A stretch of DNA of 64,000 nucleotides. It comes from a bacterium (lineage in GTDB: Bacteria; Armatimonadota; Chthonomonadetes; Chthonomonadales; Chthonomonadaceae). Made by a program: the position numbers and the translations under genes. The notes under the pieces were generated by a model. The model was not told where the DNA came from and did not search any database. It was given only the letters and a program-made list of their open reading frames with translations. This document shows positions 1-64,000 of this stretch, piece by piece. Position 1 is the first letter of the stretch, and every line of letters starts with the position of its first letter. The stretch spans positions 1-64,000 of the forward strand of contig JAJYCW010000002.1 in assembly GCA_021777995.1 (NCBI GenBank), given 5' to 3'.

Positions 1-1
1 C

Positions 2-403
2 CACGATGCCGAAACGCAGGCGGTAACGGAAGCGCGTGCGATTGACCGAATTGGGATTGTCATTGTTGAAGCGATGGGGCTAGGCAAACCTGTCATTGCA
101 GGCAGCGTTGGTGGGCCAACGGATATTATTACAGAGCGTGTAAACGGGCTGCTAGTCGATTTTGAAGATCATGATGGGCTGGCCTCGCGTATCCTGGAGG
201 TTTTAGATGATCAGAACCTACGGCAGGCTCTCGCCCAAGGTGCGTTGACAAGGGCACAGGATTTTTCGACTGCGATTTTTGCACGCAAGTTGACCGAAAC
301 CTTGCGGGAGCTGACGTGCCTAAGCGAGACGGCGGACGCTCTGAATGAACAGGGTAGTCACGGAAGTGCCGAACGGGCGCTGCCTGGCCAGGAGAGGATG
401 TAG
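2..403 (+). CDS. GT4-family glycosyltransferase, C-terminal part (5' end outside window)
   Basis: The frame is open from the first bases, so the gene begins upstream of the window; about 133 residues of the C-terminal nucleotide-sugar-binding half are visible. The stretch around residues 15-35 (DRIGIVIVEAMGLGKPVIAG) followed by GGPTDII and VNGLLV is the typical donor-binding region of retaining GT4 enzymes. In the usual E-x7-E motif the first Glu is replaced by Asp here (DRIGIVIVE). The family moves a sugar from a nucleotide-sugar donor to a growing glycan on the cytoplasmic face of the membrane. It is followed after two bases by an O-antigen ligase-like gene, so it belongs to the surface-polysaccharide operon. 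The exact sugar cannot be told. Confidence in the family is high. Confidence 0.88.
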   Translation, partial: HDAETQAVTEARAIDRIGIVIVEAMGLGKPVIAGSVGGPTDIITERVNGLLVDFEDHDGLASRILEVLDDQNLRQALAQGALTRAQDFSTAIFARKLTETLRELTCLSETADALNEQGSHGSAERALPGQERM

Positions 404-405
404 AT

Positions 406-1974
406 TTGGCAGCGGCAGAAAATCAGAACCCAGAATATCGTGAGTTGGGCTACGCAACCGGCCTGCCGGGCCTCGCCAGGCGCGATAATACGGGCCGTAT
501 GGCACAGTGGCTCATCCTTATGTTGCTCATGCTGGGCGGCCTCGCAGTTTCGCTTCGCTATAATCCGGCATCGCATCCTCTGCCCCTTCGCATATTCCTG
601 GCGCTCTCCATCTTTACCGTCCTGTTCAGCGTCAGGCATACGCCGGCAATGCCGTTGGCGGCTCTGGTTACCGTAGCATTTCTTGCTGGCGTCCGCCGGT
701 TCCTCATACCGGTATTCGGAATTATGCATCAGGACCCGCTTCTTCTCGTTATGCCTACGCTTACCACTCTCTATTTCATGGAGTTGGCATTTAGCCGCCG
801 TCTCAGGGCAGATACGACGATGGGAAAAGCCCGCATCCTGCTTATTCTGGTCATGCTGTTGGAGTGCGTCAACCCGAAGCAGGGAGGTTTGAAGGTCGGA
901 CTTACGGGTCTGCTCTTCTATCTTCCACCGCTCTTTTGGTCCTATATTGGGCGCACTCTCTATAGTGAGCGGCTTCTGCGCAATATGCTGCGCCTGCTGC
1001 TCTTCATCGCTGTTCTGGCCTCACTCTATGGGTTGCACCAGCTTTTCTACGGCTATACCCCATGGGAGCAGCAGTGGCTCTCATCACAGGCAGACTGGGC
1101 ATTCATGGTTCACGATCGCAGTCACCAGTTCTCGTTCATGAGTTCATCCACGGAATATGGCACGGTGCTTGTTCTCGCCATATTGAGCAGCTGGATTCTC
1201 TTTCTTAAAGGCGATAGATGGGCACTGCTTCCGCTGCCGCTATACGGTATCGCGCTCTTCTATATTAGCGGCCGCGGGCCCGTAGTACAGGCGCTGCTTG
1301 GCACCATAGTAGTCTGGGCCATTCAAGGTAGAACGTATCGTTCGTGGGCACCCCGGCTGGCGCTGGCTGGCTGCCTCTTCGTTGGCGGCCTCGTGTTTGG
1401 TCTCAACCATGCACAGAGCCTTGCAGGAAATAAAACGGAGCAGGGAATTGTGAACCATCAGGTGGGAGGACTGCTGCACCCTACGGACGCGAAAAAATCA
1501 ACGGCCAAAATACACGCGGACGCGATGATAGGTGGACTCCAGGCCGCATTCACTGACCCACTTGGTGACGGTACCGGTTCAACGACCCTCGGTGTTGGGC
1601 AGTTCAAAGGCACTGGGGGAAACAGCGAAGTCGATATTAGCAACATGGGGTTTTCGCTCGGATTCCTGGGCCTTCTGGCGTTTCTCACCCTTATAGGAAG
1701 CACGGTGTACCTGGCATTTCGGACCTGGCACGATCACCGCACGCTTGCGGCGTTAGCTGCTGCGGTGTTTGGCCCGGCTCTGTTTTTAGGCTGGCTTAAC
1801 TCCGATAACTACACCACCATGCTGATATTGTGGTTCACGTTCGGCGCCATGGAGGCTAGCCACCTCATTGGCCAACGGATTACGACTAACTCAACGATAG
1901 GCACCGCCGAAGAGGGCGAGCCAGGGAGTAGTACAGTTGAAAATCGCACTCGTACAGCATCGTCTCCGGCGTAA
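406..1974 (+). CDS. O-antigen ligase/polymerase-like membrane protein (Wzy/WaaL type)
   Basis: A 522-residue, very hydrophobic protein with about ten to twelve predicted membrane segments and a long polar loop around residues 345-410, the layout of the O-antigen ligase/polymerase family (PF04932 type). Such proteins join or polymerise lipid-linked glycans on the periplasmic face. The start is TTG at 406, eight bases after a GGAGAGG Shine-Dalgarno at 391-397. The ISGRGP segment lies in the conserved part of the family. The last 38 bases overlap the next glycosyltransferase, pointing to translational coupling. Whether it acts as a ligase or a polymerase cannot be decided from sequence. Confidence 0.8.
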   Translation: MAAAENQNPEYRELGYATGLPGLARRDNTGRMAQWLILMLLMLGGLAVSLRYNPASHPLPLRIFLALSIFTVLFSVRHTPAMPLAALVTVAFLAGVRRFLIPVFGIMHQDPLLLVMPTLTTLYFMELAFSRRLRADTTMGKARILLILVMLLECVNPKQGGLKVGLTGLLFYLPPLFWSYIGRTLYSERLLRNMLRLLLFIAVLASLYGLHQLFYGYTPWEQQWLSSQADWAFMVHDRSHQFSFMSSSTEYGTVLVLAILSSWILFLKGDRWALLPLPLYGIALFYISGRGPVVQALLGTIVVWAIQGRTYRSWAPRLALAGCLFVGGLVFGLNHAQSLAGNKTEQGIVNHQVGGLLHPTDAKKSTAKIHADAMIGGLQAAFTDPLGDGTGSTTLGVGQFKGTGGNSEVDISNMGFSLGFLGLLAFLTLIGSTVYLAFRTWHDHRTLAALAAAVFGPALFLGWLNSDNYTTMLILWFTFGAMEASHLIGQRITTNSTIGTAEEGEPGSSTVENRTRTASSPA

Positions 1975-3103
1975 TGACGGCCAGGGGCGAGTTAATCTGG
2001 AGATTGTACTAAGGGCACTTCAGCGCGGGCACCATGTTACACTACTGTGCGAATGGATAGAACCGGAACTACGTGATCATCCAGGCGTAACCTGGGTTCG
2101 CATTCCGTGCCCCAATCAGTACTCGAATCTGGTCGGCGGCTTTATCTCCTCAGTTTTGGCAAATCGGTGGCTCGCACACCATCGTCCCGAAATGGACGTT
2201 GTAATGGCGAACGGCGCCACCACCACTTACCCGGTAGATGTATGCGCGTGCCACATGGTTCATAGCGCCTGGATTAAGTCACAGGCCCATCCCTCCAGGC
2301 AGCTAGGATTGTCCAATCGCTATCAGGGGCTCTACACGCGGTTCAACGCCAGGCGAGAATTGCAGGCGTATCATGCCGCGCACAATGTTGTGGCAGTCTC
2401 TCAAAAAGTAAAGCGCGAACTAGTTGAAGCAGGCGTTCCCTCGGACAAGATAGAGGTCATCGTGAACGGTGTCAATTTGGACGAATTTCATCCAGGGCCG
2501 GAGGAACGCGTCGCCCTCGGGCTTCCCGTGGATGTGCCGCTTGGACTGTTCGTTGGAGGCCTCAAAATACCGCTTAAAAATCCGGATACCATACTCAGGG
2601 CTATGACGAAGGCGCCGCAAATTCACGTGGCCTTTGCTGGCGCGGCGGAAGGTAGCCCGTTCCCCGCGTTGGCTGAAAGCCTTGGGGTTGCGGATCGTGC
2701 GCACTTCCTGGGATTTCGCCGGGATATTCCCGCACTAATGCGGGCGAGCGACTTCCTTGTCTTTCCTAGCCGCTACGAGGCCGGTACTCTGGTCGTACTT
2801 GAAGCGCTAGCCTCCGGCCTGCCGGTCATAACCGCGGCGACTGTGGGAAACAGCGAGTTTGTAACGGCAGAGTGCGGTATCGTGCAGGAAGATCCGAACG
2901 ACGTGGATGCTCTTGCAGGACATATGGCGACCATGTCGGAGGGGCTTACTAACACGCTGAAACGCGCACGCATGAGCGAGGCAGCGTGTAGAAGTGTCGC
3001 GAGCCTTACGTGGAGCAATATGGCGGATAGGTATCTAGACAAAGCAGAGTCCATCGGCAGCCATTTGCAGGTGCCGCCTTGTCCTATCGTTAATTCGGGG
3101 TAA
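1937..3103 (+). CDS. GT4-family glycosyltransferase (tandem paralogue A)
   Basis: A 388-residue GT4/GT-B glycosyltransferase. The N-terminal acceptor domain starts MKIALVQHRLRRNDGQGRVN. The C-terminal donor domain begins near residue 195 (GLFVGGLKIPLKN) and carries the E-x7-E motif EAGTLVVLE, followed by ASGLPVITA. Translation starts at TTG 1937 inside the end of the preceding ligase gene. It is clearly a paralogue of the next gene: both share the HRLRxNDGQGRVN start, TWVRIPCPN, and the FHPG and FPSRYEAGTLVVLEALASG blocks. It probably acts in the cytoplasm on lipid-linked glycan intermediates. Donor and acceptor are unknown. Confidence 0.88.
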   Translation: MKIALVQHRLRRNDGQGRVNLEIVLRALQRGHHVTLLCEWIEPELRDHPGVTWVRIPCPNQYSNLVGGFISSVLANRWLAHHRPEMDVVMANGATTTYPVDVCACHMVHSAWIKSQAHPSRQLGLSNRYQGLYTRFNARRELQAYHAAHNVVAVSQKVKRELVEAGVPSDKIEVIVNGVNLDEFHPGPEERVALGLPVDVPLGLFVGGLKIPLKNPDTILRAMTKAPQIHVAFAGAAEGSPFPALAESLGVADRAHFLGFRRDIPALMRASDFLVFPSRYEAGTLVVLEALASGLPVITAATVGNSEFVTAECGIVQEDPNDVDALAGHMATMSEGLTNTLKRARMSEAACRSVASLTWSNMADRYLDKAESIGSHLQVPPCPIVNSG

Positions 3104-3195
3104 TCTATTTGGGAGGAATAACAAAAACCGATATCGGTACGTTTTGCACACGCACCAATTTTGATAATGACAATGAAATGGGCGGGCATCCAGTT

Positions 3196-3217
3196 ATATC
3201 GTTTTACAAAACGATAT
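3196..3217. repeat. Perfect palindrome in intergenic gap between two GT paralogues
   Basis: Ten-base arms ATATCGTTTT and AAAACGATAT separated by two bases, lying in the 216-bp gap between the paralogous glycosyltransferases. A shorter related palindrome CCGATATCGG lies at 3128-3137, so the core CGATATCG/GATATCG appears twice within 90 bp. It has no T-run and is AT-rich, so an operator is more likely than a terminator. This is inference only. Confidence 0.5.
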
Positions 3218-3319
3218 CGTGCTGCTCGCAAGTCATGGCGCAATGTCGCGTAGCCGGTCAACGTTAACGTCTTGACCGCCGATAATAACAATTGCTGACC
3301 TACCAAGGAGCCGTGACAA

Positions 3320-4441
3320 ATGAATTTAGCATTCGTGCAGCACCGGCTGCGCAAAAATGATGGGCAGGGCCGTGTGAACTGTGAAATTGTCAAGCGTGCC
3401 ATTCATCGTGGGCATAACGTCGTTCTTCTAAGCGACTATATTGATCAGGATTTCCAGGGGCATCCGCAAGTCACATGGGTTCGTATCCCGTGCCCAAACC
3501 ACTACAGTAACCTTGTGGGCGGTTTGATCTCTTCCAGCCTTGCAACAAGGTGGCTTGGCAACAATGCTAAGAGCATAGATTGTGTAATAAGCAACGGGTG
3601 CGCGGTAGATTACCCTGTGGATATATGCGCCAGCCATTTCGTACACTCTGCTTGGCTTCAGTCTAACGCTCATCCACGCCACGAACGAGGCGCGAACGCG
3701 GTGTACCAGGGCCTGTATACCCTTGTAAACAGCCGACGGGAGCTAAGCGCGTACAAAAGGGCACGCACCATCGCAGCGGTCAGCCAGAAAGTCAAGCTCG
3801 AATTGATTGACGCCGGTGTTGATGCCGCCAAAATTCAGGTTGTTGTGAACGGAGTTGACCTGAATGAATTTCATCCCGGTGAACCTGCACGTGAACACTT
3901 TAATCTGCCCAGCAACGTGCCAATGGGTCTGTTCGTAGGCGACCTCAAGACCCGCAGAAAGAACGCCGACAATGTACTGCGAGCGCTGACGCAGGTTCCC
4001 GATGCTCATATTTGTTTTGCTGGTGCCCTCGAGGGCAGTCCGTTCCCTGCTATGGCGAGCGACCTGGGTATTGCCAATAGAACACACTTCATTGGCTTCG
4101 TCAAGAATACTGCGGATCTCATGCGCTCAGTAGATTGCCTGATCTTTCCGTCGCGCTACGAGGCCGGAACCCTCGTTGTTTTGGAAGCGCTTGCGTCCGG
4201 GTTGCCCGTTATTACGGCGTCTACTGCCGGTAACTGCGATTTCGTGAAACCGGAATTTGGCGCTGTAATTGAGGATCCAAACTCAACTGAGGAACTTAGG
4301 AGTAGCATGATGGACCTTTTTGGCCGTTGTACATCGCCGATACAGCGGGCATCAATGGCTGGCGCCGCGCGACGAGCTGTGCAGAATAATAGTTGGGAAG
4401 CAATGGCAGATCGGTATCTGAAACTCGCAGGTGCTGCCTGA
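3320..4441 (+). CDS. GT4-family glycosyltransferase (tandem paralogue B)
   Basis: A 373-residue GT4 glycosyltransferase beginning at ATG 3320 with AAGGAG nearby (3305-3310). It is co-linear with the preceding gene 1937-3103 over its whole length, with shared blocks VQHRLRKNDGQGRVN, VTWVRIPCPN, NLVGG, AVSQKVK, and EAGTLVVLE (E-x7-E). The two genes therefore arose by tandem duplication, followed by considerable divergence. Its stop TGA overlaps the ATG of the next gene (4439-4443), so the two are translationally coupled. The reaction is sugar transfer from a nucleotide sugar; the sugar is unknown. Confidence 0.88.
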   Translation: MNLAFVQHRLRKNDGQGRVNCEIVKRAIHRGHNVVLLSDYIDQDFQGHPQVTWVRIPCPNHYSNLVGGLISSSLATRWLGNNAKSIDCVISNGCAVDYPVDICASHFVHSAWLQSNAHPRHERGANAVYQGLYTLVNSRRELSAYKRARTIAAVSQKVKLELIDAGVDAAKIQVVVNGVDLNEFHPGEPAREHFNLPSNVPMGLFVGDLKTRRKNADNVLRALTQVPDAHICFAGALEGSPFPAMASDLGIANRTHFIGFVKNTADLMRSVDCLIFPSRYEAGTLVVLEALASGLPVITASTAGNCDFVKPEFGAVIEDPNSTEELRSSMMDLFGRCTSPIQRASMAGAARRAVQNNSWEAMADRYLKLAGAA

Positions 4442-4884
4442 TGTCGCCTGTTCGGCTATGGTATTTCAGCACCAGGCTGTACGCCCGGGGCCTTGAACTT
4501 CCCGCAAAGCTGGTGAAGCTGCTCATCTACCTCGTCTACCATGCAGTTCTACCATACCAGGCACAAATCGAGCGGGATGTGCAACTGGAGCACTATGGGC
4601 TTGGTGTTGTGATACATCCCAATGTAACGCTTGGGCATGGTGTTCGCATCTACCAGCACGTTACAATTGCAGCCCGCACCTGGGTGGGCTCACCCGCGCG
4701 AATCGTTGTTGAGGACAACGTGCTTATTGGTGCCGGTGCGGTCATCATTTCCCGCCCGGATACCGATATGGTAATCGGTACCGGAGCGAGCATAGGTGCA
4801 AACGCTGTGGTGACTAAGGATGTTCCGGCAGGAACGATTATGGTGGGAGTTGCCGCCACAGCTCGTACAATCGTTTCAGAATAG
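4441..4884 (+). CDS. Serine acetyltransferase-like hexapeptide-repeat acyltransferase
   Basis: A 147-residue protein of the left-handed beta-helix acetyltransferase fold. The ATG at 4441 overlaps the stop of the upstream glycosyltransferase. After an N-terminal helical part the hexapeptide repeats run from about residue 55 to the end (VVIHPNVTLGHGVRIYQHVT, NVLIGAGAVI, ASIGANAVVTKDVPAGTIMV), ending in the usual NAVVTKDVPAG loop. It resembles CysE, but in this place it most likely O- or N-acetylates a sugar of the surface glycan. The shorter N-terminus compared with true CysE also argues against cysteine synthesis. It transfers an acetyl group from acetyl-CoA in the cytoplasm. Confidence 0.8.
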   Translation: MSPVRLWYFSTRLYARGLELPAKLVKLLIYLVYHAVLPYQAQIERDVQLEHYGLGVVIHPNVTLGHGVRIYQHVTIAARTWVGSPARIVVEDNVLIGAGAVIISRPDTDMVIGTGASIGANAVVTKDVPAGTIMVGVAATARTIVSE

Positions 4885-4918
4885 GCAGAGGGTGCAATGT
4901 TAAAGGAGCAAATGTCGT

Positions 4919-6079
4919 TTGAAAATCCTCGCAGTTAGTCACGCTTGCATTACTGACGTCAACCAACAGTTGTATGTGGAACTAAACAAGATTAGTGGAA
5001 ACGATGTCACGCTCTGTGTGCCGGCAACCTGGCGATCTGAATACTCTACCGATCTAATCCGCGCACGTGTACTCCCGGACGTGACCTTTTCCATCGAGCG
5101 CCTGCCGGTTAACTTGCCGGGCAACATCAATATGCATTTCTACAAAAGTGGAATTAATCGCTTACTTACCACCACAAAACCTGATGTATTGTTCATTGAT
5201 GAAGAGCCATGGTCTCTTGCCGCTGCACAGTGGTTGCAACTATCCCGCAAGTACAAGGTACCCGCGGTTGTATATACCATGCAGAATATCTACAAGCAAT
5301 ATCCATTTCCATTTAACCTGCTTGAACAACGGTGCTACAAAACAGCACAGTCTATTCCCGTTCTCAACGACGAGGCACGCGCGGTACTCAAGCGCAAAGG
5401 TTTTCAGGGCGATGCGCCCTATCTACCGTTGGGCTGCGATCTTACACTGTTCCATTCCGATAGAACCAAACGCGCAGTTGTGCCGGGGTTAACGGGGGTG
5501 GTGCTTGGCTACATGGGTAGATTAGTACCCGACAAAGGCGTGGATACACTTATTGAAGCAGCGGCCATTTTGCTTTCGCGAGATCCAAATCTGGATTTTT
5601 CCCTGCTTATCGTTGGAGCAGGAGCGGAGGAAGAGAAACTGAGATCTCTCGCCAATGCTAAGCTAAAAACTGGTACCGCAATGTTTACAGGCAGCGTCCC
5701 CCACAACCAGGCGGGAGATTACATGAGAGCAATGGATGTTTTTGTACTCTGTTCACGCACACGCCCCAATTGGAAAGAACAGTTCGGTAGAGTGATTGTG
5801 GAGGCCATGGCTACGGGTACACCAGTTGTAGGCTCTAACAGTGGCGAAATACCAGTTCTCATAAACCTTACAGGCGGTGGAATGATTTTTGAGGAAGGCA
5901 ACGCTAGTTCGCTTGCTGATTGCCTGATTTCACTGATTCAGGACGCCGGCAGGCGGGCCGAACTAGGCGAAACTGGGCAGCGGTGTGTGCGCAGCCAATT
6001 CACCCACACTGCCGTCGCCTTTACGCTGAATTGCATACTTCACGACGCAGTCGTAAACGCCACAACCGGCCGGGCATAG
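4919..6079 (+). CDS. GT4-family glycosyltransferase
   Basis: A 386-residue GT4 glycosyltransferase. The start is TTG at 4919 with AAAGGAG at 4902-4908, ten bases upstream. The donor-binding domain begins near residue 195 (VVLGYMGRLVPDKGVDTLIEA), a typical GT4 opening. It contains the E-x7-E motif EQFGRVIVE, then AMATGTPVVGSNSGEIPV. The sequence is not close to the tandem paralogues upstream. Part of the same plus-strand operon, it ends eight bases before the next glycosyltransferase. Expected cytoplasmic, acting on a lipid-linked glycan; specificity unknown. Confidence 0.88.
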   Translation: MKILAVSHACITDVNQQLYVELNKISGNDVTLCVPATWRSEYSTDLIRARVLPDVTFSIERLPVNLPGNINMHFYKSGINRLLTTTKPDVLFIDEEPWSLAAAQWLQLSRKYKVPAVVYTMQNIYKQYPFPFNLLEQRCYKTAQSIPVLNDEARAVLKRKGFQGDAPYLPLGCDLTLFHSDRTKRAVVPGLTGVVLGYMGRLVPDKGVDTLIEAAAILLSRDPNLDFSLLIVGAGAEEEKLRSLANAKLKTGTAMFTGSVPHNQAGDYMRAMDVFVLCSRTRPNWKEQFGRVIVEAMATGTPVVGSNSGEIPVLINLTGGGMIFEEGNASSLADCLISLIQDAGRRAELGETGQRCVRSQFTHTAVAFTLNCILHDAVVNATTGRA

Positions 6080-6086
6080 CATACTT

Positions 6087-7250
6087 ATGCACATACTTCA
6101 CCTCGCTGATGCCGCATTCTGCGACAAACCCGGCGGCAGCCGAAAATATGCACAGGAGACGGCGCTCTGCATGTTGCGTGAGGGGCACACGGTATCGTTT
6201 GTAGTTCCTCGAGAGCCATCGGATCTTCCCTCGGAACAGAACTGGAATGGTTTGCATATCCTGCGGTATCCGGCAGGGAATCCATTGCAGCTGCAGAGGG
6301 AACTTTTGCGCGCGGTGCGCAAGCTGAATGCCTCCAATCCCATTGATCTCGTCATCGTTCACTTCGCGAAGACAGCGTTAGGCTTCCATCTCTCAGAGTT
6401 AGGCAACAAGCTGCCGACGCTCCGCATTTACCATGGTCCCTGGGATCTGGAACATGCGGAAGAGGCAGGGTCTCGCGGCATTAAAAACCGAGCTGCACAT
6501 CTGCTCATGCGCATGGTAGAGGGAACATCGCTTCGCCGCAGCCGCCACATAATCTGTTTGAGCGAGTACATGGCGAACGATGCGCGCACTCGGTTTGGCG
6601 TACCTGCAGAAAAGATTAGCATTATTCCTGGCGGCGTTGATACCGAAAGGTTCTCACCAGGTGACCGGACTGCAGCGCGTGCGCGGTTTGGATATAAAAA
6701 AGATGAGTTCGTCATCTTTTGCGTACGACGGCTTGCCCGACGTATGGGCATTCCTAATCTCGTTGATGCGGCCGCGATTCTCAAGACCACGGTACCGAAT
6801 TTGCGCGTGGTTATAGGCGGTCGCGGGCCGCTTAAGGAGGAGCTCGAGGCCCAGATAATTCGGTTGGGCCTTCAAGGAAAGGTTGAACTGGTAGGCTTTA
6901 TACCCGATGAGGAACTGGCTGATCGTTACAGAGCCGCAGATCTCTTCGTCCTCCCTACTCAGGCACTGGAAGGCTTTGGCTTGGTCATTCTAGAGTCATT
7001 TGGCTGCGGTACACCAGTGGTGGGCACCCCCGTGGGAGCAATCCCAGATGTATTGCGCCCATTTGACAAGCGTTTGACTGTTAAGGGTACAACAGCAACT
7101 GACATCGCAGATGCAGTGCTAGCGATAGCTGAGGAATTACCGGATCGACGTAATCTAGCGGACATCACTACACAAAACTACTCTTGGGACGGCGTTACAC
7201 ACAGGCTTCTTGCTGAAGCGCATAACCTAATTGATAAGAGCAGCAGATAA
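6087..7250 (+). CDS. GT4-family glycosyltransferase
   Basis: A 387-residue GT4 enzyme starting at ATG 6087, seven bases after the preceding stop. The N-terminal domain has the PGGSRKYAQETA loop, the equivalent of the glycine-rich GG loop of many GT4 enzymes. The donor domain starts near residue 207 (FVIFCVRRLARRMGIPNLVDA) and has the E-x7-E motif EGFGLVILE followed by GCGTPVVGTPVGAIPDV. The order of motifs is standard and no key residue is missing. It lies in the middle of the polysaccharide operon; the transferred sugar cannot be named. Confidence 0.9.
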   Translation: MHILHLADAAFCDKPGGSRKYAQETALCMLREGHTVSFVVPREPSDLPSEQNWNGLHILRYPAGNPLQLQRELLRAVRKLNASNPIDLVIVHFAKTALGFHLSELGNKLPTLRIYHGPWDLEHAEEAGSRGIKNRAAHLLMRMVEGTSLRRSRHIICLSEYMANDARTRFGVPAEKISIIPGGVDTERFSPGDRTAARARFGYKKDEFVIFCVRRLARRMGIPNLVDAAAILKTTVPNLRVVIGGRGPLKEELEAQIIRLGLQGKVELVGFIPDEELADRYRAADLFVLPTQALEGFGLVILESFGCGTPVVGTPVGAIPDVLRPFDKRLTVKGTTATDIADAVLAIAEELPDRRNLADITTQNYSWDGVTHRLLAEAHNLIDKSSR

Positions 7251-7318
7251 TCAATTATGAACCAATCGCCAGCGAGATTATCAACTAACACGAACAAACA
7301 GAATACCGGGGACAGCCG

Positions 7319-8476
7319 TTGAAAATTGCTCATTTCATGGTGGGCGTCCTGGATCCTGGTGGTGTTGCCACCTACATTAAAAAAATCACAGGCTGCCAGA
7401 TAGCACGTGGAGATGAAGTACTCCTTTTTGACCACATTTCGCGCGCGGCGGATGCAAAGGACGGCGTTATTTACGTTACCCACGCGCCGGACCTTTACCG
7501 GCAGTGTCTCGCCCGGCAGGTAGACCTGGCCCACCTTCACTTAAGCCTGCCCCTTAATGAACCGCCGCCACTGCCCACACTACGGACAGTTCACGGCCAC
7601 GCACCGTTCTGCCCGGCCGGCACGCAATTCCTGCAGCGATCGGCTAAACCGTGCCCCCACACCTTCAGCCCAGGCCGGTGCCTGGTGAATCACTTCGTCG
7701 AACGGTGCGGAAGCATACGTCCTGGAAAGATTATGCAGGAGTTCCAAACAACTCGCGCAGAGATTGCCGACGGCCGGTACCTTCACTACACAACTGTTAG
7801 CAAGTTCATGCAAGATAGAATGATTCGCGCTGGTTACCCCGCCGACCGAATAACCGTTAATTACCTGCCAGCACCAACGCTCAGTACCCAGGCAACGCCC
7901 ACGCACCCACACGAAATTAAACTACTCTTTGCAGGGCGCCTAACGCGATTGAAAGGTGTTGACTGGCTAATATCAACCATGGTGCACGTGCCACTAAATA
8001 TTACGCTCGACATCGCCGGTGATGGCCCGGAGCGTAAACAGCTTGAGGACATGTTGATAGGGAAAAACTTGACCGAACGGGTTAGATTTCATGGTTGGGT
8101 GGATGCAGCGAGGCTCAGCCAACTGTATGATAGCTGCACGGCGGTGGTGTTTCCATCGTTGTGGCATGAGCCTGCAGGTTTTGTATCGTTTGAGGCAATG
8201 GCACGTTCAAAGCCTGTGATCGCGGCAGGCGTTGGCGGCATTCCAGAGGTTATCATAGGTGGGCACAATGGACTTATTGTCCCGCCTGGTGATGTCGTGT
8301 TACTTACTGCGGCAATTAATCGCCTTGTACACGACCCGGATTATGCAATGTTGCTAGGCGCCAACGGCCGCATGGATGTGCGAACAAAATTCACACTGGA
8401 ACGACATATGCATGTGCTCGATGGGGTTTATGAGCACTGCATGGCCGCTGGCAGCCGCGCTAAGGTCACGCGGTGA
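7319..8476 (+). CDS. GT4-family glycosyltransferase with Cys-rich insert
   Basis: A 385-residue GT4 enzyme starting with TTG at 7319 (MKIAHFMVGVLDPGGVATYI). A cysteine-rich insert at about residues 95-140 has Cys in the pattern HAPFCPAG..KPCPH..GRCLVNHF..RC. This is a known mark of one GT4 subfamily and may bind a metal. The donor domain (KLLFAGRLTRLKGVDWLI) carries the E-x7-E motif EPAGFVSFE and SKPVIAAGVGGIPEVI. The 3' end overlaps, or lies close to, the next acetyltransferase gene. Acceptor and donor are unknown. Confidence 0.88.
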   Translation: MKIAHFMVGVLDPGGVATYIKKITGCQIARGDEVLLFDHISRAADAKDGVIYVTHAPDLYRQCLARQVDLAHLHLSLPLNEPPPLPTLRTVHGHAPFCPAGTQFLQRSAKPCPHTFSPGRCLVNHFVERCGSIRPGKIMQEFQTTRAEIADGRYLHYTTVSKFMQDRMIRAGYPADRITVNYLPAPTLSTQATPTHPHEIKLLFAGRLTRLKGVDWLISTMVHVPLNITLDIAGDGPERKQLEDMLIGKNLTERVRFHGWVDAARLSQLYDSCTAVVFPSLWHEPAGFVSFEAMARSKPVIAAGVGGIPEVIIGGHNGLIVPPGDVVLLTAAINRLVHDPDYAMLLGANGRMDVRTKFTLERHMHVLDGVYEHCMAAGSRAKVTR

Positions 8477-8520
8477 CCGCCTGCAACACCAATGGCATAC
8501 AACAGTTTTTAGGAGGCGTT

Positions 8521-9063
8521 GTGAGCAACGTAAGGAACTTCGTTTACCAAGTCCTACTCTATGTAACAAACCACTTGGTCAATAAAGCGCCATCACATTT
8601 TTTCAGGCTAGGGTGGTATCGCAAAATCTGGCGTCTGGCAGTTGGCACGCGAAGCTACATCTTCCTTGGAACAACCTTTGACTCGCGAGGTAATTTCACG
8701 CTTGGCAACGGCAGCGTTATCAACCAGAACTGCCGCATGGACAACCGCGGTGGTATAACCATCGGTCGTAACGTATCCATCTCCGCAGAGGTTGTCGTTC
8801 TAACGGCCGACCACGATCCAAACAGCCCCACGTTTGAAGGTCGCACGCACCCGGTAGTCATCCATAATTACGCCTTTGTTGGCACGCGGGCGATGATTCT
8901 GCCGGGCGTAACGGTCGGGAAAGGCGCGGTGGTGGCGGCAGGAGCAGTAGTTACAAAAGATGTACAGCCTTTCACTATCGTCGCTGGTATTCCCGCAAAG
9001 GTAATTGGTTCACGCACTACCCAATTAGATTACAATTTAGACTATGGCAGATTATTCTTTTAG
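8521..9063 (+). CDS. Maltose-O-acetyltransferase-like hexapeptide acyltransferase
   Basis: A 180-residue left-handed beta-helix acetyltransferase (WbbJ/Maa type). The hexapeptide part runs from about residue 50 (FDSRGNFTLGNGSVINQNCR) and contains the catalytic-type loop LTADHDPNSP and the closing AGAVVTKDVQPFTIVAGIPA. The start is chosen at GTG 8521 because a full AGGAGG lies at 8511-8516. A longer in-frame reading from GTG 8473, overlapping the upstream stop by four bases, is possible and would add 16 residues. It likely acetylates a sugar or nucleotide-sugar intermediate of the neighbouring pathway, using acetyl-CoA. Confidence 0.85.
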   Translation: MSNVRNFVYQVLLYVTNHLVNKAPSHFFRLGWYRKIWRLAVGTRSYIFLGTTFDSRGNFTLGNGSVINQNCRMDNRGGITIGRNVSISAEVVVLTADHDPNSPTFEGRTHPVVIHNYAFVGTRAMILPGVTVGKGAVVAAGAVVTKDVQPFTIVAGIPAKVIGSRTTQLDYNLDYGRLFF

Positions 9064-9142
9064 GCCGTGGATTACCACCGGCAATATCTGGTTGGAACTA
9101 TAGCAGCCAAGTACCGCTAGCAGATACCGTTCGCTGAAGTAG

Positions 9143-10459
9143 TTAATCGGCGCGTGGGGCACCGGCGTCCACGTTGGGCAACCACGGTGTTTGGGGCTTC
9201 GTGTTCATGAATGGTCGCTCAAAGCACAGATGAAAGCCGTAAGCGCAGGTTATAGCAAGTGCGGGCGCCGCGCAGAAGGTCACCACAGGCAATAACCTGG
9301 CCCAATGTTCATGGCTGGCGGTTATTGCAAATGCCAAATCGAAAATAGGCACGTGTATAAGGTAGAGGCTATACGAGAATCCGCCCACAAAAACGAGCGG
9401 TCGAAGGGTGCTAAAGCGGGTCACCAAGGTTGTACGGTTTTGGTTGAGGGCAGACGTACCAGCAATTAGAAGGCAAGAAAATCCTGCGGCAAACAGTGCC
9501 CCCATTAACCAGAATCGATAAGATGATTTATCCAGGAGCCATATCAGACCGATCCCATGGCTTTTTCCTTGCAGTGCGTAACACAATACCATCAGTCCCA
9601 AGAACAGCCATCCGATAAAATTGAACCGCATTTTCTGCAACCAACGATATCGTTCATGGTTAATACTAAGTTCCGCGGCCACCATACCGCAAGCAAATGG
9701 CCCTACGTACCAGCCCTCCAGTCCCAACAACCAAGGGGCAAAAAACAGCGAGCCAAGCCCAACAATCCAAGCAAACGCAAGCGCAGAGGCCAGCCCGAAT
9801 TTGCGCCACAAAGGTAATAATAAGAGTGGCAGCAGAAAATAGATCTGCCATTCCACTGCGATGGACCACAAAGGGCCATTTATTTTCTCAAACCATAACG
9901 CGCTGCGGTTGTGGAGCAGAAGCAGATGCGACACGATGACGCCAGGAGCAAGTACGGGGAACTGGTTGTTCCACCAATTCTCACCGCCCGTCCAATTCGC
10001 CACTCTGTGGACCCATGGCGTAAACGCCATGACCACTACGGAAAATACTAGCGCCGCATAGTATGGTGGTAAGATCCGTTTAGCGCGCCGGAGGATGTAC
10101 CTGCCAAACCCGCCTTGTAATTTCACCCCGCTACCTGTACAGATTGGGATGGATAGTACGTAGCCGGACAGAACGATAAACGCCACGACTGCTAGAGTGG
10201 CGTAATGAAAGAAGATGGAACTTAGGAACGATACCGAAATTGCAAGAGGTTTCGGCAAGTCGGCCTTCCACGGATTGACATGGGAACCAAGAATAATAGC
10301 ATGCCAGCCCATGACCCATAGTGCGGCGAATCCTCGAATACCGTCAAGGTACGTGAGATGAGGTCGCGTCCGTTGGTTTGAGGAGATAATGGGATCCTGT
10401 GTCACTTTAGAGGCCACCTTCGATGTATAAAGTATTGCTCTATAATACCCGCCCACCAT
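9143..10459 (-). CDS. Membrane acyltransferase, OafA/acyltransferase-3 family
   Basis: A 438-residue polytopic membrane protein of the acyltransferase-3 family (PF01757). The family hallmark YLDGIRGFAALWV is at about residue 36, followed by a His in the first membrane segment. Later come the RRAKRILPPYYAAL block and PLWSIAVEWQIYFLLPLLLL, then FVGGFSYSLYLIHVPIFDL near residue 360. Such enzymes put acyl (often acetyl) groups on surface polysaccharides using cytoplasmic acyl donors. It runs opposite to the neighbouring operon. The annotated ATG at 10459 gives about 30 polar residues before the first segment; a later start is possible. Confidence 0.88.
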   Translation of the reverse strand: MVGGYYRAILYTSKVASKVTQDPIISSNQRTRPHLTYLDGIRGFAALWVMGWHAIILGSHVNPWKADLPKPLAISVSFLSSIFFHYATLAVVAFIVLSGYVLSIPICTGSGVKLQGGFGRYILRRAKRILPPYYAALVFSVVVMAFTPWVHRVANWTGGENWWNNQFPVLAPGVIVSHLLLLHNRSALWFEKINGPLWSIAVEWQIYFLLPLLLLPLWRKFGLASALAFAWIVGLGSLFFAPWLLGLEGWYVGPFACGMVAAELSINHERYRWLQKMRFNFIGWLFLGLMVLCYALQGKSHGIGLIWLLDKSSYRFWLMGALFAAGFSCLLIAGTSALNQNRTTLVTRFSTLRPLVFVGGFSYSLYLIHVPIFDLAFAITASHEHWARLLPVVTFCAAPALAITCAYGFHLCFERPFMNTKPQTPWLPNVDAGAPRAD

Positions 10460-10979
10460 GTAACCAGACGACTATCCCAATGTGGTTGAATTTACCAACT
10501 AAGGCCCAATTGCCCAGAACTTGTAAACACGACTAAACCGAAGATCCAAAAACAATCGGCGCCGTCGGATTATGTAAACCACTCAATTTTGAACAAATAG
10601 CGTGGGTTCACGATACGGTCGTTAACGACGTTCGATGCGCCACAAGCCCCCGATGGTAGGGCAACCTTGGGGAATTCAATGTGGGAACGTAGTGGTCCCA
10701 GTCCATTTTGCTTTGGTCACTTCTGCAAGGCATATTGATAGAACTCGATCCGTTAATTTCGGTGATAGCCCACGCCTAAGGTCCGCATGGCAAAATCTTG
10801 TTAATTGGAATATGGTTGAATTATCTAAAGGTATGGCTACAACACCTCCGCAATCAGACCTCGGGGTGTTACAATAACGCGCCGATCACGTCCCCATGTC
10901 GCGGTTGAAGTCAATAGCCAATAGTACGACAGGCATGTTTTCAATGGGCCACGAGCCGGTACACAGAGGAATGTCGGCC
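10460..10979. other. Gene-free stretch upstream of acyltransferase remnant
   Basis: About 520 bp with no recognisable protein in any frame. It must hold the promoter of the minus-strand acyltransferase. The stretch is adjacent to decayed coding sequence and probably consists of degraded DNA of the same locus. Confidence 0.4.
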
Positions 10980-11490
10980 CCTATGCGAGCAGCCACCTCA
11001 TACCTCGACGGCCCGCTTGGACTTGCCGCCCTGTACGTCTTGCTAGACCAATGCAGCGCCATTACTAAGACGGTGACGACAGAAGGTGAGGTCCTCCCCT
11101 GTCCAATATCCCAATTGGAGCACGTCCTCTATTCTTTTATATTTAACCACTGTAGTTTGGCGGCTGCGATTTTAATTGGCTATTTGCCTACATTCTATTG
11201 CTTGCTGTTGCAAGATCGCACGCACTTGATATTCGCGGCGGATCAGTTGGCTGCACTGTTAGGCGCCTTAACCGGATATTCCCGCCTTGTTTTTCTGCCA
11301 CGGTGTTATGGTTGTTATTACTTTGGGCTCTTCCGGCATTTGGCGTGCGTACATCTCTAGCGCCCCAGCATGTTACAATGGTTCAATCCTCCTGCCCAGT
11401 GATATAGTATCGCACCTGTTTTTGGTACATAACCTCTGGTCAAACCACGATGCCCTGTGGGTCTTAATTTGAATGGACTGAGAATTAATC
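10980..11490 (+). pseudogene. Decayed acyltransferase-3 gene (N-terminal half, several frameshifts)
   Basis: Three plus-strand frames, read in turn, give the conserved blocks of an OafA-type acyltransferase in the right order. These are SYLDGPLGLAALYV near 11000; FNHCSLAAAILIGYLPTFY near 11140-11200, matching the FHxxxxAVxxFIVLSGY block; RRLNRIFPPCFSATVLW near 11260-11320 in another frame; VSHLFLVHNL near 11406-11440; and LWVL, then after one more shift FEW at 11471-11482, matching the PLWSIAVEWQ block. At least two frameshifts and a stop break the gene, and the C-terminal half is absent. It cannot make a functional enzyme. Confidence 0.75.
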
Positions 11491-11704
11491 GTTATAGTGT
11501 ACAATTTTGTAGGTTCGGCGCAATTCACGTTAAATAGGGCACCCGGTGAGTGTTTCGTGAGGAATCCAGGTCCGCTAACCGGGCATCCCTGCCTGTTTTC
11601 GTCCCTAATTATTGGCAGTAAAATCGCCACTATCATCGTGTGCACGCGATCTTTCGCGTTTCTGAGATCGACCATTGCCAGCTCAATTGGGCTTTACAGG
11701 GTAA

Positions 11705-12694
<990 letters not shown>

Positions 12695-13529
12695 GAATAC
12701 GACGCTGGCCGCCGCGTATTAACTGGATAAAGGCGCCGACAGGTTTGAACCCACCACCCGAAAGAGCGATTATTAGCGGGCCTGCGGCCTATCAACCGCA
12801 CTGGCGCGCTAACCGCACCCATTGCGTCGCCAAAAACAGTTGGCCACAATGAGAGACGTAAAGCGTGCCTACAACATTGCGGGTTGTGCGCAAACCAGAG
12901 GGTTCGCGTCTACATTCGCACAGTTTTTGCCGATAGTTGGTCGTTCGCACCGCGGTGTGCCTAAAACTTCTGTTGAGTACGGCTCTACGCTGCGGAGAGT
13001 GAACGTGACGTAAGCCGGCTGAGCGGACGACTAAACATGCGCATAGCATTCCTAACCGCGCGGCTGATTAGTATTGTAGATCAGCTAAAGCACTCCCTTT
13101 CGGGCGTTGTCTGCGCAATGATCAGTAAGCTGACCCACTTGGCAAGATGTGCCGTTGGTGTTTGTGCCTGGGCACCACTGGCAATGGCTTACACAATATG
13201 AGGGTGCCTGTAATCCTGAGCAATAAATGCAGACCAAGTCAACGGCACCGGTTGTACGCCTTGATGCCGACCTATGGTTTGTATTTGCCCAAGGGGATGT
13301 ACTAACCAAAGTGTTTCTGGCAATGAAGAAGAGCGCAACAACCGGTGCCACCCATCGACTGTTGGAACAATCGCATTTGCCTTCCGGTTTGCACTTGTCG
13401 ACCACCCACCGAACAAGCCCATAATACGGAAATCGTGATTGGGAGTGCACGTAACCAAACGGCTACAATTCAATCAGCATCCCCACCGTACAAACGTAAG
13501 CGTGAAAACCGCGTAGCGAATGCAGGTAG
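12695..13529. other. Gene-poor stretch, probably degraded coding DNA
   Basis: About 835 bp with only short, unrelated open frames on both strands. I recognise no protein family. It lies between gmd and the truncated acyltransferase, so part of it may be the unrecognisable remains of that gene's 5' end. Confidence 0.4.
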
Positions 13530-14405
13530 GTCTGTGAAACGGTAGGCAAGGCGTTGGTGGCGTCACTGCTGTTCATCTGGTTGCTTCCTGCCATCGGTGT
13601 ACCTATTGCCCTTATGCCGTGGCACAACCTGGTTGCCGGTTCCTTCCTACCAGGTAGTATCGTGTCGCACGTGCTATTGGTACACAACTTGACACCGTGG
13701 ATAGCGACGATCGATCCACCTATGTGGAGCGTGCCGGTTGAGTGGCAGATCTATTTTCTATTCGCCCTTCTTATGCTGCCCCTATACCGCAAAACTGGCG
13801 ACATGGTTTTGCTGGTGGTGACTTTCGGCATATTTTTGCCCCTTGGGCTTTTCGTGAAACCATTTACGCAGAGCCATTCATGGTTTGTAGGGCTGTTCGC
13901 AATGGGGATGGTGGGCGCACGCATCAACTTTTCACCAGATAAGCGCTACGAAAAGTTGCGATCGTGGCGCTTTTGGCGTCTCCTGGCAGCCGGCGCGTTC
14001 GTGCTTATTCTGGTTTCCATTGTATCAGAGCTAAAACTTCACCTGCTGCCAGACACCCCCTCCATTCCGGAGATACTCACGGGTGTCGCCACGGTCAGTT
14101 ACATCATCGCCACCACGCAGGCAGTGGCCACGGGAACGCGTCCAGGTAGATGTCATTGGGTACTTACCCGGCGGCCGGTAGAGATTCTAGGCGTGTTCTC
14201 CTACAGTCTCTACTTAATCCACGATCCTGTGCTCGAGCTGGTGAGCTATTACTACCGCGTTTCCGGTCTCACTGGTACGATGCGCTATTTCCTGTTTCCG
14301 ACTACCAGCATACCGCTAGCGCTTTGCGTAGCATACGGCTTTCACCTCATTTTCGAAAAGCCGTTTTTACCAGCCGGTCTGCGCCTGCCACCGAAGGGTT
14401 CGTAA
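13530..14405 (+). pseudogene. 5'-truncated acyltransferase-3 gene
   Basis: An open frame of about 290 residues matches the C-terminal two thirds of an OafA-type acyltransferase: PGSIVSHVLLVHNL, PPMWSVPVEWQIYFLFALLML, EILGVFSYSLYLIHDPVLEL, and AYGFHLIFEKPFL at the end. The N-terminal third is missing. There is no LDGxRGxAAL block with its membrane His, and a stop TAG at 13527 closes the frame upstream. A TTG at 13554 could start translation, but the product would lack the catalytic segment. It is therefore called a pseudogene. It overlaps in homology with the remnant at 10980-11490, so the two are separate copies, not halves of one gene. Confidence 0.7.
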
Positions 14406-14699
14406 CGCGCCGCCACCGTAACATCGTACGCGGCAGGTATTGGTCGTCGCGCTGGCGAGCCGCATCTCTGCCCGATTAGGCGGTTACCGCTATGGACAGG
14501 GTGCGAGCAGATTTACCACGCGTCCATAGATCATCATCAGGCTATAGCGGCATTGGTTTGCGCACCACACGCCCAATTCCAGGCTCGCCTTCACGCGCCT
14601 CTGGCCAATATTGAGTTGACCGTGGCAGCAAATAGTTTGAACACCTATCTCGTGCATACCCGCTCTGGGACGCGACGCGTTCTCGGTAACAGACTTGCT

Positions 14700-15917
14700 T
14701 CATTGAACTTGCGAACTCTGAGCAGTCGCCTTCTGTGCCTCACCGCTAGATTCTCCCGGGGTAACGGCCCGTTCTTCGACCATTCGGTTCTGTGCGCCAG
14801 CGCTGAGAAAATGGCGTTCAACTAATACGAAAAACAGCCAGCTAAAGAAGACGGCTAATGGAATATCCACTAAAAACATCACTGGGATGTAATGCCCCGG
14901 CAGTACACGTTTTAATAATGCTGTGGTTGCAGCTGTAATGGGCAGGTGTACTAGGTATAGGCTGTAGCTAAACGTACCTATAAATGCAAGCCATTTTAAA
15001 GCTTTTTGCTGCATTAGCGCACGGTCGTAAGGATGCAGGACTACCAAACAACCACTGAACAGAATAATCAGTAGCGCGTTATCACCATAAATAGTGTGTG
15101 ACAGCAGGCTTTCAGAACGGAGGATCAATAATGCCTGTGCCATCAACATATACAAACCCAGGCGAACAGCACCTACATTGCTTTTATCGCGTATCATATG
15201 GTAAACCACAACACCCATACCAAATGCAGGCCATAGGTCGAACGGATACGGCGTGTGCCCGGGAAATACCAAATCGCAACAGATGCATACGAGGGTAATT
15301 GCATGTAGCCGATAAAGAAGACCGAGCTCTGATTTTACGCCCCAAATAGCCGCCCCGGTGACAACGTAGAATGCAATTTCGTAAGCCAATGTCCAAGAGA
15401 CTACCAAGAGAGCGTCCGAGCCGGGGAAGAGGTGATATCCCAGCGTAAGGTTTGCAGCGAGGTTATAAGGTGAAAGATTGAGTGCACCATGAGAAACTGT
15501 GGTGCTGTGCCGAATTAGATGGTGATCAACCATGTAATAGGCTGTGGACATTACGGCCAGGTTCAAAAAAAATGCTGCGATATAGGTTGGATAGATTCGC
15601 CTAAGTCTCGCATTTAGGAAAACACTCGTTCCCGTACCGCGTGCAATGCACCTACATGCCGCGTGACAGATACAAAACCCGGAAATAACGAAGAATATCC
15701 ATATTCCCGCTCCGCCGCATCCTATTACCGTCCAGAAGGCCGTGCGCAACGATGGGGTCGCCGGTTTATAAAGGTAATGATCCGTGTAGTACGTCCCACC
15801 TATGTGCCTAAAAACAACCAAAATGGCCGCTATTGCTCGCCAGACATCCAACGTTTTATAGGTGGCAATGGGGGCTAATTTGCGCGGCTCAGTGCATGCA
15901 ACGTCATCTGCGATCAT
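14700..15917 (-). CDS. Membrane acyltransferase, OafA/acyltransferase-3 family
   Basis: A 405-residue polytopic protein of the acyltransferase-3 family. The N-terminal block TLDVWRAIAAILVVFRHIGG (residues ~23-42) has the conserved Arg and the membrane His. WIFFVISGFCICHAA and LRRIYPTYIAAFF follow, then the conserved VVSWTLAYEIAFYVV block and FIGTFSYSLYLVHLPI near residue 330. The start is ATG 15917. It probably O-acylates a surface glycan. It is on the strand opposite to the main operon and stands alone. The roughly 294 bp after its stop (14406-14699) hold no recognisable gene. Confidence 0.85.
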   Translation of the reverse strand: MIADDVACTEPRKLAPIATYKTLDVWRAIAAILVVFRHIGGTYYTDHYLYKPATPSLRTAFWTVIGCGGAGIWIFFVISGFCICHAACRCIARGTGTSVFLNARLRRIYPTYIAAFFLNLAVMSTAYYMVDHHLIRHSTTVSHGALNLSPYNLAANLTLGYHLFPGSDALLVVSWTLAYEIAFYVVTGAAIWGVKSELGLLYRLHAITLVCICCDLVFPGHTPYPFDLWPAFGMGVVVYHMIRDKSNVGAVRLGLYMLMAQALLILRSESLLSHTIYGDNALLIILFSGCLVVLHPYDRALMQQKALKWLAFIGTFSYSLYLVHLPITAATTALLKRVLPGHYIPVMFLVDIPLAVFFSWLFFVLVERHFLSAGAQNRMVEERAVTPGESSGEAQKATAQSSQVQ

Positions 15918-16189
15918 CTAAACGCCTTGTGTTAAATGGTTAGTGCCATTACAGTTATCTTGTAATAAGTAATTCTCGGGTACAGCGGTTATTATACCGT
16001 GAAGACAAAATGGCCGCCTCCGTATTCAACGAGGGAGGCCAACCGCATCGACCTGCCGCTAGATGATCTCCGTTTCGGCAATAATACGCATATCGCAATT
16101 TGGAATTATGGCATTAATCCTGCAGAACAGCTGCACCAACCGTCAGCCACTGCGCCAAAACCGCCGGTCTAAAATTTAGCCGGGGCCGC

Positions 16190-16543
16190 CGGCAAGGGGG
16201 TGCCTTGGGATGCGGCTTGTGCCAAGCATGCGCCTATCGTATACCGTGCCTTGTTACAAACGTGGGTGGTCTGACGACAACAGTGAACGATAATGTAAAT
16301 GGTCTTGTTATAGAGGCGCCATTCGCCCCCGAGGTCGTTACCGCAAGACTTAAGAATATTATTTCCAACGCGGCCGAATACCGTACGCTGGCTATCGGCG
16401 CTCTTGAAAAGTACGCCCGGAGATTATACTGGATAACCACAACAGATGAGTTCCTGGCTTCAGTGGGGCCAATAGTTGCCGCTCACCAGGTTGGTCAGCA
16501 GGCGCGCGCAACGAGCGGCAATGGCTTACCGGCGGGTTATTAG
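16190..16543 (+). pseudogene. Glycosyltransferase GT4 C-terminal fragment
   Basis: An open frame of roughly 115 residues matches only the last part of a GT4 enzyme. CAYRIPCLVTNVGGLTTTV corresponds to the A-x-G-x-PVI-x-x-x-x-GG stretch after the E-x7-E motif, and VNGLVIEAPFAPEVVTARL corresponds to the following N-G-L-L-V region. The E-x7-E motif itself and everything upstream are missing. A protein from ATG 16205 would have no acceptor domain. It is a remnant of a deleted glycosyltransferase. The 15918-16190 stretch upstream shows no gene. Confidence 0.65.
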
Positions 16544-17017
16544 CCCGTAGGTACCCTTGCCCGCTATTGGCTTGCCGGTGGTTGGTGCAGTGGTTGACGA
16601 CCGGGAAGACGTCGCCGGTGCAGCGCCCTTGGTGCCTGCCTTTGAACGCATCGTGCACGCAGTGCGACGGTCCCGTTCTGCATGACAGGGTTAGTGATGC
16701 AGTTGTCATCACGAATTATCGGCGTGGTACCGTTCTTCGGAGCTAAGGCAAGTTGGCATGGTTTTTGCTAGTACTAATGATTAAACAGTTAAAATGATTC
16801 AACGCGGCTCGTGCCCGATTTAATTGTGCAGTAGTATAACGACGCGATGGCGGCGACATTGGTTTATTGTCTAAAGATAACGGCGAGTTAATTCCGGTAT
16901 CGTCTCTCCGACGTTGCGATTTAGTTAATTATTTGTTTGTTGAGTTAGGCGTACATACAGAAAATTTAGTCACTCATTTGACGACCGTTGCGCCTATCAC
17001 TAATGGGGCAGCTTACC
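16544..17017. other. Gene-free stretch before an acyltransferase
   Basis: About 470 bp without a recognisable gene. The right half is AT-rich and must contain the promoter of the acyltransferase at 17018. No clear -35/-10 pair was identified. Confidence 0.35.
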
Positions 17018-18190
17018 ATGGAAATCGTAGCAACAAAATCATGCTCACGCCTGTTTATTCCCTTCCTAGATGGCCTTCGCGGTCTGGCAGCACTCTATGT
17101 CTGCTGCCACCATTACATCGGCTTTTTGCCACTCCGCGGCGGCAGCAGCATCGTACGAATATTTCCAATCCTATTCCATTTCGGTCACTCTGCAGTCAGC
17201 CTATTTATTGTATTATCAGGTTTTAGCCTTATGCTGCCTGTTGTTCAGAACCAGGGAAGACTACGTGGCGGCTGGCAGTCATTTATCAAGAGGCGTGCGC
17301 GGCGCATTCTCATACCCTTCTATCCTGCACTTTTCATCTCTAGTTTGGTGGTGCTCGCCAGCAATCCGGCTCCGCCACATGACCTGATATATCCGATCCT
17401 CGCAAATTGCTTGCTTCTACAGAATGTATTGCCTAACCTGCACAGCATAAACGTTGCATTTTGGTCGGTTGCCACTGAATGGCAAATCTACTTTTTACTG
17501 CCGTTTGTCTTTGTGCCGCTATGGATGTGTAGCGCAAATCGAAGGGCTGTCATACTCATCGTAGGATTCCTAATTGGTGTGGTCTGCTTTGTAGTTAATA
17601 GCTACTATCTGGCAGTCGCCTGTTTTTGGTACGCGGGTTTGTTTGCACAGGGTATGGTGGCTGCAGACATCGCATACCAGATGATAGTCAACGGCCGGGT
17701 ACCGTTGAGGTTCTCGTCGAAACTGTCCGGCCTGGCCGTAGCGGCCATCACGCTTTACATTGCGACATGGAAACTAGTGGATGCGGGCAACAGCAATGCA
17801 GGAGTTGGACCGCAACATTGGCATCAGTTCTATTTGAGTGTAGCGCTACGGGATACGTTTCTAGGTACGCTGTCCTGTTGCACGATCCTCTATCTTATTG
17901 CACGGGTCGTTTCGGCGCGTACGCCGAAGGACAAGGGCCTGGCCGTGGGTATACTCGAGTCACGGCCTCTCAAAACACTCGGAAGCTTCTCATACAGCCT
18001 GTACCTTACTCATGGCATAGTACTTATGTGCCTGGACCATGCCATTGACATGCACAGTTTGCCGCCTGCTGCCCAGCTTGTGGTTGAAATCTTTGGTGTA
18101 ATTGCCTCCGTCTGTTTCGCCTATGGCTTCTATCTTGTCTTCGAACGGCCAGTGGTCACGCAACGCGTTACAACCAGGCAATTTGCATAG
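17018..18190 (+). CDS. Membrane acyltransferase, OafA/acyltransferase-3 family
   Basis: A roughly 390-residue polytopic acyltransferase-3 family protein. FIPFLDGLRGLAALYVCCHH holds the conserved Arg and His pair of the first membrane segment. The blocks HSAVSLFIVLSGFSLMLP, RRARRILIPFYPALF, VAFWSVATEWQIYFLLPFVF and TLGSFSYSLYLTHGIVLM follow in the standard order, ending AYGFYLVFERPVV. ATG 17018 is preferred (GGGG at 17005-17008); in-frame starts at ATG 17003 and TTG 16988 cannot be excluded. It probably acylates the polysaccharide made by the locus. It is more similar to the decayed copies at 11 and 13.5 kb than to the minus-strand one at 14.7 kb. Confidence 0.87.
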   Translation: MEIVATKSCSRLFIPFLDGLRGLAALYVCCHHYIGFLPLRGGSSIVRIFPILFHFGHSAVSLFIVLSGFSLMLPVVQNQGRLRGGWQSFIKRRARRILIPFYPALFISSLVVLASNPAPPHDLIYPILANCLLLQNVLPNLHSINVAFWSVATEWQIYFLLPFVFVPLWMCSANRRAVILIVGFLIGVVCFVVNSYYLAVACFWYAGLFAQGMVAADIAYQMIVNGRVPLRFSSKLSGLAVAAITLYIATWKLVDAGNSNAGVGPQHWHQFYLSVALRDTFLGTLSCCTILYLIARVVSARTPKDKGLAVGILESRPLKTLGSFSYSLYLTHGIVLMCLDHAIDMHSLPPAAQLVVEIFGVIASVCFAYGFYLVFERPVVTQRVTTRQFA

Positions 18191-18266
18191 CGTGTGCGTT
18201 GCAGTTACGGTTACCCGTTTGGGCGCCGGGGATTCACCTTTAGAGGGCGATGGGCGCGCCGGTCAG

Positions 18267-18800
18267 TGAGGTACAACAGTTACCTTAATGCTGGCGAGTG
18301 GTGTTGCCGTTCCTGCGGCCAGGTCGTAAGCAACACCGGGTGATAGTGCTCGCCTCCCGGCATTGGACGCCGGCGGTGTTGTAGTCTTACCTTCCACGGC
18401 CATCGAACCGTGGTGCAGGATAATTCAACGAACCCCCTTAGGCTGGAAATAGCTGGCAGGTATTGAGCTCGTTATTGGTAGGCGCTACTGAGCAGGATTG
18501 CACAAACCTTTCAAAAGCTTACATAGGCTACCACGGCCGCCCGGCGGCGATAACCGCCCCTGGCGTGCTGGCTGACGCCTGGCGTGTAGGTACCGTCGCC
18601 GTTTTACAGCAGGGTACTGCTTGCCGAAGCCCCCGTGAAGAGCCCGCCAGTTAGCGCGCCACCGCTGCCATCGCTCACGCGCTGGTCACCACCATCGTAC
18701 GCGTAGTTTACCACCGACCCACCGGGCATAACGCTGGACGTTACCCCGTTGGGTCTACAAGCACAAGCTGGCTGCTGCCGCAGTGGGCGTACCGGCTGCT
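18267..18800 (-). pseudogene. Remnant of a secreted repeat-type protein
   Basis: No intact gene lies between 18191 and 18963. The minus strand carries two stretches that read like parts of an extracellular Gly/Thr/Ser-rich protein. One is SVMPGGSVVNYAYDGGDQRV then SDGSGGALTGGLFTGASAS, a stop, then NGDGTYTPG (about 18750 down to 18560). The other is TTTPPASNAGRRALSPGVAY running to SIKVTVVPH and a stop at about 18267. The composition is typical of bacterial surface or Ig-like repeat proteins. In-frame stops and loss of continuity mark it as decayed. The family was not identified, so confidence is low. Confidence 0.35.
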
Positions 18801-18912
18801 ACCTGCCTGCGCTACGTCGTTGCAAAGGGAGCGCCCTATGGTCGCGCAGCAGGACCCCTGGCCTAGCCACACCAGCCATATGCCCCTAACCAGAACTGTT
18901 ATATCCATTGTA

Positions 18913-18941
18913 TTGACAAATAATTAGATTTACGTTATAAA
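18913..18941 (+). promoter_or_regulatory. Near-consensus sigma-70-type promoter of the M48 protease gene
   Basis: TTGACA at 18913-18918 and TATAAA at 18936-18941 are separated by exactly 17 bases. Transcription would begin near 18948, only about 16 bases before the first possible start codon, so the leader is very short. Confidence 0.75.
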
Positions 18942-18963
18942 TAAACCTAATAATGACTCAGAG

Positions 18964-21078
18964 ATGAATGATTGCAACGGATCCCCACATACCATGAGTA
19001 CGCAAACCGTTACTGTACTGCTCAATCTAATACCATGCATCTTTGCCGTAGCAATGGTCATTTACTTCAACATCTGTCGTGGCAGCCAGAATAACCAGGC
19101 AGGACTGAATATCGTCGTGTTGTCGCGAATATTCATTGTTGCATGGTCGTGGATGTGGATGACTTCGATTCGCTCAAGACTCGACGTGTTTGAAAGTTAT
19201 AATCCGACCGCGATATGGTGGTGGTCGCTCTCAACTTCTTGCTACCTGTGGCTGCCGCCACTTTTACAGGCAATGTTGGTAAACCTAATTACGCTTAGGG
19301 TTCGGAACCACGTCTCCGGTACAAACATTAGCCGCCCCCAGCTTATGTGGAGATCACTTTATTCGAATATCATAGTATGTGCTTCAATAGTGACTGCCGT
19401 TGCCGCTTTGTTTGATATGGCTGTTGGTAATGCAAGGCCAGCATTGGGATTTTTAGAGCTTTATCTGGGTCTAACAGCCCTTTTAATTACAACTGCGCGT
19501 CAACCCGTCGGCATCGCGTTTGCATGGGTGACAAACGGTTCCTTGTATGACGGATTACAGAATATCAGCAAGAAATGCAGTATTCCAGTAAAAGGATTAC
19601 TGCTCGCCAAATCCAGGACAGCGACCACTGCAAATGCATTTGCTTTAACGAACAGGAGGGTGATGGTGACAGATACCATCCTGAACGAACTAACTAAGGA
19701 CGAACTCGACTCCATAATTGCCCATGAGTTGGCACACATAAAGCTTAAACACATTAAACGTAAACGTGCAATTTGCTTTTCGACCGTTTGTGCTCCCGTA
19801 GCCTGTTTAATGTTCCCGGCACTACAAGGCTCATTCACTGCAGCCATCGGTGGCATCTACATCATTGCCTTTACGGGTTATGGAATTCTGCTATGGTGCT
19901 CTAGACGCATGGAGTTTGCTGCTGACCACCATGCAGTATTAATGACGGGTAAGCCTCGTGAACTCATTACAGCGCTTATAAAATTGCACTCAAGTCGAGG
20001 GCTGCCCATCTCATGGAGCAACACAATTGGCCTATTCTTGTCGCATCCGCCCACGCAGGAGCGAATCAATAGAATAGCCAAACTAGGAAACATTTCAGAG
20101 ACCGAGTGCAAATCCATACAACAATCTGCGCAAATCACTGCTGTAGACCACTATGCGGTACCCTGTTTTCAGCATCCTTTTGCTGTACTCTCAACAGAAC
20201 CCTCGGCGACATACCTCTATCTCGCGTCCACCCTTGGACATTTGTTTGTCGCTGGAGCGTTACCAGTTCTACTGGGAGTGCACAATTTGTACTTCCTGCT
20301 ATTCGCTTCACTCGTGGCTGGCGTCATGAACAGAGCCACCATTAATTTGGTAAGGCGAGCCTGTGGGCTTGCACGAATACGCTTAATTACGCAACAGCGT
20401 GCGCAGTCGCATTCTACGGATGAAACAATACCAGTGTTCGTAAGTCCACCTTCGACGCCTGGCTCTGTTGTTGGCATCACGTTTAGGGATGCAATGAACC
20501 TCACCGTGAAGCACAACCACCTTATTTTTCGAGGCAAAGAGGTTGAGTTTCAGGTGGAGCGAGGCGAGGTGTGTTCGGTGACTTCAGGTGCCAGGACAAG
20601 TATTTTGTCGTTGACCCGCACAACAATAGTGAGTGTGCAGAAGCTCCCTGACGATGCGGTAATCCACTTCACAGTGAGCGCGTTGAGTGTTCCATGGGCA
20701 GGCACAAGTCGCGTCTCTGAAAATACGTTACGTGAACTGCTCCTAAGCTGGCTTAACTGCCGCGGGTCGTTTCCTCCTGCCACGCATGAGGAGATGGTAC
20801 TGCCATCCGTACATGACGTTGTAGATACCAACCCAGTTAATTTTAATGCGGCACGCATGGCATACAATATCACTCCCTTGATGTTTACAATGCCTGTTAT
20901 GTGGGCAACGGCCGTTGCTCTAGATTACCCAAGCAACATTGCCGTTACTCTTGGCGTGCTCGCAGTACTAACACTCTTTCTAGGGTTGCGTATGCTGAGA
21001 ATAATGCGGGTTCATGGAAAAACAACGTCCCGTAATCCAATTGCGCTTACTAAATCCCAAGATAGCTCGTCTCAGTAA
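18964..21078 (+). CDS. Membrane-bound M48-family zinc metalloprotease (HtpX/Ste24-like)
   Basis: A 704-residue protein. Several membrane segments in the N-terminal 190 residues precede a peptidase M48 domain: NAFALTNRRVMVTDTIL, the zinc motif HELAH (His254, Glu255, His258), and the third ligand in RRMEFAADHHA (Glu317). Two or more further membrane segments follow (~395-450), then a C-terminal soluble part (~480-620) that I cannot assign, and a last pair of hydrophobic segments. The family degrades or processes membrane proteins, with the catalytic site at the cytoplasmic face. The protein is more than twice the length of HtpX (about 290 residues). A later ATG at 18994 is also possible. It stands alone, with its own promoter and a terminator. 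Confidence 0.85.
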   Translation: MNDCNGSPHTMSTQTVTVLLNLIPCIFAVAMVIYFNICRGSQNNQAGLNIVVLSRIFIVAWSWMWMTSIRSRLDVFESYNPTAIWWWSLSTSCYLWLPPLLQAMLVNLITLRVRNHVSGTNISRPQLMWRSLYSNIIVCASIVTAVAALFDMAVGNARPALGFLELYLGLTALLITTARQPVGIAFAWVTNGSLYDGLQNISKKCSIPVKGLLLAKSRTATTANAFALTNRRVMVTDTILNELTKDELDSIIAHELAHIKLKHIKRKRAICFSTVCAPVACLMFPALQGSFTAAIGGIYIIAFTGYGILLWCSRRMEFAADHHAVLMTGKPRELITALIKLHSSRGLPISWSNTIGLFLSHPPTQERINRIAKLGNISETECKSIQQSAQITAVDHYAVPCFQHPFAVLSTEPSATYLYLASTLGHLFVAGALPVLLGVHNLYFLLFASLVAGVMNRATINLVRRACGLARIRLITQQRAQSHSTDETIPVFVSPPSTPGSVVGITFRDAMNLTVKHNHLIFRGKEVEFQVERGEVCSVTSGARTSILSLTRTTIVSVQKLPDDAVIHFTVSALSVPWAGTSRVSENTLRELLLSWLNCRGSFPPATHEEMVLPSVHDVVDTNPVNFNAARMAYNITPLMFTMPVMWATAVALDYPSNIAVTLGVLAVLTLFLGLRMLRIMRVHGKTTSRNPIALTKSQDSSSQ

Positions 21079-21096
21079 TTTGCAGGCTAGATATGA

Positions 21097-21137
21097 GGGG
21101 GTACGAGTTGTCGGTGGCGACAACTCTTCGCACCCCC
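21097..21137. terminator. Hairpin between convergent genes (terminator, probably bidirectional)
   Basis: A strong two-part hairpin: outer stem GGGGGT (21097-21102) with ACCCCC (21132-21137), inner stem GAGTTGTC with GACAACTC. It lies 19 bases after the stop of the M48 gene and 48 bases beyond the stop of the htrA-like gene on the other strand. There is no long T-run. Confidence 0.65.
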
Positions 21138-21184
21138 GTTGAACAACTATGTGCCGTGACGAATTCGTTATTTCACGCCAGCCA

Positions 21185-22366
21185 TTATCCCTGAGGAATA
21201 CTCTGATCTGGCACGGGATGCTGGCCCAGTGTGACGGGAATATTGAGGTTAGAACCGTTTCGCCATACAGTTACCGACAATCGCTGCCCCACTGATCCCG
21301 TAGCGATAACCGTTTGCAGCGAACCCGGTGTAGTGGTAGGTGTACCATTAATAGCTGTAATAACGTCACCCGCTTGAAGCCCCGCAGCCTCGGCCGGGCT
21401 GCCAGGCACAATCTGTGCGACCAGCAGACCCTGCACAGAGGATGGAATATCGAATCGCTGCCGTATAGCAGAAGGAATTGGCCCAAACATCAAGCCCATC
21501 CACGGATGGTTAACCCGTCCGGTGGCCGCAAGTTGCTTGATCACCTGCTTCACAGAATTGATGGGAATGGCGTACCCTATTCCCACGCTCCCACCGTTAT
21601 TTGAGACAATGGCAGTATTAATTCCAATGATCCGTCCCTTGGTATCGGCCAATGCCCCGCCAGAATTACCGGGATTAATAGGCGCGTCGGTTTGAATATA
21701 CGAGGACAGTTCTCCTGCCTGTCCGGGAGGGAGACTGCTGTTATGCATCGCGCTTACAATCCCTTCCGTCACAGTGGTACCTACGCGTAACGGATCGCCA
21801 ACTGCAATCACCCATTGGCCAACCACCAGCTTACTAGAGTCGCCCAGAGTCGCTGCCGGAAGACCAGTGGCATTTACCTTTACGAGCGCAATATCGCTTA
21901 GTGGATCCGCCCCGACAACCGTGCCGGGAAGGTTCTGCCCATTACTCAAGGTTACCATGATGCTGGTAGCGCCACGAATGACATGGTTGTTCGTAACAAT
22001 AAGCCCGTTCGGCGAAATGATTACGCCAGAGCCGGTTCCAAGCGGAACGTTCTGTGTGGCAGGCGCGCCCCACATGTTATCGCTGTACCCCCCCATCGCC
22101 GTGGTAGCAGTATTAATCGTCACCACAGAGGGACGTACAATAGCAGCAGCATGAGCAATGGCTCCCGGGTCGCTTATAGGACTGTCGTCTACATTAAGGT
22201 CGAGTTTTTGAGATGTTCCCGTCATCGGGGTCGGCGCCGGTCCCGAACTTAGCTTCATGTTAGCAAACACATTGGGGGTTCGATTTTGAGAATACCTACC
22301 CGCTATAAATGCACCGGCACCAAATGCAACGAAAATAACAAAAATACCTAGTAGTTTTTTCATCAT
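21185..22366 (-). CDS. HtrA/DegP-type periplasmic serine protease with PDZ domain
   Basis: A 393-residue protein starting at the first of two ATGs (22366), six bases after GGAGAA; a longer GTG start at 22402 is less likely. An N-terminal hydrophobic anchor (residues ~3-25) is followed by a linker and a trypsin-like domain. The catalytic triad is His128 (TNNHVIRG), Asp158 (PLSDIALVK) and Ser235 (NPGNSGGAL). A PDZ domain follows from about residue 300 (GLLVAQIVPGSPAEAAGLQA). Members degrade or refold damaged envelope proteins. With one PDZ domain and an anchor it is closer to DegS or HhoA than to DegP. It is divergent from the flavoprotein gene at 22548. Confidence 0.93.
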   Translation of the reverse strand: MMKKLLGIFVIFVAFGAGAFIAGRYSQNRTPNVFANMKLSSGPAPTPMTGTSQKLDLNVDDSPISDPGAIAHAAAIVRPSVVTINTATTAMGGYSDNMWGAPATQNVPLGTGSGVIISPNGLIVTNNHVIRGATSIMVTLSNGQNLPGTVVGADPLSDIALVKVNATGLPAATLGDSSKLVVGQWVIAVGDPLRVGTTVTEGIVSAMHNSSLPPGQAGELSSYIQTDAPINPGNSGGALADTKGRIIGINTAIVSNNGGSVGIGYAIPINSVKQVIKQLAATGRVNHPWMGLMFGPIPSAIRQRFDIPSSVQGLLVAQIVPGSPAEAAGLQAGDVITAINGTPTTTPGSLQTVIATGSVGQRLSVTVWRNGSNLNIPVTLGQHPVPDQSIPQG

Positions 22367-22547
22367 ATCAAATTCTCCGTCAACACCATTATTTGCGGAC
22401 ACCTATTGAAAATACGTCGGTAACGCGCTTTTTAACACCTGGCGTATAGTGGAGTGAGAGAATGCCGTAGAGGTACAATAGGAACCATTGGGCAGATGCT
22501 GAAAGTCGTAAGTTATAATATCTTCTCTAGTTGAAAGGGTGCATGCG

Positions 22548-23789
22548 TTGGCCGATTATGATGTAATTGTTGTTGGCGGTGGCCCAGCCGGGGCTATGGC
22601 CGCATGGAGGCTAGCGCTCAACGGCGCGAAAACGCTGCTGGTCGAACGCCAATCTCTTCCACGGCATAAAACCTGTGGCGGCGGCGTTCCGATGAGTGCC
22701 GCAAATCTGCTTGAAATGCAGAAAATCACGGATCTAGCGCCAGATTCATTTGTAGAGCTAACGGTAAAGCATCTAATGTGTACCTTTAATTTCGCAAATG
22801 AATATCTGCTGCCTGTGAATGCGGAGGGAAGGGATGAAGCCGGCATCTGGATGGTACAGAGGAGTAGTTTCGATCACGCGCTCGTGAAGAGGGCAGCGGC
22901 GGCAGGTGCGGAGGTACGCGACGCAACACGTTTGATGGCACTTGACGCAGAAGACCACGACCACCCCCAAATTACGTTGTCCTACAACGGCGATCATGAA
23001 ACCCATAGCGCCCGCTTTATTATTGGTGCAGACGGAGCAAATGGAGTTGTGGCCAGACTGGCAGGTATTCGCACCACTCGATCCGTAGCGATTGCAGCCG
23101 AAGCGGAAGTACCAATTGACTGGAACAGTGTCAGCTCCAAGGTGCGCAAGGATGTTATCCACCTGGAGTTTGGTGATGTACCTGGCGGCTATTCCTGGCT
23201 TTTCCCGAAAGGGAACCACATAAACGCTGGTGCGGGCCTCTTTTCTGAACTTGCGCCAAATCATACGAGTCCACACCTGACAAAAGTACTTCTGCAGAAC
23301 TGCATTATGAAGTATCTCGACCACGCAGGAATCCCCTATGAGCGGGACAGCCTACGCTACCATTTTCACCCGTTGCCGCTGTGGAATGGCAAACACAGCT
23401 TACAAAACCGCCGCGGATCTGTACTCTTGGCGGGCGATGCTGCAGGATTAGTTAACCCAATCTTTGGAGATGGCATTCTGCATGCACTGCGAAGTGGCGA
23501 TATAGCCGCCCGATGTATTGTGGGGGGTACCGCTACGAATTACACGCGCGAGATAAATACTCTGTACCAGAGCAATTTCGATTCTGCTCAACGAATGGCA
23601 CGGCTTTTCTACCGTTGGCCAGAGATCTCCTACAATCTGCTCGTTCCCCGCCCCGGAGCCGGGCAGATAGCCATGCGCCTGCTCTCTGGTGAAGCACCTT
23701 TCACAGGCATGACTCGCCGCATGCTCCGCAGGATTTCATCGTCAGTCGCCTCCACGCGAAAGGGAAAGTATGACCGTGCAAATCACTAA
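22548..23789 (+). CDS. Geranylgeranyl reductase-family FAD-dependent oxidoreductase
   Basis: A 413-residue flavoprotein. The FAD dinucleotide motif DYDVIVVGGGPAGAMAAWRL is at the N-terminus, then RHKTCGGGVP near residue 40, the GADGANG motif, and GDAAGLVNPIFGDGI near residue 300. These match the geranylgeranyl/digeranylgeranyl reductase family, which reduces isoprenoid double bonds of lipids, quinones or chlorophyll side chains. TTG 22548 is preferred, since GAAAGGG lies eight bases upstream; GTG 22539 would add three residues. A TATAAT -10 element is at 22514-22519 with a weak -35. It is the first gene of a five-gene run and overlaps the next by 20 bases. The substrate is unknown. Confidence 0.85.
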   Translation: MADYDVIVVGGGPAGAMAAWRLALNGAKTLLVERQSLPRHKTCGGGVPMSAANLLEMQKITDLAPDSFVELTVKHLMCTFNFANEYLLPVNAEGRDEAGIWMVQRSSFDHALVKRAAAAGAEVRDATRLMALDAEDHDHPQITLSYNGDHETHSARFIIGADGANGVVARLAGIRTTRSVAIAAEAEVPIDWNSVSSKVRKDVIHLEFGDVPGGYSWLFPKGNHINAGAGLFSELAPNHTSPHLTKVLLQNCIMKYLDHAGIPYERDSLRYHFHPLPLWNGKHSLQNRRGSVLLAGDAAGLVNPIFGDGILHALRSGDIAARCIVGGTATNYTREINTLYQSNFDSAQRMARLFYRWPEISYNLLVPRPGAGQIAMRLLSGEAPFTGMTRRMLRRISSSVASTRKGKYDRANH

Positions 23790-24954
23790 ACGTACGGCTG
23801 TACAGTTTGGAGCTGGCAGCGTTGGGCGTGGTTTTCTGGGCCAGCTATTCTGTGAGGCTGGCTTGGAAACAGTCTTTATCGACACCGACAACGAATTGAT
23901 AGATGCTCTAAATAGGGCGCACCAGTACCAGCTAGAGATTGTCGGTATGAACCACGAAGTTCATCTGATCCAACCTGTACGCGCGGTTGAGGCTTGCAAT
24001 CTAGCCGATTGCGCCCAGGCAGTTGCGGATGCTACCATTGCCTGCACTGCTGTGGGTGCTCATGCCCTGGACGCTGCAGCGCTCACCATCGCCGAGGGCT
24101 TGCAGCGGAGGTTCCTCACACAAGCCGAACCGCTCAATATTCTGGTTTGTGAGAACCTACCGCACGCAGACACTCTACTTCGAGATGCAGTAAAACAGAG
24201 GCTTCCGGCGGAATTTCATGCACAACTAGACTCAAGCGTTGGCTTCGTGCGAACTGTAGTCGCACGAATGACACCTGTGGCAACAGCCGAACAACGTCTT
24301 CGTGACGTAACGTCAATTCGTACGGAAGAGTACAAAACCCTGCCAGTCGATAAAGACGCAGTTGTAGGCGTTCTCCCGCGCATACCGGGCATCGAGGCTG
24401 TTGGCTGCTTCCAGAGTGAAATAGACCGTAAACTGTTCGCGCATAATGGCGCTCATGCAGTACTTGGGTATCTCGGATGGAAAGCAGGCGTGGAGTTTGG
24501 TTGGCAGGCACTTCAAGTACCGTACATCGCGGAGAGTGTGGCAGGGGCATTAAATGAGGTTTCACAAGCTCTGCACAAAGAGTGGGGCGTTCCGTCGAAA
24601 GTGATGGCAGATTACTGTGACGACCTTGTACGTCGTTTTGCAAACCGTGATCTTGGAGACACCTGTATTCGTCTATGCCGCGATCCACAACGCAAGCTTG
24701 CGCACAATGACAGGCTTGTGGGTGCCGCAAGCCTCTGTTACAGCCATGGCGTGTCGCCGATCTACCTGGCGCGTGGAATTGCGGCCGCGCTTACGTATCT
24801 GGCAAGTCCTAATAGTTTAGAGATAATGATATCCCAAGAGCACGCTGCTGAGCTCCTGATGAGTACGTCCGGCTTGTCGGCCAATGACCCGCTCACCACG
24901 CTAGTCCTCGACCAGCTGGCCCAATTACCGCGCGGCCGTGGAGACGTTCAATGA
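23770..24954 (+). CDS. Mannitol-1-phosphate 5-dehydrogenase-like protein
   Basis: A 394-residue protein of the polyol-specific long-chain dehydrogenase family. It has the N-terminal NAD motif VQFGAGSVGRGFLGQLF and the acidic residue in FIDTDNELIDALN. The VCENLPHADTLLR and DSSVGFVRTVVARM segments are typical of MtlD-type enzymes. The C-terminal helical domain contains HNGAHAVLGYLGW and KLAHNDRLVGA, with the conserved catalytic Lys/Asn region. The family interconverts mannitol-1-phosphate and fructose-6-phosphate with NAD. No mannitol phosphotransferase gene is nearby, and the neighbours (SIS isomerase, acetyltransferase) suggest a sugar-phosphate pathway; the true substrate may differ. It is translationally coupled on both sides. 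Confidence 0.82.
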   Translation: MTVQITKRTAVQFGAGSVGRGFLGQLFCEAGLETVFIDTDNELIDALNRAHQYQLEIVGMNHEVHLIQPVRAVEACNLADCAQAVADATIACTAVGAHALDAAALTIAEGLQRRFLTQAEPLNILVCENLPHADTLLRDAVKQRLPAEFHAQLDSSVGFVRTVVARMTPVATAEQRLRDVTSIRTEEYKTLPVDKDAVVGVLPRIPGIEAVGCFQSEIDRKLFAHNGAHAVLGYLGWKAGVEFGWQALQVPYIAESVAGALNEVSQALHKEWGVPSKVMADYCDDLVRRFANRDLGDTCIRLCRDPQRKLAHNDRLVGAASLCYSHGVSPIYLARGIAAALTYLASPNSLEIMISQEHAAELLMSTSGLSANDPLTTLVLDQLAQLPRGRGDVQ

Positions 24955-26153
24955 CTGGTTTCACTGTTCGCTCCATACGCGATCACGAAAAAGAACAGTG
25001 CCTTGAGCTCTGGTGTACAGCCTTTCCGCACACTTCCAGAGCCTATTTCGAGAGGTACTTTTACGGCGACTCAGAATACGATCCGCACTATACTCGCGTT
25101 GGTGTGCTCGATGACCGCATCGTGAGCTGTGTGCAGATTGTGAGGCGCGTCATTACAGTGGGCGAGTCACGCGCTACAGCCGCTTGCATCGCAAACGTCT
25201 CCACTCATCCTGATTTTACTGCCAGGGGTTACAACCGCGCCTGCCTGTTATCCGCTCTCAATGTCATCAAAAGCGATACGTTTGACTTCTCGATTTTAGG
25301 CACCGGGATCCCAGGTTACTATAAAAAGCTCGGCTGGACGGCCGTTGGTCTCCCAATAATGCAGGGTAAATTGACCGTTGACGAGGCAACGCTCGATACC
25401 CGCATTCGACCGGCAGAATTCCACGACATTGAGAGAATGATTGACGCTTACTCTGGCACCTATTTAGGCTCGCCCTTAGCCGTAGTAAGGTCACCGGGCT
25501 ACTGGCGGGGATGGCTGGAGTTCAGTTCCCAGAGCCAACCGGAGTCGTGGTACATTGTGGAGAAGCAAACTGGAGAATTTCTGGGCTACGTTCGTGCAGA
25601 ACGGGACGATGAAAACGATAATCCAACACTTGAAATAACCGAAATGGCATCCCCAAACGGCTTGGACGCTGCAATCGCCTTGCAGTTATTCCGTTCTATC
25701 GCTGCGCATACCAATAGTTACGAGGGTACAACCTGCAACCTTCATGTTCCACTCTCTCCCGGGGTAATAGAAGCAGCAGCGGGCCTGATGCGCGATAAGA
25801 CGTTCCTAAGTGGAGGCGGAATGATGTTTCGCACAGTGAACGACGACAGCCTATTCAGGGCTTTGCTGCCCGAGATGACCGATCGCTGGACAGCCTTGGG
25901 GAAACCCTTTTTTAGCGTCGGAATTGAAAACCCTGACGGCCCACCGATATCTATATCGGGCAGTTCGGGTGGCATTTCACTTGGCCCTGCAGATGAACTC
26001 CGATGCGAGGTGATTGCGCAAGACAAGTTATTTGCTCTGGTCTTCGGGTTGCAGGATCCAGAAACACTGGACCTGCCGGGCCAAGCAGCAGCCGGCATCA
26101 AGGTACTTGTGCCCCAGCAACGGGGGACGTTTCTCAGCGCAGATGATTTTTAG
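24951..26153 (+). CDS. Eis-like GNAT N-acetyltransferase
   Basis: A 400-residue protein whose ATG overlaps the upstream stop (ATGA at 24951). The first GNAT domain holds IANVSTHPDFTARGYNRACL, the acetyl-CoA pyrophosphate-binding block in the form R-G-Y-N-R. It is followed by DFSILGTGIPGYYKKLGW, typical of the Eis/Acetyltransf_9 group. A second GNAT-like region and a C-terminal SCP2-like domain (from ~310) fit the three-domain layout and ~400-residue length of Eis. Members acetylate amines of aminoglycosides, peptides or amino sugars with acetyl-CoA. In this operon an amino-sugar or small metabolite is as likely as an antibiotic. Confidence 0.82.
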   Translation: MTGFTVRSIRDHEKEQCLELWCTAFPHTSRAYFERYFYGDSEYDPHYTRVGVLDDRIVSCVQIVRRVITVGESRATAACIANVSTHPDFTARGYNRACLLSALNVIKSDTFDFSILGTGIPGYYKKLGWTAVGLPIMQGKLTVDEATLDTRIRPAEFHDIERMIDAYSGTYLGSPLAVVRSPGYWRGWLEFSSQSQPESWYIVEKQTGEFLGYVRAERDDENDNPTLEITEMASPNGLDAAIALQLFRSIAAHTNSYEGTTCNLHVPLSPGVIEAAAGLMRDKTFLSGGGMMFRTVNDDSLFRALLPEMTDRWTALGKPFFSVGIENPDGPPISISGSSGGISLGPADELRCEVIAQDKLFALVFGLQDPETLDLPGQAAAGIKVLVPQQRGTFLSADDF

Positions 26154-26261
26154 TATTGCAGGGTAACTTGTAATGGCTACGTACAACGGCGCTTTGGCTA
26201 CTGGTTGTTTCTGCCAGAATCTCTCGGCAGCGTCAAACGAATTAAAACTAGGAGGCATACA

Positions 26262-27299
26262 ATGTCTTTAATGCTTGAGGAAATTTATCAGCAGCCCGCA
26301 GCCGTGCGCAATGTGCTTCAACGTGAGAGTGATAACTGGGCAGCACTCGCGAGTGAGCTGCGTTCAAAATCAATTCACCAGGTGCTTATCGCAGCGCGGG
26401 GTACGTCGGACAATGCTGCAACCTATGCAAAATATCTCATCGAGATCGTGTGCGGCATACCTGTAACCCTCGCTGCCCCGTCGGTGTTCACACTTTACGG
26501 CGCTTCATTGAGGTTACATAACACACTTGCGATTGGCATATCCCAGAGTGGACAGGGTACCGACGTGGTGCAAACACTGGCATCGGCGCGTAAATCGGGT
26601 GCGCTAACCGCCTGCATCACCAACGTAGACGGATCTCCGATTACCGAGGTAAGCGATTATGTTTTCTTATGCCACGCCGGAGAAGAGCAGGCAGTGGCAG
26701 CAACAAAAACTTACACTACCTCGCTAGCAAATGTTGCGCTCCTCGCCGCTCATTGGGCTGATCACGCTCTTCTTCGTCAAGAAATAGAGCGCTTGCCTGA
26801 CCTCATTGAGGAGGCAACCAAGGTAGACACAGAGGTTGCCGCTGCGGTTGAGCGTTACCGCTACATTCAGGAGTGCGCAGTGCTCGCACGGGGCCTAAAC
26901 CAGTGCACTGCACTTGAGGCAGCACTCAAAATGACGGAGACCAGCTACCTTGTGGCGAAACCCTATTCAGGTGCTGATTTTCTGCACGGTCCTGTGGCGA
27001 TGGTCACTAATGGCTTTCCAGTATTTATGTACATACCCGATGGCAGTACCTACGGAATGATGACTGATCTTGCCAGGCGCCTCCATGAACAGGGTACTGA
27101 GTTAATCATCGTCGCCAACAATCCGGAAGCCCTGCATCTTGCGCGTACACCTGTGCGAATGCCATCCTCGGTACACGAACTGGTGAGTCCCATAGTTGCC
27201 ATCGTCCCCGGCCAGATGATTGCCTGCCATCTAGCGGTATCACGCGGCGCAGACCCAGATCGACCACGCGGTCTTAGCAAAGTAACGCTTACCAGATGA
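26262..27299 (+). CDS. SIS-domain protein, GlmS isomerase-like (AgaS/FrlB/NagB-II type)
   Basis: A 345-residue protein with two sugar isomerase (SIS) domains and no glutaminase domain. ATG 26262 follows a perfect AGGAGG Shine-Dalgarno (spacing six bases), so longer in-frame starts are rejected. MLEEIYQQPAAVRNVL is the usual opening of GlmS-like SIS proteins. ARGTSDNAATYAKYLIE and GISQSGQGTDVVQTL hold the sugar-phosphate-binding Ser/Thr residues. ALKMTETSYLVAKPYSGADF and LHGPVAMV match the second domain. Such proteins are amino-sugar phosphate deaminases/isomerases or deglycases. Its stop overlaps the next ATG. Confidence 0.87.
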   Translation: MSLMLEEIYQQPAAVRNVLQRESDNWAALASELRSKSIHQVLIAARGTSDNAATYAKYLIEIVCGIPVTLAAPSVFTLYGASLRLHNTLAIGISQSGQGTDVVQTLASARKSGALTACITNVDGSPITEVSDYVFLCHAGEEQAVAATKTYTTSLANVALLAAHWADHALLRQEIERLPDLIEEATKVDTEVAAAVERYRYIQECAVLARGLNQCTALEAALKMTETSYLVAKPYSGADFLHGPVAMVTNGFPVFMYIPDGSTYGMMTDLARRLHEQGTELIIVANNPEALHLARTPVRMPSSVHELVSPIVAIVPGQMIACHLAVSRGADPDRPRGLSKVTLTR

Positions 27300-28396
27300 C
27301 GTCCTTCGGCCCGGTACTGGTGCGTGATGAAGCAGTCGTTACCAGGATCCATTGCGAATATGAAGATATTCAGCGGGTAACGGCACGGTCCCTCCGCACC
27401 GGCACCGAGCACAAGGTTGTTGTTTACCTGGCACTAACTGGTGCGGTTAAGCCAGGGGACAGCATTTTGATCAATACGGCTGCTGTACAATTAGCTCTGG
27501 GCACGGGCGGAGCAGATTTTGCCGTGTGCACCGGTCACACCTCAACGACCTCCGTACCTCCAGGGCACATCATGAAATTGAGGTACACGCCGCAGCAATT
27601 ACCTGTTCTTGCATGTGAGGCACAGGAGAGTCCCCATCACGAGCTCATGCAAAAGGCAGTCGGCCTCGACGACACACCGGTCGTTGCGGTGGAGCTTCAT
27701 AGCCAGATTGCCGCAATCTGTCATGGGATAGCGAATACTGCGCCTACCGAAGCCCGCGTGGTCTTCGTCATGACAGATCAGGCGGCGCTCCCCCTCGCCT
27801 TCAGCGACCTCGTGAGGAATTTACGCGAAGAGGGCTTGCTTGCCGGCACGGTTACTTGCGGTCAGGCGTTTGGTGGCGACCTTGAGGCTGTCTCACTATT
27901 CTCCGGGTTGCTTGCTGCGAAAGCGATTCTTGGTGCTCAGTTCATAATCGTTGGCCCTGGACCGGGAAACGTTGGGACTGATACTCCCTATGGGTTTTCC
28001 GCAATTGATCAGGGTGTCGCCCTCAATGCTGCGGCCTCTCTAGGGGGAACTTCGGTCATGTGCTTAAGAGCTGGATCAGAAGATGCTCGCGCCAGGCATA
28101 ATGGTATCAGTCACCATTCGCTGACTGTTTTGTCGAGAGTGCTGCTCGCACCTGCAAACATCCCGGTACCGCACAATTACGAAGAAGACAGTTTACGTAC
28201 CACGCTGAACAGCGCTATAGTTGCCCATAGGCTCATTCCAGTCGACGTAGAGCACTTATGGGAGACATACCTTCAGCGCCACCCTAACATCAAGAGCATG
28301 GGCCGCTCTCCACAACAGGAGCCGTTGTTATTCAAATGCGCGCTTGCGGCAGGTGCATGGTCCGCAAGTACTTCCGTAGAGCGAGCAGTCACTTAA
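27296..28396 (+). CDS. DUF3866 family protein
   Basis: A 366-residue protein I place in the DUF3866 family from its overall pattern: an N-terminal beta-rich part (VVYLALTGAVKPGDSILINT), the GHIMKLRYTPQQ segment, the CGQAFGGDLEAVS segment, and IIVGPGPGNVGTDTPYGFSA. GPGNVGTGT-like loops suggest phosphate or nucleotide binding, but no function is known for the family. No signal peptide or membrane span is visible. The ATG overlaps the stop of the SIS gene (ATGA), making it the last member of the operon. The 257 bases to mscL contain no recognisable gene. Confidence 0.72.
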   Translation: MTSFGPVLVRDEAVVTRIHCEYEDIQRVTARSLRTGTEHKVVVYLALTGAVKPGDSILINTAAVQLALGTGGADFAVCTGHTSTTSVPPGHIMKLRYTPQQLPVLACEAQESPHHELMQKAVGLDDTPVVAVELHSQIAAICHGIANTAPTEARVVFVMTDQAALPLAFSDLVRNLREEGLLAGTVTCGQAFGGDLEAVSLFSGLLAAKAILGAQFIIVGPGPGNVGTDTPYGFSAIDQGVALNAAASLGGTSVMCLRAGSEDARARHNGISHHSLTVLSRVLLAPANIPVPHNYEEDSLRTTLNSAIVAHRLIPVDVEHLWETYLQRHPNIKSMGRSPQQEPLLFKCALAAGAWSASTSVERAVT

Positions 28397-28653
28397 CGCG
28401 GACCACATGCGGTACAATGGTGTGCAGGTCCAACTGCAATCGTTGTCGAAGCGAAGTGGCTGTGCGCACTCTGATTGGCGAGATAATCGTACCACTGTTA
28501 TCAGCTTGCTGCATGGTTTATGACAGAGGCGGCAACATCGGCATCCTCCACCAGCAGAAGGTACGCCAGTTACACAATGTTGAACGCGTTCATAAGGCTG
28601 TTTCTGGAACCATCCCAACAAAATGCCCGAACTTCATGACATAGGAGCATAAA

Positions 28654-29106
28654 ATGAGCTTCACACAGGATTTTAAAGCATTTCTACTGAGAGGCAATGT
28701 CGTCGACCTAGCTGTTGCGGTAGTGGTAGGTGGTGCGTTTGGCAAAATCACAACGTCATTTGTTAATGACATTATCATGCCGCCTATCGGCCTTCTGTTG
28801 GGGCATGTAGATTTCAACAACCTGTTCCTTGTCCTAAAAGATGGTACAACACCCCCACCATACGCCACCCTTGCCCTAGCAAAAAAGGCAGGTGCTGTCG
28901 TGCTGAGCTATGGCTCGTTCATCAATACGATCATCAATTTCATCATTATTGCCTTCGCGATCTTTGTGATGATTGAACTCATTGCAAAACTAAAGAAGGC
29001 CCCGGCTCCAGCCGACCCCACTACGAAAGAGTGCCCATTCTGCATTAGTTCTATTGCTCTAGCTGCCACCCGGTGTCCCAACTGTACGTCGGAGCTAAGT
29101 AAGTAA
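28654..29106 (+). CDS. mscL: Large-conductance mechanosensitive channel MscL with zinc-ribbon tail
   Basis: A 150-residue MscL. The first helix begins [20 protein letters not shown], then [20 protein letters not shown] forms the pore-lining TM1. A periplasmic loop ([14 protein letters not shown]) and TM2 ([19 protein letters not shown]) follow. The channel opens under membrane tension to release solutes during osmotic downshock. The cytoplasmic end carries an added ribbon with CPFC and CPNC pairs (about residues 129-145), which probably binds zinc. Other MscL proteins with such tails exist. The start ATG 28654 has TAGGAG upstream. Kynureninase starts six bases after its stop. Confidence 0.95.
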
Positions 29107-29112
29107 TAGACG

Positions 29113-30402
29113 ATGACGGAGGATCGTGACCAAAATGGCAGTCGGGCCTTCCATGCGGAGGCCCTAGAACTTGATGCGCATGATCCGCTCGCTCAATTCC
29201 GTGGTAGGTTTTTCCTGCCACCCAACACCATCTACCTGGACGGCAATTCACTTGGGCCACTCTGTGTTGATGCAGAAGCCGCACTTCAGGCTGCCGTCGC
29301 CACCTGGAAATTGGGAGGCATTGAAGGATGGACAAACGGGCCAAGTCCATGGTTTACAATGGCCGAACGGCTGGGGGCCAGAGTTGCCGCGCTCCTGGGT
29401 GCTGAAAGTGACGCCGTGGTCGTCACCGGTTCTACTACCACCAATTTGCACCAGTTACTGGCAACCCTCTTGCGCCCGGAACCAGGCACAACCGTTGTAA
29501 CGGACGCTTCCGCGTTCCCTAGTGACCTGTACGCAATTAAGAGTTCGCTAGCATTGCGCGGCTTAGACGCGTCAAAAGCACTTCGACTAGTTAATCCTGA
29601 CAGGCACGGTATTCTGCAGGAAGGTGCAATCATCGAAGCCATGCACGGGGCGCAAATGGTGATCTTGCCTGCTGTGGTCTACACTACCGGGCAGTTACTG
29701 GATATGGCTCGCCTTACGACCGCGGCACATGAAATCGGGGTAATAATCGGCTTCGACTGCGCTCACTCAGTCGGCTCAGTTCCACACGAACTTGACCAGT
29801 GGGGAGTCGATTTCGCCTTCTGGTGCAGCTACAAATATCTGAACGGTGGACCAGGAGCGGCGGGTGGCCTGTACCTCAATCGTCGTCATTGGCAGGCGGT
29901 ACCAGGTCTGGCGGGATGGTTTGGCGCGGCAAAAGAAATTCAGATGAAGATGACTACTACGCTAGTACCAGCCGACTCTGCCGGCCGATTGCAGATTGGT
30001 ACACCTAACATACTCAGTATGGCGCCAATTGACGGGTCGCTAACGGTAATTGAGGAGGCCGGACTTCCGGCACTTCGCCTCAAATCGTTAACGCAAACTG
30101 ACTTTATGCTGCGAATGTTGCATGCCGATCCAGCCTTCAATTGCGTGAGTGTAGTAAGTCCTTTAGAGGGAGAAAGGCGGGGTGGTCACATTACCATCCA
30201 GCATCCAGGAGCCGCGGGCCTTAGTCAGGCATTAAGAACGAATGGTGTAATTCCGGACTATCGCCCACCCGATATGGTACGATTGGCACCCGCCCCGCTG
30301 TACATAAGCTTTCAGGATTGTTTTCAGGCAGTTCAACAACTTAAATTACTGCTACAAGATCCTTCAGGGTGGCAGGATCTACAGCCTGGCCTCGTACCCT
30401 AG
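29113..30402 (+). CDS. kynU: Kynureninase
   Basis: A 429-residue PLP enzyme of aminotransferase fold type I. YLDGNSLGPLCVDA near residue 40 and the GWTNGPSPWFTM segment match kynureninase. VVTGSTTTNLHQLLATL binds the cofactor phosphate, GFDCAHSVGSVPHEL carries the PLP-ring Asp, and the Schiff-base Lys is Lys241 in CSYKYLNGGPGAAGG. It splits kynurenine to anthranilate and alanine, or 3-hydroxykynurenine to 3-hydroxyanthranilate. It sits six bases after mscL and 43 bases before a kynurenine formamidase-like gene, so a tryptophan-degradation pair is present. Tryptophan 2,3-dioxygenase is not in the window. Confidence 0.95.
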   Translation: MTEDRDQNGSRAFHAEALELDAHDPLAQFRGRFFLPPNTIYLDGNSLGPLCVDAEAALQAAVATWKLGGIEGWTNGPSPWFTMAERLGARVAALLGAESDAVVVTGSTTTNLHQLLATLLRPEPGTTVVTDASAFPSDLYAIKSSLALRGLDASKALRLVNPDRHGILQEGAIIEAMHGAQMVILPAVVYTTGQLLDMARLTTAAHEIGVIIGFDCAHSVGSVPHELDQWGVDFAFWCSYKYLNGGPGAAGGLYLNRRHWQAVPGLAGWFGAAKEIQMKMTTTLVPADSAGRLQIGTPNILSMAPIDGSLTVIEEAGLPALRLKSLTQTDFMLRMLHADPAFNCVSVVSPLEGERRGGHITIQHPGAAGLSQALRTNGVIPDYRPPDMVRLAPAPLYISFQDCFQAVQQLKLLLQDPSGWQDLQPGLVP

Positions 30403-30445
30403 GGCACCCAGAACGCAGGTGCAAATGGAGGTAATTCAACCAGTA

Positions 30446-31063
30446 ATGCCACTAATCGATATCACGGCACCACTCTCGTCCCAATGTGCCCCGTGGCCCG
30501 GTGACACGCCGGTGAGCGTCACGCACCAGTTGCTCATAGAGGATGGCGAGTCGGTAAATCTCAGTTCGCTCACAATGAGTCTGCACTCCGGTACCCACGT
30601 TGACGCACCGTGGCACTTCAGCGATACCGGCGCAAGACTAGATGACGTAGACTTATCAGTCTATGTAGGACCAGCAGTGGTTGTGGATGTACGCGGTCAT
30701 GGCCTGATAAACGCGGGGCTGCTGAACAGTAATGTGACTGAGTGGACGCCGAGAGTTCTTCTACGCACTGGCAGCTGGACCGACCGCACAATTTTTCCTC
30801 ACTCTATACCAGTACTCACTCCAGACGCAATTGACCTCCTGGTTGCAAAGAAGGTGATACTTTTGGGAGTGGACCTCCCTTCAGTGGATGCTATTGACAG
30901 CAAAGACCTGCCTAATCATAACAGGCTACTCAGTGGAGGTATTCACATCCTGGAGTCAGCCTGGCTGGAGGAAGCAGTACCCGGAAGCTATGAGCTGATC
31001 GCCCTTCCACTTAAAATATCTGGCGTAGATGCGTCGCCAGTACGTGCTATCCTCCGCGTTTAG
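30446..31063 (+). CDS. kynB: Kynurenine formamidase-like cyclase-family hydrolase
   Basis: A roughly 205-residue cyclase-family (PF04199) hydrolase. MPLIDITAPLSSQCAPWPGD is the usual N-terminus of KynB, and the metal-binding motif is in LHSGTHVDAPWHF (H-x-G-T-H-x-D). The second conserved part is VDLPSVDAIDSKDLPNHNRL. KynB hydrolyses N-formylkynurenine to kynurenine and formate, using zinc, and works just before kynureninase. ATG 30446 is preferred by homology, although the GGAGG at 30427-30431 is 14 bases away; starts at ATG 30425 or GTG 30419 are possible. The last 17 bases overlap the end of convergent uvrA. Confidence 0.85.
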   Translation: MPLIDITAPLSSQCAPWPGDTPVSVTHQLLIEDGESVNLSSLTMSLHSGTHVDAPWHFSDTGARLDDVDLSVYVGPAVVVDVRGHGLINAGLLNSNVTEWTPRVLLRTGSWTDRTIFPHSIPVLTPDAIDLLVAKKVILLGVDLPSVDAIDSKDLPNHNRLLSGGIHILESAWLEEAVPGSYELIALPLKISGVDASPVRAILRV

Positions 31064-34000
31064 CGGACTTCCGTCGCGACGGAACCGCGGGTGCCGGTGG
31101 CGACACAACTGTGGCAAACTCCGGCTCGGGGCGATTGCCCAGCACCTTCTTAAGATAACGCCCAGTATGGCTTTGAGGTACAGCCGCAACCTGCTCGGGA
31201 GTGCCAACTGCCACGACGGTTCCTCCACCTTCCCCGCCCTCGGGTCCCATATCGATGATCCAGTCGGCAGTCTTAATAACGTCTAGATTGTGTTCAATGA
31301 CAAGCACAGTGTTTCCCGCTGCAACAAGGCGGTTAAGTACTCCTATGAGCTTCTCAACGTCTGCAAAATGAAGGCCCGTGGTAGGTTCGTCCAGGATGTA
31401 TAGTGTCTTGCCCGTAGCCCGTTTTGCTAACTCTGTAGCCAGCTTTATCCGTTGAGCTTCTCCACCAGAGAGCGTAGTTGCAGGCTGCCCTAGCCGAATG
31501 TAATCCAGCCCCACATCGTGTAAAGTCTGCATTTTTCTCGCGATAGCAGGTAATGCATTAAAGAACTGCAGTGCCTCAGAAACCGTCATGTCGAGAACAT
31601 CCGAGATCGACTTGCCACGATACTTCACTTCTAGGGTCTCTCTGTTATACCTCCTCCCATGACACACCTCGCAAGGTACATATACGTCAGGTAAAAACTG
31701 CATTTCAATTTTAAGGATGCCATCGCCCTTGCAGTTCTCGCAGCGGCCACCTTTTACATTGAACGAAAACCGACCAGGTTGGTAACCGTGCGTGCGCGCA
31801 TCGGGTGTTTTGGAGAAAAGGTCGCGGATTAGGTCAAAGCAGCCGGTATAGGTTGCGGGATTGGACCGCGGAGTGCGCCCAATGGGCGATTGATCAATGT
31901 CGATGAGCCGGTCGATCAGCTCGACCCCCTCGATGGAATCGTGTGCGCCCCAAACCGAGTGCGACCCATAGATTTTGTGCATCAGAAGCGGGAACAGCGT
32001 CTCCTGTATAAGCGTGGACTTTCCGGAACCTGAAACGCCCGTGACCGCGACAAATAACCCTAGGGGAATGTTAACAGAGACGTTCTGAAGATTATTGGCA
32101 CGCGCACCGCGCAGTGTGATGGCTCGTTCACCGGCCTGTCGTCGCATAATTGGTACCGAGATCTCACGGTCACCAGAAAGAAACTGGCCAGTGATTGAGC
32201 CGGGGTGTGCCTTCACTTCTGCGGGTGTACCCTCTGCTACTACCTCCCCTCCGTGCTCTCCAGCACCTGGGCCAATGTCGATAAGCCAGTCGGCAGCCTC
32301 CATGGTTTCCTGATCGTGCTCTACTACGAGTATCGAATTACCCAGATCCCGAAGGCGCACGAGTGTCTCAATCAGCCGCGTGTTATCCCGCTGATGCAGG
32401 CCGATGGACGGTTCATCCAGAATGTAGAGGACACCCATAAGGCCGGAACCAATTTGCGTTGCGAGACGAATTCTCTGGGCTTCTCCACCTGCAAGCGTAC
32501 GGGCCGAGCGATTCAGCGTGAGGTAATTGAGTCCGACATTGACAAGAAAGCCTAAGCGTGCACGAATTTCTTTCACGATCTGGCGTGCAATGAGTAGCTC
32601 ACGTTCGCTAAACTGCAATTGATCGAACAGTTCAGCCAGTCGATCTAGCGGAAGCGCACAGAGATGTGAAATCGTATTACCCGCGACGCGTACACAGAGT
32701 GCCTCCGGTTTAAGGCGTAACCCTTTGCAAGCAGGGCATGGATTTTCGCGCTGATACTGTTCCAACACCTCTCGGTACCCGTCGGAAGTGGTTTCAGAGA
32801 GGCGCTTCTCCAGCATGGGGATTACGCCGGTAAACTCGCTCTCAAATTTGCGAACTCGGCCCCATTTACTGCGAAACTCAATTGACACGTTTCCTCGGGT
32901 ACCGTGCATAAGGGAACGCATCTGTTCAGCGGTCAAATCTGAAAGAGGGGTGTTTAGCGTAAAGCCAAGTTTGCGGGCAGCACCATCGAAAAGGCCGCGC
33001 AGGTAATCGTGGAGGCGTGGGCCGTTGGGCGTACTGGGAACAAAGGGGCGCAACGCACCCTGTTCCAGGCTGAGTGAGAGGTCTGGAGCAATCAGCAATG
33101 GATCAAATTCCTTAAGAAATCCAAGACCGTGGCATTCAGCACAGGCACCGTAGGGTGAGTTAAAGGAGAATAGTCGAGGCTCTATTTCGTCGAACGAAAA
33201 ACCGGTTTCATCCGATGAAAAATTCTCCGTAAAATGGAGGTCAAACCCGGGTGCATCCTCCCTCGCAAGCACCTCCGCAACCGCTACTCCCTTCCCACGC
33301 TTCAGGGCCTGTTCTAACGAGTCGGTTACACGGCTTCTAAGACCATCCTTTATGACCAAGCGGTCAATCACTATTTCAATAGTATGCTGCTTGTAGCGGG
33401 CAAGGGCAGGAATTTCCTCAGAAAGGTCTACGGCGGCACCGTCAATTCGAGCACGCACAAACCCCTCTTTTAACACATCCTCCAGTTCTTTCTTATATTC
33501 ACCCTTGCGGCCTCGTACAATTGGAGCAAGAATTTGGACACGAGAACCTTCTGGTAACCCAATAACCTTATCGACCATCTCCTCAATAGATTGGCGAGTG
33601 AGAGGCAGACCTGTTTTGGGGTCATGGGGCACGCCTACTCTTGCGAAGAGCAGGCGAAGGTAATCGTAGACCTCGGTGACGGTACCAACCGTAGATCGAG
33701 GATTTTTGCTCGTAGACTTCTGATCAATGGATACTGCAGGGCTAAGTCCGTCAATCTGGTCCACATCAGGCTTGTCGTGCAAACCAAGAAACTGTCGGGC
33801 ATAGGAACTCAGGCTCTCAACGTAACGCCGCTGCCCCTCAGCGTACAGCGTGTCAAACGCCAAGGAGGATTTACCAGAACCACTCAACCCAGTAATAACG
33901 ACCAATTTGTCGCGCGGAATATCGAGATTGATGTTTTTAAGGTTATTCTGACGCGCGCCGCGAATTCGGATAATGTCTCGGCTAGGTGCTTCTCCCAACC

Positions 34001-34076
34001 GAAGATCTGCCGAACCAATAACGGTTTTGTTGTCGCTAAGGTGCAGTTCATCCACGGTGGTTTTGGCTCTAGTCAT
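31047..34076 (-). CDS. uvrA: Excinuclease ABC subunit A
   Basis: A 1009-residue UvrA, the DNA-damage-recognising ATPase of nucleotide excision repair. The first ATP site is [19 protein letters not shown] and the second is [20 protein letters not shown] signatures are [17 protein letters not shown] and [17 protein letters not shown], with Walker [14 protein letters not shown] and [13 protein letters not shown]. Zinc modules include [19 protein letters not shown], and CENCKGDG paired with [10 protein letters not shown]. The start ATG 34076 follows GAGGAG. The N-terminal 35 residues and the Pro/Lys-rich tail ([17 protein letters not shown]) make it longer than the ~940-residue norm. An ATTCGCGAAT palindrome at 34146-34155 lies upstream. 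Confidence 0.98.
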
Positions 34077-34237
34077 TTTTTCTCCTCAAACAGTACTACG
34101 ATTGCGTAGACGATATTCTAGCACAATTTACTATTTGCGAGGAAAATTCGCGAATAAGTGGATACCAAACCCTTCCTAATTAAACATCCTCACGCCACAC
34201 TCAACTCTACCCCTATCCTGTCGCCACTTCAATAACG

Positions 34238-34284
34238 ACAAAAACGCGGCTCGCAAGACCTCGTTAGGTCACGCAAACCGCGTT
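34238..34284 (-). terminator. Rho-independent terminator of the AhpD-like gene
   Basis: On the minus strand AACGCGG pairs with CCGCGTT (34284-34278 and 34249-34243), with an inner GACC/GGTC stem, and a T-run follows at 34244-34240. It lies 27 bases past the stop of the gene at 34311. Confidence 0.75.
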
Positions 34285-34310
34285 CTTGACAGGACAGACT
34301 GTAAAAATGG

Positions 34311-34853
34311 TTACTGAACAAGCGATGGAGCCGCTGGGAAGTCACAATCCGTCTGGGCTACAACATTGAAGTAATTGGTGAATACCGCAAGTGCGATATT
34401 AGCGATTATTTCCGCAATCTGCGCCTCATCAAAACCTGCGTCAACCAACTTGGCGATATCCGCCTCACTTACTCGCCCTCGATGTTGTACCACCAGCCTT
34501 GCGAAATTGAGTACAGGCGCTATCTTAGGATCTGAGGCCTCACCTCTGCGAGCGGCCAGAATTACTGCATCATCCATTTTCATCATCTTGCTAATCGCAG
34601 TATGAGCTGCGAGACAGTATTCGCACTCGTTTGCCTCGGCGACGGCAAGAGCAATCTGTTCCCTAACGGTCGGCTTTAGGGATCCTTTGGATAGCGCACC
34701 GTTGAAGTTCATGTAACACTCAAGGACCAACGGCGATTGCGCCATAAGAGTCATCATATTCGGGATCACTCCCAGGTGCTTCTGCACGTTCTCAAGCATT
34801 GTCTTAGCGCTGCCAGTGGCGGATTCCAAATTGACGGGTGTCATGCGTGCCAT
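34311..34853 (-). CDS. AhpD-like carboxymuconolactone decarboxylase-family protein
   Basis: A 180-residue all-helical protein of the CMD/AhpD family. The redox centre is NECEYCLAAHTAI, giving Cys-x-x-Cys with a His four residues on, the alkylhydroperoxidase pattern. MARMTPVNLESATGSAKTML and HLGVIPNMMTLMAQSP form the usual N-terminal half, and VDAGFDEAQIAEIIANIALA the usual end. Members reduce peroxides with the help of a dithiol partner. ATG 34853 is chosen; an upstream GTG at 34871 would add six residues. It has its own strong promoter and terminator, so it is monocistronic. The partner reductant is not encoded nearby. Confidence 0.88.
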   Translation of the reverse strand: MARMTPVNLESATGSAKTMLENVQKHLGVIPNMMTLMAQSPLVLECYMNFNGALSKGSLKPTVREQIALAVAEANECEYCLAAHTAISKMMKMDDAVILAARRGEASDPKIAPVLNFARLVVQHRGRVSEADIAKLVDAGFDEAQIAEIIANIALAVFTNYFNVVAQTDCDFPAAPSLVQ

Positions 34854-34921
34854 GGTAATATCTTCTTTCACTTATATCTTGTTGAAACATCTTAGTTCGT
34901 AACAGTCTATATTCATTTATA

Positions 34922-34950
34922 GTTATACTACTATGTACATAAAAAGTCAA
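34922..34950 (-). promoter_or_regulatory. Sigma-70-type promoter of the AhpD-like gene
   Basis: On the minus strand TTGACT (34950-34945), a 17-base spacer, and TATAAC (34927-34922). Transcription would start near 34915, giving a leader of about 60 bases. Confidence 0.7.
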
Positions 34951-35613
34951 CTCGAGCTAAAAAGTATATTATGCATCTTTATCGCAGCCTGTAGCACCTG
35001 ATAAGTTATTGTATGCAATAAAGCTACACTGGACTTTTACAGATCATATTCGGTGTCTGTATGGGTTTGCTCGTTGAAAAACAGATCCGTTTTTCGCTGT
35101 GGCTGACCAAGAGTGAACACCGGCGCCGGAAACGTACCAACCAGGCTGATCGCCTCGACACTCTGGCTCCAATGGTCTGGTTGCCACATTTATTCGGCCC
35201 AGGGACTCGTAGTCGCATCCTATCACTTCCAACGAACGGTGAATGCCCACCACAAATCGGTTTTGGCGGGCTAACCAGGAATCGTTGCGTTAGTTGGGAG
35301 TAGATTAAACGGGTTTGGCACAGTTACCAAAGAGGAAGAACATGACGACAACCGTTTTGACAGCCCTGATTGGCGCCTTATCTGACCCTAGGGTGTCCTC
35401 TGCGGCGACGAAGATTATGCCCGGTACGCCAAAGCGGTGCGAATTCGCACACAGCGTGCCGGAGTTCGACTCTCACCCACGACTACTTTCGTGGCAAGGC
35501 AAAGGCATTTCTAGGTCACAGTCTTCACGTTGGCGTGTCGGCTGCCCCTAACGCGACCTCGCGCTACCACACCCCTGTAGGTCAGTCACTTAGTACATCA
35601 TAGGTACGAACCA
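34951..35613. other. Gene-poor stretch
   Basis: About 660 bp with no recognised gene. A weak open frame at 35342-35551 (69 residues, preceded by GAGGAAG) begins MTTTVLTALIGALSDPR and has no family I know. Other short frames overlap each other on both strands and look random. Confidence 0.35.
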
Positions 35614-36915
35614 TCAGGGATTAGGTGGTGAACCTGTATGCCGTGGCACTGCCAGCAGACCGAGGCGGTGAGAGAGATAGTGTTGTGCTACTCTCAAAAC
35701 GTCGTCTTTAGTCACTGAAGCCAACAGTGATGGAAAATTCGTATCAAAGTTAGTTCCAAGTCCCATGCAGGGGAACCAGCCGCCAAAAAATGCAAGATTG
35801 TGAAGCCTTTGGTGCTCCATGAGAAAGTTGGTCTCAGCGACGGCTTTTGCTCGCGCAATCTCCTCACCGGTAGGGGGGTTGCTAAGGAGGCCGGTTACTT
35901 CTGCATCCAACCTGGCGAGCCTGTTCCCGGCGGGCAAGCTTCCGTTCCACTGTAACGTGGCAACGGCTGGCATTCCTTTGTCAGTGCGCCACACCACCCC
36001 CACGTCATAGCCCAATGCAAGCTTATTGCGAAGGTCCTGGAACATGCGCGACGCATGCCCTACCCCAAGAATGGTCTCCATCACCGTAAACGCCGGGTAA
36101 TCAGGGCTCGTCACAGATGGCGCCTCAAAGGCTACCATTGCGTAGCCAGCTTGACCGCTAATTGCTAAATGCAGAGGCTCGATGGGCAGCCCGCGGTCCG
36201 GAGGATTGCTAACCATGGGCAGATTGCTGTTGTTTGCCGGCTGCCAGTCGTCGAGGTACGCCTTAACGTCCACCACAGCCGCCGCCGGTTCAAAGGCGCC
36301 TGCGAATGAGATCGTACAGCGATCGGGCAGATACGTTGACTGGTAGTACTTTTGAGCCTGTAATCTACTAACGTCGTTTAGCTGCTCGGTAGTAGAAGGT
36401 GGAAATGGACCGAACTCCTGCTCCAGTTCGCTCAGGGCTTTACTCAACGGCCTCTGAGCGCTCTCCTTGCGACCCTTTAGGATATCACGTATAGAGCGAT
36501 GTAATGCATAGTCCGTAAAGTCAGCATGACGGACTGCCTCCTCTAATAGATTGACAGCATCACCTAGACGCGTGGGCACCGTAGTAATGGTGAGTGCAGT
36601 GTAATTTGCGGTATGCAGAGTTTGAAGCGCACCGCCCACCTGGTTCACAACCAGCGCAGTATACCCAGGTATCCAGTCGCGCCCGCCGTAAAATAGCGCA
36701 TGCGCAACAACGGCAGCAATCGCATTCTGTTTTGGATCCTGAGGCGGCTCAGTGTGAATAAAGAGACTTACGTCTACCCTCTGAGTACCGGCCCGCGGCT
36801 GCATAACGATATGCATGCCGTTGGCTAAAGTTACTTCCTGCAATTGCTGTCCCGTAGAGGCTATTGCCGTCGCGCCCAACAATAGAATCGTGACGACAGT
36901 TATTACCGTCCTCAA
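35614..36915 (-). CDS. M16-family peptidase-like protein, catalytically inactive subunit
   Basis: A 433-residue exported protein with a signal peptide (residues 1-22). It has the two-half M16 fold: LANGMHIVMQPRAGTQRVDV at the start, and SRLQAQKYYQSTYLPDRCTI in the middle. The zinc motif HxxEH is missing: the matching place reads AVVAHALFYGG, and the distal Glu is not evident. Such inactive partners pair with an active subunit, as in the mitochondrial processing peptidase. It begins with TTG, overlapping the stop of the active M16 gene (TTGA at 36915-36912), which fits coupled synthesis of a heterodimer. Expected location is the periplasm. Confidence 0.82.
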   Translation of the reverse strand: MRTVITVVTILLLGATAIASTGQQLQEVTLANGMHIVMQPRAGTQRVDVSLFIHTEPPQDPKQNAIAAVVAHALFYGGRDWIPGYTALVVNQVGGALQTLHTANYTALTITTVPTRLGDAVNLLEEAVRHADFTDYALHRSIRDILKGRKESAQRPLSKALSELEQEFGPFPPSTTEQLNDVSRLQAQKYYQSTYLPDRCTISFAGAFEPAAAVVDVKAYLDDWQPANNSNLPMVSNPPDRGLPIEPLHLAISGQAGYAMVAFEAPSVTSPDYPAFTVMETILGVGHASRMFQDLRNKLALGYDVGVVWRTDKGMPAVATLQWNGSLPAGNRLARLDAEVTGLLSNPPTGEEIARAKAVAETNFLMEHQRLHNLAFFGGWFPCMGLGTNFDTNFPSLLASVTKDDVLRVAQHYLSHRLGLLAVPRHTGSPPNP

Positions 36916-38240
36916 TTTTGAACCGTACCTCTAGGCAATTGCACCACTTTTATGAAACTACTCTGCAGGTAACTCACCATGACCTGTTTAAGCATTTCAA
37001 GCGGAAGGGCATGAATAGCGCTGCGCAGAGTGACCGGCCCCTCACCATCGGCAACCGCTGCATATCCTACCCCATAGGCCAAACCTTCCAGCGTCTCGGT
37101 TTCAAGGTCGATTCCGCTCAACAGTTCCTCAGCAGCGTAGGCCGCCACAGATGGATGTAACACAGCGCTGTTTAGCTGGACGACAGATTGCTCAATATCC
37201 TTAACAATGGCGTCCGCCGTGGTGGCACTATCACCAGGCTTAAGGGTGGCAACCACAACAAACAGGGAAGGGTTAAGCCGCGGCAGGTAAGCAGCAACGG
37301 CATTGTGTGACCGCAGGCGTGCATTTACGTCCAGACCAAAATTGGGGTCGTGATTCAGAATTTCCCGCATAAGCTGCATGGCTGCGGCCCGCTTTGCGTG
37401 GCTTGCCCTAGGAGCACGGAAGGCTACTGCTACCGCACCTTTGGAGAGGGGTGAAACCGTGACACTGTTTGCAAATTCATCCAGCGAAGGCTGTGGCACG
37501 TGGAGCTGGTTCCGTGGGGTGCCTTCCGATGAAGGTTCATTTCGCCACGAACCAAACGCCATTGATGCCATAGCAAGCGCCTCACCACGCGTTATGTCGC
37601 CCGTGAGTACGAGGTTGGTAAAACGCGGCTGATATCGGCGGTGGTAAAAGGCGCTGATTTCGTCACGGGTACGTGCAAGGATCGCTGTCGAGGTTCCACC
37701 AGGTGACCTTCCGTAAGCCGATTCTGGAAATGCAGACGCATATACAGCATCAACAACTCGCTCGTCAGCATCGCCTGACCGGAGCGCTAATTCGTCGAGA
37801 ATAACCTTTCGCTCGCGCTCAACACCCGCTTGGGGAATGAGTGCCTGTTGCAGCATGTTGGCCATCACTCCAAGTGCTGCAGCGGTGTGTTGCGCTTGAA
37901 CGGTTGTGTAAAAATGCGCATAGTCCGGGCCGGTGGCTGCATTCATGATGCCGCCAAGTGATTCCACTGCGATGTCTGCCGCTCCATCGGGATACTTTCC
38001 GCTGCCGTCGAATAGTGTATGCTCCAGGAAGTGGGCACAACCATATTCACCGGGACGTTCATAAACCGAACCGGCACGAACCCAAAGGTCTATGGTGCAG
38101 AGAGCGGTACCGGGCCGCGATACGTAGTAAACCTGTAGGCCGTTGGGCAGCCGGCCGGCAGCGGCCTGAGCAAGGCTCAAGGTTGGAACATGCAACAAGC
38201 ATGCACAAACCACAAGTGTTACCGCAATGGAGCGCTTCAT
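36912..38240 (-). CDS. M16-family zinc metallopeptidase, active subunit
   Basis: A roughly 442-residue exported peptidase. A signal peptide starts MKRSIAVTLVVCACLLHVPT. The M16 motif HxxEH is present as CAHFLEHTLFDG near residue 70, and the downstream Glu is likely in the following helix region. The second half has the usual RRYQPRFTNLVLTGD block. ATG 38240 is chosen because the signal peptide begins there; a GTG at 38285 would add 15 polar residues and is unlikely. The ATG overlaps the stop of a short possible leader peptide (38263-38237). It is the first gene of a two-gene peptidase operon. Confidence 0.87.
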   Translation of the reverse strand: MKRSIAVTLVVCACLLHVPTLSLAQAAAGRLPNGLQVYYVSRPGTALCTIDLWVRAGSVYERPGEYGCAHFLEHTLFDGSGKYPDGAADIAVESLGGIMNAATGPDYAHFYTTVQAQHTAAALGVMANMLQQALIPQAGVERERKVILDELALRSGDADERVVDAVYASAFPESAYGRSPGGTSTAILARTRDEISAFYHRRYQPRFTNLVLTGDITRGEALAMASMAFGSWRNEPSSEGTPRNQLHVPQPSLDEFANSVTVSPLSKGAVAVAFRAPRASHAKRAAAMQLMREILNHDPNFGLDVNARLRSHNAVAAYLPRLNPSLFVVVATLKPGDSATTADAIVKDIEQSVVQLNSAVLHPSVAAYAAEELLSGIDLETETLEGLAYGVGYAAVADGEGPVTLRSAIHALPLEMLKQVMVSYLQSSFIKVVQLPRGTVQN

Positions 38241-38263
38241 GGTGAAGTAGTTAAGTTTTTCAT
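38237..38263 (-). CDS. Possible leader peptide MKNLTTSP, coupled to the M16 gene
   Basis: Eight codons, ATG to TGA, with an AGGA Shine-Dalgarno at the right distance upstream (rc of 38271-38274). Its stop overlaps the start of the M16 peptidase gene (CCATGAAG). That gene has no good Shine-Dalgarno of its own. This is inferred from position alone; it could also be chance. Confidence 0.35.
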   Translation of the reverse strand: MKNLTTSP

Positions 38264-38470
38264 CTGGTATTTCCTGCCTATCCACCGAATGTGGTGCTCC
38301 AAATAAGGCTAAATACAGAGATACAGGCCAACAGTAACTTATCCGCGGAAATTTGCATCGGTACCACTACAGATTGCCAACATCATGAGTTAGAATTGCG
38401 CTCGATGTGCTACATGAAATCACCAACTTACCACATATTGAATTATAACTATTAATTTTTGCAGTTATTA

Positions 38471-38499
38471 TTGACAAGGTTCTAAATTGGACGTATACT
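38471..38499 (+). promoter_or_regulatory. Consensus sigma-70-type promoter of the LacI-type regulator
   Basis: TTGACA at 38471-38476, a 17-base spacer, and TATACT at 38494-38499. Transcription would begin around 38506, inside the adjoining palindrome, with a leader of about 75 bases to ATG 38581. Confidence 0.8.
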
Positions 38500-38500
38500 A

Positions 38501-38514
38501 CTATCACGTGATAG
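38501..38514. promoter_or_regulatory. Operator-like palindrome CTATCACGTGATAG
   Basis: A perfect 14-base palindrome directly after the -10 box, covering the likely transcription start of the LacI-type gene. LacI-family proteins bind even palindromes of this length with a central CG, so autorepression is likely. The centre here is ACGT. Confidence 0.65.
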
Positions 38515-38580
38515 CCAACGCGAATGTGGTTCATCGCGATCGAATTAGCCATATCATGAGGTCTAACAAGGCCCACAGGA

Positions 38581-39666
38581 ATGATCCACTCAATGACCGA
38601 TGGCATCGTCCAAAAGACTGCTCGGGTTACGGCAGCAACTATTGCCGCCTACACAGGACTGTCACGTGCAACCGTGACTCATGTGCTGAACGGACGCGGC
38701 GCAGAACAGCGAATTCGTCAGGACACTCAGGAGCGCGTTTTGGAGGCTGCCCGGGTGCTTGGCTACCGCCCAAACGCTTCAGCGCGAGCGCTTCATACCG
38801 GCCGAACAGGAAACGTAGCACTAATACAGTCACTGAAAGGGGCCTACCTGCCGGAACGATTGTTGCTTGGGCTCACCGAAGCGTTAGGGGAGAACAACAT
38901 GTACCTCACACTCGCCGAGGTACCAGATGCCGTACTTGACGACCGAGCATATCTTCCCAAGGTATTGCGTGAACACACAGCCGACGGCCTAATCATTAAT
39001 CGCATTGTGGGTATTCCTCCCTCGTTCACTGAGGCTGTGACGACCCTGAACACCCCGGTGATCTTCCTGAATGTTAACCGTCCATTCGATACGGTCTTTC
39101 CTGACGATTTTAATGGCGGCAAATTAGCGGCACAGTATCTTGTTGAGCTTGGTCATAAGCACATTCTCTACGTTGGCTCTTCTGCTTCGGTCGAATACCA
39201 TTACAGCCATGTGGACCGCCAGGAGGGTTACCGCGCTGCTATGGAGGAAGCGGGATTGCCCTCTACAGTATTTCTGCTTCCACCACATCCTGAAACCGAC
39301 GAGCAGGTGTTAAAGGATGCCCGAGTGCAGATTGTGCGCTCGTACCTCGAGGCTGCCGCACCACGGCCAACAGCAATTGTTGCCTACGAGCTTGCCGAGG
39401 CGATGGCAGTCCTGCATGCTGTAAATCAGATGCAGATCCGGCTGCCGCAGGATCTCTCACTGGTTATGTTTCATCACCAGTTGGATCACCGCTTCTGCAT
39501 TCCGATAACCACACTCTGTAACGGTATGCACAGTGTGGGAAGGGAGGCAGTTAACCTGCTGCTAGATAAGATTGGATCGCCAGGCACGTCGTTTCCATCA
39601 CGTGTCGTCCCAATACAGTTATTGGAAGGAGCAACTAGCGGGCCAGTCCCTAATCTTGTGCGATAA
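38581..39666 (+). CDS. LacI-family transcriptional regulator
   Basis: A 361-residue regulator with an N-terminal LacI helix-turn-helix (RVTAATIAAYTGLSRATVTH then VLNGRG) and hinge (RVLEAARVLGYRPNASARAL). The C-terminal part is a periplasmic-binding-protein-like sensor (GNVALIQSLKG.., ADGLIINRIVG, GHKHILYVGSSASV, YRAAMEEAGL). It should bind an operator as a dimer and release it when a sugar-like ligand binds. The start is ATG 38581, though ATG 38593 is possible. A consensus promoter and palindrome lie directly upstream. The DUF1559 prepilin gene follows after 139 bases, a common pairing in Armatimonadota. Confidence 0.93.
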   Translation: MIHSMTDGIVQKTARVTAATIAAYTGLSRATVTHVLNGRGAEQRIRQDTQERVLEAARVLGYRPNASARALHTGRTGNVALIQSLKGAYLPERLLLGLTEALGENNMYLTLAEVPDAVLDDRAYLPKVLREHTADGLIINRIVGIPPSFTEAVTTLNTPVIFLNVNRPFDTVFPDDFNGGKLAAQYLVELGHKHILYVGSSASVEYHYSHVDRQEGYRAAMEEAGLPSTVFLLPPHPETDEQVLKDARVQIVRSYLEAAAPRPTAIVAYELAEAMAVLHAVNQMQIRLPQDLSLVMFHHQLDHRFCIPITTLCNGMHSVGREAVNLLLDKIGSPGTSFPSRVVPIQLLEGATSGPVPNLVR

Positions 39667-39805
39667 GGGCTGTAATCTACCCCGTAACCCACCACGAAAG
39701 CCTTGAAACATGGTCTTTCAACAACGGTAAATTAAATGTACCAATTAACACGATAGATCCTTCGCAACCACCAGGTCTATCTGACACTACGAAAGGAACT
39801 TGACA

Positions 39806-40669
39806 TTGAAGCGTACCGATTTCAGAGCGTTTACGCTCATTGAGCTTCTGGTAGTCATCGCAATTATTGCAATTTTAGCCGCAATTCTATTTCCTGTCTT
39901 CGCGCAAGCCCGTGAAAAGGCCAGGCAGATTAGCTGCCTTTCCAATTGCAAGCAGCTAGGGCTCTCTTACATGATGTATGTGCAGGACTATGACGAAACA
40001 TACATCTTTGCGGCGGGTGGCGCAGGTTCTGGCGGAGATGGTTGGGCCGGCCGCCTCTATCCGTATGTTAAGGACACGGCAGTTTTCAAGTGCCCCGATG
40101 ACCCGCACACCGCGACGCAAACAGGGTGGTATCAGGACTCGTATGCCGCAAATGCACTTATTGATGCAACCAACCCATTCTGGTTGTGGCAGACCATTCC
40201 TGGCGGCATGACTAATACTGGTACCATGACCATGGCGGGCCTAACAGCCCCAGCCAGCACTGTGCTACTGTACGAAACTCCAGGCACAATGCTCAGTGGA
40301 GGAAGCCTTCCGGGTGGAGCTTTTCCCGAGCCCATTACGCGCAACGGCACATTCTGGCGCACGGGTGCTGCGATGTTAACCAATCCCACAGAGAATCAGT
40401 CTATTGCCGGCACAGGCGGGAATTTCTACTGGCAGTCGCCGGTCGCGATAGACCGACACGGCAATTTCACTGTGAACGCTAATCAGACGGCGGTTGGGCA
40501 CGCGAACTTTGTCGCTGCGGACGGACATGCGAAGTTTGTAGCCTGCAGCCCGGAAAATGCGGGTCGCGGCGGCGCTGTATCGGTTGGCGATTTCTGGGAC
40601 TCGGAACAGTGCGTTTCACCAGACAAGCTTAGCGGCACTGGCTTTGAACTCACCTTCTGCCCGTACTAA
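39806..40669 (+). CDS. DUF1559-domain prepilin-type protein
   Basis: A 287-residue type IV pilin-like protein. A short basic leader (KRTDFRA) is followed by the methylation-type motif [20 protein letters not shown], where prepilin peptidase cuts before Phe and methylates it. [20 protein letters not shown] and [16 protein letters not shown] are the DUF1559 signature usual in Armatimonadota and Planctomycetota. The C-terminal part ends in [16 protein letters not shown], the H-x-G-x-A-N-x-x-F-x-D-G-H region. TTG 39806 is chosen since AAAGGA lies eight bases upstream (39792-39797). It is probably a surface or periplasmic filament-like protein whose role is unknown. Confidence 0.9.
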
Positions 40670-40682
40670 ACTTCAGAATAAT

Positions 40683-40727
40683 GCCGAGGCCCCGTTGTCA
40701 TCTAACACGGGGCATCGGCTTCTTATT
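40683..40727 (+). terminator. Rho-independent terminator after the DUF1559 gene
   Basis: GCCGAGGCCCCGT (40683-40695) pairs with ACGGGGCATCGGC (40707-40719) with one mismatch, followed by TTCTTATTT. It begins 14 bases after the stop and ends just before the ribosome-binding site of the lipoprotein gene. Confidence 0.8.
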
Positions 40728-40752
40728 TGGCGCATCAAGGAGTGCTCGTTAT

Positions 40753-41016
40753 ATGAAGAGGCAATTGAAATCCATTGTACCGCTTAGCTCACTGCTGCTT
40801 GTTGTAATGACAGCTGGGTGCAGCAGCTCAAGCGGAACCAAGGCAGTATCGGTGCCGCCTACACAACTACCCGTGCAGTCGCTGGCATCACTTGCCCAAA
40901 AATGTCAGGGCAATTTCAATAATTTATCCCCGGCCGACCAGAAGACGGCCACCGAAATGGCCGGAAACCGAGCGCCACAGGCATTGCAGGCACTGTACCA
41001 ATCTGGTAGAAAGTAG
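40753..41016 (+). CDS. Small putative lipoprotein
   Basis: An 87-residue protein with a lipoprotein signal (MKRQLKSIVPLSSLLLVVM) and lipobox TAGC at about residue 23, followed by SSSSG. After lipid attachment and cleavage about 65 residues remain, with a short helical C-terminus (LSPADQKTATEMA). AAGGAG at 40737-40742 fixes the start. No family is recognised; it could be an anchored envelope protein. The gene follows the terminator of the DUF1559 gene, so its promoter is either within that hairpin region or read-through. Confidence 0.7.
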   Translation: MKRQLKSIVPLSSLLLVVMTAGCSSSSGTKAVSVPPTQLPVQSLASLAQKCQGNFNNLSPADQKTATEMAGNRAPQALQALYQSGRK

Positions 41017-41129
41017 TGCAAACGCACCGAAGTTGGCACAGCTTCCCACACTGATAGTTTGCTTCCCAACAGGAAATACGCGTTGCTGGCAAAATGGCTT
41101 CTTGCAGGCGGATATCGCCCCATTTTCGT

Positions 41130-41148
41130 GCGCCCGTTAACCGGGCGC
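41130..41148. repeat. Inverted repeat GCGCCCG/CGGGCGC
   Basis: Seven-base GC-rich arms around TTAAC, located 114 bases after the lipoprotein stop and before the small zinc-ribbon-like gene. It could work as a weak terminator, but there is no T-run. Nothing else is seen in the 264-bp gap. Confidence 0.45.
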
Positions 41149-41280
41149 ATATCAGAGGCTGCTAAACGGATTTGGGGGTAGAATAGTCTGCAAGGCTGGT
41201 GCTGCGCAGAATGAAATAGTGGGCTGTTCGATCATCGGCCGCACCGTCTGGTTTGCCAATAGCATCGGTGGGAGGTCATT

Positions 41281-41520
41281 ATGAGCAGCGAATCTACAAC
41301 AAACCTACTCAAGGGTACTCCACTAGAACACCACAGCCCGGGCGACGATCACTGTCCGCATTGTGACAGACTTGATATGATCTTCCCGTTACGGTGCCAC
41401 TGCGGAGGGCTTGTACACCGGCAGGGCGACGCAGATTGCGATGGGCCGGATAGATATATCGAAATCTGTGATTCTTGTGGCGCGCGCAATGCCGAATACT
41501 CAACGATCATAGCAATCTAA
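41281..41520 (+). CDS. Small cysteine-rich, zinc-ribbon-like protein
   Basis: A 79-residue soluble protein. Cysteines occur as CPHC, RCHCGG, DADC and CDSC, fit for one or two zinc sites of the ribbon or rubredoxin-like kind. GGGAGG lies seven bases before ATG 41281, so the start is well supported. The rest is acidic (DADCDGPDRYIEICDS). It resembles no family that I can name with certainty. It lies alone between the lipoprotein and a DUF5990 gene on the other strand. Confidence 0.65.
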   Translation: MSSESTTNLLKGTPLEHHSPGDDHCPHCDRLDMIFPLRCHCGGLVHRQGDADCDGPDRYIEICDSCGARNAEYSTIIAI

Positions 41521-41593
41521 TATAGAGATAGAATACAGGAGAACGGCCTGGTACTCGAAAAACAGACCAGCATGGAGATGGGCGGACTTGAAT

Positions 41594-42085
41594 TCACACA
41601 CTCCAGCGAACGTCGTTTGACTTAATAGATCCGCAGAGAGGTTCTCCCCGGTCATCCGTCATATCGATCTCTGCTACCACGGGCAGTTGCGACTCAATAG
41701 CTTGGTGGGCGAGCAGGTTCAATGGCGCCGTGACCTTTAGTTTAGCCCGCCGAAACATCTGCCAATCATTACCCATACGTTCGCCCCAGCTAAGATAAAT
41801 AAACCGGTCTCCAGGCTTGCCGTGAACAGCGGGGCCACGAAAATCCAAACGGTGTTCCCCGTGCGACTCAAAAACGTCAACGACTGCGGTAAATTTGGCA
41901 CCTAAGGAATTGCCTGCAATATCGTTGACAACTTCATCGCCTAATTGCAGGCCCAATCGAACATTGACACGCTCGTTAAACCTTGTGCCGGGAAGCTTGC
42001 GGCACCAAATTTCTATTTCAAGGCTTGCAATAGCGTGCACGCGCAATCTCCCCGTGATGGCGGTCGTCTGCCCGTCAACCACCAT
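41594..42085 (-). CDS. DUF5990 family protein
   Basis: A 163-residue protein. The segments VNVRLGLQLGDEVV, LDFRGPAVHGKPGDRFIYLS and FRRAKLKVTAPLNLL are what I associate with DUF5990, where a beta-rich domain has a conserved DFRGP-V-G-RFIYLSWG core. No signal peptide or metal motif is seen. The function of the family is unknown. ATG 42085 is the first start with plausible context. It stands alone; about 200 bp of AT-rich DNA upstream may hold its promoter. Confidence 0.65.
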   Translation of the reverse strand: MVVDGQTTAITGRLRVHAIASLEIEIWCRKLPGTRFNERVNVRLGLQLGDEVVNDIAGNSLGAKFTAVVDVFESHGEHRLDFRGPAVHGKPGDRFIYLSWGERMGNDWQMFRRAKLKVTAPLNLLAHQAIESQLPVVAEIDMTDDRGEPLCGSIKSNDVRWSV

Positions 42086-42292
42086 CCTGGTACCATAGGG
42101 TAAATGGGCGGAGGTTACCGACTAATCCTCCTGCAAGTTGGTACATAACAACGTAACAGCCCAAACAGGTATCTGCTTATTTTGTCACAAACAGAAGGGA
42201 TTCAACGACAAAGTATTGTAATTTGCAGATAAATCGTTGCAAATCTGGGATGTAACCCGCAATTCTAGGATGGCGCATTGCCAGTTGCGTGT

Positions 42293-42323
42293 TCACCTGC
42301 CACTTCACAATTGTGGCAGGTGA
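42293..42323 (-). terminator. Strong hairpin after the TonB receptor gene
   Basis: A perfect 11-base stem, TCACCTGCCAC with GTGGCAGGTGA, around a nine-base loop, 39 bases past the receptor stop. There is no T-run, so it may act as a transcript end or 3' stabiliser of the operon. Confidence 0.55.
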
Positions 42324-42361
42324 CGTCGCGATCCCAGTAACATAATCGAGTCCAACGAGCG

Positions 42362-44320
42362 CTAATAACTACCCGTAAGGCTTAGATAGAATGTGGTAGG
42401 TTGCCGGTCTGTTTGGTTGGGCAGTCCAGTTGGTATGTCGTTTGGATATTCAATGTGATTACCGCCAAACAGATTCAAGATGATCGCCGAAAGCGTCCAT
42501 GGATGCTTCCCAGTGGTTAGGCGGTAACCCAAACGCACGTCCGCGCGCAAATAGGCTGGAACTCGGCGGTTGCTTCCGTCCAGGATGCTCTGAGCTCCCA
42601 CGAAGTGAGCGCCTATAAACAGATTGCAACGTGGAGAGAGTTCGTCATCCAGTCCGGCGTTAATGGCATGCATGGGCGTCATTGTTCCAAGTTGGAAGGA
42701 GTTGCTTTCAGAGGGCATAAGGTAGGTGTAGTTGTAGGTCAGCTGCACGCTCTTTTTCAGCCGGGTTGCACCCTCCAGTTCCACCCCGAATACTCCTGTG
42801 GTGCCGAGGTTTGTAAAACGGAACGCCGACGGAACGCCCGGCGGATATGGCGGCGATGGCATGAGACCAAGTGGCACTGTTGTGATGTAGTTTTTCATCT
42901 CACTGTAGAAAATGGTCGCCCCAGAATAACCGTGGGATGTCTGTTGACGCCACGCAATCTCTGTGCTAGTGGTAGTTTGGGGCTTTAAAGTGCTGGTGCC
43001 GGTTGTTGGAATAGAGATACCCGGTGCGAATGGCAGTTCCGTTGTGAGGTATGAATTAACAAACGTGGGCGCCTGAAACGCTGAGCTGTAGCTAATGCGC
43101 AGGGTCTGACGGTGCGCAAGATGTTTTATCAGGCTCACACGCGGCGTAAAGTCTGAGCCATAAAGCGAGTTGTTATCAAACCGCATGCCCGCAAATAGAG
43201 TGTATCCACGTTTGAGATGGGTCTCGTCCTGCAGGTAGATGCCAGTTGACCCCTCGTATTTAGTCGCAGTACCGGTAATTGTGGACAGCTGCTGCACATA
43301 GTGCTCATCGATGCCGTATACCAGATTTGACTGGTGAGTAATCTCCCGCTCCTGGTGCAAATCGGCGTCGACCGTCTCCATTTTTGTAGAGCCAGTGGAC
43401 GCGCTATTCTGCCGTATTGTGTTGTAGCTGAACTGAAACGCCAGGGGCGAGACTTTTGATTTCTCGGAGTATGACAACGCCGCGAAATTCTCGTGATAGG
43501 TAATTCCGTTCATGTACAAGGCTTGATAAAAATCCGTAACGGCATCGGTGTGCCCTGCAGATATGCGCAACCGCGATCCTTTGGCCGGGATCGTTTCAGC
43601 GTTTAGATTGATCTGGGGAAACTGAACGCGGTCGTGCGTACCAGCACTGCTTCCGTACCCTTGTGTACCAAAGTAGCTTGCGTCTGCAGTTATGGCACTT
43701 CCATGGTGGTTTGAACCTGCCAGAAGCAGGTCAACCTCATCCGTTCGATGTGTACCCACGAGAGAGCGTAACGTGACGGAAGCACGTTTTGCCTGTTGCA
43801 GTGGCGAGTAGGTAATAATGTTGATTACGCCTTGATAGGCGTTTGCCCCGTAAAGGGCCGACCCCGGTCCCCGAACAATTTCGATTCGCTTTATCTGGTC
43901 TAGGGTAACCGGCAGCATATTCCAGAACACACCACCAAATTGGTCGTTGTACACTGGTCGGTCGTCAATCATTACGAGTAACGAGTTGTTATATTCAGTA
44001 TTAAACCCACGTATCGAGACGTTTGCAACACTTCGGTTCACCTCCATTACCTGGAGATCTGGCACGTATCGCAACACATCTAGAATATCTGTGGCACCCA
44101 TACGCCTTATCTGCTCAGCTGTTATCACCGTAACCGAACCAGGCGCGTCATCTACCTTCTCGCCAGTGCGCGAGGCGGTAGTTACCACCTGCCCGCCAGC
44201 AAATAACATCTCATTGTCGGCCGAATTGTCACGCGCGGCAGGCTGGCTCGCTGCCATACCCATGTTTCCCGCGGTAAGCAAAAGCGCCGCAGGGATAGCC
44301 ATCCATGTTGGCTTGTACAT
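42362..44320 (-). CDS. TonB-dependent outer-membrane receptor
   Basis: A 652-residue receptor. ATG 44320 is chosen because AGGAGG lies six bases upstream; an earlier ATG at 44335 overlaps the upstream stop. A signal peptide (MYKPTWMAIPAALLLTAGNM) is followed by a short region with TonB-box-like residues (QVVTTASRTGEKV). The plug domain is DAPGSVTVITAEQIRRMGAT ... RIEIVRGPGSALYGANAYQG, and the rest is a beta-barrel ending in Tyr (FYLSLTGSY). It takes up a specific ligand using TonB energy. It is the last gene of a signalling operon with a periplasmic binding protein and a two-component system, so it probably imports the sensed compound. Confidence 0.93.
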   Translation of the reverse strand: MYKPTWMAIPAALLLTAGNMGMAASQPAARDNSADNEMLFAGGQVVTTASRTGEKVDDAPGSVTVITAEQIRRMGATDILDVLRYVPDLQVMEVNRSVANVSIRGFNTEYNNSLLVMIDDRPVYNDQFGGVFWNMLPVTLDQIKRIEIVRGPGSALYGANAYQGVINIITYSPLQQAKRASVTLRSLVGTHRTDEVDLLLAGSNHHGSAITADASYFGTQGYGSSAGTHDRVQFPQINLNAETIPAKGSRLRISAGHTDAVTDFYQALYMNGITYHENFAALSYSEKSKVSPLAFQFSYNTIRQNSASTGSTKMETVDADLHQEREITHQSNLVYGIDEHYVQQLSTITGTATKYEGSTGIYLQDETHLKRGYTLFAGMRFDNNSLYGSDFTPRVSLIKHLAHRQTLRISYSSAFQAPTFVNSYLTTELPFAPGISIPTTGTSTLKPQTTTSTEIAWRQQTSHGYSGATIFYSEMKNYITTVPLGLMPSPPYPPGVPSAFRFTNLGTTGVFGVELEGATRLKKSVQLTYNYTYLMPSESNSFQLGTMTPMHAINAGLDDELSPRCNLFIGAHFVGAQSILDGSNRRVPAYLRADVRLGYRLTTGKHPWTLSAIILNLFGGNHIEYPNDIPTGLPNQTDRQPTTFYLSLTGSY

Positions 44321-44334
44321 CCAGGTCCTCCTCA

Positions 44335-45894
44335 TCAGGCAGCCTTCCTGGTACCTGCCTGCTGTTGGTCGAGTTGCTCGCGCATCGCGCTGACAAAGGT
44401 TTGGGCCAACTCCGGATCAAACTGGGTGCCGGCACCTTTTAGTATCTCCTGCAGCGCAGCCTCTATGGGCAAACCGGCCCGGTACGGGCGATCAAGAGTC
44501 ATTGCAGAATAGGCGTCTGCAACGGCCATAATTCTGCCAAGCAGAGGAATCTCTTCGCCCTTCTTGCCAAAGGGGTACCCTTTGCCATCCCACCGTTCAT
44601 GATGATGTGCAACGGCGTCGAGAATATCTGAAAGGTGTGGAAGGCCATGAATTATCGCAGCAGAAAGCGTAACATGTGTCTTCATTACCTCGTACTCTTC
44701 GTTCGTTAATTTGCCGGGCTTTCGAAGAACAGAGTCCGGTACGCCTATTTTGCCTACATCGTGCAACAAGCCCGCTATGCGAACAATCTCTAATGTGGCG
44801 TCCGACATTCCCATGGTGCGTGCCAACTGCAAGGCAAACTCGGTCATATGCTCAGAGTGTGCTCGCGTATATTTGTCCTTATGGTCTACAGCAGTTACCA
44901 GGCCATCCAGCACGGTATAAGCGTTGTGAGTAGGCTTCTTATCCTCGTCATATTCCACCATATGAAGCGTAACTCTATCGCCACCGTGATGTTTACTTTC
45001 GTAGAGCGCTGCATCTGCGGCTGCTAGGAGTGATACCGAGGATCGGCCAGTGGTTTGAGAGTCTGCTACGCCAAAGCAGAGCTTGATGGGTAGCGCAGTT
45101 CCTTCTGGATTAACGAACGGATGTTCCACTAAAGCGACTCGAATCTGATCAGCTATGCGGCATACATCCGCACCAGATCCGTCTGGGTAAACCAACAGAA
45201 ACTCATCCCCGCCGCACCTTCCGACCATAACAGAGCCACCACATACTCTGGTTAGTAGACCAGAAACGTGCTTAAGTATCTCATCGCCTACAGGATGCCC
45301 ATAGGTATCGTTGAGCATTTTGAAACTGTCCATATCCATGAGGCAGATCGCTACACTCTCACGAAGCGAAAGAGCTTCGGTCAATTTCTGATGAATTGTG
45401 CGGTAGTTCAGCAGGCCGGTGAGGCCATCGCGTTCGGCAAGGTGTGCCAGGCGTGCACGAGCGTGCTCGAGTTCTGAGACGCGTGCCTGCAACTCGCCTA
45501 TCAGCCTGCCGTTCTCCGTCTTGAGATGGCGGCGTTCGATTGCCCGGTCTACTACGGCGTTAAGTTCCGTAATATCGTCCAGGGGCTTTAGAAGGTAATC
45601 GAAGACATTTCCGGTCTTGAATGCTTCCACTGCATTTTCAAGGTTTCCGTGCCCGGTAAGAATGATGAACTCTGTGTTGGGGGCTATCGATTTAGCCCTT
45701 TCTAACAGTCCCATTCCGTCCAGTCGAGGCATCTTCATGTCTGATACAATAAGGTCGAACTCTTCATCTACCAGACGTTCCGCTGCCTCCATGCCATCAC
45801 ACGCCAACACGACCTCATGTCCGCCTCGCTTCAACTGGCGGCCCAGCAGGAGCCGCAGCCCCTCTTCGTCGTCGGTTAGTAAAATCTTAGCCAT
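44335..45894 (-). CDS. Response regulator with GGDEF and HD-GYP domains
   Basis: A 519-residue REC-GGDEF-HD-GYP protein. The receiver domain (KILLTDDEEGLRLLLGRQLK) has the phospho-accepting Asp in IVSDMKMP and Lys in LLKPLDD. A GGDEF domain follows (TGLLNYRTIHQKL; VGRCGGDEFLLVYP at the active site). A C-terminal HD-GYP domain has HDVGKIGVP and HHERWDGKGYPFG. It can in principle both make and break cyclic di-GMP. ATG 45894 is preferred, with AAGGG upstream; GTG 45912 is an alternative. The cognate kinase is encoded directly upstream and the TonB receptor overlaps its stop. Confidence 0.93.
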   Translation of the reverse strand: MAKILLTDDEEGLRLLLGRQLKRGGHEVVLACDGMEAAERLVDEEFDLIVSDMKMPRLDGMGLLERAKSIAPNTEFIILTGHGNLENAVEAFKTGNVFDYLLKPLDDITELNAVVDRAIERRHLKTENGRLIGELQARVSELEHARARLAHLAERDGLTGLLNYRTIHQKLTEALSLRESVAICLMDMDSFKMLNDTYGHPVGDEILKHVSGLLTRVCGGSVMVGRCGGDEFLLVYPDGSGADVCRIADQIRVALVEHPFVNPEGTALPIKLCFGVADSQTTGRSSVSLLAAADAALYESKHHGGDRVTLHMVEYDEDKKPTHNAYTVLDGLVTAVDHKDKYTRAHSEHMTEFALQLARTMGMSDATLEIVRIAGLLHDVGKIGVPDSVLRKPGKLTNEEYEVMKTHVTLSAAIIHGLPHLSDILDAVAHHHERWDGKGYPFGKKGEEIPLLGRIMAVADAYSAMTLDRPYRAGLPIEAALQEILKGAGTQFDPELAQTFVSAMREQLDQQQAGTRKAA

Positions 45895-46019
45895 TGGTTT
45901 GTCGCCCTTCACTACGGTTCGATTCTTGCAAACTACTCAACTTCCGTACCCGGCGACAACAGGGTCTGCCCCAGAGATTGAGCATTGTATTATCGGCCAG
46001 ATAATCTTAAACAAGATAT

Positions 46020-48461
46020 CTAAGCTGCAATTTTGTTAGTTAACTCACCATCGATCCACTCAGGAAAATCGAGTGTAAATTGTGCCCCGTTGTTACTTTT
46101 GACGGAAATGGTGGCGTTGTGCTTTTTCAGGATACTGTGACTTATGGACAAGCCCAGGCCAGTACCTTTGCCTGGCGCCTTCGTGGTAAAAAATGGATCG
46201 AATATGCGGGCAGCAGCCTCCTCAGGTATGCCTGGCCCGTTGTCCGCGAACACCACCCTTACGCGCCCGTCTGATACCTCGCTAGTGATGGTAATCAGCG
46301 CTCCCTCAACCTCATCCAGTGCATCGCGCGCGTTAGTTATCAGGTTCAATAGCACCTGCTCCAATTCATTGGTGTCCCCCGACACACATGGATTTGCCTC
46401 CGAAAGCTGAAGCTTCACCTCAATGTTGTGTGCTTTGAGCTGCGCACCCACCAGTATAAAGCAGTCTTCTATGGTGTTGTTAATGCTCACCATTGTATGT
46501 TCATCTGTTCCTGCGCGGCTGAATGTTCGCAGGTGACGCACAATCTTAACCATTCTGCCGGTTTGGCCAATGATAAGATTGAGGTCCTCGCGAAGGTCTC
46601 CTTCCACACCAGGATCCTGTACCAGCTGCTGCGCAATCCCACGAATGATAGCAAGGGGTTGGTTAAGCTCGTGTGCAACGCCCGCAGAGAGTGTCCCAAG
46701 GGAAGCAAGTTTGGCAGATTGCACCAGTTGGCCCTCCGTCTCTTGCAGCTCCTCACGGCTAGTCTGAAGCGACTGGCTCATGGTGTTGAAGGCTCTAGCC
46801 ATCTCCACAAGCTCCACCGGGCCCTCTTCCTCTACCCGCCTATCGAGATGGCCATGGGCAATATCGGCAGCAGCGGATGAGAGTTGCTGCACTGGACGCA
46901 CTAGTGCCCGAGCGGTGTAATGCGCAGCGAATGCAGTGGCGGCACAAGCGAGCAGGCTAATTAGCAGGGCAGTCAAAGAGATGCGTCGGTTTGCCATTGC
47001 AATAGCGGTGCGTGCTACGGGCTTAAGACGGGTACTCATCGTTTGCGACACCGTATCGGCTACTGCGCTCATCTTGTTATTCGTTTCGGAAATTGATTGG
47101 CGCGTTTCGGTCTGCAATGCACCTTGCAGCACTTGCTTCTGGTGCTCTATCTGTCGTCGCTCACCGTTTCGAAGAGCGATAAGGGCACCACTCACCTTCT
47201 GGCTCATGGCATGTCGTGCGCGGGATTCGATCACCGCAAGCTGGGTTTGAAGTTTATGCGATGCCTTATTCGCCTGCGAGGCAGCCATGGTGGTCAAGCC
47301 GCTACGCGCGCTCGCGACCGTTCGCTCTATTGCGTTGTTCAGGCTAACGATAGGCTGCATTGCCTCTTGGCGCGGTACTACCGCTGTAACGCGCCAGCCT
47401 AGCGCCCTTAGAGCCACGGATGCGGTCAGTGCACCTCTGGGTACTTGCCTACCCGCTACTAGCCGGTGGCCAGAAGCATCCTGAACAAGTGCAAATCCAC
47501 TCGTGCCAATACGCGCCTCGGCAATCTCACTCCAGATCTCGTCCAGCGAATAGGTTGCAGCAAGCACACCCACCGAATGACCTGCGAACTCGGTAATGGG
47601 TACGGCTAGTCGAAGCATCGGACCGCCATCGGACTCCTTGTGTCGGGCCAAGCCCACGAACGTCGCTCCGGATAAGGCGCGCCTAAACCATCGTTCACTT
47701 GATCGGTTAACCAGTTCACTCGGTAGAACTAGTTGATTTGCGGAGCACTTGGTGACCTCCTGGCCCCGCGCATTTAGAACGGCTACGGTGCGGAATTCTG
47801 GTACCCTTCGCACAAGTGCATCCAGTTTTACTTTGCGGTCGGTAGCATCTCCCGTGCCCATGTCCACCATCTGAGCGGTTAGTTTAAGAAAGACCGGTGC
47901 GGAGTTAATCCTCTCCTCCAGCCGATCCGCAAGAGCAAGGGCGCGGCCTCTAACCACCTCGCGGTTCAGTGCCAACATTGCAGCCTGTGTTATTGTTCCT
48001 GCTCGGTGCTGCATATCATAGGCAAAACGCGCGAGAAGGAGCCCCTGCTGCACCTGTGATGTTTTAAGCACATCATTTTGCATGGCTATTGAATTGTCCA
48101 AGCCGCGATTAAGCGCCTGAGAACTCAATGTGGAAAATTCTGTTGCAGCATGGTTAAAATTGCGACCCTGAATGGTAGAGAGAGCACTTGTCATACTGTT
48201 TACGCTGGCAAGCGATGTCTGCCGTGCGCGCTCAGCACTAGACTTCACTGCCGCCCCGCCCAACGACTTAAAGCGCCTTGAAGCATCGTTCACAATGGAC
48301 TGGTTAGTGGATCTCATACGGTCCACCGTCCAGCCAATCTGGTCACGGCTCAAACGCGCCATTGCCAAAATGGTGACGAGCACACCCACGGCAGTCAACG
48401 TAACAAAATTGCGAAACAGCCTACTGGCCATCCTGTTTCCGTTTTTGATGTAATTGGTCAA
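46020..48461 (-). CDS. Membrane sensor histidine kinase (Cache-type sensor, HAMP)
   Basis: An 813-residue kinase. The start is TTG 48461 after GGGGGGAG (seven bases away); ATG 48431 is possible. Order: TM1 ([16 protein letters not shown]), a large periplasmic part of ~480 residues with a Cache-like domain ([36 protein letters not shown]), coiled-coil stretches, and TM2 ([18 protein letters not shown]). HAMP ([17 protein letters not shown]) follows, then the HisKA domain with His597 in [15 protein letters not shown], and HATPase with [21 protein letters not shown] and [10 protein letters not shown]. It is preceded by the binding-protein gene and followed by the response regulator gene. Confidence 0.92.
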
Positions 48462-48489
48462 AACGAACTCCCCCCAATAGCGACCGTAC

Positions 48490-49533
48490 TTACGGACGCT
48501 GAATGACCTGGTCTGCAAGGTGCAGTAGGTCCTCGGGTAATTTCAGTTTAAGATTGGCAGCAGTAGCAATGTTAATGGTTAAAACAGTGGCGCGTGGCCC
48601 CCTCACCTGCATGTCCGCAGGTGTAGACACACCGCTTAGTATTGTCGCAGCCATCTCCGCCGTTACATCACCCAGGTCCTTATAGTTAGGGGAAAGCGCT
48701 ACGAGAGCACCCTGCGCAACGGTTACGGGAGACAGGCCAAGCATTGGAATATTTTGAGCATGCGTGAACCGAGTAGTTGCACCAAGTGCAGCGGAATCAG
48801 TGGACATCGGGTCGGCAATGATCCACATCGCGTCCACCTTGCCCGCCAATGAGTTTAGAGCACTTTCGATGTCCCGGTCGGAGCTTATACCTTTGGCAAC
48901 GAGGGATATCTGCAGCGCATTGGCCTCTGTTGAGGCCAACGAAAGAAAAGCCGACGAGGTGGGATCACCGACAGTGTAAAGCACTCCCACCCGCTTAACC
49001 GCAGGGTCTGCAATTTGAAGAGTCTCGAGCTGCTTGCCAGGATCAACCAGCAGAGTTGTACCGGTAAACTCACCACCAGGTTTCTGAATGCTGCTGGCTG
49101 CGCCCAACGATACCGGGTTTAGAATCATGCAGAAGACTGCCGGTATTTTAGAATGAAGTGAGACAAGGTCCAAAACCGCATCTGAGCCTATGGTACAGAC
49201 CAGGTTCGGGTTTTCACGAAGGTGCCGTTCAATAGCAGTAGTGTCAGACTTTACCGATCCATCGAGAGTCAGGACGTCATATGAAAGCTTCATATCGTTT
49301 GCGACTTCACGACGATTTAGCCCATCGCGAAAGCCCTGCACAGCCGGCTGGTAGAATGTGCTGTTACTCGACACAATCACGAGTATTCGCGCCACCGAGC
49401 GGCTGCCCTCAAAAGCCGTGGCAGGAACTCCACTGAATAAGAGCAGCATTGTTGCGAGGGCTAGAAACCTTCTCGCACTACAATGTTTATAACACCAAAA
49501 AATTTCGTCTTTCACAACCACTAGTGTTGCCAC
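48490..49533 (-). CDS. ABC-type substrate-binding protein (ABC_sub_bind, PF04392 family)
   Basis: A 347-residue exported protein with a signal peptide ending near residue 40 (LALATMLLLFSGVPATAFEG). RILVIVSSNSTFYQPAVQGF is the start of the first lobe. The second lobe has VKRVGVLYTVGDPTSSAF, then IPMLGLSPVTVAQGALVALS. No ABC permease or ATPase gene is nearby, so it most likely delivers a ligand to the histidine kinase encoded 28 bases downstream. The start is uncertain: GTG 49533 is used, but GTG 49521 is possible. Ligand unknown; the family includes amino-acid and aromatic-compound binders. Confidence 0.85.
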   Translation of the reverse strand: MATLVVVKDEIFWCYKHCSARRFLALATMLLLFSGVPATAFEGSRSVARILVIVSSNSTFYQPAVQGFRDGLNRREVANDMKLSYDVLTLDGSVKSDTTAIERHLRENPNLVCTIGSDAVLDLVSLHSKIPAVFCMILNPVSLGAASSIQKPGGEFTGTTLLVDPGKQLETLQIADPAVKRVGVLYTVGDPTSSAFLSLASTEANALQISLVAKGISSDRDIESALNSLAGKVDAMWIIADPMSTDSAALGATTRFTHAQNIPMLGLSPVTVAQGALVALSPNYKDLGDVTAEMAATILSGVSTPADMQVRGPRATVLTINIATAANLKLKLPEDLLHLADQVIQRP

Positions 49534-49832
49534 AACCCTGTCACTTCTGCAGGGTATAGCAACTTAGATAATGAGTTAATTTCACTGCGCACAGTTAGAT
49601 CGTTGCGATTGCCAACTACGATTTACAGTTAAATCAATCGACTGTACAGGGTTGCGGCTTTAAATGTTTAGAATTCACTTATTATTCGCACAACGGTATA
49701 GTTTGGTATTGCTGCGTGGTCACACTTTAATTTCAGACTCGTTGTTGGTACCATAACGCGGCACCGCAATTATCAGATTGTTCACGCTTTGATCAGAGAA
49801 TCGTCAGTGTGTACCGCGTAGGAGCTACTAAA

Positions 49833-52151
49833 ATGAAACCAGCAAAGCAGATTAGATACAGGTGCATGTGGGCAGCTGTTGCAGGCGCTGCAGTAACTCT
49901 TGCCGCAAATGCCGCCAGCGCACAGGACAGCAATAATTCATGGTGGAATAGTAATTCAATTGGCTCGAACTACCGCGTAAATCAGAGCGGAAACCAGCTT
50001 CCGCCCTCGGATCCGTCCCAGCCTCTGGACGTGTCTACCCAGAACGCAGTGAGCAGCGGCCCAGTAAGGATGGCACGATTCGTTCGGGCCGAGGGCAACG
50101 TTACGTGGAGGCCATTAGCTGGCGGTAGCTGGTCTCAGGCTACCGTTAACCTGCCACTCCGCCAGGGAGCACAGATTTGGGTGACCGACGGCGGCCGTGC
50201 TGATCTTCAGTTTGACGATGGAACAGAGCTTCGTATAGGAAATGGTGGTCTGGTCACGCTAAAGACGATGTACAGTGACTCGCAGGGTGAGTATACGCGA
50301 ATTACGCTTCGAAATGGTCTTGCAACGCTTCGGTTGTTGCACAGCAACTCCATTTATCAAATCGATACCCCTATTGTATCGGTGACAGCTAACGGTCAAA
50401 CACGGGTTCGTATTGGCGTAGGGGATGGTGTGGAAGTAGCTGTGCAGGCAGGTAGTGCTCAAGTGCAGGGTGAACAGGGCACCATCACGATGCAAAATGG
50501 CCAATACATGGGCCTAAATGACGGATCCTCTCCATTTGATCCTCAGGCCATGCCGCAAGAGGACAGCTGGGATCGGTGGAATGACAGGCTTGATGCCAAT
50601 ATGTATGGTTCACCAACCTATTCCGGCAGTGACCACCTTCCGGCAAACATCGCGGTAGCGGCTGGGAATCTGAGCCAATATGGCAACTGGGTCGATACTC
50701 CAAGCTATGGCTGGGTGTGGCAGCCAGAAGTTTCGCAACCAGATTGGCGTCCCTACTCCGATGGACGGTGGGTTTATGTAAATCCATTTGGCTGGACATG
50801 GGTAGACAACGCGCCCTGGGGTTGGGCACCGTACCACTACGGTACGTGGACCGATCTATCGTCTGGCTGGGCATGGGTGCCGGGACCTTCCTATCAACCC
50901 TGGTGTCCTGCCGTAGTCAACTTCAGCACATATGACGGCGATGTGGCATGGGCTGCCTTGGCACCACGCGAAGTTCACTACACACGCACTAGCTTTGGGT
51001 TTGGCATTGGGTCTAACTGGTTTTCAATTAGCCAGGTTGCTGCCTATTTGCCCGTTAATCGTGATAGCTGCGATGCCGTTCCCTTCTCCAACAACTACGT
51101 GAATAATGTCACTTACGTCAATAACACCACTTACAACAACTTTGGCGGCGGGGGCAACAGTTTCACAGGTCATCCAACCGCATTCGACAGGTTCAATGCG
51201 TCCGCAGAAGGCTATGCTGCAGCAACGGGTCGAAACGTCCGCTTTATTCCTGTAAATGCCCTTCGGTCTGGTGGAATGGTTGTTAGGTCGGCACAGTTCG
51301 GGTCAGCACAAAGCTATCAGCCGCTCTCACGCACCCGTGCAAACGTGTTTGCAACTGGCGTGAGTACAGGAACTTCGTCACGTGGCGTCATCCACGTGTT
51401 TGGGCCTGCAACCGTGGCACCCAGACCTGCAATACCGATGAACGGAGGTCACTTCAATGCACCTGCTCGAGTACAACCTCCAGTATTCCGTGGGATTCCC
51501 CCGCGAGGGTCTGCATTCGCTGGCGGGCACCTACCTAATCGGTTTATAAACAACGCAAGAAATGCCCCATTCAGTTCGAATGTACCCGCCTATGTCATGC
51601 GCGCCCGTCAACAACTGAACATACCTGTGCATGGTCAGAGCAGCCGTTCTTCGTTCAATCGGCTCTTCAGCCCCGCGCCACGGCAAGCCGGGCCAACCAT
51701 TCAGCACAGTCGATCACCCTTCTGGCAGCCAATTTTTGGCAATCGATCTCGTGGCGCAAATGCTCATAATATTACACCACGGTACAATCCACCAGTGAGG
51801 TCAGCACCTAGGTACAACCCACCGGCACCTAGGTACAACCCACCGGCACCTAGGTACAACCCACCGGCACCTAGGTACAACCCACCGGCACCTAGGTACA
51901 ACCCACCTGCACCAAGGTACAACCCACCTGCACCAAGGTACAACCCACCTGCACCAAGGTACAACCCACCCGCACCAAGGTACAACCCGCCGCCGAGGTA
52001 CAACCCACCTGCACCAAGGTACAACCCACCGCCGAGGTACAACCCGCCGCCTAGGTACAACCCACCTGCACCAAGGTACAACCCGCCGGTAAGGTCGGCA
52101 CCGCAGAAAGGCGGTGGCGGTAACAGCCGCAGCAGAGGCCACCGTAGGTAA
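49833..52151 (+). CDS. Secreted FecR/DUF6600-type protein with Pro-rich RYNPP repeat tail
   Basis: A 772-residue exported protein. ATG 49833 follows GGAG by eight bases, and a signal peptide (to about ANAASA) is present. A FecR-like beta-domain lies at about residues 70-235 (LRQGAQIWVTDGGRADLQFD; YQIDTPIVSVTANGQTRVRI). DUF6600 follows at about 275-410, with Trp/Tyr-rich repeats (WRPYSDGRWVYVNPFGWTWV, PWGWAPYHYGTWT). After a Ser/Asn/Arg-rich region the C-terminus has 15 RYNPP units (about 650-755) and a basic end (GGGGNSRSRGHRR). It is probably an envelope or extracellular protein that binds polymers. Its role is unknown. It is a monocistronic gene between two signalling operons. Confidence 0.85.
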   Translation: MKPAKQIRYRCMWAAVAGAAVTLAANAASAQDSNNSWWNSNSIGSNYRVNQSGNQLPPSDPSQPLDVSTQNAVSSGPVRMARFVRAEGNVTWRPLAGGSWSQATVNLPLRQGAQIWVTDGGRADLQFDDGTELRIGNGGLVTLKTMYSDSQGEYTRITLRNGLATLRLLHSNSIYQIDTPIVSVTANGQTRVRIGVGDGVEVAVQAGSAQVQGEQGTITMQNGQYMGLNDGSSPFDPQAMPQEDSWDRWNDRLDANMYGSPTYSGSDHLPANIAVAAGNLSQYGNWVDTPSYGWVWQPEVSQPDWRPYSDGRWVYVNPFGWTWVDNAPWGWAPYHYGTWTDLSSGWAWVPGPSYQPWCPAVVNFSTYDGDVAWAALAPREVHYTRTSFGFGIGSNWFSISQVAAYLPVNRDSCDAVPFSNNYVNNVTYVNNTTYNNFGGGGNSFTGHPTAFDRFNASAEGYAAATGRNVRFIPVNALRSGGMVVRSAQFGSAQSYQPLSRTRANVFATGVSTGTSSRGVIHVFGPATVAPRPAIPMNGGHFNAPARVQPPVFRGIPPRGSAFAGGHLPNRFINNARNAPFSSNVPAYVMRARQQLNIPVHGQSSRSSFNRLFSPAPRQAGPTIQHSRSPFWQPIFGNRSRGANAHNITPRYNPPVRSAPRYNPPAPRYNPPAPRYNPPAPRYNPPAPRYNPPAPRYNPPAPRYNPPAPRYNPPAPRYNPPPRYNPPAPRYNPPPRYNPPPRYNPPAPRYNPPVRSAPQKGGGGNSRSRGHRR
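51780..52098 (+). repeat. Tandem 21-bp coding repeat, 15 copies of RYNPP
   Basis: The motif TACAACCC occurs 15 times, mostly 21 bp apart (unit PAPRYNP), with three 18-bp steps where one Ala is missing (PPRYNPP). Copies 2-6 share CCGGCACCTAG and copies 7-10 share CCTGCACCAAG, so two subtypes were amplified separately. VRSAP flanks the array at both ends. It lies inside the FecR/DUF6600 gene. Confidence 0.95.
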
Positions 52152-52249
52152 TTTGCGCATTTCTGAAATCTACTCCGAACGAGTACTCGCTCTTTTCCAG
52201 CAAGCGGGTGCTCGTTCTGTTTGCACCATAACAAAATCTTATTAACGTC

Positions 52250-52281
52250 TTAACAGAACCATAACAGCCCTTTGTTATACT
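52250..52281 (+). promoter_or_regulatory. Pho-box-like promoter of a small membrane protein gene
   Basis: TTAACA at 52250-52255, five bases, ATAACA at 52261-52266, nine bases, TATACT at 52276-52281. The 11-bp period and the nine-base gap to the -10 are exactly as in the pstS promoter at 62296-62327. A further TTAACG lies at 52242-52247. It overlaps the -35 position, as activator sites of PhoB/PhoP type do. Confidence 0.55.
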
Positions 52282-52343
52282 CTGTGATAATCTTGCAGTT
52301 ATCTGCAGATCCGCCAAAACAACTGGTATTTGGGAGACTTAGT

Positions 52344-52526
52344 TTGAAGACAAACATTAAGCCAGCATGGCTCATAGCGGCGAGCGTTGCAGTCGGGCTG
52401 TTCGTTGTAATTGTAGCGTGGCATTCTCTAGCCTCACTAACGAGTTATAGCAACACGGCTCATAGTAAGGCTGCGGGTAGAAAAGCAGATTTCAAGGCAC
52501 AGTGGAATCGCAAATCGGGGAAATAA
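52344..52526 (+). CDS. Small single-span membrane protein of unknown function
   Basis: A 60-residue protein starting at TTG 52344, with GGGAG seven bases upstream (52332-52336). It has a short N-terminus (KTNIKPAW) and one hydrophobic segment (LIAASVAVGLFVVIVAWHSL, about residues 9-28). A basic C-terminal tail follows (SKAAGRKADFKAQWNRKSGK), which may lie in the cytoplasm. No family is known to me. The promoter upstream resembles that of pstS, so it may be made during phosphate limitation. The gene is followed by a hairpin (52558-52596). Confidence 0.62.
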   Translation: MKTNIKPAWLIAASVAVGLFVVIVAWHSLASLTSYSNTAHSKAAGRKADFKAQWNRKSGK

Positions 52527-52557
52527 TCTGACCAAAGCGAAACTGATAAACGAGCTA

Positions 52558-52596
52558 CCGCGAGGCAAAGCGGGCACCTCTCGCTTTACGTCGCGG
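52558..52596 (+). terminator. Hairpin after the small membrane protein gene
   Basis: Nested stems CCGCGA/TCGCGG (52558-52563, 52591-52596) and AAAGCG/CGCTTT. It starts 32 bases after the stop codon. No T-run follows, so it is a weak terminator candidate. Confidence 0.45.
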
Positions 52597-52688
52597 CTTC
52601 ACCACAAAAGGGAACGAATCGATAGGACGACTAGCAACTGAACTGTAACAAAAATCCCTGTAGTGTGATCGTCATAGTTGGTGGTTCA

Positions 52689-52756
52689 GATATATCGGCC
52701 CTACAAGCCATCCGTGTATGGGTAAGGTTACCGTGCACCTTGTAGGCCCAAATATC
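52689..52756. other. Long imperfect hairpin in a 600-bp gene-free stretch
   Basis: GATATATCGGCCCTACAAG (52689-52707) can pair with CTTGTAGGCCCAAATATC (52739-52756), with few mismatches. The 31-base loop holds a small inner stem, GGTAA/TTACC. It lies in the 52597-53204 gap, where no protein is seen. It could be a structured RNA or a regulatory site; the evidence is limited to the pairing. Confidence 0.35.
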
Positions 52757-53204
52757 ACTACTCGGTTCGGCTACCTCTACCAGAGCATTTCATGTGTGCG
52801 AACAGGCTAGGAACGAGCAAGATTCTAAAGTCCAAAATAACGCATCTTTATTAATTTAGCTGCTCGGCTCCCCGTGCAAAGTTATACGCCGTGCACACAC
52901 TTGATTGATATTAACCTCCAGATAACGTTTGAATTGCAGGGTTTTGACGGTCATGATTACCCCCCTATGAACCTGCCAGAAATCTCAGTCGACACCACGA
53001 AACAAAGAAATTTATTTTTTAATTTGTTTTCAAATGATAAAACTGTGGATTAATCCTTTAGTCGTCCGTAATTTGCAACATTCGTAACAGTTGCTTCCAA
53101 TGGATCTGCTTTGACTCATTTGGTTCGAAGACTAAACCAGAAGAGCAAACCATCTGAACCCAGCGTGAGCAGCAACTATTGCGAGCTCAAGGAGCCTTAC
53201 TAAA

Positions 53205-54926
53205 ATGCTGCAAGACCTGTTTACTGAGCTGACGTTCAACTCGCTGCCTGTTCAGGTTGCGGTGTTGGATCCATCAGGTTGTCTGCTTAAGGTGAACCGG
53301 TTGTGGGAGACAACAGCACTATTCAGCAACGAATTTACTCCCTTCACACTTGGCGTCTCTTGCGTGGACCACTTCTGGCGGAAATCGCTCGAAGGGAATG
53401 ATCATGCCAGACGTGCTTACGAGGGTTTATCGGACATGTTTGCGGGCCGAACGCAGCAATTTTGCATGGAATATCGCGTTGGAGAAGGCGCTGGTACAGA
53501 ATGGTTCCTGATGGAAGCGGCTAAGCTGTATGAGCCTGGCCGTGGCGCCGTGTTAACTTGCACCAATATCTCATCTCAAAAACGGTATGAGATGCAAGTA
53601 GAGCTCACAAAACAGGAGGCACTTAGGGCCAGAGACGAACTAAATGAAGCGAATATACAGACCGGCATCGCAATTGAAATTGCTAATGAGTTGAATGCGG
53701 CACTACACCTGGAGAACCGAAACAAAAACCTCATTTTAAGCACCCTTCCATCAGTGCTTATAATAGTCGACAACGACCTGATCGTAACAGAGTGGACTGG
53801 AGGAAGCGAGCAGGTTTTTGGAGTAACTGCGGCAGAAGCTGTTGGCCGAAAGCTGACGGACGTTGCAATCACCGTTAATTGGGCAGAGCTTGCCTCGGCG
53901 GTCCGTCGATGCATCGCCAATGCCCAAACCGTTCGACTGGATGACTGCCGATTTCGCCGGGTAAACGGTTCAGACGGTATTTTGGGGATTACCTGCGCAC
54001 CAATGCCTCTCGCAACCTCAGATAAATGGGGCGCTCTTCTCGTTGGCGCGGACATAACCCAGCGCCGTGCACTTGAAGGACAACTGGCACACGCCCAAAA
54101 ACTCGAAGGTATTGGACAGCTAGCTGCGGGAATCGCGCACGAAATCAACACACCATCGCAGTACATCGGCGACAACGTGCGATTCGTTCAACAGGGCCTT
54201 AAAGAGATATGTGGCATTGTGGGGATGATACGCGAGTTCACAGCTCAGGGTCGCGAAAATGGCCAGCCGAGCGTTACGCTCGAAGATCTCTTCGAGGCGA
54301 TGCGCACAGCGGATGTAGATTACCTGCTTGAAGAGCTGCCACTCGCCGTGGAGCAGACGCTTGAAGGTATAGCTCACGTTAATCGCATCGTGCGTGCTAT
54401 GAAGGATTTCTCGCATCCAGGTTCGGACCAGAAAGTGTGCTCCGATATCAACAGGCTGCTAGATAGCACCATTACGGTTACCCGGAATGAGTGGAAATAT
54501 GTTGCGGAAATGCAAGCCTGCTTCGACCAGAATCTTCCCGACGTTTTGTGTTATCCCGGTGACCTTAACCAGGTCTTTCTCAACGTTATTGTGAATGCCG
54601 CGCACGCTATTGCAGATGCAAACAAGACTTCAATGCGCGAAAAGGGAACCATTCGGGTTAGCACTGAGCAGACCGACGTGTCGGTACTCATAAAGATTCA
54701 AGATACAGGGACCGGAATTCCGATCGGCGCTCGTTCACATGTATTCGACCCATTTTTCACCACGAAAGAGGTGGGACGCGGTACCGGTCAGGGATTGTCT
54801 ATCGCTCATAACATCGTAAAGGTGCGCCACGGAGGCGATATCTGGTTTGAAACCGAACTCGGTTTAGGTACTACCTTCATCATAGAACTACCCCTTGGTG
54901 ACACCTTGAAGGAGAGTAGCCATTGA
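53205..54926 (+). CDS. Soluble PAS-domain histidine kinase
   Basis: A 573-residue kinase without membrane segments. PAS-like domains lie at about residues 10-130 (NSLPVQVAVLDPSGCLLKVN) and 180-290 (STLPSVLIIVDNDLIVTEWT), joined by a coiled-coil stretch. The HisKA part has His312 in AAGIAHEINTPSQYIGDN, and HATPase has NVIVNAAHAIAD, QDTGTGIP and GRGTGQGLSIAHN. TPSQYIGDN after the His is typical of kinases linked to RpfG/HDOD-type regulators. It starts at ATG 53205 after AAGGAG (53190-53195). The next response regulator gene overlaps its stop by four bases. Confidence 0.92.
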   Translation: MLQDLFTELTFNSLPVQVAVLDPSGCLLKVNRLWETTALFSNEFTPFTLGVSCVDHFWRKSLEGNDHARRAYEGLSDMFAGRTQQFCMEYRVGEGAGTEWFLMEAAKLYEPGRGAVLTCTNISSQKRYEMQVELTKQEALRARDELNEANIQTGIAIEIANELNAALHLENRNKNLILSTLPSVLIIVDNDLIVTEWTGGSEQVFGVTAAEAVGRKLTDVAITVNWAELASAVRRCIANAQTVRLDDCRFRRVNGSDGILGITCAPMPLATSDKWGALLVGADITQRRALEGQLAHAQKLEGIGQLAAGIAHEINTPSQYIGDNVRFVQQGLKEICGIVGMIREFTAQGRENGQPSVTLEDLFEAMRTADVDYLLEELPLAVEQTLEGIAHVNRIVRAMKDFSHPGSDQKVCSDINRLLDSTITVTRNEWKYVAEMQACFDQNLPDVLCYPGDLNQVFLNVIVNAAHAIADANKTSMREKGTIRVSTEQTDVSVLIKIQDTGTGIPIGARSHVFDPFFTTKEVGRGTGQGLSIAHNIVKVRHGGDIWFETELGLGTTFIIELPLGDTLKESSH

Positions 54927-56125
54927 GGCGAATTCTATTTGTAGACGACGAAACCCGGGTTCTGCAGGGATTGTCTCGTATGATGCGCTACATGCAGCGA
55001 GAATGGCAGATGGATTTTGTAGACTCAGGTGAAAAAGCAGTCAACCTTTTTGAACAGAGTCCCTACGATGCAGTGGTTACGGACATGCGAATGCCTTGCA
55101 TGAGCGGTGCGGAACTATTGCAAATAATATGTGACAGATTCCCGGGAACACTTCGCGTGATTCTATCGGGACAGTCGGAGAAACAAGCCATTCTGCGTTC
55201 TCTAGAGTGTACGCACAGGTATCACGCCAAACCTTGTGAGGCAGCAAGCATTGTTCAAATACTTAATGAGGCGTTTGACACGCTGTTTAGCGAGTCGCCA
55301 AAGTTACGTGCAAAACTCACGGGCATAAGAAATCTCCCCTATCGCCAGGATATTGGTCACCAAATTAAGTCGATTTGCCAGGCGCAGGCGCACACACTTG
55401 CAGAGCTCACACATACTGTCTCCCAGGATGTTGCTTTATCTATCCGATTGTTGCACCTTGCAAACTCCTCATTCTTTAGCGCTCCTGGTACAGTTGCAGA
55501 CCTAAACAGCGCAGTGTTGCTGCTAGGCGCGGATGGAGTTTCACAGGTTAACGAGATTGTACAGCAGCGCCAACGTGAAGAAGCGTCTTGCTCTGCAGCG
55601 ATGCAGGATTTTGCCAGAAATGTTGGAGAGCATAGTTACCTCGTAGCGCGCGCAGCAGCACGCATTGCACGGTTGGAGCGTCGCAGTGAAGCGGAAGTGG
55701 GAGCTGCATTCACCGCGGGAATCTTACATGATGCTGGCCGATTGGCGATGATGGCGGGCATGCCGACTGAATATGAAGGGGTTGTAGCTGAGTGCGCTAG
55801 CCATCCGGATGACATTGAGCACCTGGAGCGGCGGATCTTTGGCTTCGACCACGGCGACGCAGGTAGATATATGTTAAGCCTGATGGGTATCTCACAATCT
55901 GCCGTGGATGCGGCTACATTTCACCATAGACCACGTGATCTCCAATGCAAGGAGTTTTCTGTAGCAGCAGCTATTCACGTGGCGGACTCTACAGTGAGAT
56001 GCGCAGGCGGAGGCCATCAGGGCTCATCAACGGGGTTTATCGACCTGGAATACCTTCAGCATATCGGATGTGCTCATCGGCTTGAACAATGGCAGCATGA
56101 AACAAAAAGGGAGTTACAGGCATGA
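54923..56125 (+). CDS. Response regulator with HDOD output domain
   Basis: A 400-residue REC-HDOD protein starting at TTG 54923 (AAGGAG nine bases upstream). The receiver (RRILFVDDETRVLQGLSRMM) has the phospho-Asp54 in VVTDMRMP and the late Lys in YHAKPCE. HDOD follows from about residue 135 (LPYRQDIGHQIKSICQ, VSQDVALSIRLLHLANSSFF). It retains an HD pair in ILHDAGRLAMM. HDOD proteins act in signalling without clear catalysis. Its partners are the kinase upstream and the degenerate HD-GYP regulator downstream, both translationally coupled. Confidence 0.9.
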   Translation: MRRILFVDDETRVLQGLSRMMRYMQREWQMDFVDSGEKAVNLFEQSPYDAVVTDMRMPCMSGAELLQIICDRFPGTLRVILSGQSEKQAILRSLECTHRYHAKPCEAASIVQILNEAFDTLFSESPKLRAKLTGIRNLPYRQDIGHQIKSICQAQAHTLAELTHTVSQDVALSIRLLHLANSSFFSAPGTVADLNSAVLLLGADGVSQVNEIVQQRQREEASCSAAMQDFARNVGEHSYLVARAAARIARLERRSEAEVGAAFTAGILHDAGRLAMMAGMPTEYEGVVAECASHPDDIEHLERRIFGFDHGDAGRYMLSLMGISQSAVDAATFHHRPRDLQCKEFSVAAAIHVADSTVRCAGGGHQGSSTGFIDLEYLQHIGCAHRLEQWQHETKRELQA

Positions 56126-57345
56126 CCAATAATGCAACCGATAAGGTTCTGCTCGTTGACGACGACACTAACCTTCTTAGCGCAATGCGGCGCCAACTGC
56201 ATAACAAATTTGCAATTGATACCGCTGGCAGCGCAGCAGAAGGGTTTGCGTTACTCAAGAATTCCGGGCCATATGCTGTCATTATCTGCGACATGCAGAT
56301 GCCGGTATGCAACGGATTGCAATTCCTTACCAAAACAATGGAACTCGCACCCCATAGCATTCGCCTCATGCTTACAGGCAGTCTCGATCAGGATACCGCG
56401 ACACGAGCCATTAATCAGGCACAGGTTTACCGATTTCTTAAAAAACCCTACGATTCAGCCTTGCTAGAAGCTGAGATTAACAACGCGCTGAGTACCTACA
56501 GAGTGCAGATGGCGGAGAAGGAACTGCTAGAAAAGACCCTGGTAGGTAGTGTCACCGTCCTGGTCGAAATTATAACAGCAGCGCATCCTCGGGAATTTCA
56601 ACTTGCCCAGCGCGTCCGTGAGGAACTTAACGAAGTCTGTCATGCACTCAACTATGACTATTCGTGGACCGCGACCATGGCAGCCCTACTGCTTCCACTT
56701 GGTATGCTACTCAACACCACCAGCCGACCAGAGCCCGTTACGTCAGCAGCCATTGCAGAAAAATCCGCTGCGCTATTGCGCAAAATCCCCAGACTTGCTG
56801 TTGTTTCGGATATTATCACGGGAGTGGCACTGCCAATTGGTAGGTCTCACGAGCTACCGGGGGGTGAGATACCCCAGTCCTCCCGTCTCCTGCGAATCCT
56901 ATATGACCTTCATACACTGGAGGCAATTGGCAAACCAAGGTCGCTCGCGTTGCGAATGCTGATGAATACCGTCGGAGTATATGACGCGCGGATTTTAGAG
57001 GAACTAGCAGCACACTATGCACCGCATATCGTAAGTTACTCGGAAATCAAGTCAGAACCAGCGGTTCGGGTACCTCGACTAGATCTAACGGAAACGGCCA
57101 CAAAAGAAGAGGAGCTGCAACTTAATATGAGCATCATGGTATCAGTTTCCGAACTACTAGTGGGTGATGAACTGGTAGAACCAATGATGGCAATGGATGG
57201 GTCGTTGCTACTAGATCCTGGTCACATTATTACTGAGGCAAATCTAAACAGATTGAATGCACTGGTGGAAACTCGCGGTATTCGGGAACCAATTTGTATA
57301 AAAGTAACGACAGAGGATCTCGCTCCGACAGCGGCCGCGGCATAA
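56122..57345 (+). CDS. Response regulator with degenerate HD-GYP-like domain
   Basis: A 407-residue protein whose ATG overlaps the upstream stop (ATGA). The receiver domain (KVLLVDDDTNLLSAMRRQL) has Asp57 in IICDMQMP, and Lys in FLKKPYD. The C-terminal half follows the HD-GYP plan (SRLLRILYDLHTLEAIGKPR; LRMLMNTVGVYDARILEELA), but the HD pair and the HHERxDGxGYP motif are missing: the place of HD reads ATMAALLLPLGMLL. It cannot hydrolyse cyclic di-GMP and may be a partner or receptor of the REC-HDOD protein. The final ~90 residues have an unassigned part. Confidence 0.87.
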   Translation: MTNNATDKVLLVDDDTNLLSAMRRQLHNKFAIDTAGSAAEGFALLKNSGPYAVIICDMQMPVCNGLQFLTKTMELAPHSIRLMLTGSLDQDTATRAINQAQVYRFLKKPYDSALLEAEINNALSTYRVQMAEKELLEKTLVGSVTVLVEIITAAHPREFQLAQRVREELNEVCHALNYDYSWTATMAALLLPLGMLLNTTSRPEPVTSAAIAEKSAALLRKIPRLAVVSDIITGVALPIGRSHELPGGEIPQSSRLLRILYDLHTLEAIGKPRSLALRMLMNTVGVYDARILEELAAHYAPHIVSYSEIKSEPAVRVPRLDLTETATKEEELQLNMSIMVSVSELLVGDELVEPMMAMDGSLLLDPGHIITEANLNRLNALVETRGIREPICIKVTTEDLAPTAAAA

Positions 57346-57453
57346 CGTTATCATGCCATTAGTATCGTAGCGTCTAGTAGAGACCATGCCACGACGCAGG
57401 GTTATAACGTCCTCTAGTCGCTTGGTAGTTCATACAGCGCTAGGCGTGAACGC

Positions 57454-58713
57454 CTAACTAAACGCCTCGGCTTCCTCCTCCAGCGTGGTAAGCCGCACAA
57501 GCTCCGGAAACCGCAAGGCACACAGCACGACTACCACAATGGTGCCGATACCACCCACTACCACAGATAGCACCGGCCCAAGCAGCTTGGCAGCAGTCCC
57601 GGACTCAAATGCTCCCATTTCATTGGAGGTACCGACAAAAATACTATTTACCGCTGAAACGCGTCCTCGCATGGCGTCGGGCGCTCGCAGAAGAAGAAGG
57701 GAACTCCGAATGACCACACTCACGTTGTCCAGCGCACCCAGCAACAAAAGCATTGCAAGCGATAGTGGGTATGACTTGCTGACACCGAATACGATAGTGC
57801 ACAATCCAAAACCAGCTACAGCAATTAACAAGGTACGCCCCGCCCTCCTGAATGGTGGGAGGTGAGCGATGATAATTGCCATGAGAGACGCCCCAATCGA
57901 AGGCATGGCTCTAAGCCAGCCTAACCCCGTTGGCCCAACATGGAGGATGGATGCCGCATAGACCGGAAGAAGCGCAGTTGCACCGCCTAGAAGCACCGCG
58001 AACATGTCCAGTGTTATAGCAGAGAGCAGAATGGGCGTATCCCGCAGAAATTGAACCCCCGCCAAAAGTGATTTCAGGTCGTAAGACTCGTGTGCGGCTG
58101 CATCTTTTCGCTCGGTAATCTGCGAAAGTAACATCAACACAAACAGCGACATAATGGCGTCGGAGAAATAAACGACTTGCGACTGGCCGTGAAATAGGGC
58201 TACACCAAATCCGCCGAGCGCAGGTCCAATGGCCGATGCCAGCTGCCAGGAATTGCTGCTCCACATCGCGCTATTACTATAGGCGTTTTCTGGTACCGTT
58301 TGGGTGACGAGAACGCCGCCAGCAGGATTAGAGTAAGCCCAGCAGCAACCCATTACTAACAATACTGCGTAGAAATAAACCAGTGGTAGATGTCTAACAG
58401 TAATTATGCCCAAGCTCAGCGAACATAAGCCGAGAAGAGCCTTAGTGACCAGGACAATGGTCTTACGGTTGGCATGATCTACCAGGTGCCCGGCCGGTAG
58501 CGAGAGCAACAGGACAGGCAGCACCTCAACCAACCCAACCATACCCAGTGCAAATGCAGAGTGAGTCAACGCATAAATCTGCCATCCAACCGCAACCCCT
58601 ACCATCTGTTCCCCCAGGTTGGCAAAAAACTTGCCCGCAAGTAGGAGCCTGAAATCTTTGAATTGTAAGGCGAAATAGGGATTATGCCGCTCGGGCTGTG
58701 GCAATTCCGTCAT
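57454..58713 (-). CDS. MFS transporter (EntS/MFS_3-type exporter)
   Basis: A 419-residue polytopic membrane protein, about twelve spans. FKDFRLLLAGKFFANLGEQM is the opening of the EntS/MFS_3 group. LPAGHLVDHANRKTIVLVTK contains the G-x-x-x-D-x-x-x-R/K-type motif A between spans 2 and 3. AMPSIGASLMAIIIAHLPPF and DAMRGRVSAVNSIFVGTSNE match the second half. Such proteins export siderophores or drugs using the proton gradient. It overlaps the ABC ATPase gene by four bases (ATGA). The substrate is unknown. An inverted repeat TAGGCG/CGCCTA at 57441-57456 covers its stop codon. Confidence 0.9.
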   Translation of the reverse strand: MTELPQPERHNPYFALQFKDFRLLLAGKFFANLGEQMVGVAVGWQIYALTHSAFALGMVGLVEVLPVLLLSLPAGHLVDHANRKTIVLVTKALLGLCSLSLGIITVRHLPLVYFYAVLLVMGCCWAYSNPAGGVLVTQTVPENAYSNSAMWSSNSWQLASAIGPALGGFGVALFHGQSQVVYFSDAIMSLFVLMLLSQITERKDAAAHESYDLKSLLAGVQFLRDTPILLSAITLDMFAVLLGGATALLPVYAASILHVGPTGLGWLRAMPSIGASLMAIIIAHLPPFRRAGRTLLIAVAGFGLCTIVFGVSKSYPLSLAMLLLLGALDNVSVVIRSSLLLLRAPDAMRGRVSAVNSIFVGTSNEMGAFESGTAAKLLGPVLSVVVGGIGTIVVVVLCALRFPELVRLTTLEEEAEAFS

Positions 58714-59624
58714 AGGCTCTCCACCACCTGGCGATAACGTTCATCAACCGTTTCTCGCCTGGGTGTGAGTTGCCCCAGGCGTACCCCGTTGGTGACAATT
58801 GCGGAAGCTAGCTCGGGAATATCCTGATCGCTTTTTAGCCAGACCGAGAACTGTTGGATCGGCACCGACTGAAATTTCATCTTGGCAGCTAGTGTGCGGA
58901 TAGCAGATAAAGCAGCGTCGTTCAACTTTTCCACTTCCACGTCAATCACTGTTGCAGAAGCGAAAATTTCTGCTGGATTTCCCACAAAACCTGCCTTGCC
59001 ATTTTTCATAATAGCGATGGAATTACTGCACATTTCAACCTCACCAACGTGGTTTGCCGTAAGCAATACCGCAGTGCCGCGTGACTGAAGCCCCAGGATG
59101 ATCTCACGTATGGTCTGTTGACCAGCCAGATCAAGCAAGCTGGCTGGTTCATCCAGTACCACCAGGTCAGGTCGGTGCACAAGCGCCGCGGCCACCCGAA
59201 GGCGTTGCTCCATGCTGGAGGACAACGAAACCAATCGATCTGTTGCATTGTCAACCAGGCCGACTGTTCTAAGCGCCTCCTTCACAGCATCTGAAAGCTC
59301 CGTGCGGGGAATACCTGAACGTCGCGCTGCCGTGGCAAGGAAATTAGCAACCGTGGATAGTCGGCTCCGGGGCATCTCCGCAGGGAGAAATCCGGTGCAC
59401 CGGCGCAGGCACTTCGCGCCCGGTACGTCGCCAAAGACGTGAACCTGTCCACCACTGGGAAGGGTCGCTCCGCGCAGAATATCAACCACCGTCGACTTAC
59501 CAGCACCATTTGGTCCCAGCAGGCCAAAAACCTCTCCCTGTTTCACTGTAATCGACAAACCGCAAACAGCATTTAACGAGCCATATGTTTTATACAACCC
59601 CTCGGTATGGATGGCAATCGTCAT
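58710..59624 (-). CDS. ABC transporter ATP-binding protein with atypical signature
   Basis: A 304-residue ABC ATPase. Walker A is GPNGAGKST near residue 38, and Walker B is LVVLDEPASLLD. The signature loop reads LSSSMEQRLRVAAAL instead of LSGGQ, so the key Gly residues are absent. The H-loop has TANHVGEVE, where Asn sits at the usual His position and His is next to it. The Q-loop Gln is also replaced (CTGFLPAEMP). The C-terminal ~85 residues are typical of the DrrA/CcmA-like group. No ABC permease is adjacent; an MFS gene overlaps downstream. ATP binding is likely, but ATPase activity is doubtful. Confidence 0.85.
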   Translation of the reverse strand: MTIAIHTEGLYKTYGSLNAVCGLSITVKQGEVFGLLGPNGAGKSTVVDILRGATLPSGGQVHVFGDVPGAKCLRRCTGFLPAEMPRSRLSTVANFLATAARRSGIPRTELSDAVKEALRTVGLVDNATDRLVSLSSSMEQRLRVAAALVHRPDLVVLDEPASLLDLAGQQTIREIILGLQSRGTAVLLTANHVGEVEMCSNSIAIMKNGKAGFVGNPAEIFASATVIDVEVEKLNDAALSAIRTLAAKMKFQSVPIQQFSVWLKSDQDIPELASAIVTNGVRLGQLTPRRETVDERYRQVVESL

Positions 59625-60733
59625 GTTAGCGCTTCGTCTAGTAACTTCATGGTAAGCACATCTGTTAGCAACGGTACGCTCGCGTTTGCCTCTAACCGCC
59701 TCATTGCGGTCATTATGCAGTCAATACATGCAGACCAGCGAACAGGAGTACCTCGTAACGCTAAGGCCGTGAGCACCTCAATCTTGTCGCTATTAACAAC
59801 ACGGGCCGTATCCTTCGCTACAGATATTGCCAAAAGATCCCTGTAGAACACGGACATGAGCTCAAGTACTGCGGCCTGCTGGCGGCGTGCAGCTCGCTCT
59901 TTTGGCGCCTCTGAACCCTCTTCACCGGCCGCATCAGGAGCTTCTTCCCCTACCAGAACGTGTAAGCCTGTTGCCAATCGCCGCATTTGCTCGGCTAACC
60001 TTAGTGCCTCTACTCGCCTCGCGGAGGGTAGTGTTTGCGAAAATGCAAGTACGGCTTCAATCTCCTGGCCGGCCTGTGAATTACGAGCGATTGTTAATGC
60101 CTGACCTACTCGCCCCTCGCAATAAGCAGATAACATGCCGGCGCGGTCTGGCTCTATCTTGCACTGATCGATTAGATGGGCAGTGAGAATGGGCAATGCT
60201 ACGGGAAGTACTCTAATCTGCCGGCAACGGGATGCGATTGTAGGTAGAACCCTGGCGGCATGCACCGCGATCAGGATGAAAAGGACATATGGTGGTGGCT
60301 CTTCTAGTACCTTGAGAAGGCTATTAGCCGCAGAGTCAGTGAGTTTTTCGCAGTCGTGAATAATGAAGACCCGCCGTCTGCCTACCATGGGAGCAAACTG
60401 CAGCCCGTGCGACAGAACGCCTCTAGGACGGTTGTCTCTATCCCAAAACTGCCAAATCTGTATGGACTCCCCTGCAGGGTAGATGTGGCATAATTCTGGC
60501 TGTGTACCCTTCGTTGCCCGTATGCAGCTATCGCATTGGTCGCAGGAATCAAAGGGCTGCAGGAGAGGATTGGTGCATGCTGAAGCTATTGCGAGTGCTG
60601 AAGCTATCGCCGCGCGCCCTGTTCCGTGGGCACCAGTGATTAAGTAGCCACCAGGTAAACTGTCGGTTGAAAGTGCGTCCTGCAGGGCCCGGCGTGCGGC
60701 TTCATTCCCTACTAATTGTGCAAAACGCCCCAA
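59621..60733 (-). CDS. holB: DNA polymerase III delta' subunit
   Basis: A 370-residue clamp-loader subunit. TTG 60733 is chosen because AAGGAG lies seven bases upstream; a longer ATG-started frame at 60796 has no such signal. FAQLVGNEAARRALQDAL opens the AAA+ domain. The P-loop is GAHGTGRAAIASAL, with the usual Lys changed to Arg. The zinc module has Cys at CTNP..DSCDQCDSC, and the sensor-1 SRC motif is in TIASRCRQIRVLPV. HDCEKLTDSAANSLLKVLEE is the diagnostic Walker B to SRC region. It helps load the beta clamp on DNA. It overlaps the ABC ATPase gene by four bases (ATGA). Confidence 0.9.
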   Translation of the reverse strand: MGRFAQLVGNEAARRALQDALSTDSLPGGYLITGAHGTGRAAIASALAIASACTNPLLQPFDSCDQCDSCIRATKGTQPELCHIYPAGESIQIWQFWDRDNRPRGVLSHGLQFAPMVGRRRVFIIHDCEKLTDSAANSLLKVLEEPPPYVLFILIAVHAARVLPTIASRCRQIRVLPVALPILTAHLIDQCKIEPDRAGMLSAYCEGRVGQALTIARNSQAGQEIEAVLAFSQTLPSARRVEALRLAEQMRRLATGLHVLVGEEAPDAAGEEGSEAPKERAARRQQAAVLELMSVFYRDLLAISVAKDTARVVNSDKIEVLTALALRGTPVRWSACIDCIMTAMRRLEANASVPLLTDVLTMKLLDEALT

Positions 60734-60819
60734 GCAGCAACTCCTTGTAATCTGCTCGTCGCACAGTAAAACGACGGCAATATTATACCTACTCACCTAC
60801 CAACCCGCAGGCAACCTAT

Positions 60820-61398
60820 CTACTCTGTCGGTTTGGCTCCTCGGTGTTGCACACCATCAACGACCTCTTCGGCATCCACAATCACCTGCTCGGTCTCGTG
60901 AAGATCCAATGGCGGAAGCTGAGAAAGATCCGTCAGCCCAAAATATTTTAGAAAATCGACGGTGGTCTCGTATTGCATTGGCCGACCAGGCGCCAGTTTC
61001 TTGCCACACTCCGCAATAAGCCCTCGCTCGAGCAGCGTCTTTAGCACTCCAGACGCAGCCACACCGCGAACTGCCTCAATTTCTGGCGCGGTAACCGGCT
61101 GCCTGTATGCTACGATCGCCAGCGTCTCAAGCGCAGCACGGCTCAATCTGCTGGCAGACCGTGTAAGCAAGCGGCTTACAAACTCGGCATACTCTGGCGC
61201 GGTGGTCACCTGCCAGCCACCTGCCACGTTCTGCAGACGTAGACCAGTCGAATTCTGCCGATCGATAAGGCAATGGAGTGCCGCTTCCGTCTCAACCTCG
61301 TCCGCCTGCAGTATTCGTGCCAGCTCCGGTAGGGATATTGGGTCACCACTCACAAAGAGCACGCACTCAAGCGCGCACGTTAGATCGTCAAGATTCAG
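60820..61398 (-). CDS. scpB: Segregation and condensation protein B
   Basis: A 192-residue ScpB, the winged-helix partner of the SMC-ScpA condensin. ECVLFVSGDPISLPELARIL is the first winged-helix and RAALETLAIVAYRQPVTAPE then IEAVRG the second; the C-terminus has PGRPMQYETTVDFLKYFGLT. The start is taken as CTG 61398: GGGGAG lies seven bases upstream, and the resulting NLDDLTCALECVLF fits the normal ScpB N-terminus. The first ordinary start codon, GTG 61362, would cut off the first helix and has no ribosome-binding site. It follows scpA after 13 bases. Confidence 0.9.
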   Translation of the reverse strand: MNLDDLTCALECVLFVSGDPISLPELARILQADEVETEAALHCLIDRQNSTGLRLQNVAGGWQVTTAPEYAEFVSRLLTRSASRLSRAALETLAIVAYRQPVTAPEIEAVRGVAASGVLKTLLERGLIAECGKKLAPGRPMQYETTVDFLKYFGLTDLSQLPPLDLHETEQVIVDAEEVVDGVQHRGAKPTE

Positions 61399-61411
61399 GT
61401 GTTCTCTCCCC

Positions 61412-62251
61412 TTAAAGTTGTCGAAGGATAATGTCGCCGAATAGCAAATCCTGCTGCACTTCTATGCGTTGCAGCCGTAGTAGTTCAAGCATAGCTAGAA
61501 ACGTGATCACTATGTCGTAACGCATGCAGGGAAGTTCAAACAGATCACTAAACCGTGCCCCACCTGTGTGCATCGATGCTTCAATTCGGTGCAGCACCTC
61601 AGCCATCTTCAATCTTAGAGTTGCTCGCCGCCTTGGAACCACTGTCGTCAAAGGCTGGTCAGCAATATCCACTTCACTCAGCAGACGGTTAAGAGCACCC
61701 AAAAGAAGCGTGGAACTTAACGGTTGGGCCGGAACAGCGCACGGTAGAATGACACAGTTCAGGAGTGGCTCACGAACAAACAGGGCCCGTTGTGCCTCCT
61801 CGCGCTCGCGCAACAGGTCAAGCGCTTCGTGGAACTGTTGGTATTCGCGCAGCCGCTGAACCAGCTCCAGTCTTGGATCATCTGGCTCGTCCTCAACTTC
61901 GGAGATCGTAGGCGGAAGGAGCATCCGGGACTTGATCTCAATAAGCGTAGCCGCCATCACGAGGTATTCGCCTGCCACGGCAAGATCAAGTGCCTCCATC
62001 TGCTCTAGCAACGAAAGGTATTGCGTGGTAATTTCGGCAATAGGAATATCCGCAATATCTACTTCGTTGGCCTTTATTAGCTGCAAAAGAAGATCAATTG
62101 GCCCCTGAAATGCAGTGAGCACAAAGGTTGGCATTCCAGTTGGAAGCAACGCGCTTCGTACCGTTGACCTCGTAGCACGTGACGAATTTGGCATGGCGAA
62201 AATAATACTCTGCCCTTCATACATTGTCAATCTTGCCATTGTTAAAACCAA
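61412..62251 (-). CDS. scpA: Segregation and condensation protein A
   Basis: A 279-residue ScpA, the kleisin that bridges the SMC heads in chromosome condensation. TFVLTAFQGPIDLLLQLIKA and NEVDIADIPIAEITTQYLSL form the diagnostic N-terminal domain. EYLVMAATLIEIKSRMLLPP follows, and the C-terminal winged helix is in YDIVITFLAMLELLRLQRIE. TTG 62251 is used, with GGGAG eleven bases upstream; later ATGs (62239 and internal) are possible, since the first ~35 residues are not conserved. It is the first gene of the operon scpA-scpB-holB-ABC-MFS and is divergent from pstS. Confidence 0.93.
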   Translation of the reverse strand: MVLTMARLTMYEGQSIIFAMPNSSRATRSTVRSALLPTGMPTFVLTAFQGPIDLLLQLIKANEVDIADIPIAEITTQYLSLLEQMEALDLAVAGEYLVMAATLIEIKSRMLLPPTISEVEDEPDDPRLELVQRLREYQQFHEALDLLREREEAQRALFVREPLLNCVILPCAVPAQPLSSTLLLGALNRLLSEVDIADQPLTTVVPRRRATLRLKMAEVLHRIEASMHTGGARFSDLFELPCMRYDIVITFLAMLELLRLQRIEVQQDLLFGDIILRQL

Positions 62252-62292
62252 ATATTAAGAGACTCCCTTATTGCGACAGCGCGGAAGCCACC

Positions 62293-62327
62293 TTCTTAAC
62301 ATTTTCTTAATATGAACGGGATATACT
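62293..62327 (+). promoter_or_regulatory. pstS promoter with Pho-box-like direct repeat
   Basis: TTCTTAA occurs twice exactly 11 bp apart (62293-62299 and 62304-62310). Read as hexamers it is TTAACA (62296-62301), five bases, TTAATA (62307-62312), the PhoP/PhoB-like spacing. The -10 TATACT is at 62322-62327, nine bases later, so the repeat covers the -35 place. Confidence 0.65.
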
Positions 62328-62380
62328 GTATATCTGTGAGGAAGTGCCAATGACGAATTGGTCAACTAATGGAGGTAAGG

Positions 62381-63421
62381 ATGAGATTTTCTCGCGCAGC
62401 CATCGGCGCCTTTGCAGCCGCAGTCGCTGTATCGAGCGGTGTTGGTGCACATGCGATTTCACTCAGCGGAGCTGGAAGTACCTTCGCACAGCCTTTTTAT
62501 AAGTTATGGTTTGCCAAGTACAAACAACAAACGGGTATCTCTGTCGACTACCAGGCTATTGGTTCCGGTGCAGGTATCAATGCGCTGAAAAACAAAACCG
62601 TCGATTTTGGTGCATCCGATGCTCCACTAAGCGACAATGACGAAAAGACAATGCCATTTCCCGTAGTTCATATTCCTACCGCCGGTGGCGCCGTGGTTAT
62701 GAGTTACAACCTTAAGGGCATTGGGTGTGGGCTGCGTTTTACTCCGCACATCATTGCGGAGATTTACAGCGGCAAAATTACCAAGTGGAACGATCCTCAG
62801 ATTGAAGCGGTTAACTTCTTTAAGAATCTGCCTGATATTCCAATTCAGCCCGTTCACCGAAGCGATGGATCTGGAACCACCTACATCTTTACAAGTTTCC
62901 TTTCCAAGGCAGATTCCGGGTGGGCGAGCACTGTTGGCGCCGGCAAATCCGTTAACTGGCCAGTAGGCCAGGGTGGCCCGGGTAACCCCGGTGTTGTCAC
63001 GAAAGTTCAGCAGACGGAAGGTGGATTTGGTTATGTTGAACTTGCGTATGCCATTCAGCATCACCTTCCCTACGGCTCCGTGGAAAATAGTGCAGGGAAC
63101 TTCGTCTCACCCAGCATTGCTACCACCCTAAATGCTTTGCAGCAGTATACTGCGCAACTCGACAAGGATGTACGTACTCCCACTGTAGACGCGCCGGGTG
63201 TTAACAGCTACCCAATCAGCGGTCTTACATACATTCTGCTTTACCAGCATGGCGGCTCACACGTTGGCCCCACTACACAGTTGTGGAGCTGGTGCTTACA
63301 ACCGGCCCAGCAGCAAATGGTCACTACTCTTAACTATGTACCGTTGCCACCGGGTCTGGTTAAAGAGGACCTCGCCGCAATCAAGACCATTTCGGGCGCC
63401 CAGTTGGCCAGCGGAGGCTAG
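62381..63421 (+). CDS. pstS: Phosphate ABC transporter substrate-binding protein
   Basis: A 346-residue periplasmic phosphate-binding protein. ATG 62381 follows GGAGG by five bases, and the signal peptide (MRFSRAAIGAFAAAVAVSSG) begins there. ISLSGAGSTFAQPFYKLWF contains the first phosphate-binding block, IGSGAGINALKNKTVDFGAS and DAPL the second, and HRSDGSGTTYIFTSFLSKAD the third with its conserved Arg-Ser-Asp-Gly-Ser-Gly-Thr. It captures phosphate for the PstCAB importer. PstC follows six bases later. The promoter has a Pho-box-like repeat, so induction by phosphate starvation is likely. Confidence 0.97.
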   Translation: MRFSRAAIGAFAAAVAVSSGVGAHAISLSGAGSTFAQPFYKLWFAKYKQQTGISVDYQAIGSGAGINALKNKTVDFGASDAPLSDNDEKTMPFPVVHIPTAGGAVVMSYNLKGIGCGLRFTPHIIAEIYSGKITKWNDPQIEAVNFFKNLPDIPIQPVHRSDGSGTTYIFTSFLSKADSGWASTVGAGKSVNWPVGQGGPGNPGVVTKVQQTEGGFGYVELAYAIQHHLPYGSVENSAGNFVSPSIATTLNALQQYTAQLDKDVRTPTVDAPGVNSYPISGLTYILLYQHGGSHVGPTTQLWSWCLQPAQQQMVTTLNYVPLPPGLVKEDLAAIKTISGAQLASGG

Positions 63422-63427
63422 GATTGT

Positions 63428-64000
63428 ATGGCGGTGCCAACCACAAGTAGCGGTTCTGGCATTAACTCACAACGAACTCGCGGTGGATCGTCACGGTCTC
63501 TGCGTACAGACAGGATTTTTCGTTCCGGCACACTCATCGCTGCCGGAACGGCCCCTGTTCTCATTATTGCAATTGGTATCGCGTTATTTATTGCTTCTAA
63601 GCGAAGTATTGTCGCGAATGGGCTTGGCTTTTTCGTAGGAGAAAAGTGGAAGCCTAACCCACCCACCGCGATGATGCACGTTGGCAACATCTTTGGCGCG
63701 CTGCCCTTTGTATATGGAACGTTACTGACATCCATCATTGCCCTCGCACTCGCCGTTCCGCTAGGTGTTGGTAGCGCAATCTTTCTAGCAGAGATTGCGC
63801 CCCGCAAACTTAGTGCGCCGCTGTCATTCTTTGTAGAGATGCTTGCGGCGGTGCCGTCCATCGTCTACGGATACTGGGGCCTTAGCTATCTCTGCCCGAT
63901 TCTCGTTGGAGTAGAACAGTGGCTTACAAATAACTTCGGCCACATTCCATGCTTTGCTACAACCATCGGTACAGGAACGGGGCAAGATTTCTTCGCCGCG
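63428..64000 (+). CDS. pstC: Phosphate ABC transporter permease PstC (3' end outside window)
   Basis: The frame from ATG 63428 runs open through the window end (191 codons). A basic, Ser-rich N-terminus (residues 1-33) is followed by a membrane segment (LIAAGTAPVLIIAIGIALFI). YGTLLTSIIALALAVPLGVG and SAIFLAEIAPRKL are typical of PstC before the permease EAA region, and FFVEMLAAVPSIVYGYWGL is the conserved MLAAVPSVVYG block. It forms the inner-membrane channel with PstA. It starts six bases after the pstS stop, with GGAGG in the end of pstS. Confidence 0.93.
   Translation, partial: MAVPTTSSGSGINSQRTRGGSSRSLRTDRIFRSGTLIAAGTAPVLIIAIGIALFIASKRSIVANGLGFFVGEKWKPNPPTAMMHVGNIFGALPFVYGTLLTSIIALALAVPLGVGSAIFLAEIAPRKLSAPLSFFVEMLAAVPSIVYGYWGLSYLCPILVGVEQWLTNNFGHIPCFATTIGTGTGQDFFAA

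Follow-up and report, generated by a model that had tools for sequence, protein, structure and literature searches.

A putative Pho box shared by pstS and the gene of a small predicted membrane protein in Armatimonadota

What signal controls a small gene whose product resembles no known family? The question arises at position 52344 of the window, the whole stretch of 64,000 nucleotides analysed here, which belongs to contig C139 of a 4.09-Mb genome assembled in 200 contigs (G000). A gene of 60 codons lies there, and the original prediction had linked it to phosphate starvation through a motif found also before pstS. Taken as a whole, the comparative evidence is best explained if the gene is a separately transcribed member of a Pho regulon under a PhoB-like regulator, and we consider this reading likely.

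The small gene and its product

52344 to 52526, + strand: gene of a 60-residue predicted single-span membrane protein (TTG start, GGGAG ribosome-binding site, orthologues)
52333 to 52337, + strand: ribosome-binding site GGGAG (from sequence and alignment; GGAG kept in both orthologues)

The small open reading frame is real, coding and under purifying selection. Its orthologues in two congeneric genomes (G001 and G002) show 80% and 68-70% identity, and the substitutions fall mostly at third positions (dN 0.14-0.22, dS saturated), a pattern that led us to reject a noncoding stretch. Among 101 relatives, orthologues occur only in these two other genomes of the genus and, weak matches apart, 291 genomes of the phylum contained none beyond it. 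The protein thus appears, as found so far, to be confined to one genus of Armatimonadota.

Across the three sequences 37 of 60 residues are invariant, and the basic C-terminal tail (SYSNT-HSKAA-RK-DFKAQWN-KS) exceeds the membrane span in conservation. The original prediction had failed to place the protein in a family, and the profile libraries agree: nothing matched in Pfam at E<=0.001, and the best NCBIfam match had an E-value of 0.16 (11.7 bits, for a cut-off of 55). Structure prediction placed two helices, at about residues 8-36 and 39-57, with a mean pLDDT of 76 and a pTM of 0.35, and was therefore too poor for a fold search. The product would be a bitopic inner-membrane protein, the first helix crossing the membrane and the second forming a basic helical tail. 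It would most likely act through the binding of a partner by this tail, perhaps a component of the envelope or of phosphate uptake.

Whatever its promoter, the protein may have no phosphate-specific job. A distant-homologue search brought up small single-span proteins of other Armatimonadota whose N-termini are similar, the matches being weak (E 5e-5 to 0.05). In those inspected, the 300 bp before the gene contained no Pho box, as would suit a general small protein of the envelope belonging to a loose MK-x-x-[IV]-x-P single-span set. This view of the function, compatible with a Pho promoter, is a substantial possibility, if somewhat short of an even chance. Against it, the matches lie mainly in the membrane span and may therefore be compositional, and the tail, which is conserved, is specific to the genus. 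Across the phylum, starts resembling MK-x-x-[IV]-x-P are found repeatedly in small single-span proteins (L085, L086, L087, L089, L090, L095 and L107), which may form a loose family.

The motif before the small gene and pstS

The membership of the gene in a Pho regulon is a separate matter, which rests on its promoter and on that of pstS.

52227 to 52266, + strand: putative Pho box of the small gene, four units at 11-bp spacing (CATAACA-AAAT-CTTATTA-ACGT-CTTAACA-GAAC-CATAACA)
52276 to 52281, + strand: -10 element TATACT of the small gene, 9 bp past the final unit
62295 to 62312, + strand: putative Pho box of pstS, two units (CTTAACA-TTTT-CTTAATA)
62322 to 62327, + strand: -10 element TATACT of pstS (from sequence)
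62369 to 63421, + strand: pstS (TIGR00975, 5e-97)

That a common motif stands before both genes, as originally predicted, was borne out: TCTTAACAGAACCATAACAGCCCTTTGTTATACT lies at 52248-52281 before the gene at 52344, and TCTTAACATTTTCTTAATATGAACGGGATATACT at 62294-62327 before pstS at 62369. The common pattern, TCTTAACA-N5-WTAAYA-N9-TATACT, has exact matches in the window only at these two places, and 100 dinucleotide shuffles of the window gave none. The array before the small gene had been located correctly, with two units too few. Four are found in register, starting at 52227 (CATAACA), 52238 (CTTATTA), 52249 (CTTAACA) and 52260 (CATAACA), the final one being CATAACA and not CTTAAYA. They form tandem 11-bp direct repeats of 7 conserved and 4 variable bases, as in promoters of the PhoB/PhoP type. 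At the usual distance from TATACT there is no -35 hexamer and no -35/-10 pair of the sigma-70 type; an ordinary sigma-70 promoter was rejected at this site for want of a -35 match.

Our genome-wide statements come from pattern searches and from Markov simulations based on the composition of the window. Over the 200 contigs, TTAACA-N5-WTAAYA-N9-TATAMT occurs exactly only at the small gene and pstS, with two further sites at two mismatches and no match to the reversed pattern, so that the motif is not common at random positions. Against the Pho reading, no box before phoBR or phoU of this genome exceeded the threshold used.

We also scored the window with a matrix trained on 14 promoters, all from other genera, which belong to pstS and to further genes with a box; as these promoters had been found by the same motif, the matrix does not stand wholly apart from the way the motif was defined. 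The sites of pstS (37.9) and of the small gene (25.9) rank first and second among 127,932 positions, the next separate place in the window scoring 14.9. For each Markov model, 160 Mb of random sequence was scored: at least 25.9 is expected about 0.05 times per genome with the order-1 model, and no such score was seen with order-3.

The box across the family and its candidate regulator

In most genomes of the family, two to five CTTAAYA units with an 11-bp period lie upstream of pstS, and TATACT or TATAAT (TATAMT) follows 9-11 bp after the final unit. The exact two-unit box CTTAAYA-N4-CTTAAYA was found at 26 sites in 16 relatives, and its reversed control at none in the same 16. Behind these exact boxes stand pstS (five times), DUF1559 pseudopilin-like genes (nine times), a PF04185 phosphoesterase (G010:C43), a beta-propeller protein (G006:C26) resembling the phosphoesterase C22:35232 of G000, and an alginate-export-type porin. 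With one mismatch allowed, the PF04185 phosphoesterases of both congeneric genomes also bear the box. In G000 itself, an exact box precedes C22:35232, which encodes an 878-aa beta-propeller/PF04185 phosphoesterase, and a weaker one (score 19.9) precedes C79:21237, orthologue of the relatives' PF04185 phosphoesterase and a check outside the training set of the matrix. The assignment to the PhoB/PhoP type made in the original prediction is well in line with these data. Indeed, a box kept before pstS family-wide and before phosphoesterase genes, the empty reversed controls and the presence of a PhoB/PhoR-like pair support the view that the shared motif is a Pho box.

Several observations on these loci deserve mention. 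Beyond the window end, pstS is followed by a fused pstC-pstA gene and then by pstB. The fusion protein has 692 aa (G000:C139:63428-65506, or L046:3429-5507), with TIGR02138 and TIGR00974 on its two halves, and phoU and phoBR lie on contigs other than that of the pst genes. DUF1559 genes are strongly over-represented behind Pho boxes, with 9 of about 25 promoters in the relatives (binomial P below 1e-7, taking as background a rough estimate of about 1-3% of genes for PF07596); the sites are G000:C1:8483 and G000:C87:83781, together with L124, L126, L127, L128, L130, L131, L133, L136 and L137 in the relatives. A CTTAACA-TAAA-TTTAACA box also precedes a flagellin-like gene in G000:C22:90 and G002:C10:24242, where a good -10 at the usual distance is absent.

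Which regulator, then, would bind the repeats? Of the five full-length OmpR-family regulators of the genome, the most PhoB-like is encoded at C66:8023-8703. It scored 270.4 bits with TIGR02154 (PhoB, cut-off 296) and 272.8 bits with YycF/WalR, below both cut-offs. Such scores, the four other regulators of the family and the many box-bearing genes that encode DUF1559 pseudopilin-like envelope proteins and not textbook phosphate functions would fit a scenario without phosphate sensing, in which another regulator of the OmpR family occupies the repeats, or in which the PhoB-like protein does so in the role of an envelope regulator of the WalR/RpaB type. We find this scenario unlikely, as the box recurs before pstS and phosphoesterase genes in several genera, the kinase that follows the PhoB-like regulator (C66:6955-8010) is closest to PnpS/PhoR although below the curated equivalog cut-off, and the best models for the remaining four regulators are of the heavy-metal (CzcR) or RpaB/MtrA types. 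The PhoB-like protein is therefore our preferred candidate; it has orthologues in 10 of 10 genomes, and the PnpS/PhoR-like kinase adjoins it in this genome and in relatives.

In nine of the ten genomes of the family (L159-L167), this kinase lacks a clear membrane span; in G007 (L168) an N-terminal span can be read from the sequence, and the phoB gene of that genome is preceded by Pho-type repeats that include a CATAACA unit. One could imagine that the 60-residue protein, restricted to the genus and induced through the Pho system, serves as a membrane adaptor and tunes the phosphate signal itself, for example by tethering the PhoR-like kinase, span-less in this genus, to the membrane or to the Pst transporter. 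This idea seems very improbable, and anchoring of PhoR was dropped as the main explanation because a PhoR-like kinase without a span is also found in most of the family's other genera, yet no recognised copy of the small protein.

A probable separate transcription unit under proposed phosphate control

52177 to 52217, + strand: terminator-like hairpin 3' of the DUF6600/FecR gene (RNA fold -24.6 kcal/mol, z -4.5)

The preferred reading requires that the small gene be transcribed from its own promoter. A hairpin lies between it and the DUF6600/FecR gene upstream, and the two genes are therefore separated; read-through from the DUF6600 gene was rejected on account of this strong structure. Its position is common to three species while the stem sequence differs (z -7.4 in G002 and -5.7 in G001), and the copy in the window lacks a long T-run. 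At its C-terminus (window 51780-52110), the DUF6600/FecR protein consists of [A]PRYNPP repeats, nearly perfect and in a long series. Downstream, the next gene is a histidine kinase at 53205, and since the gap of 678 bp varies in length in relatives, the small gene is probably monocistronic. G002 shows synteny over the whole block from the DUF6600 gene, past the small gene and the HK-HDOD-HD genes, as far as pstS; in G001, two contigs carry parts of this block.

The orthologous promoters bear on the claim that the gene takes part in the phosphate-starvation response. A PhoB/PhoP-type box speaks for the claim, which must nevertheless be tempered, as the box is degenerate in both orthologues (two mismatches each) and the -10 is shifted in G001. 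The orthologous sites score 19.7 (G002) and 17.2 (G001), and the chance of reaching 17.2 in a region of 215 bp is about 2e-4. Moreover, the core units at 52249-52266 lie within the most conserved 17-column intergenic stretch, with 11 of 17 columns invariant in three species, although their conservation over the surrounding intergenic DNA is modest (permutation P 0.016). From these scores and this stretch we conclude that the box has been retained, but is weaker than that of pstS. A chance or decaying resemblance with no regulatory role, to which the degeneracy and the modest conservation might point and which would make the match with pstS coincidental, is very improbable for a site of such a rare score: a gene follows it directly, its distance to the -10 is the proper one, its four units are in register and the orthologous sites score far above background.

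Altogether, the Pho-regulon membership of the small gene is well supported by comparative sequence evidence. We propose that, when phosphate is scarce, the phosphorylated PhoB-like regulator (G000:C66:8023-8703) would bind the repeats at 52227-52266 head to tail, replace the -35 element and recruit RNA polymerase to the TATACT at 52276. The same protein would drive pstS(CA)B and the secreted phosphoesterases, and the small gene would be induced by phosphate starvation. With the same type of phosphate-starvation switch before its gene as before that of the phosphate transporter, the 60-residue protein is very probably produced once phosphate is exhausted.

This arrangement is close to known systems. 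In Bacillus subtilis, PhoP boxes are TT[AT]ACA-N5 repeats, with a hexamer and an 11-bp period nearly identical to those of the unit described here; the differences are that a C usually precedes the hexamer here, and that only 9-11 bp separate the array from the -10. Pho boxes have been described as tandem 11-bp repeats about 10 bp before the -10 (PMC4415409, PMC1906773). The head-to-tail 11-bp repeats of E. coli PhoB boxes likewise precede a sigma-70 -10 by about 10 bp, but their unit is CTGTCAT (PMC1906773, PMC4415409). In cyanobacteria, the boxes for SphR (PhoB) stand before pst and phosphatase/nuclease genes, and consist of repeats of the CTTAACCT type, 8 bp long and joined by 3-bp linkers (PMC1906773); the 11-bp period and the pst and phosphatase-type targets are alike, whereas the unit here is CTTAA[CT]A, in two to five copies and in a different phylum. 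As for the product, small DUF1127 proteins bind PhoR and, similarly, are very small and tied to phosphate control, and the abstract of that study does not describe their genes as Pho-box genes (PMC12501420). In contrast to what is presented there of DUF1127, the 60-residue protein has no Pfam match and is a predicted membrane protein.

Our search of the literature found no described Pho regulon for Armatimonadota. The present analysis provides a sequence-based definition of a Pho box for this phylum, and links a small predicted membrane protein, which could not otherwise be assigned, to a probable physiological response. In addition, DUF1559 pseudopilin-like genes appear to belong to the regulon, which hints at a remodelling of secretion or of the cell surface under phosphate stress.
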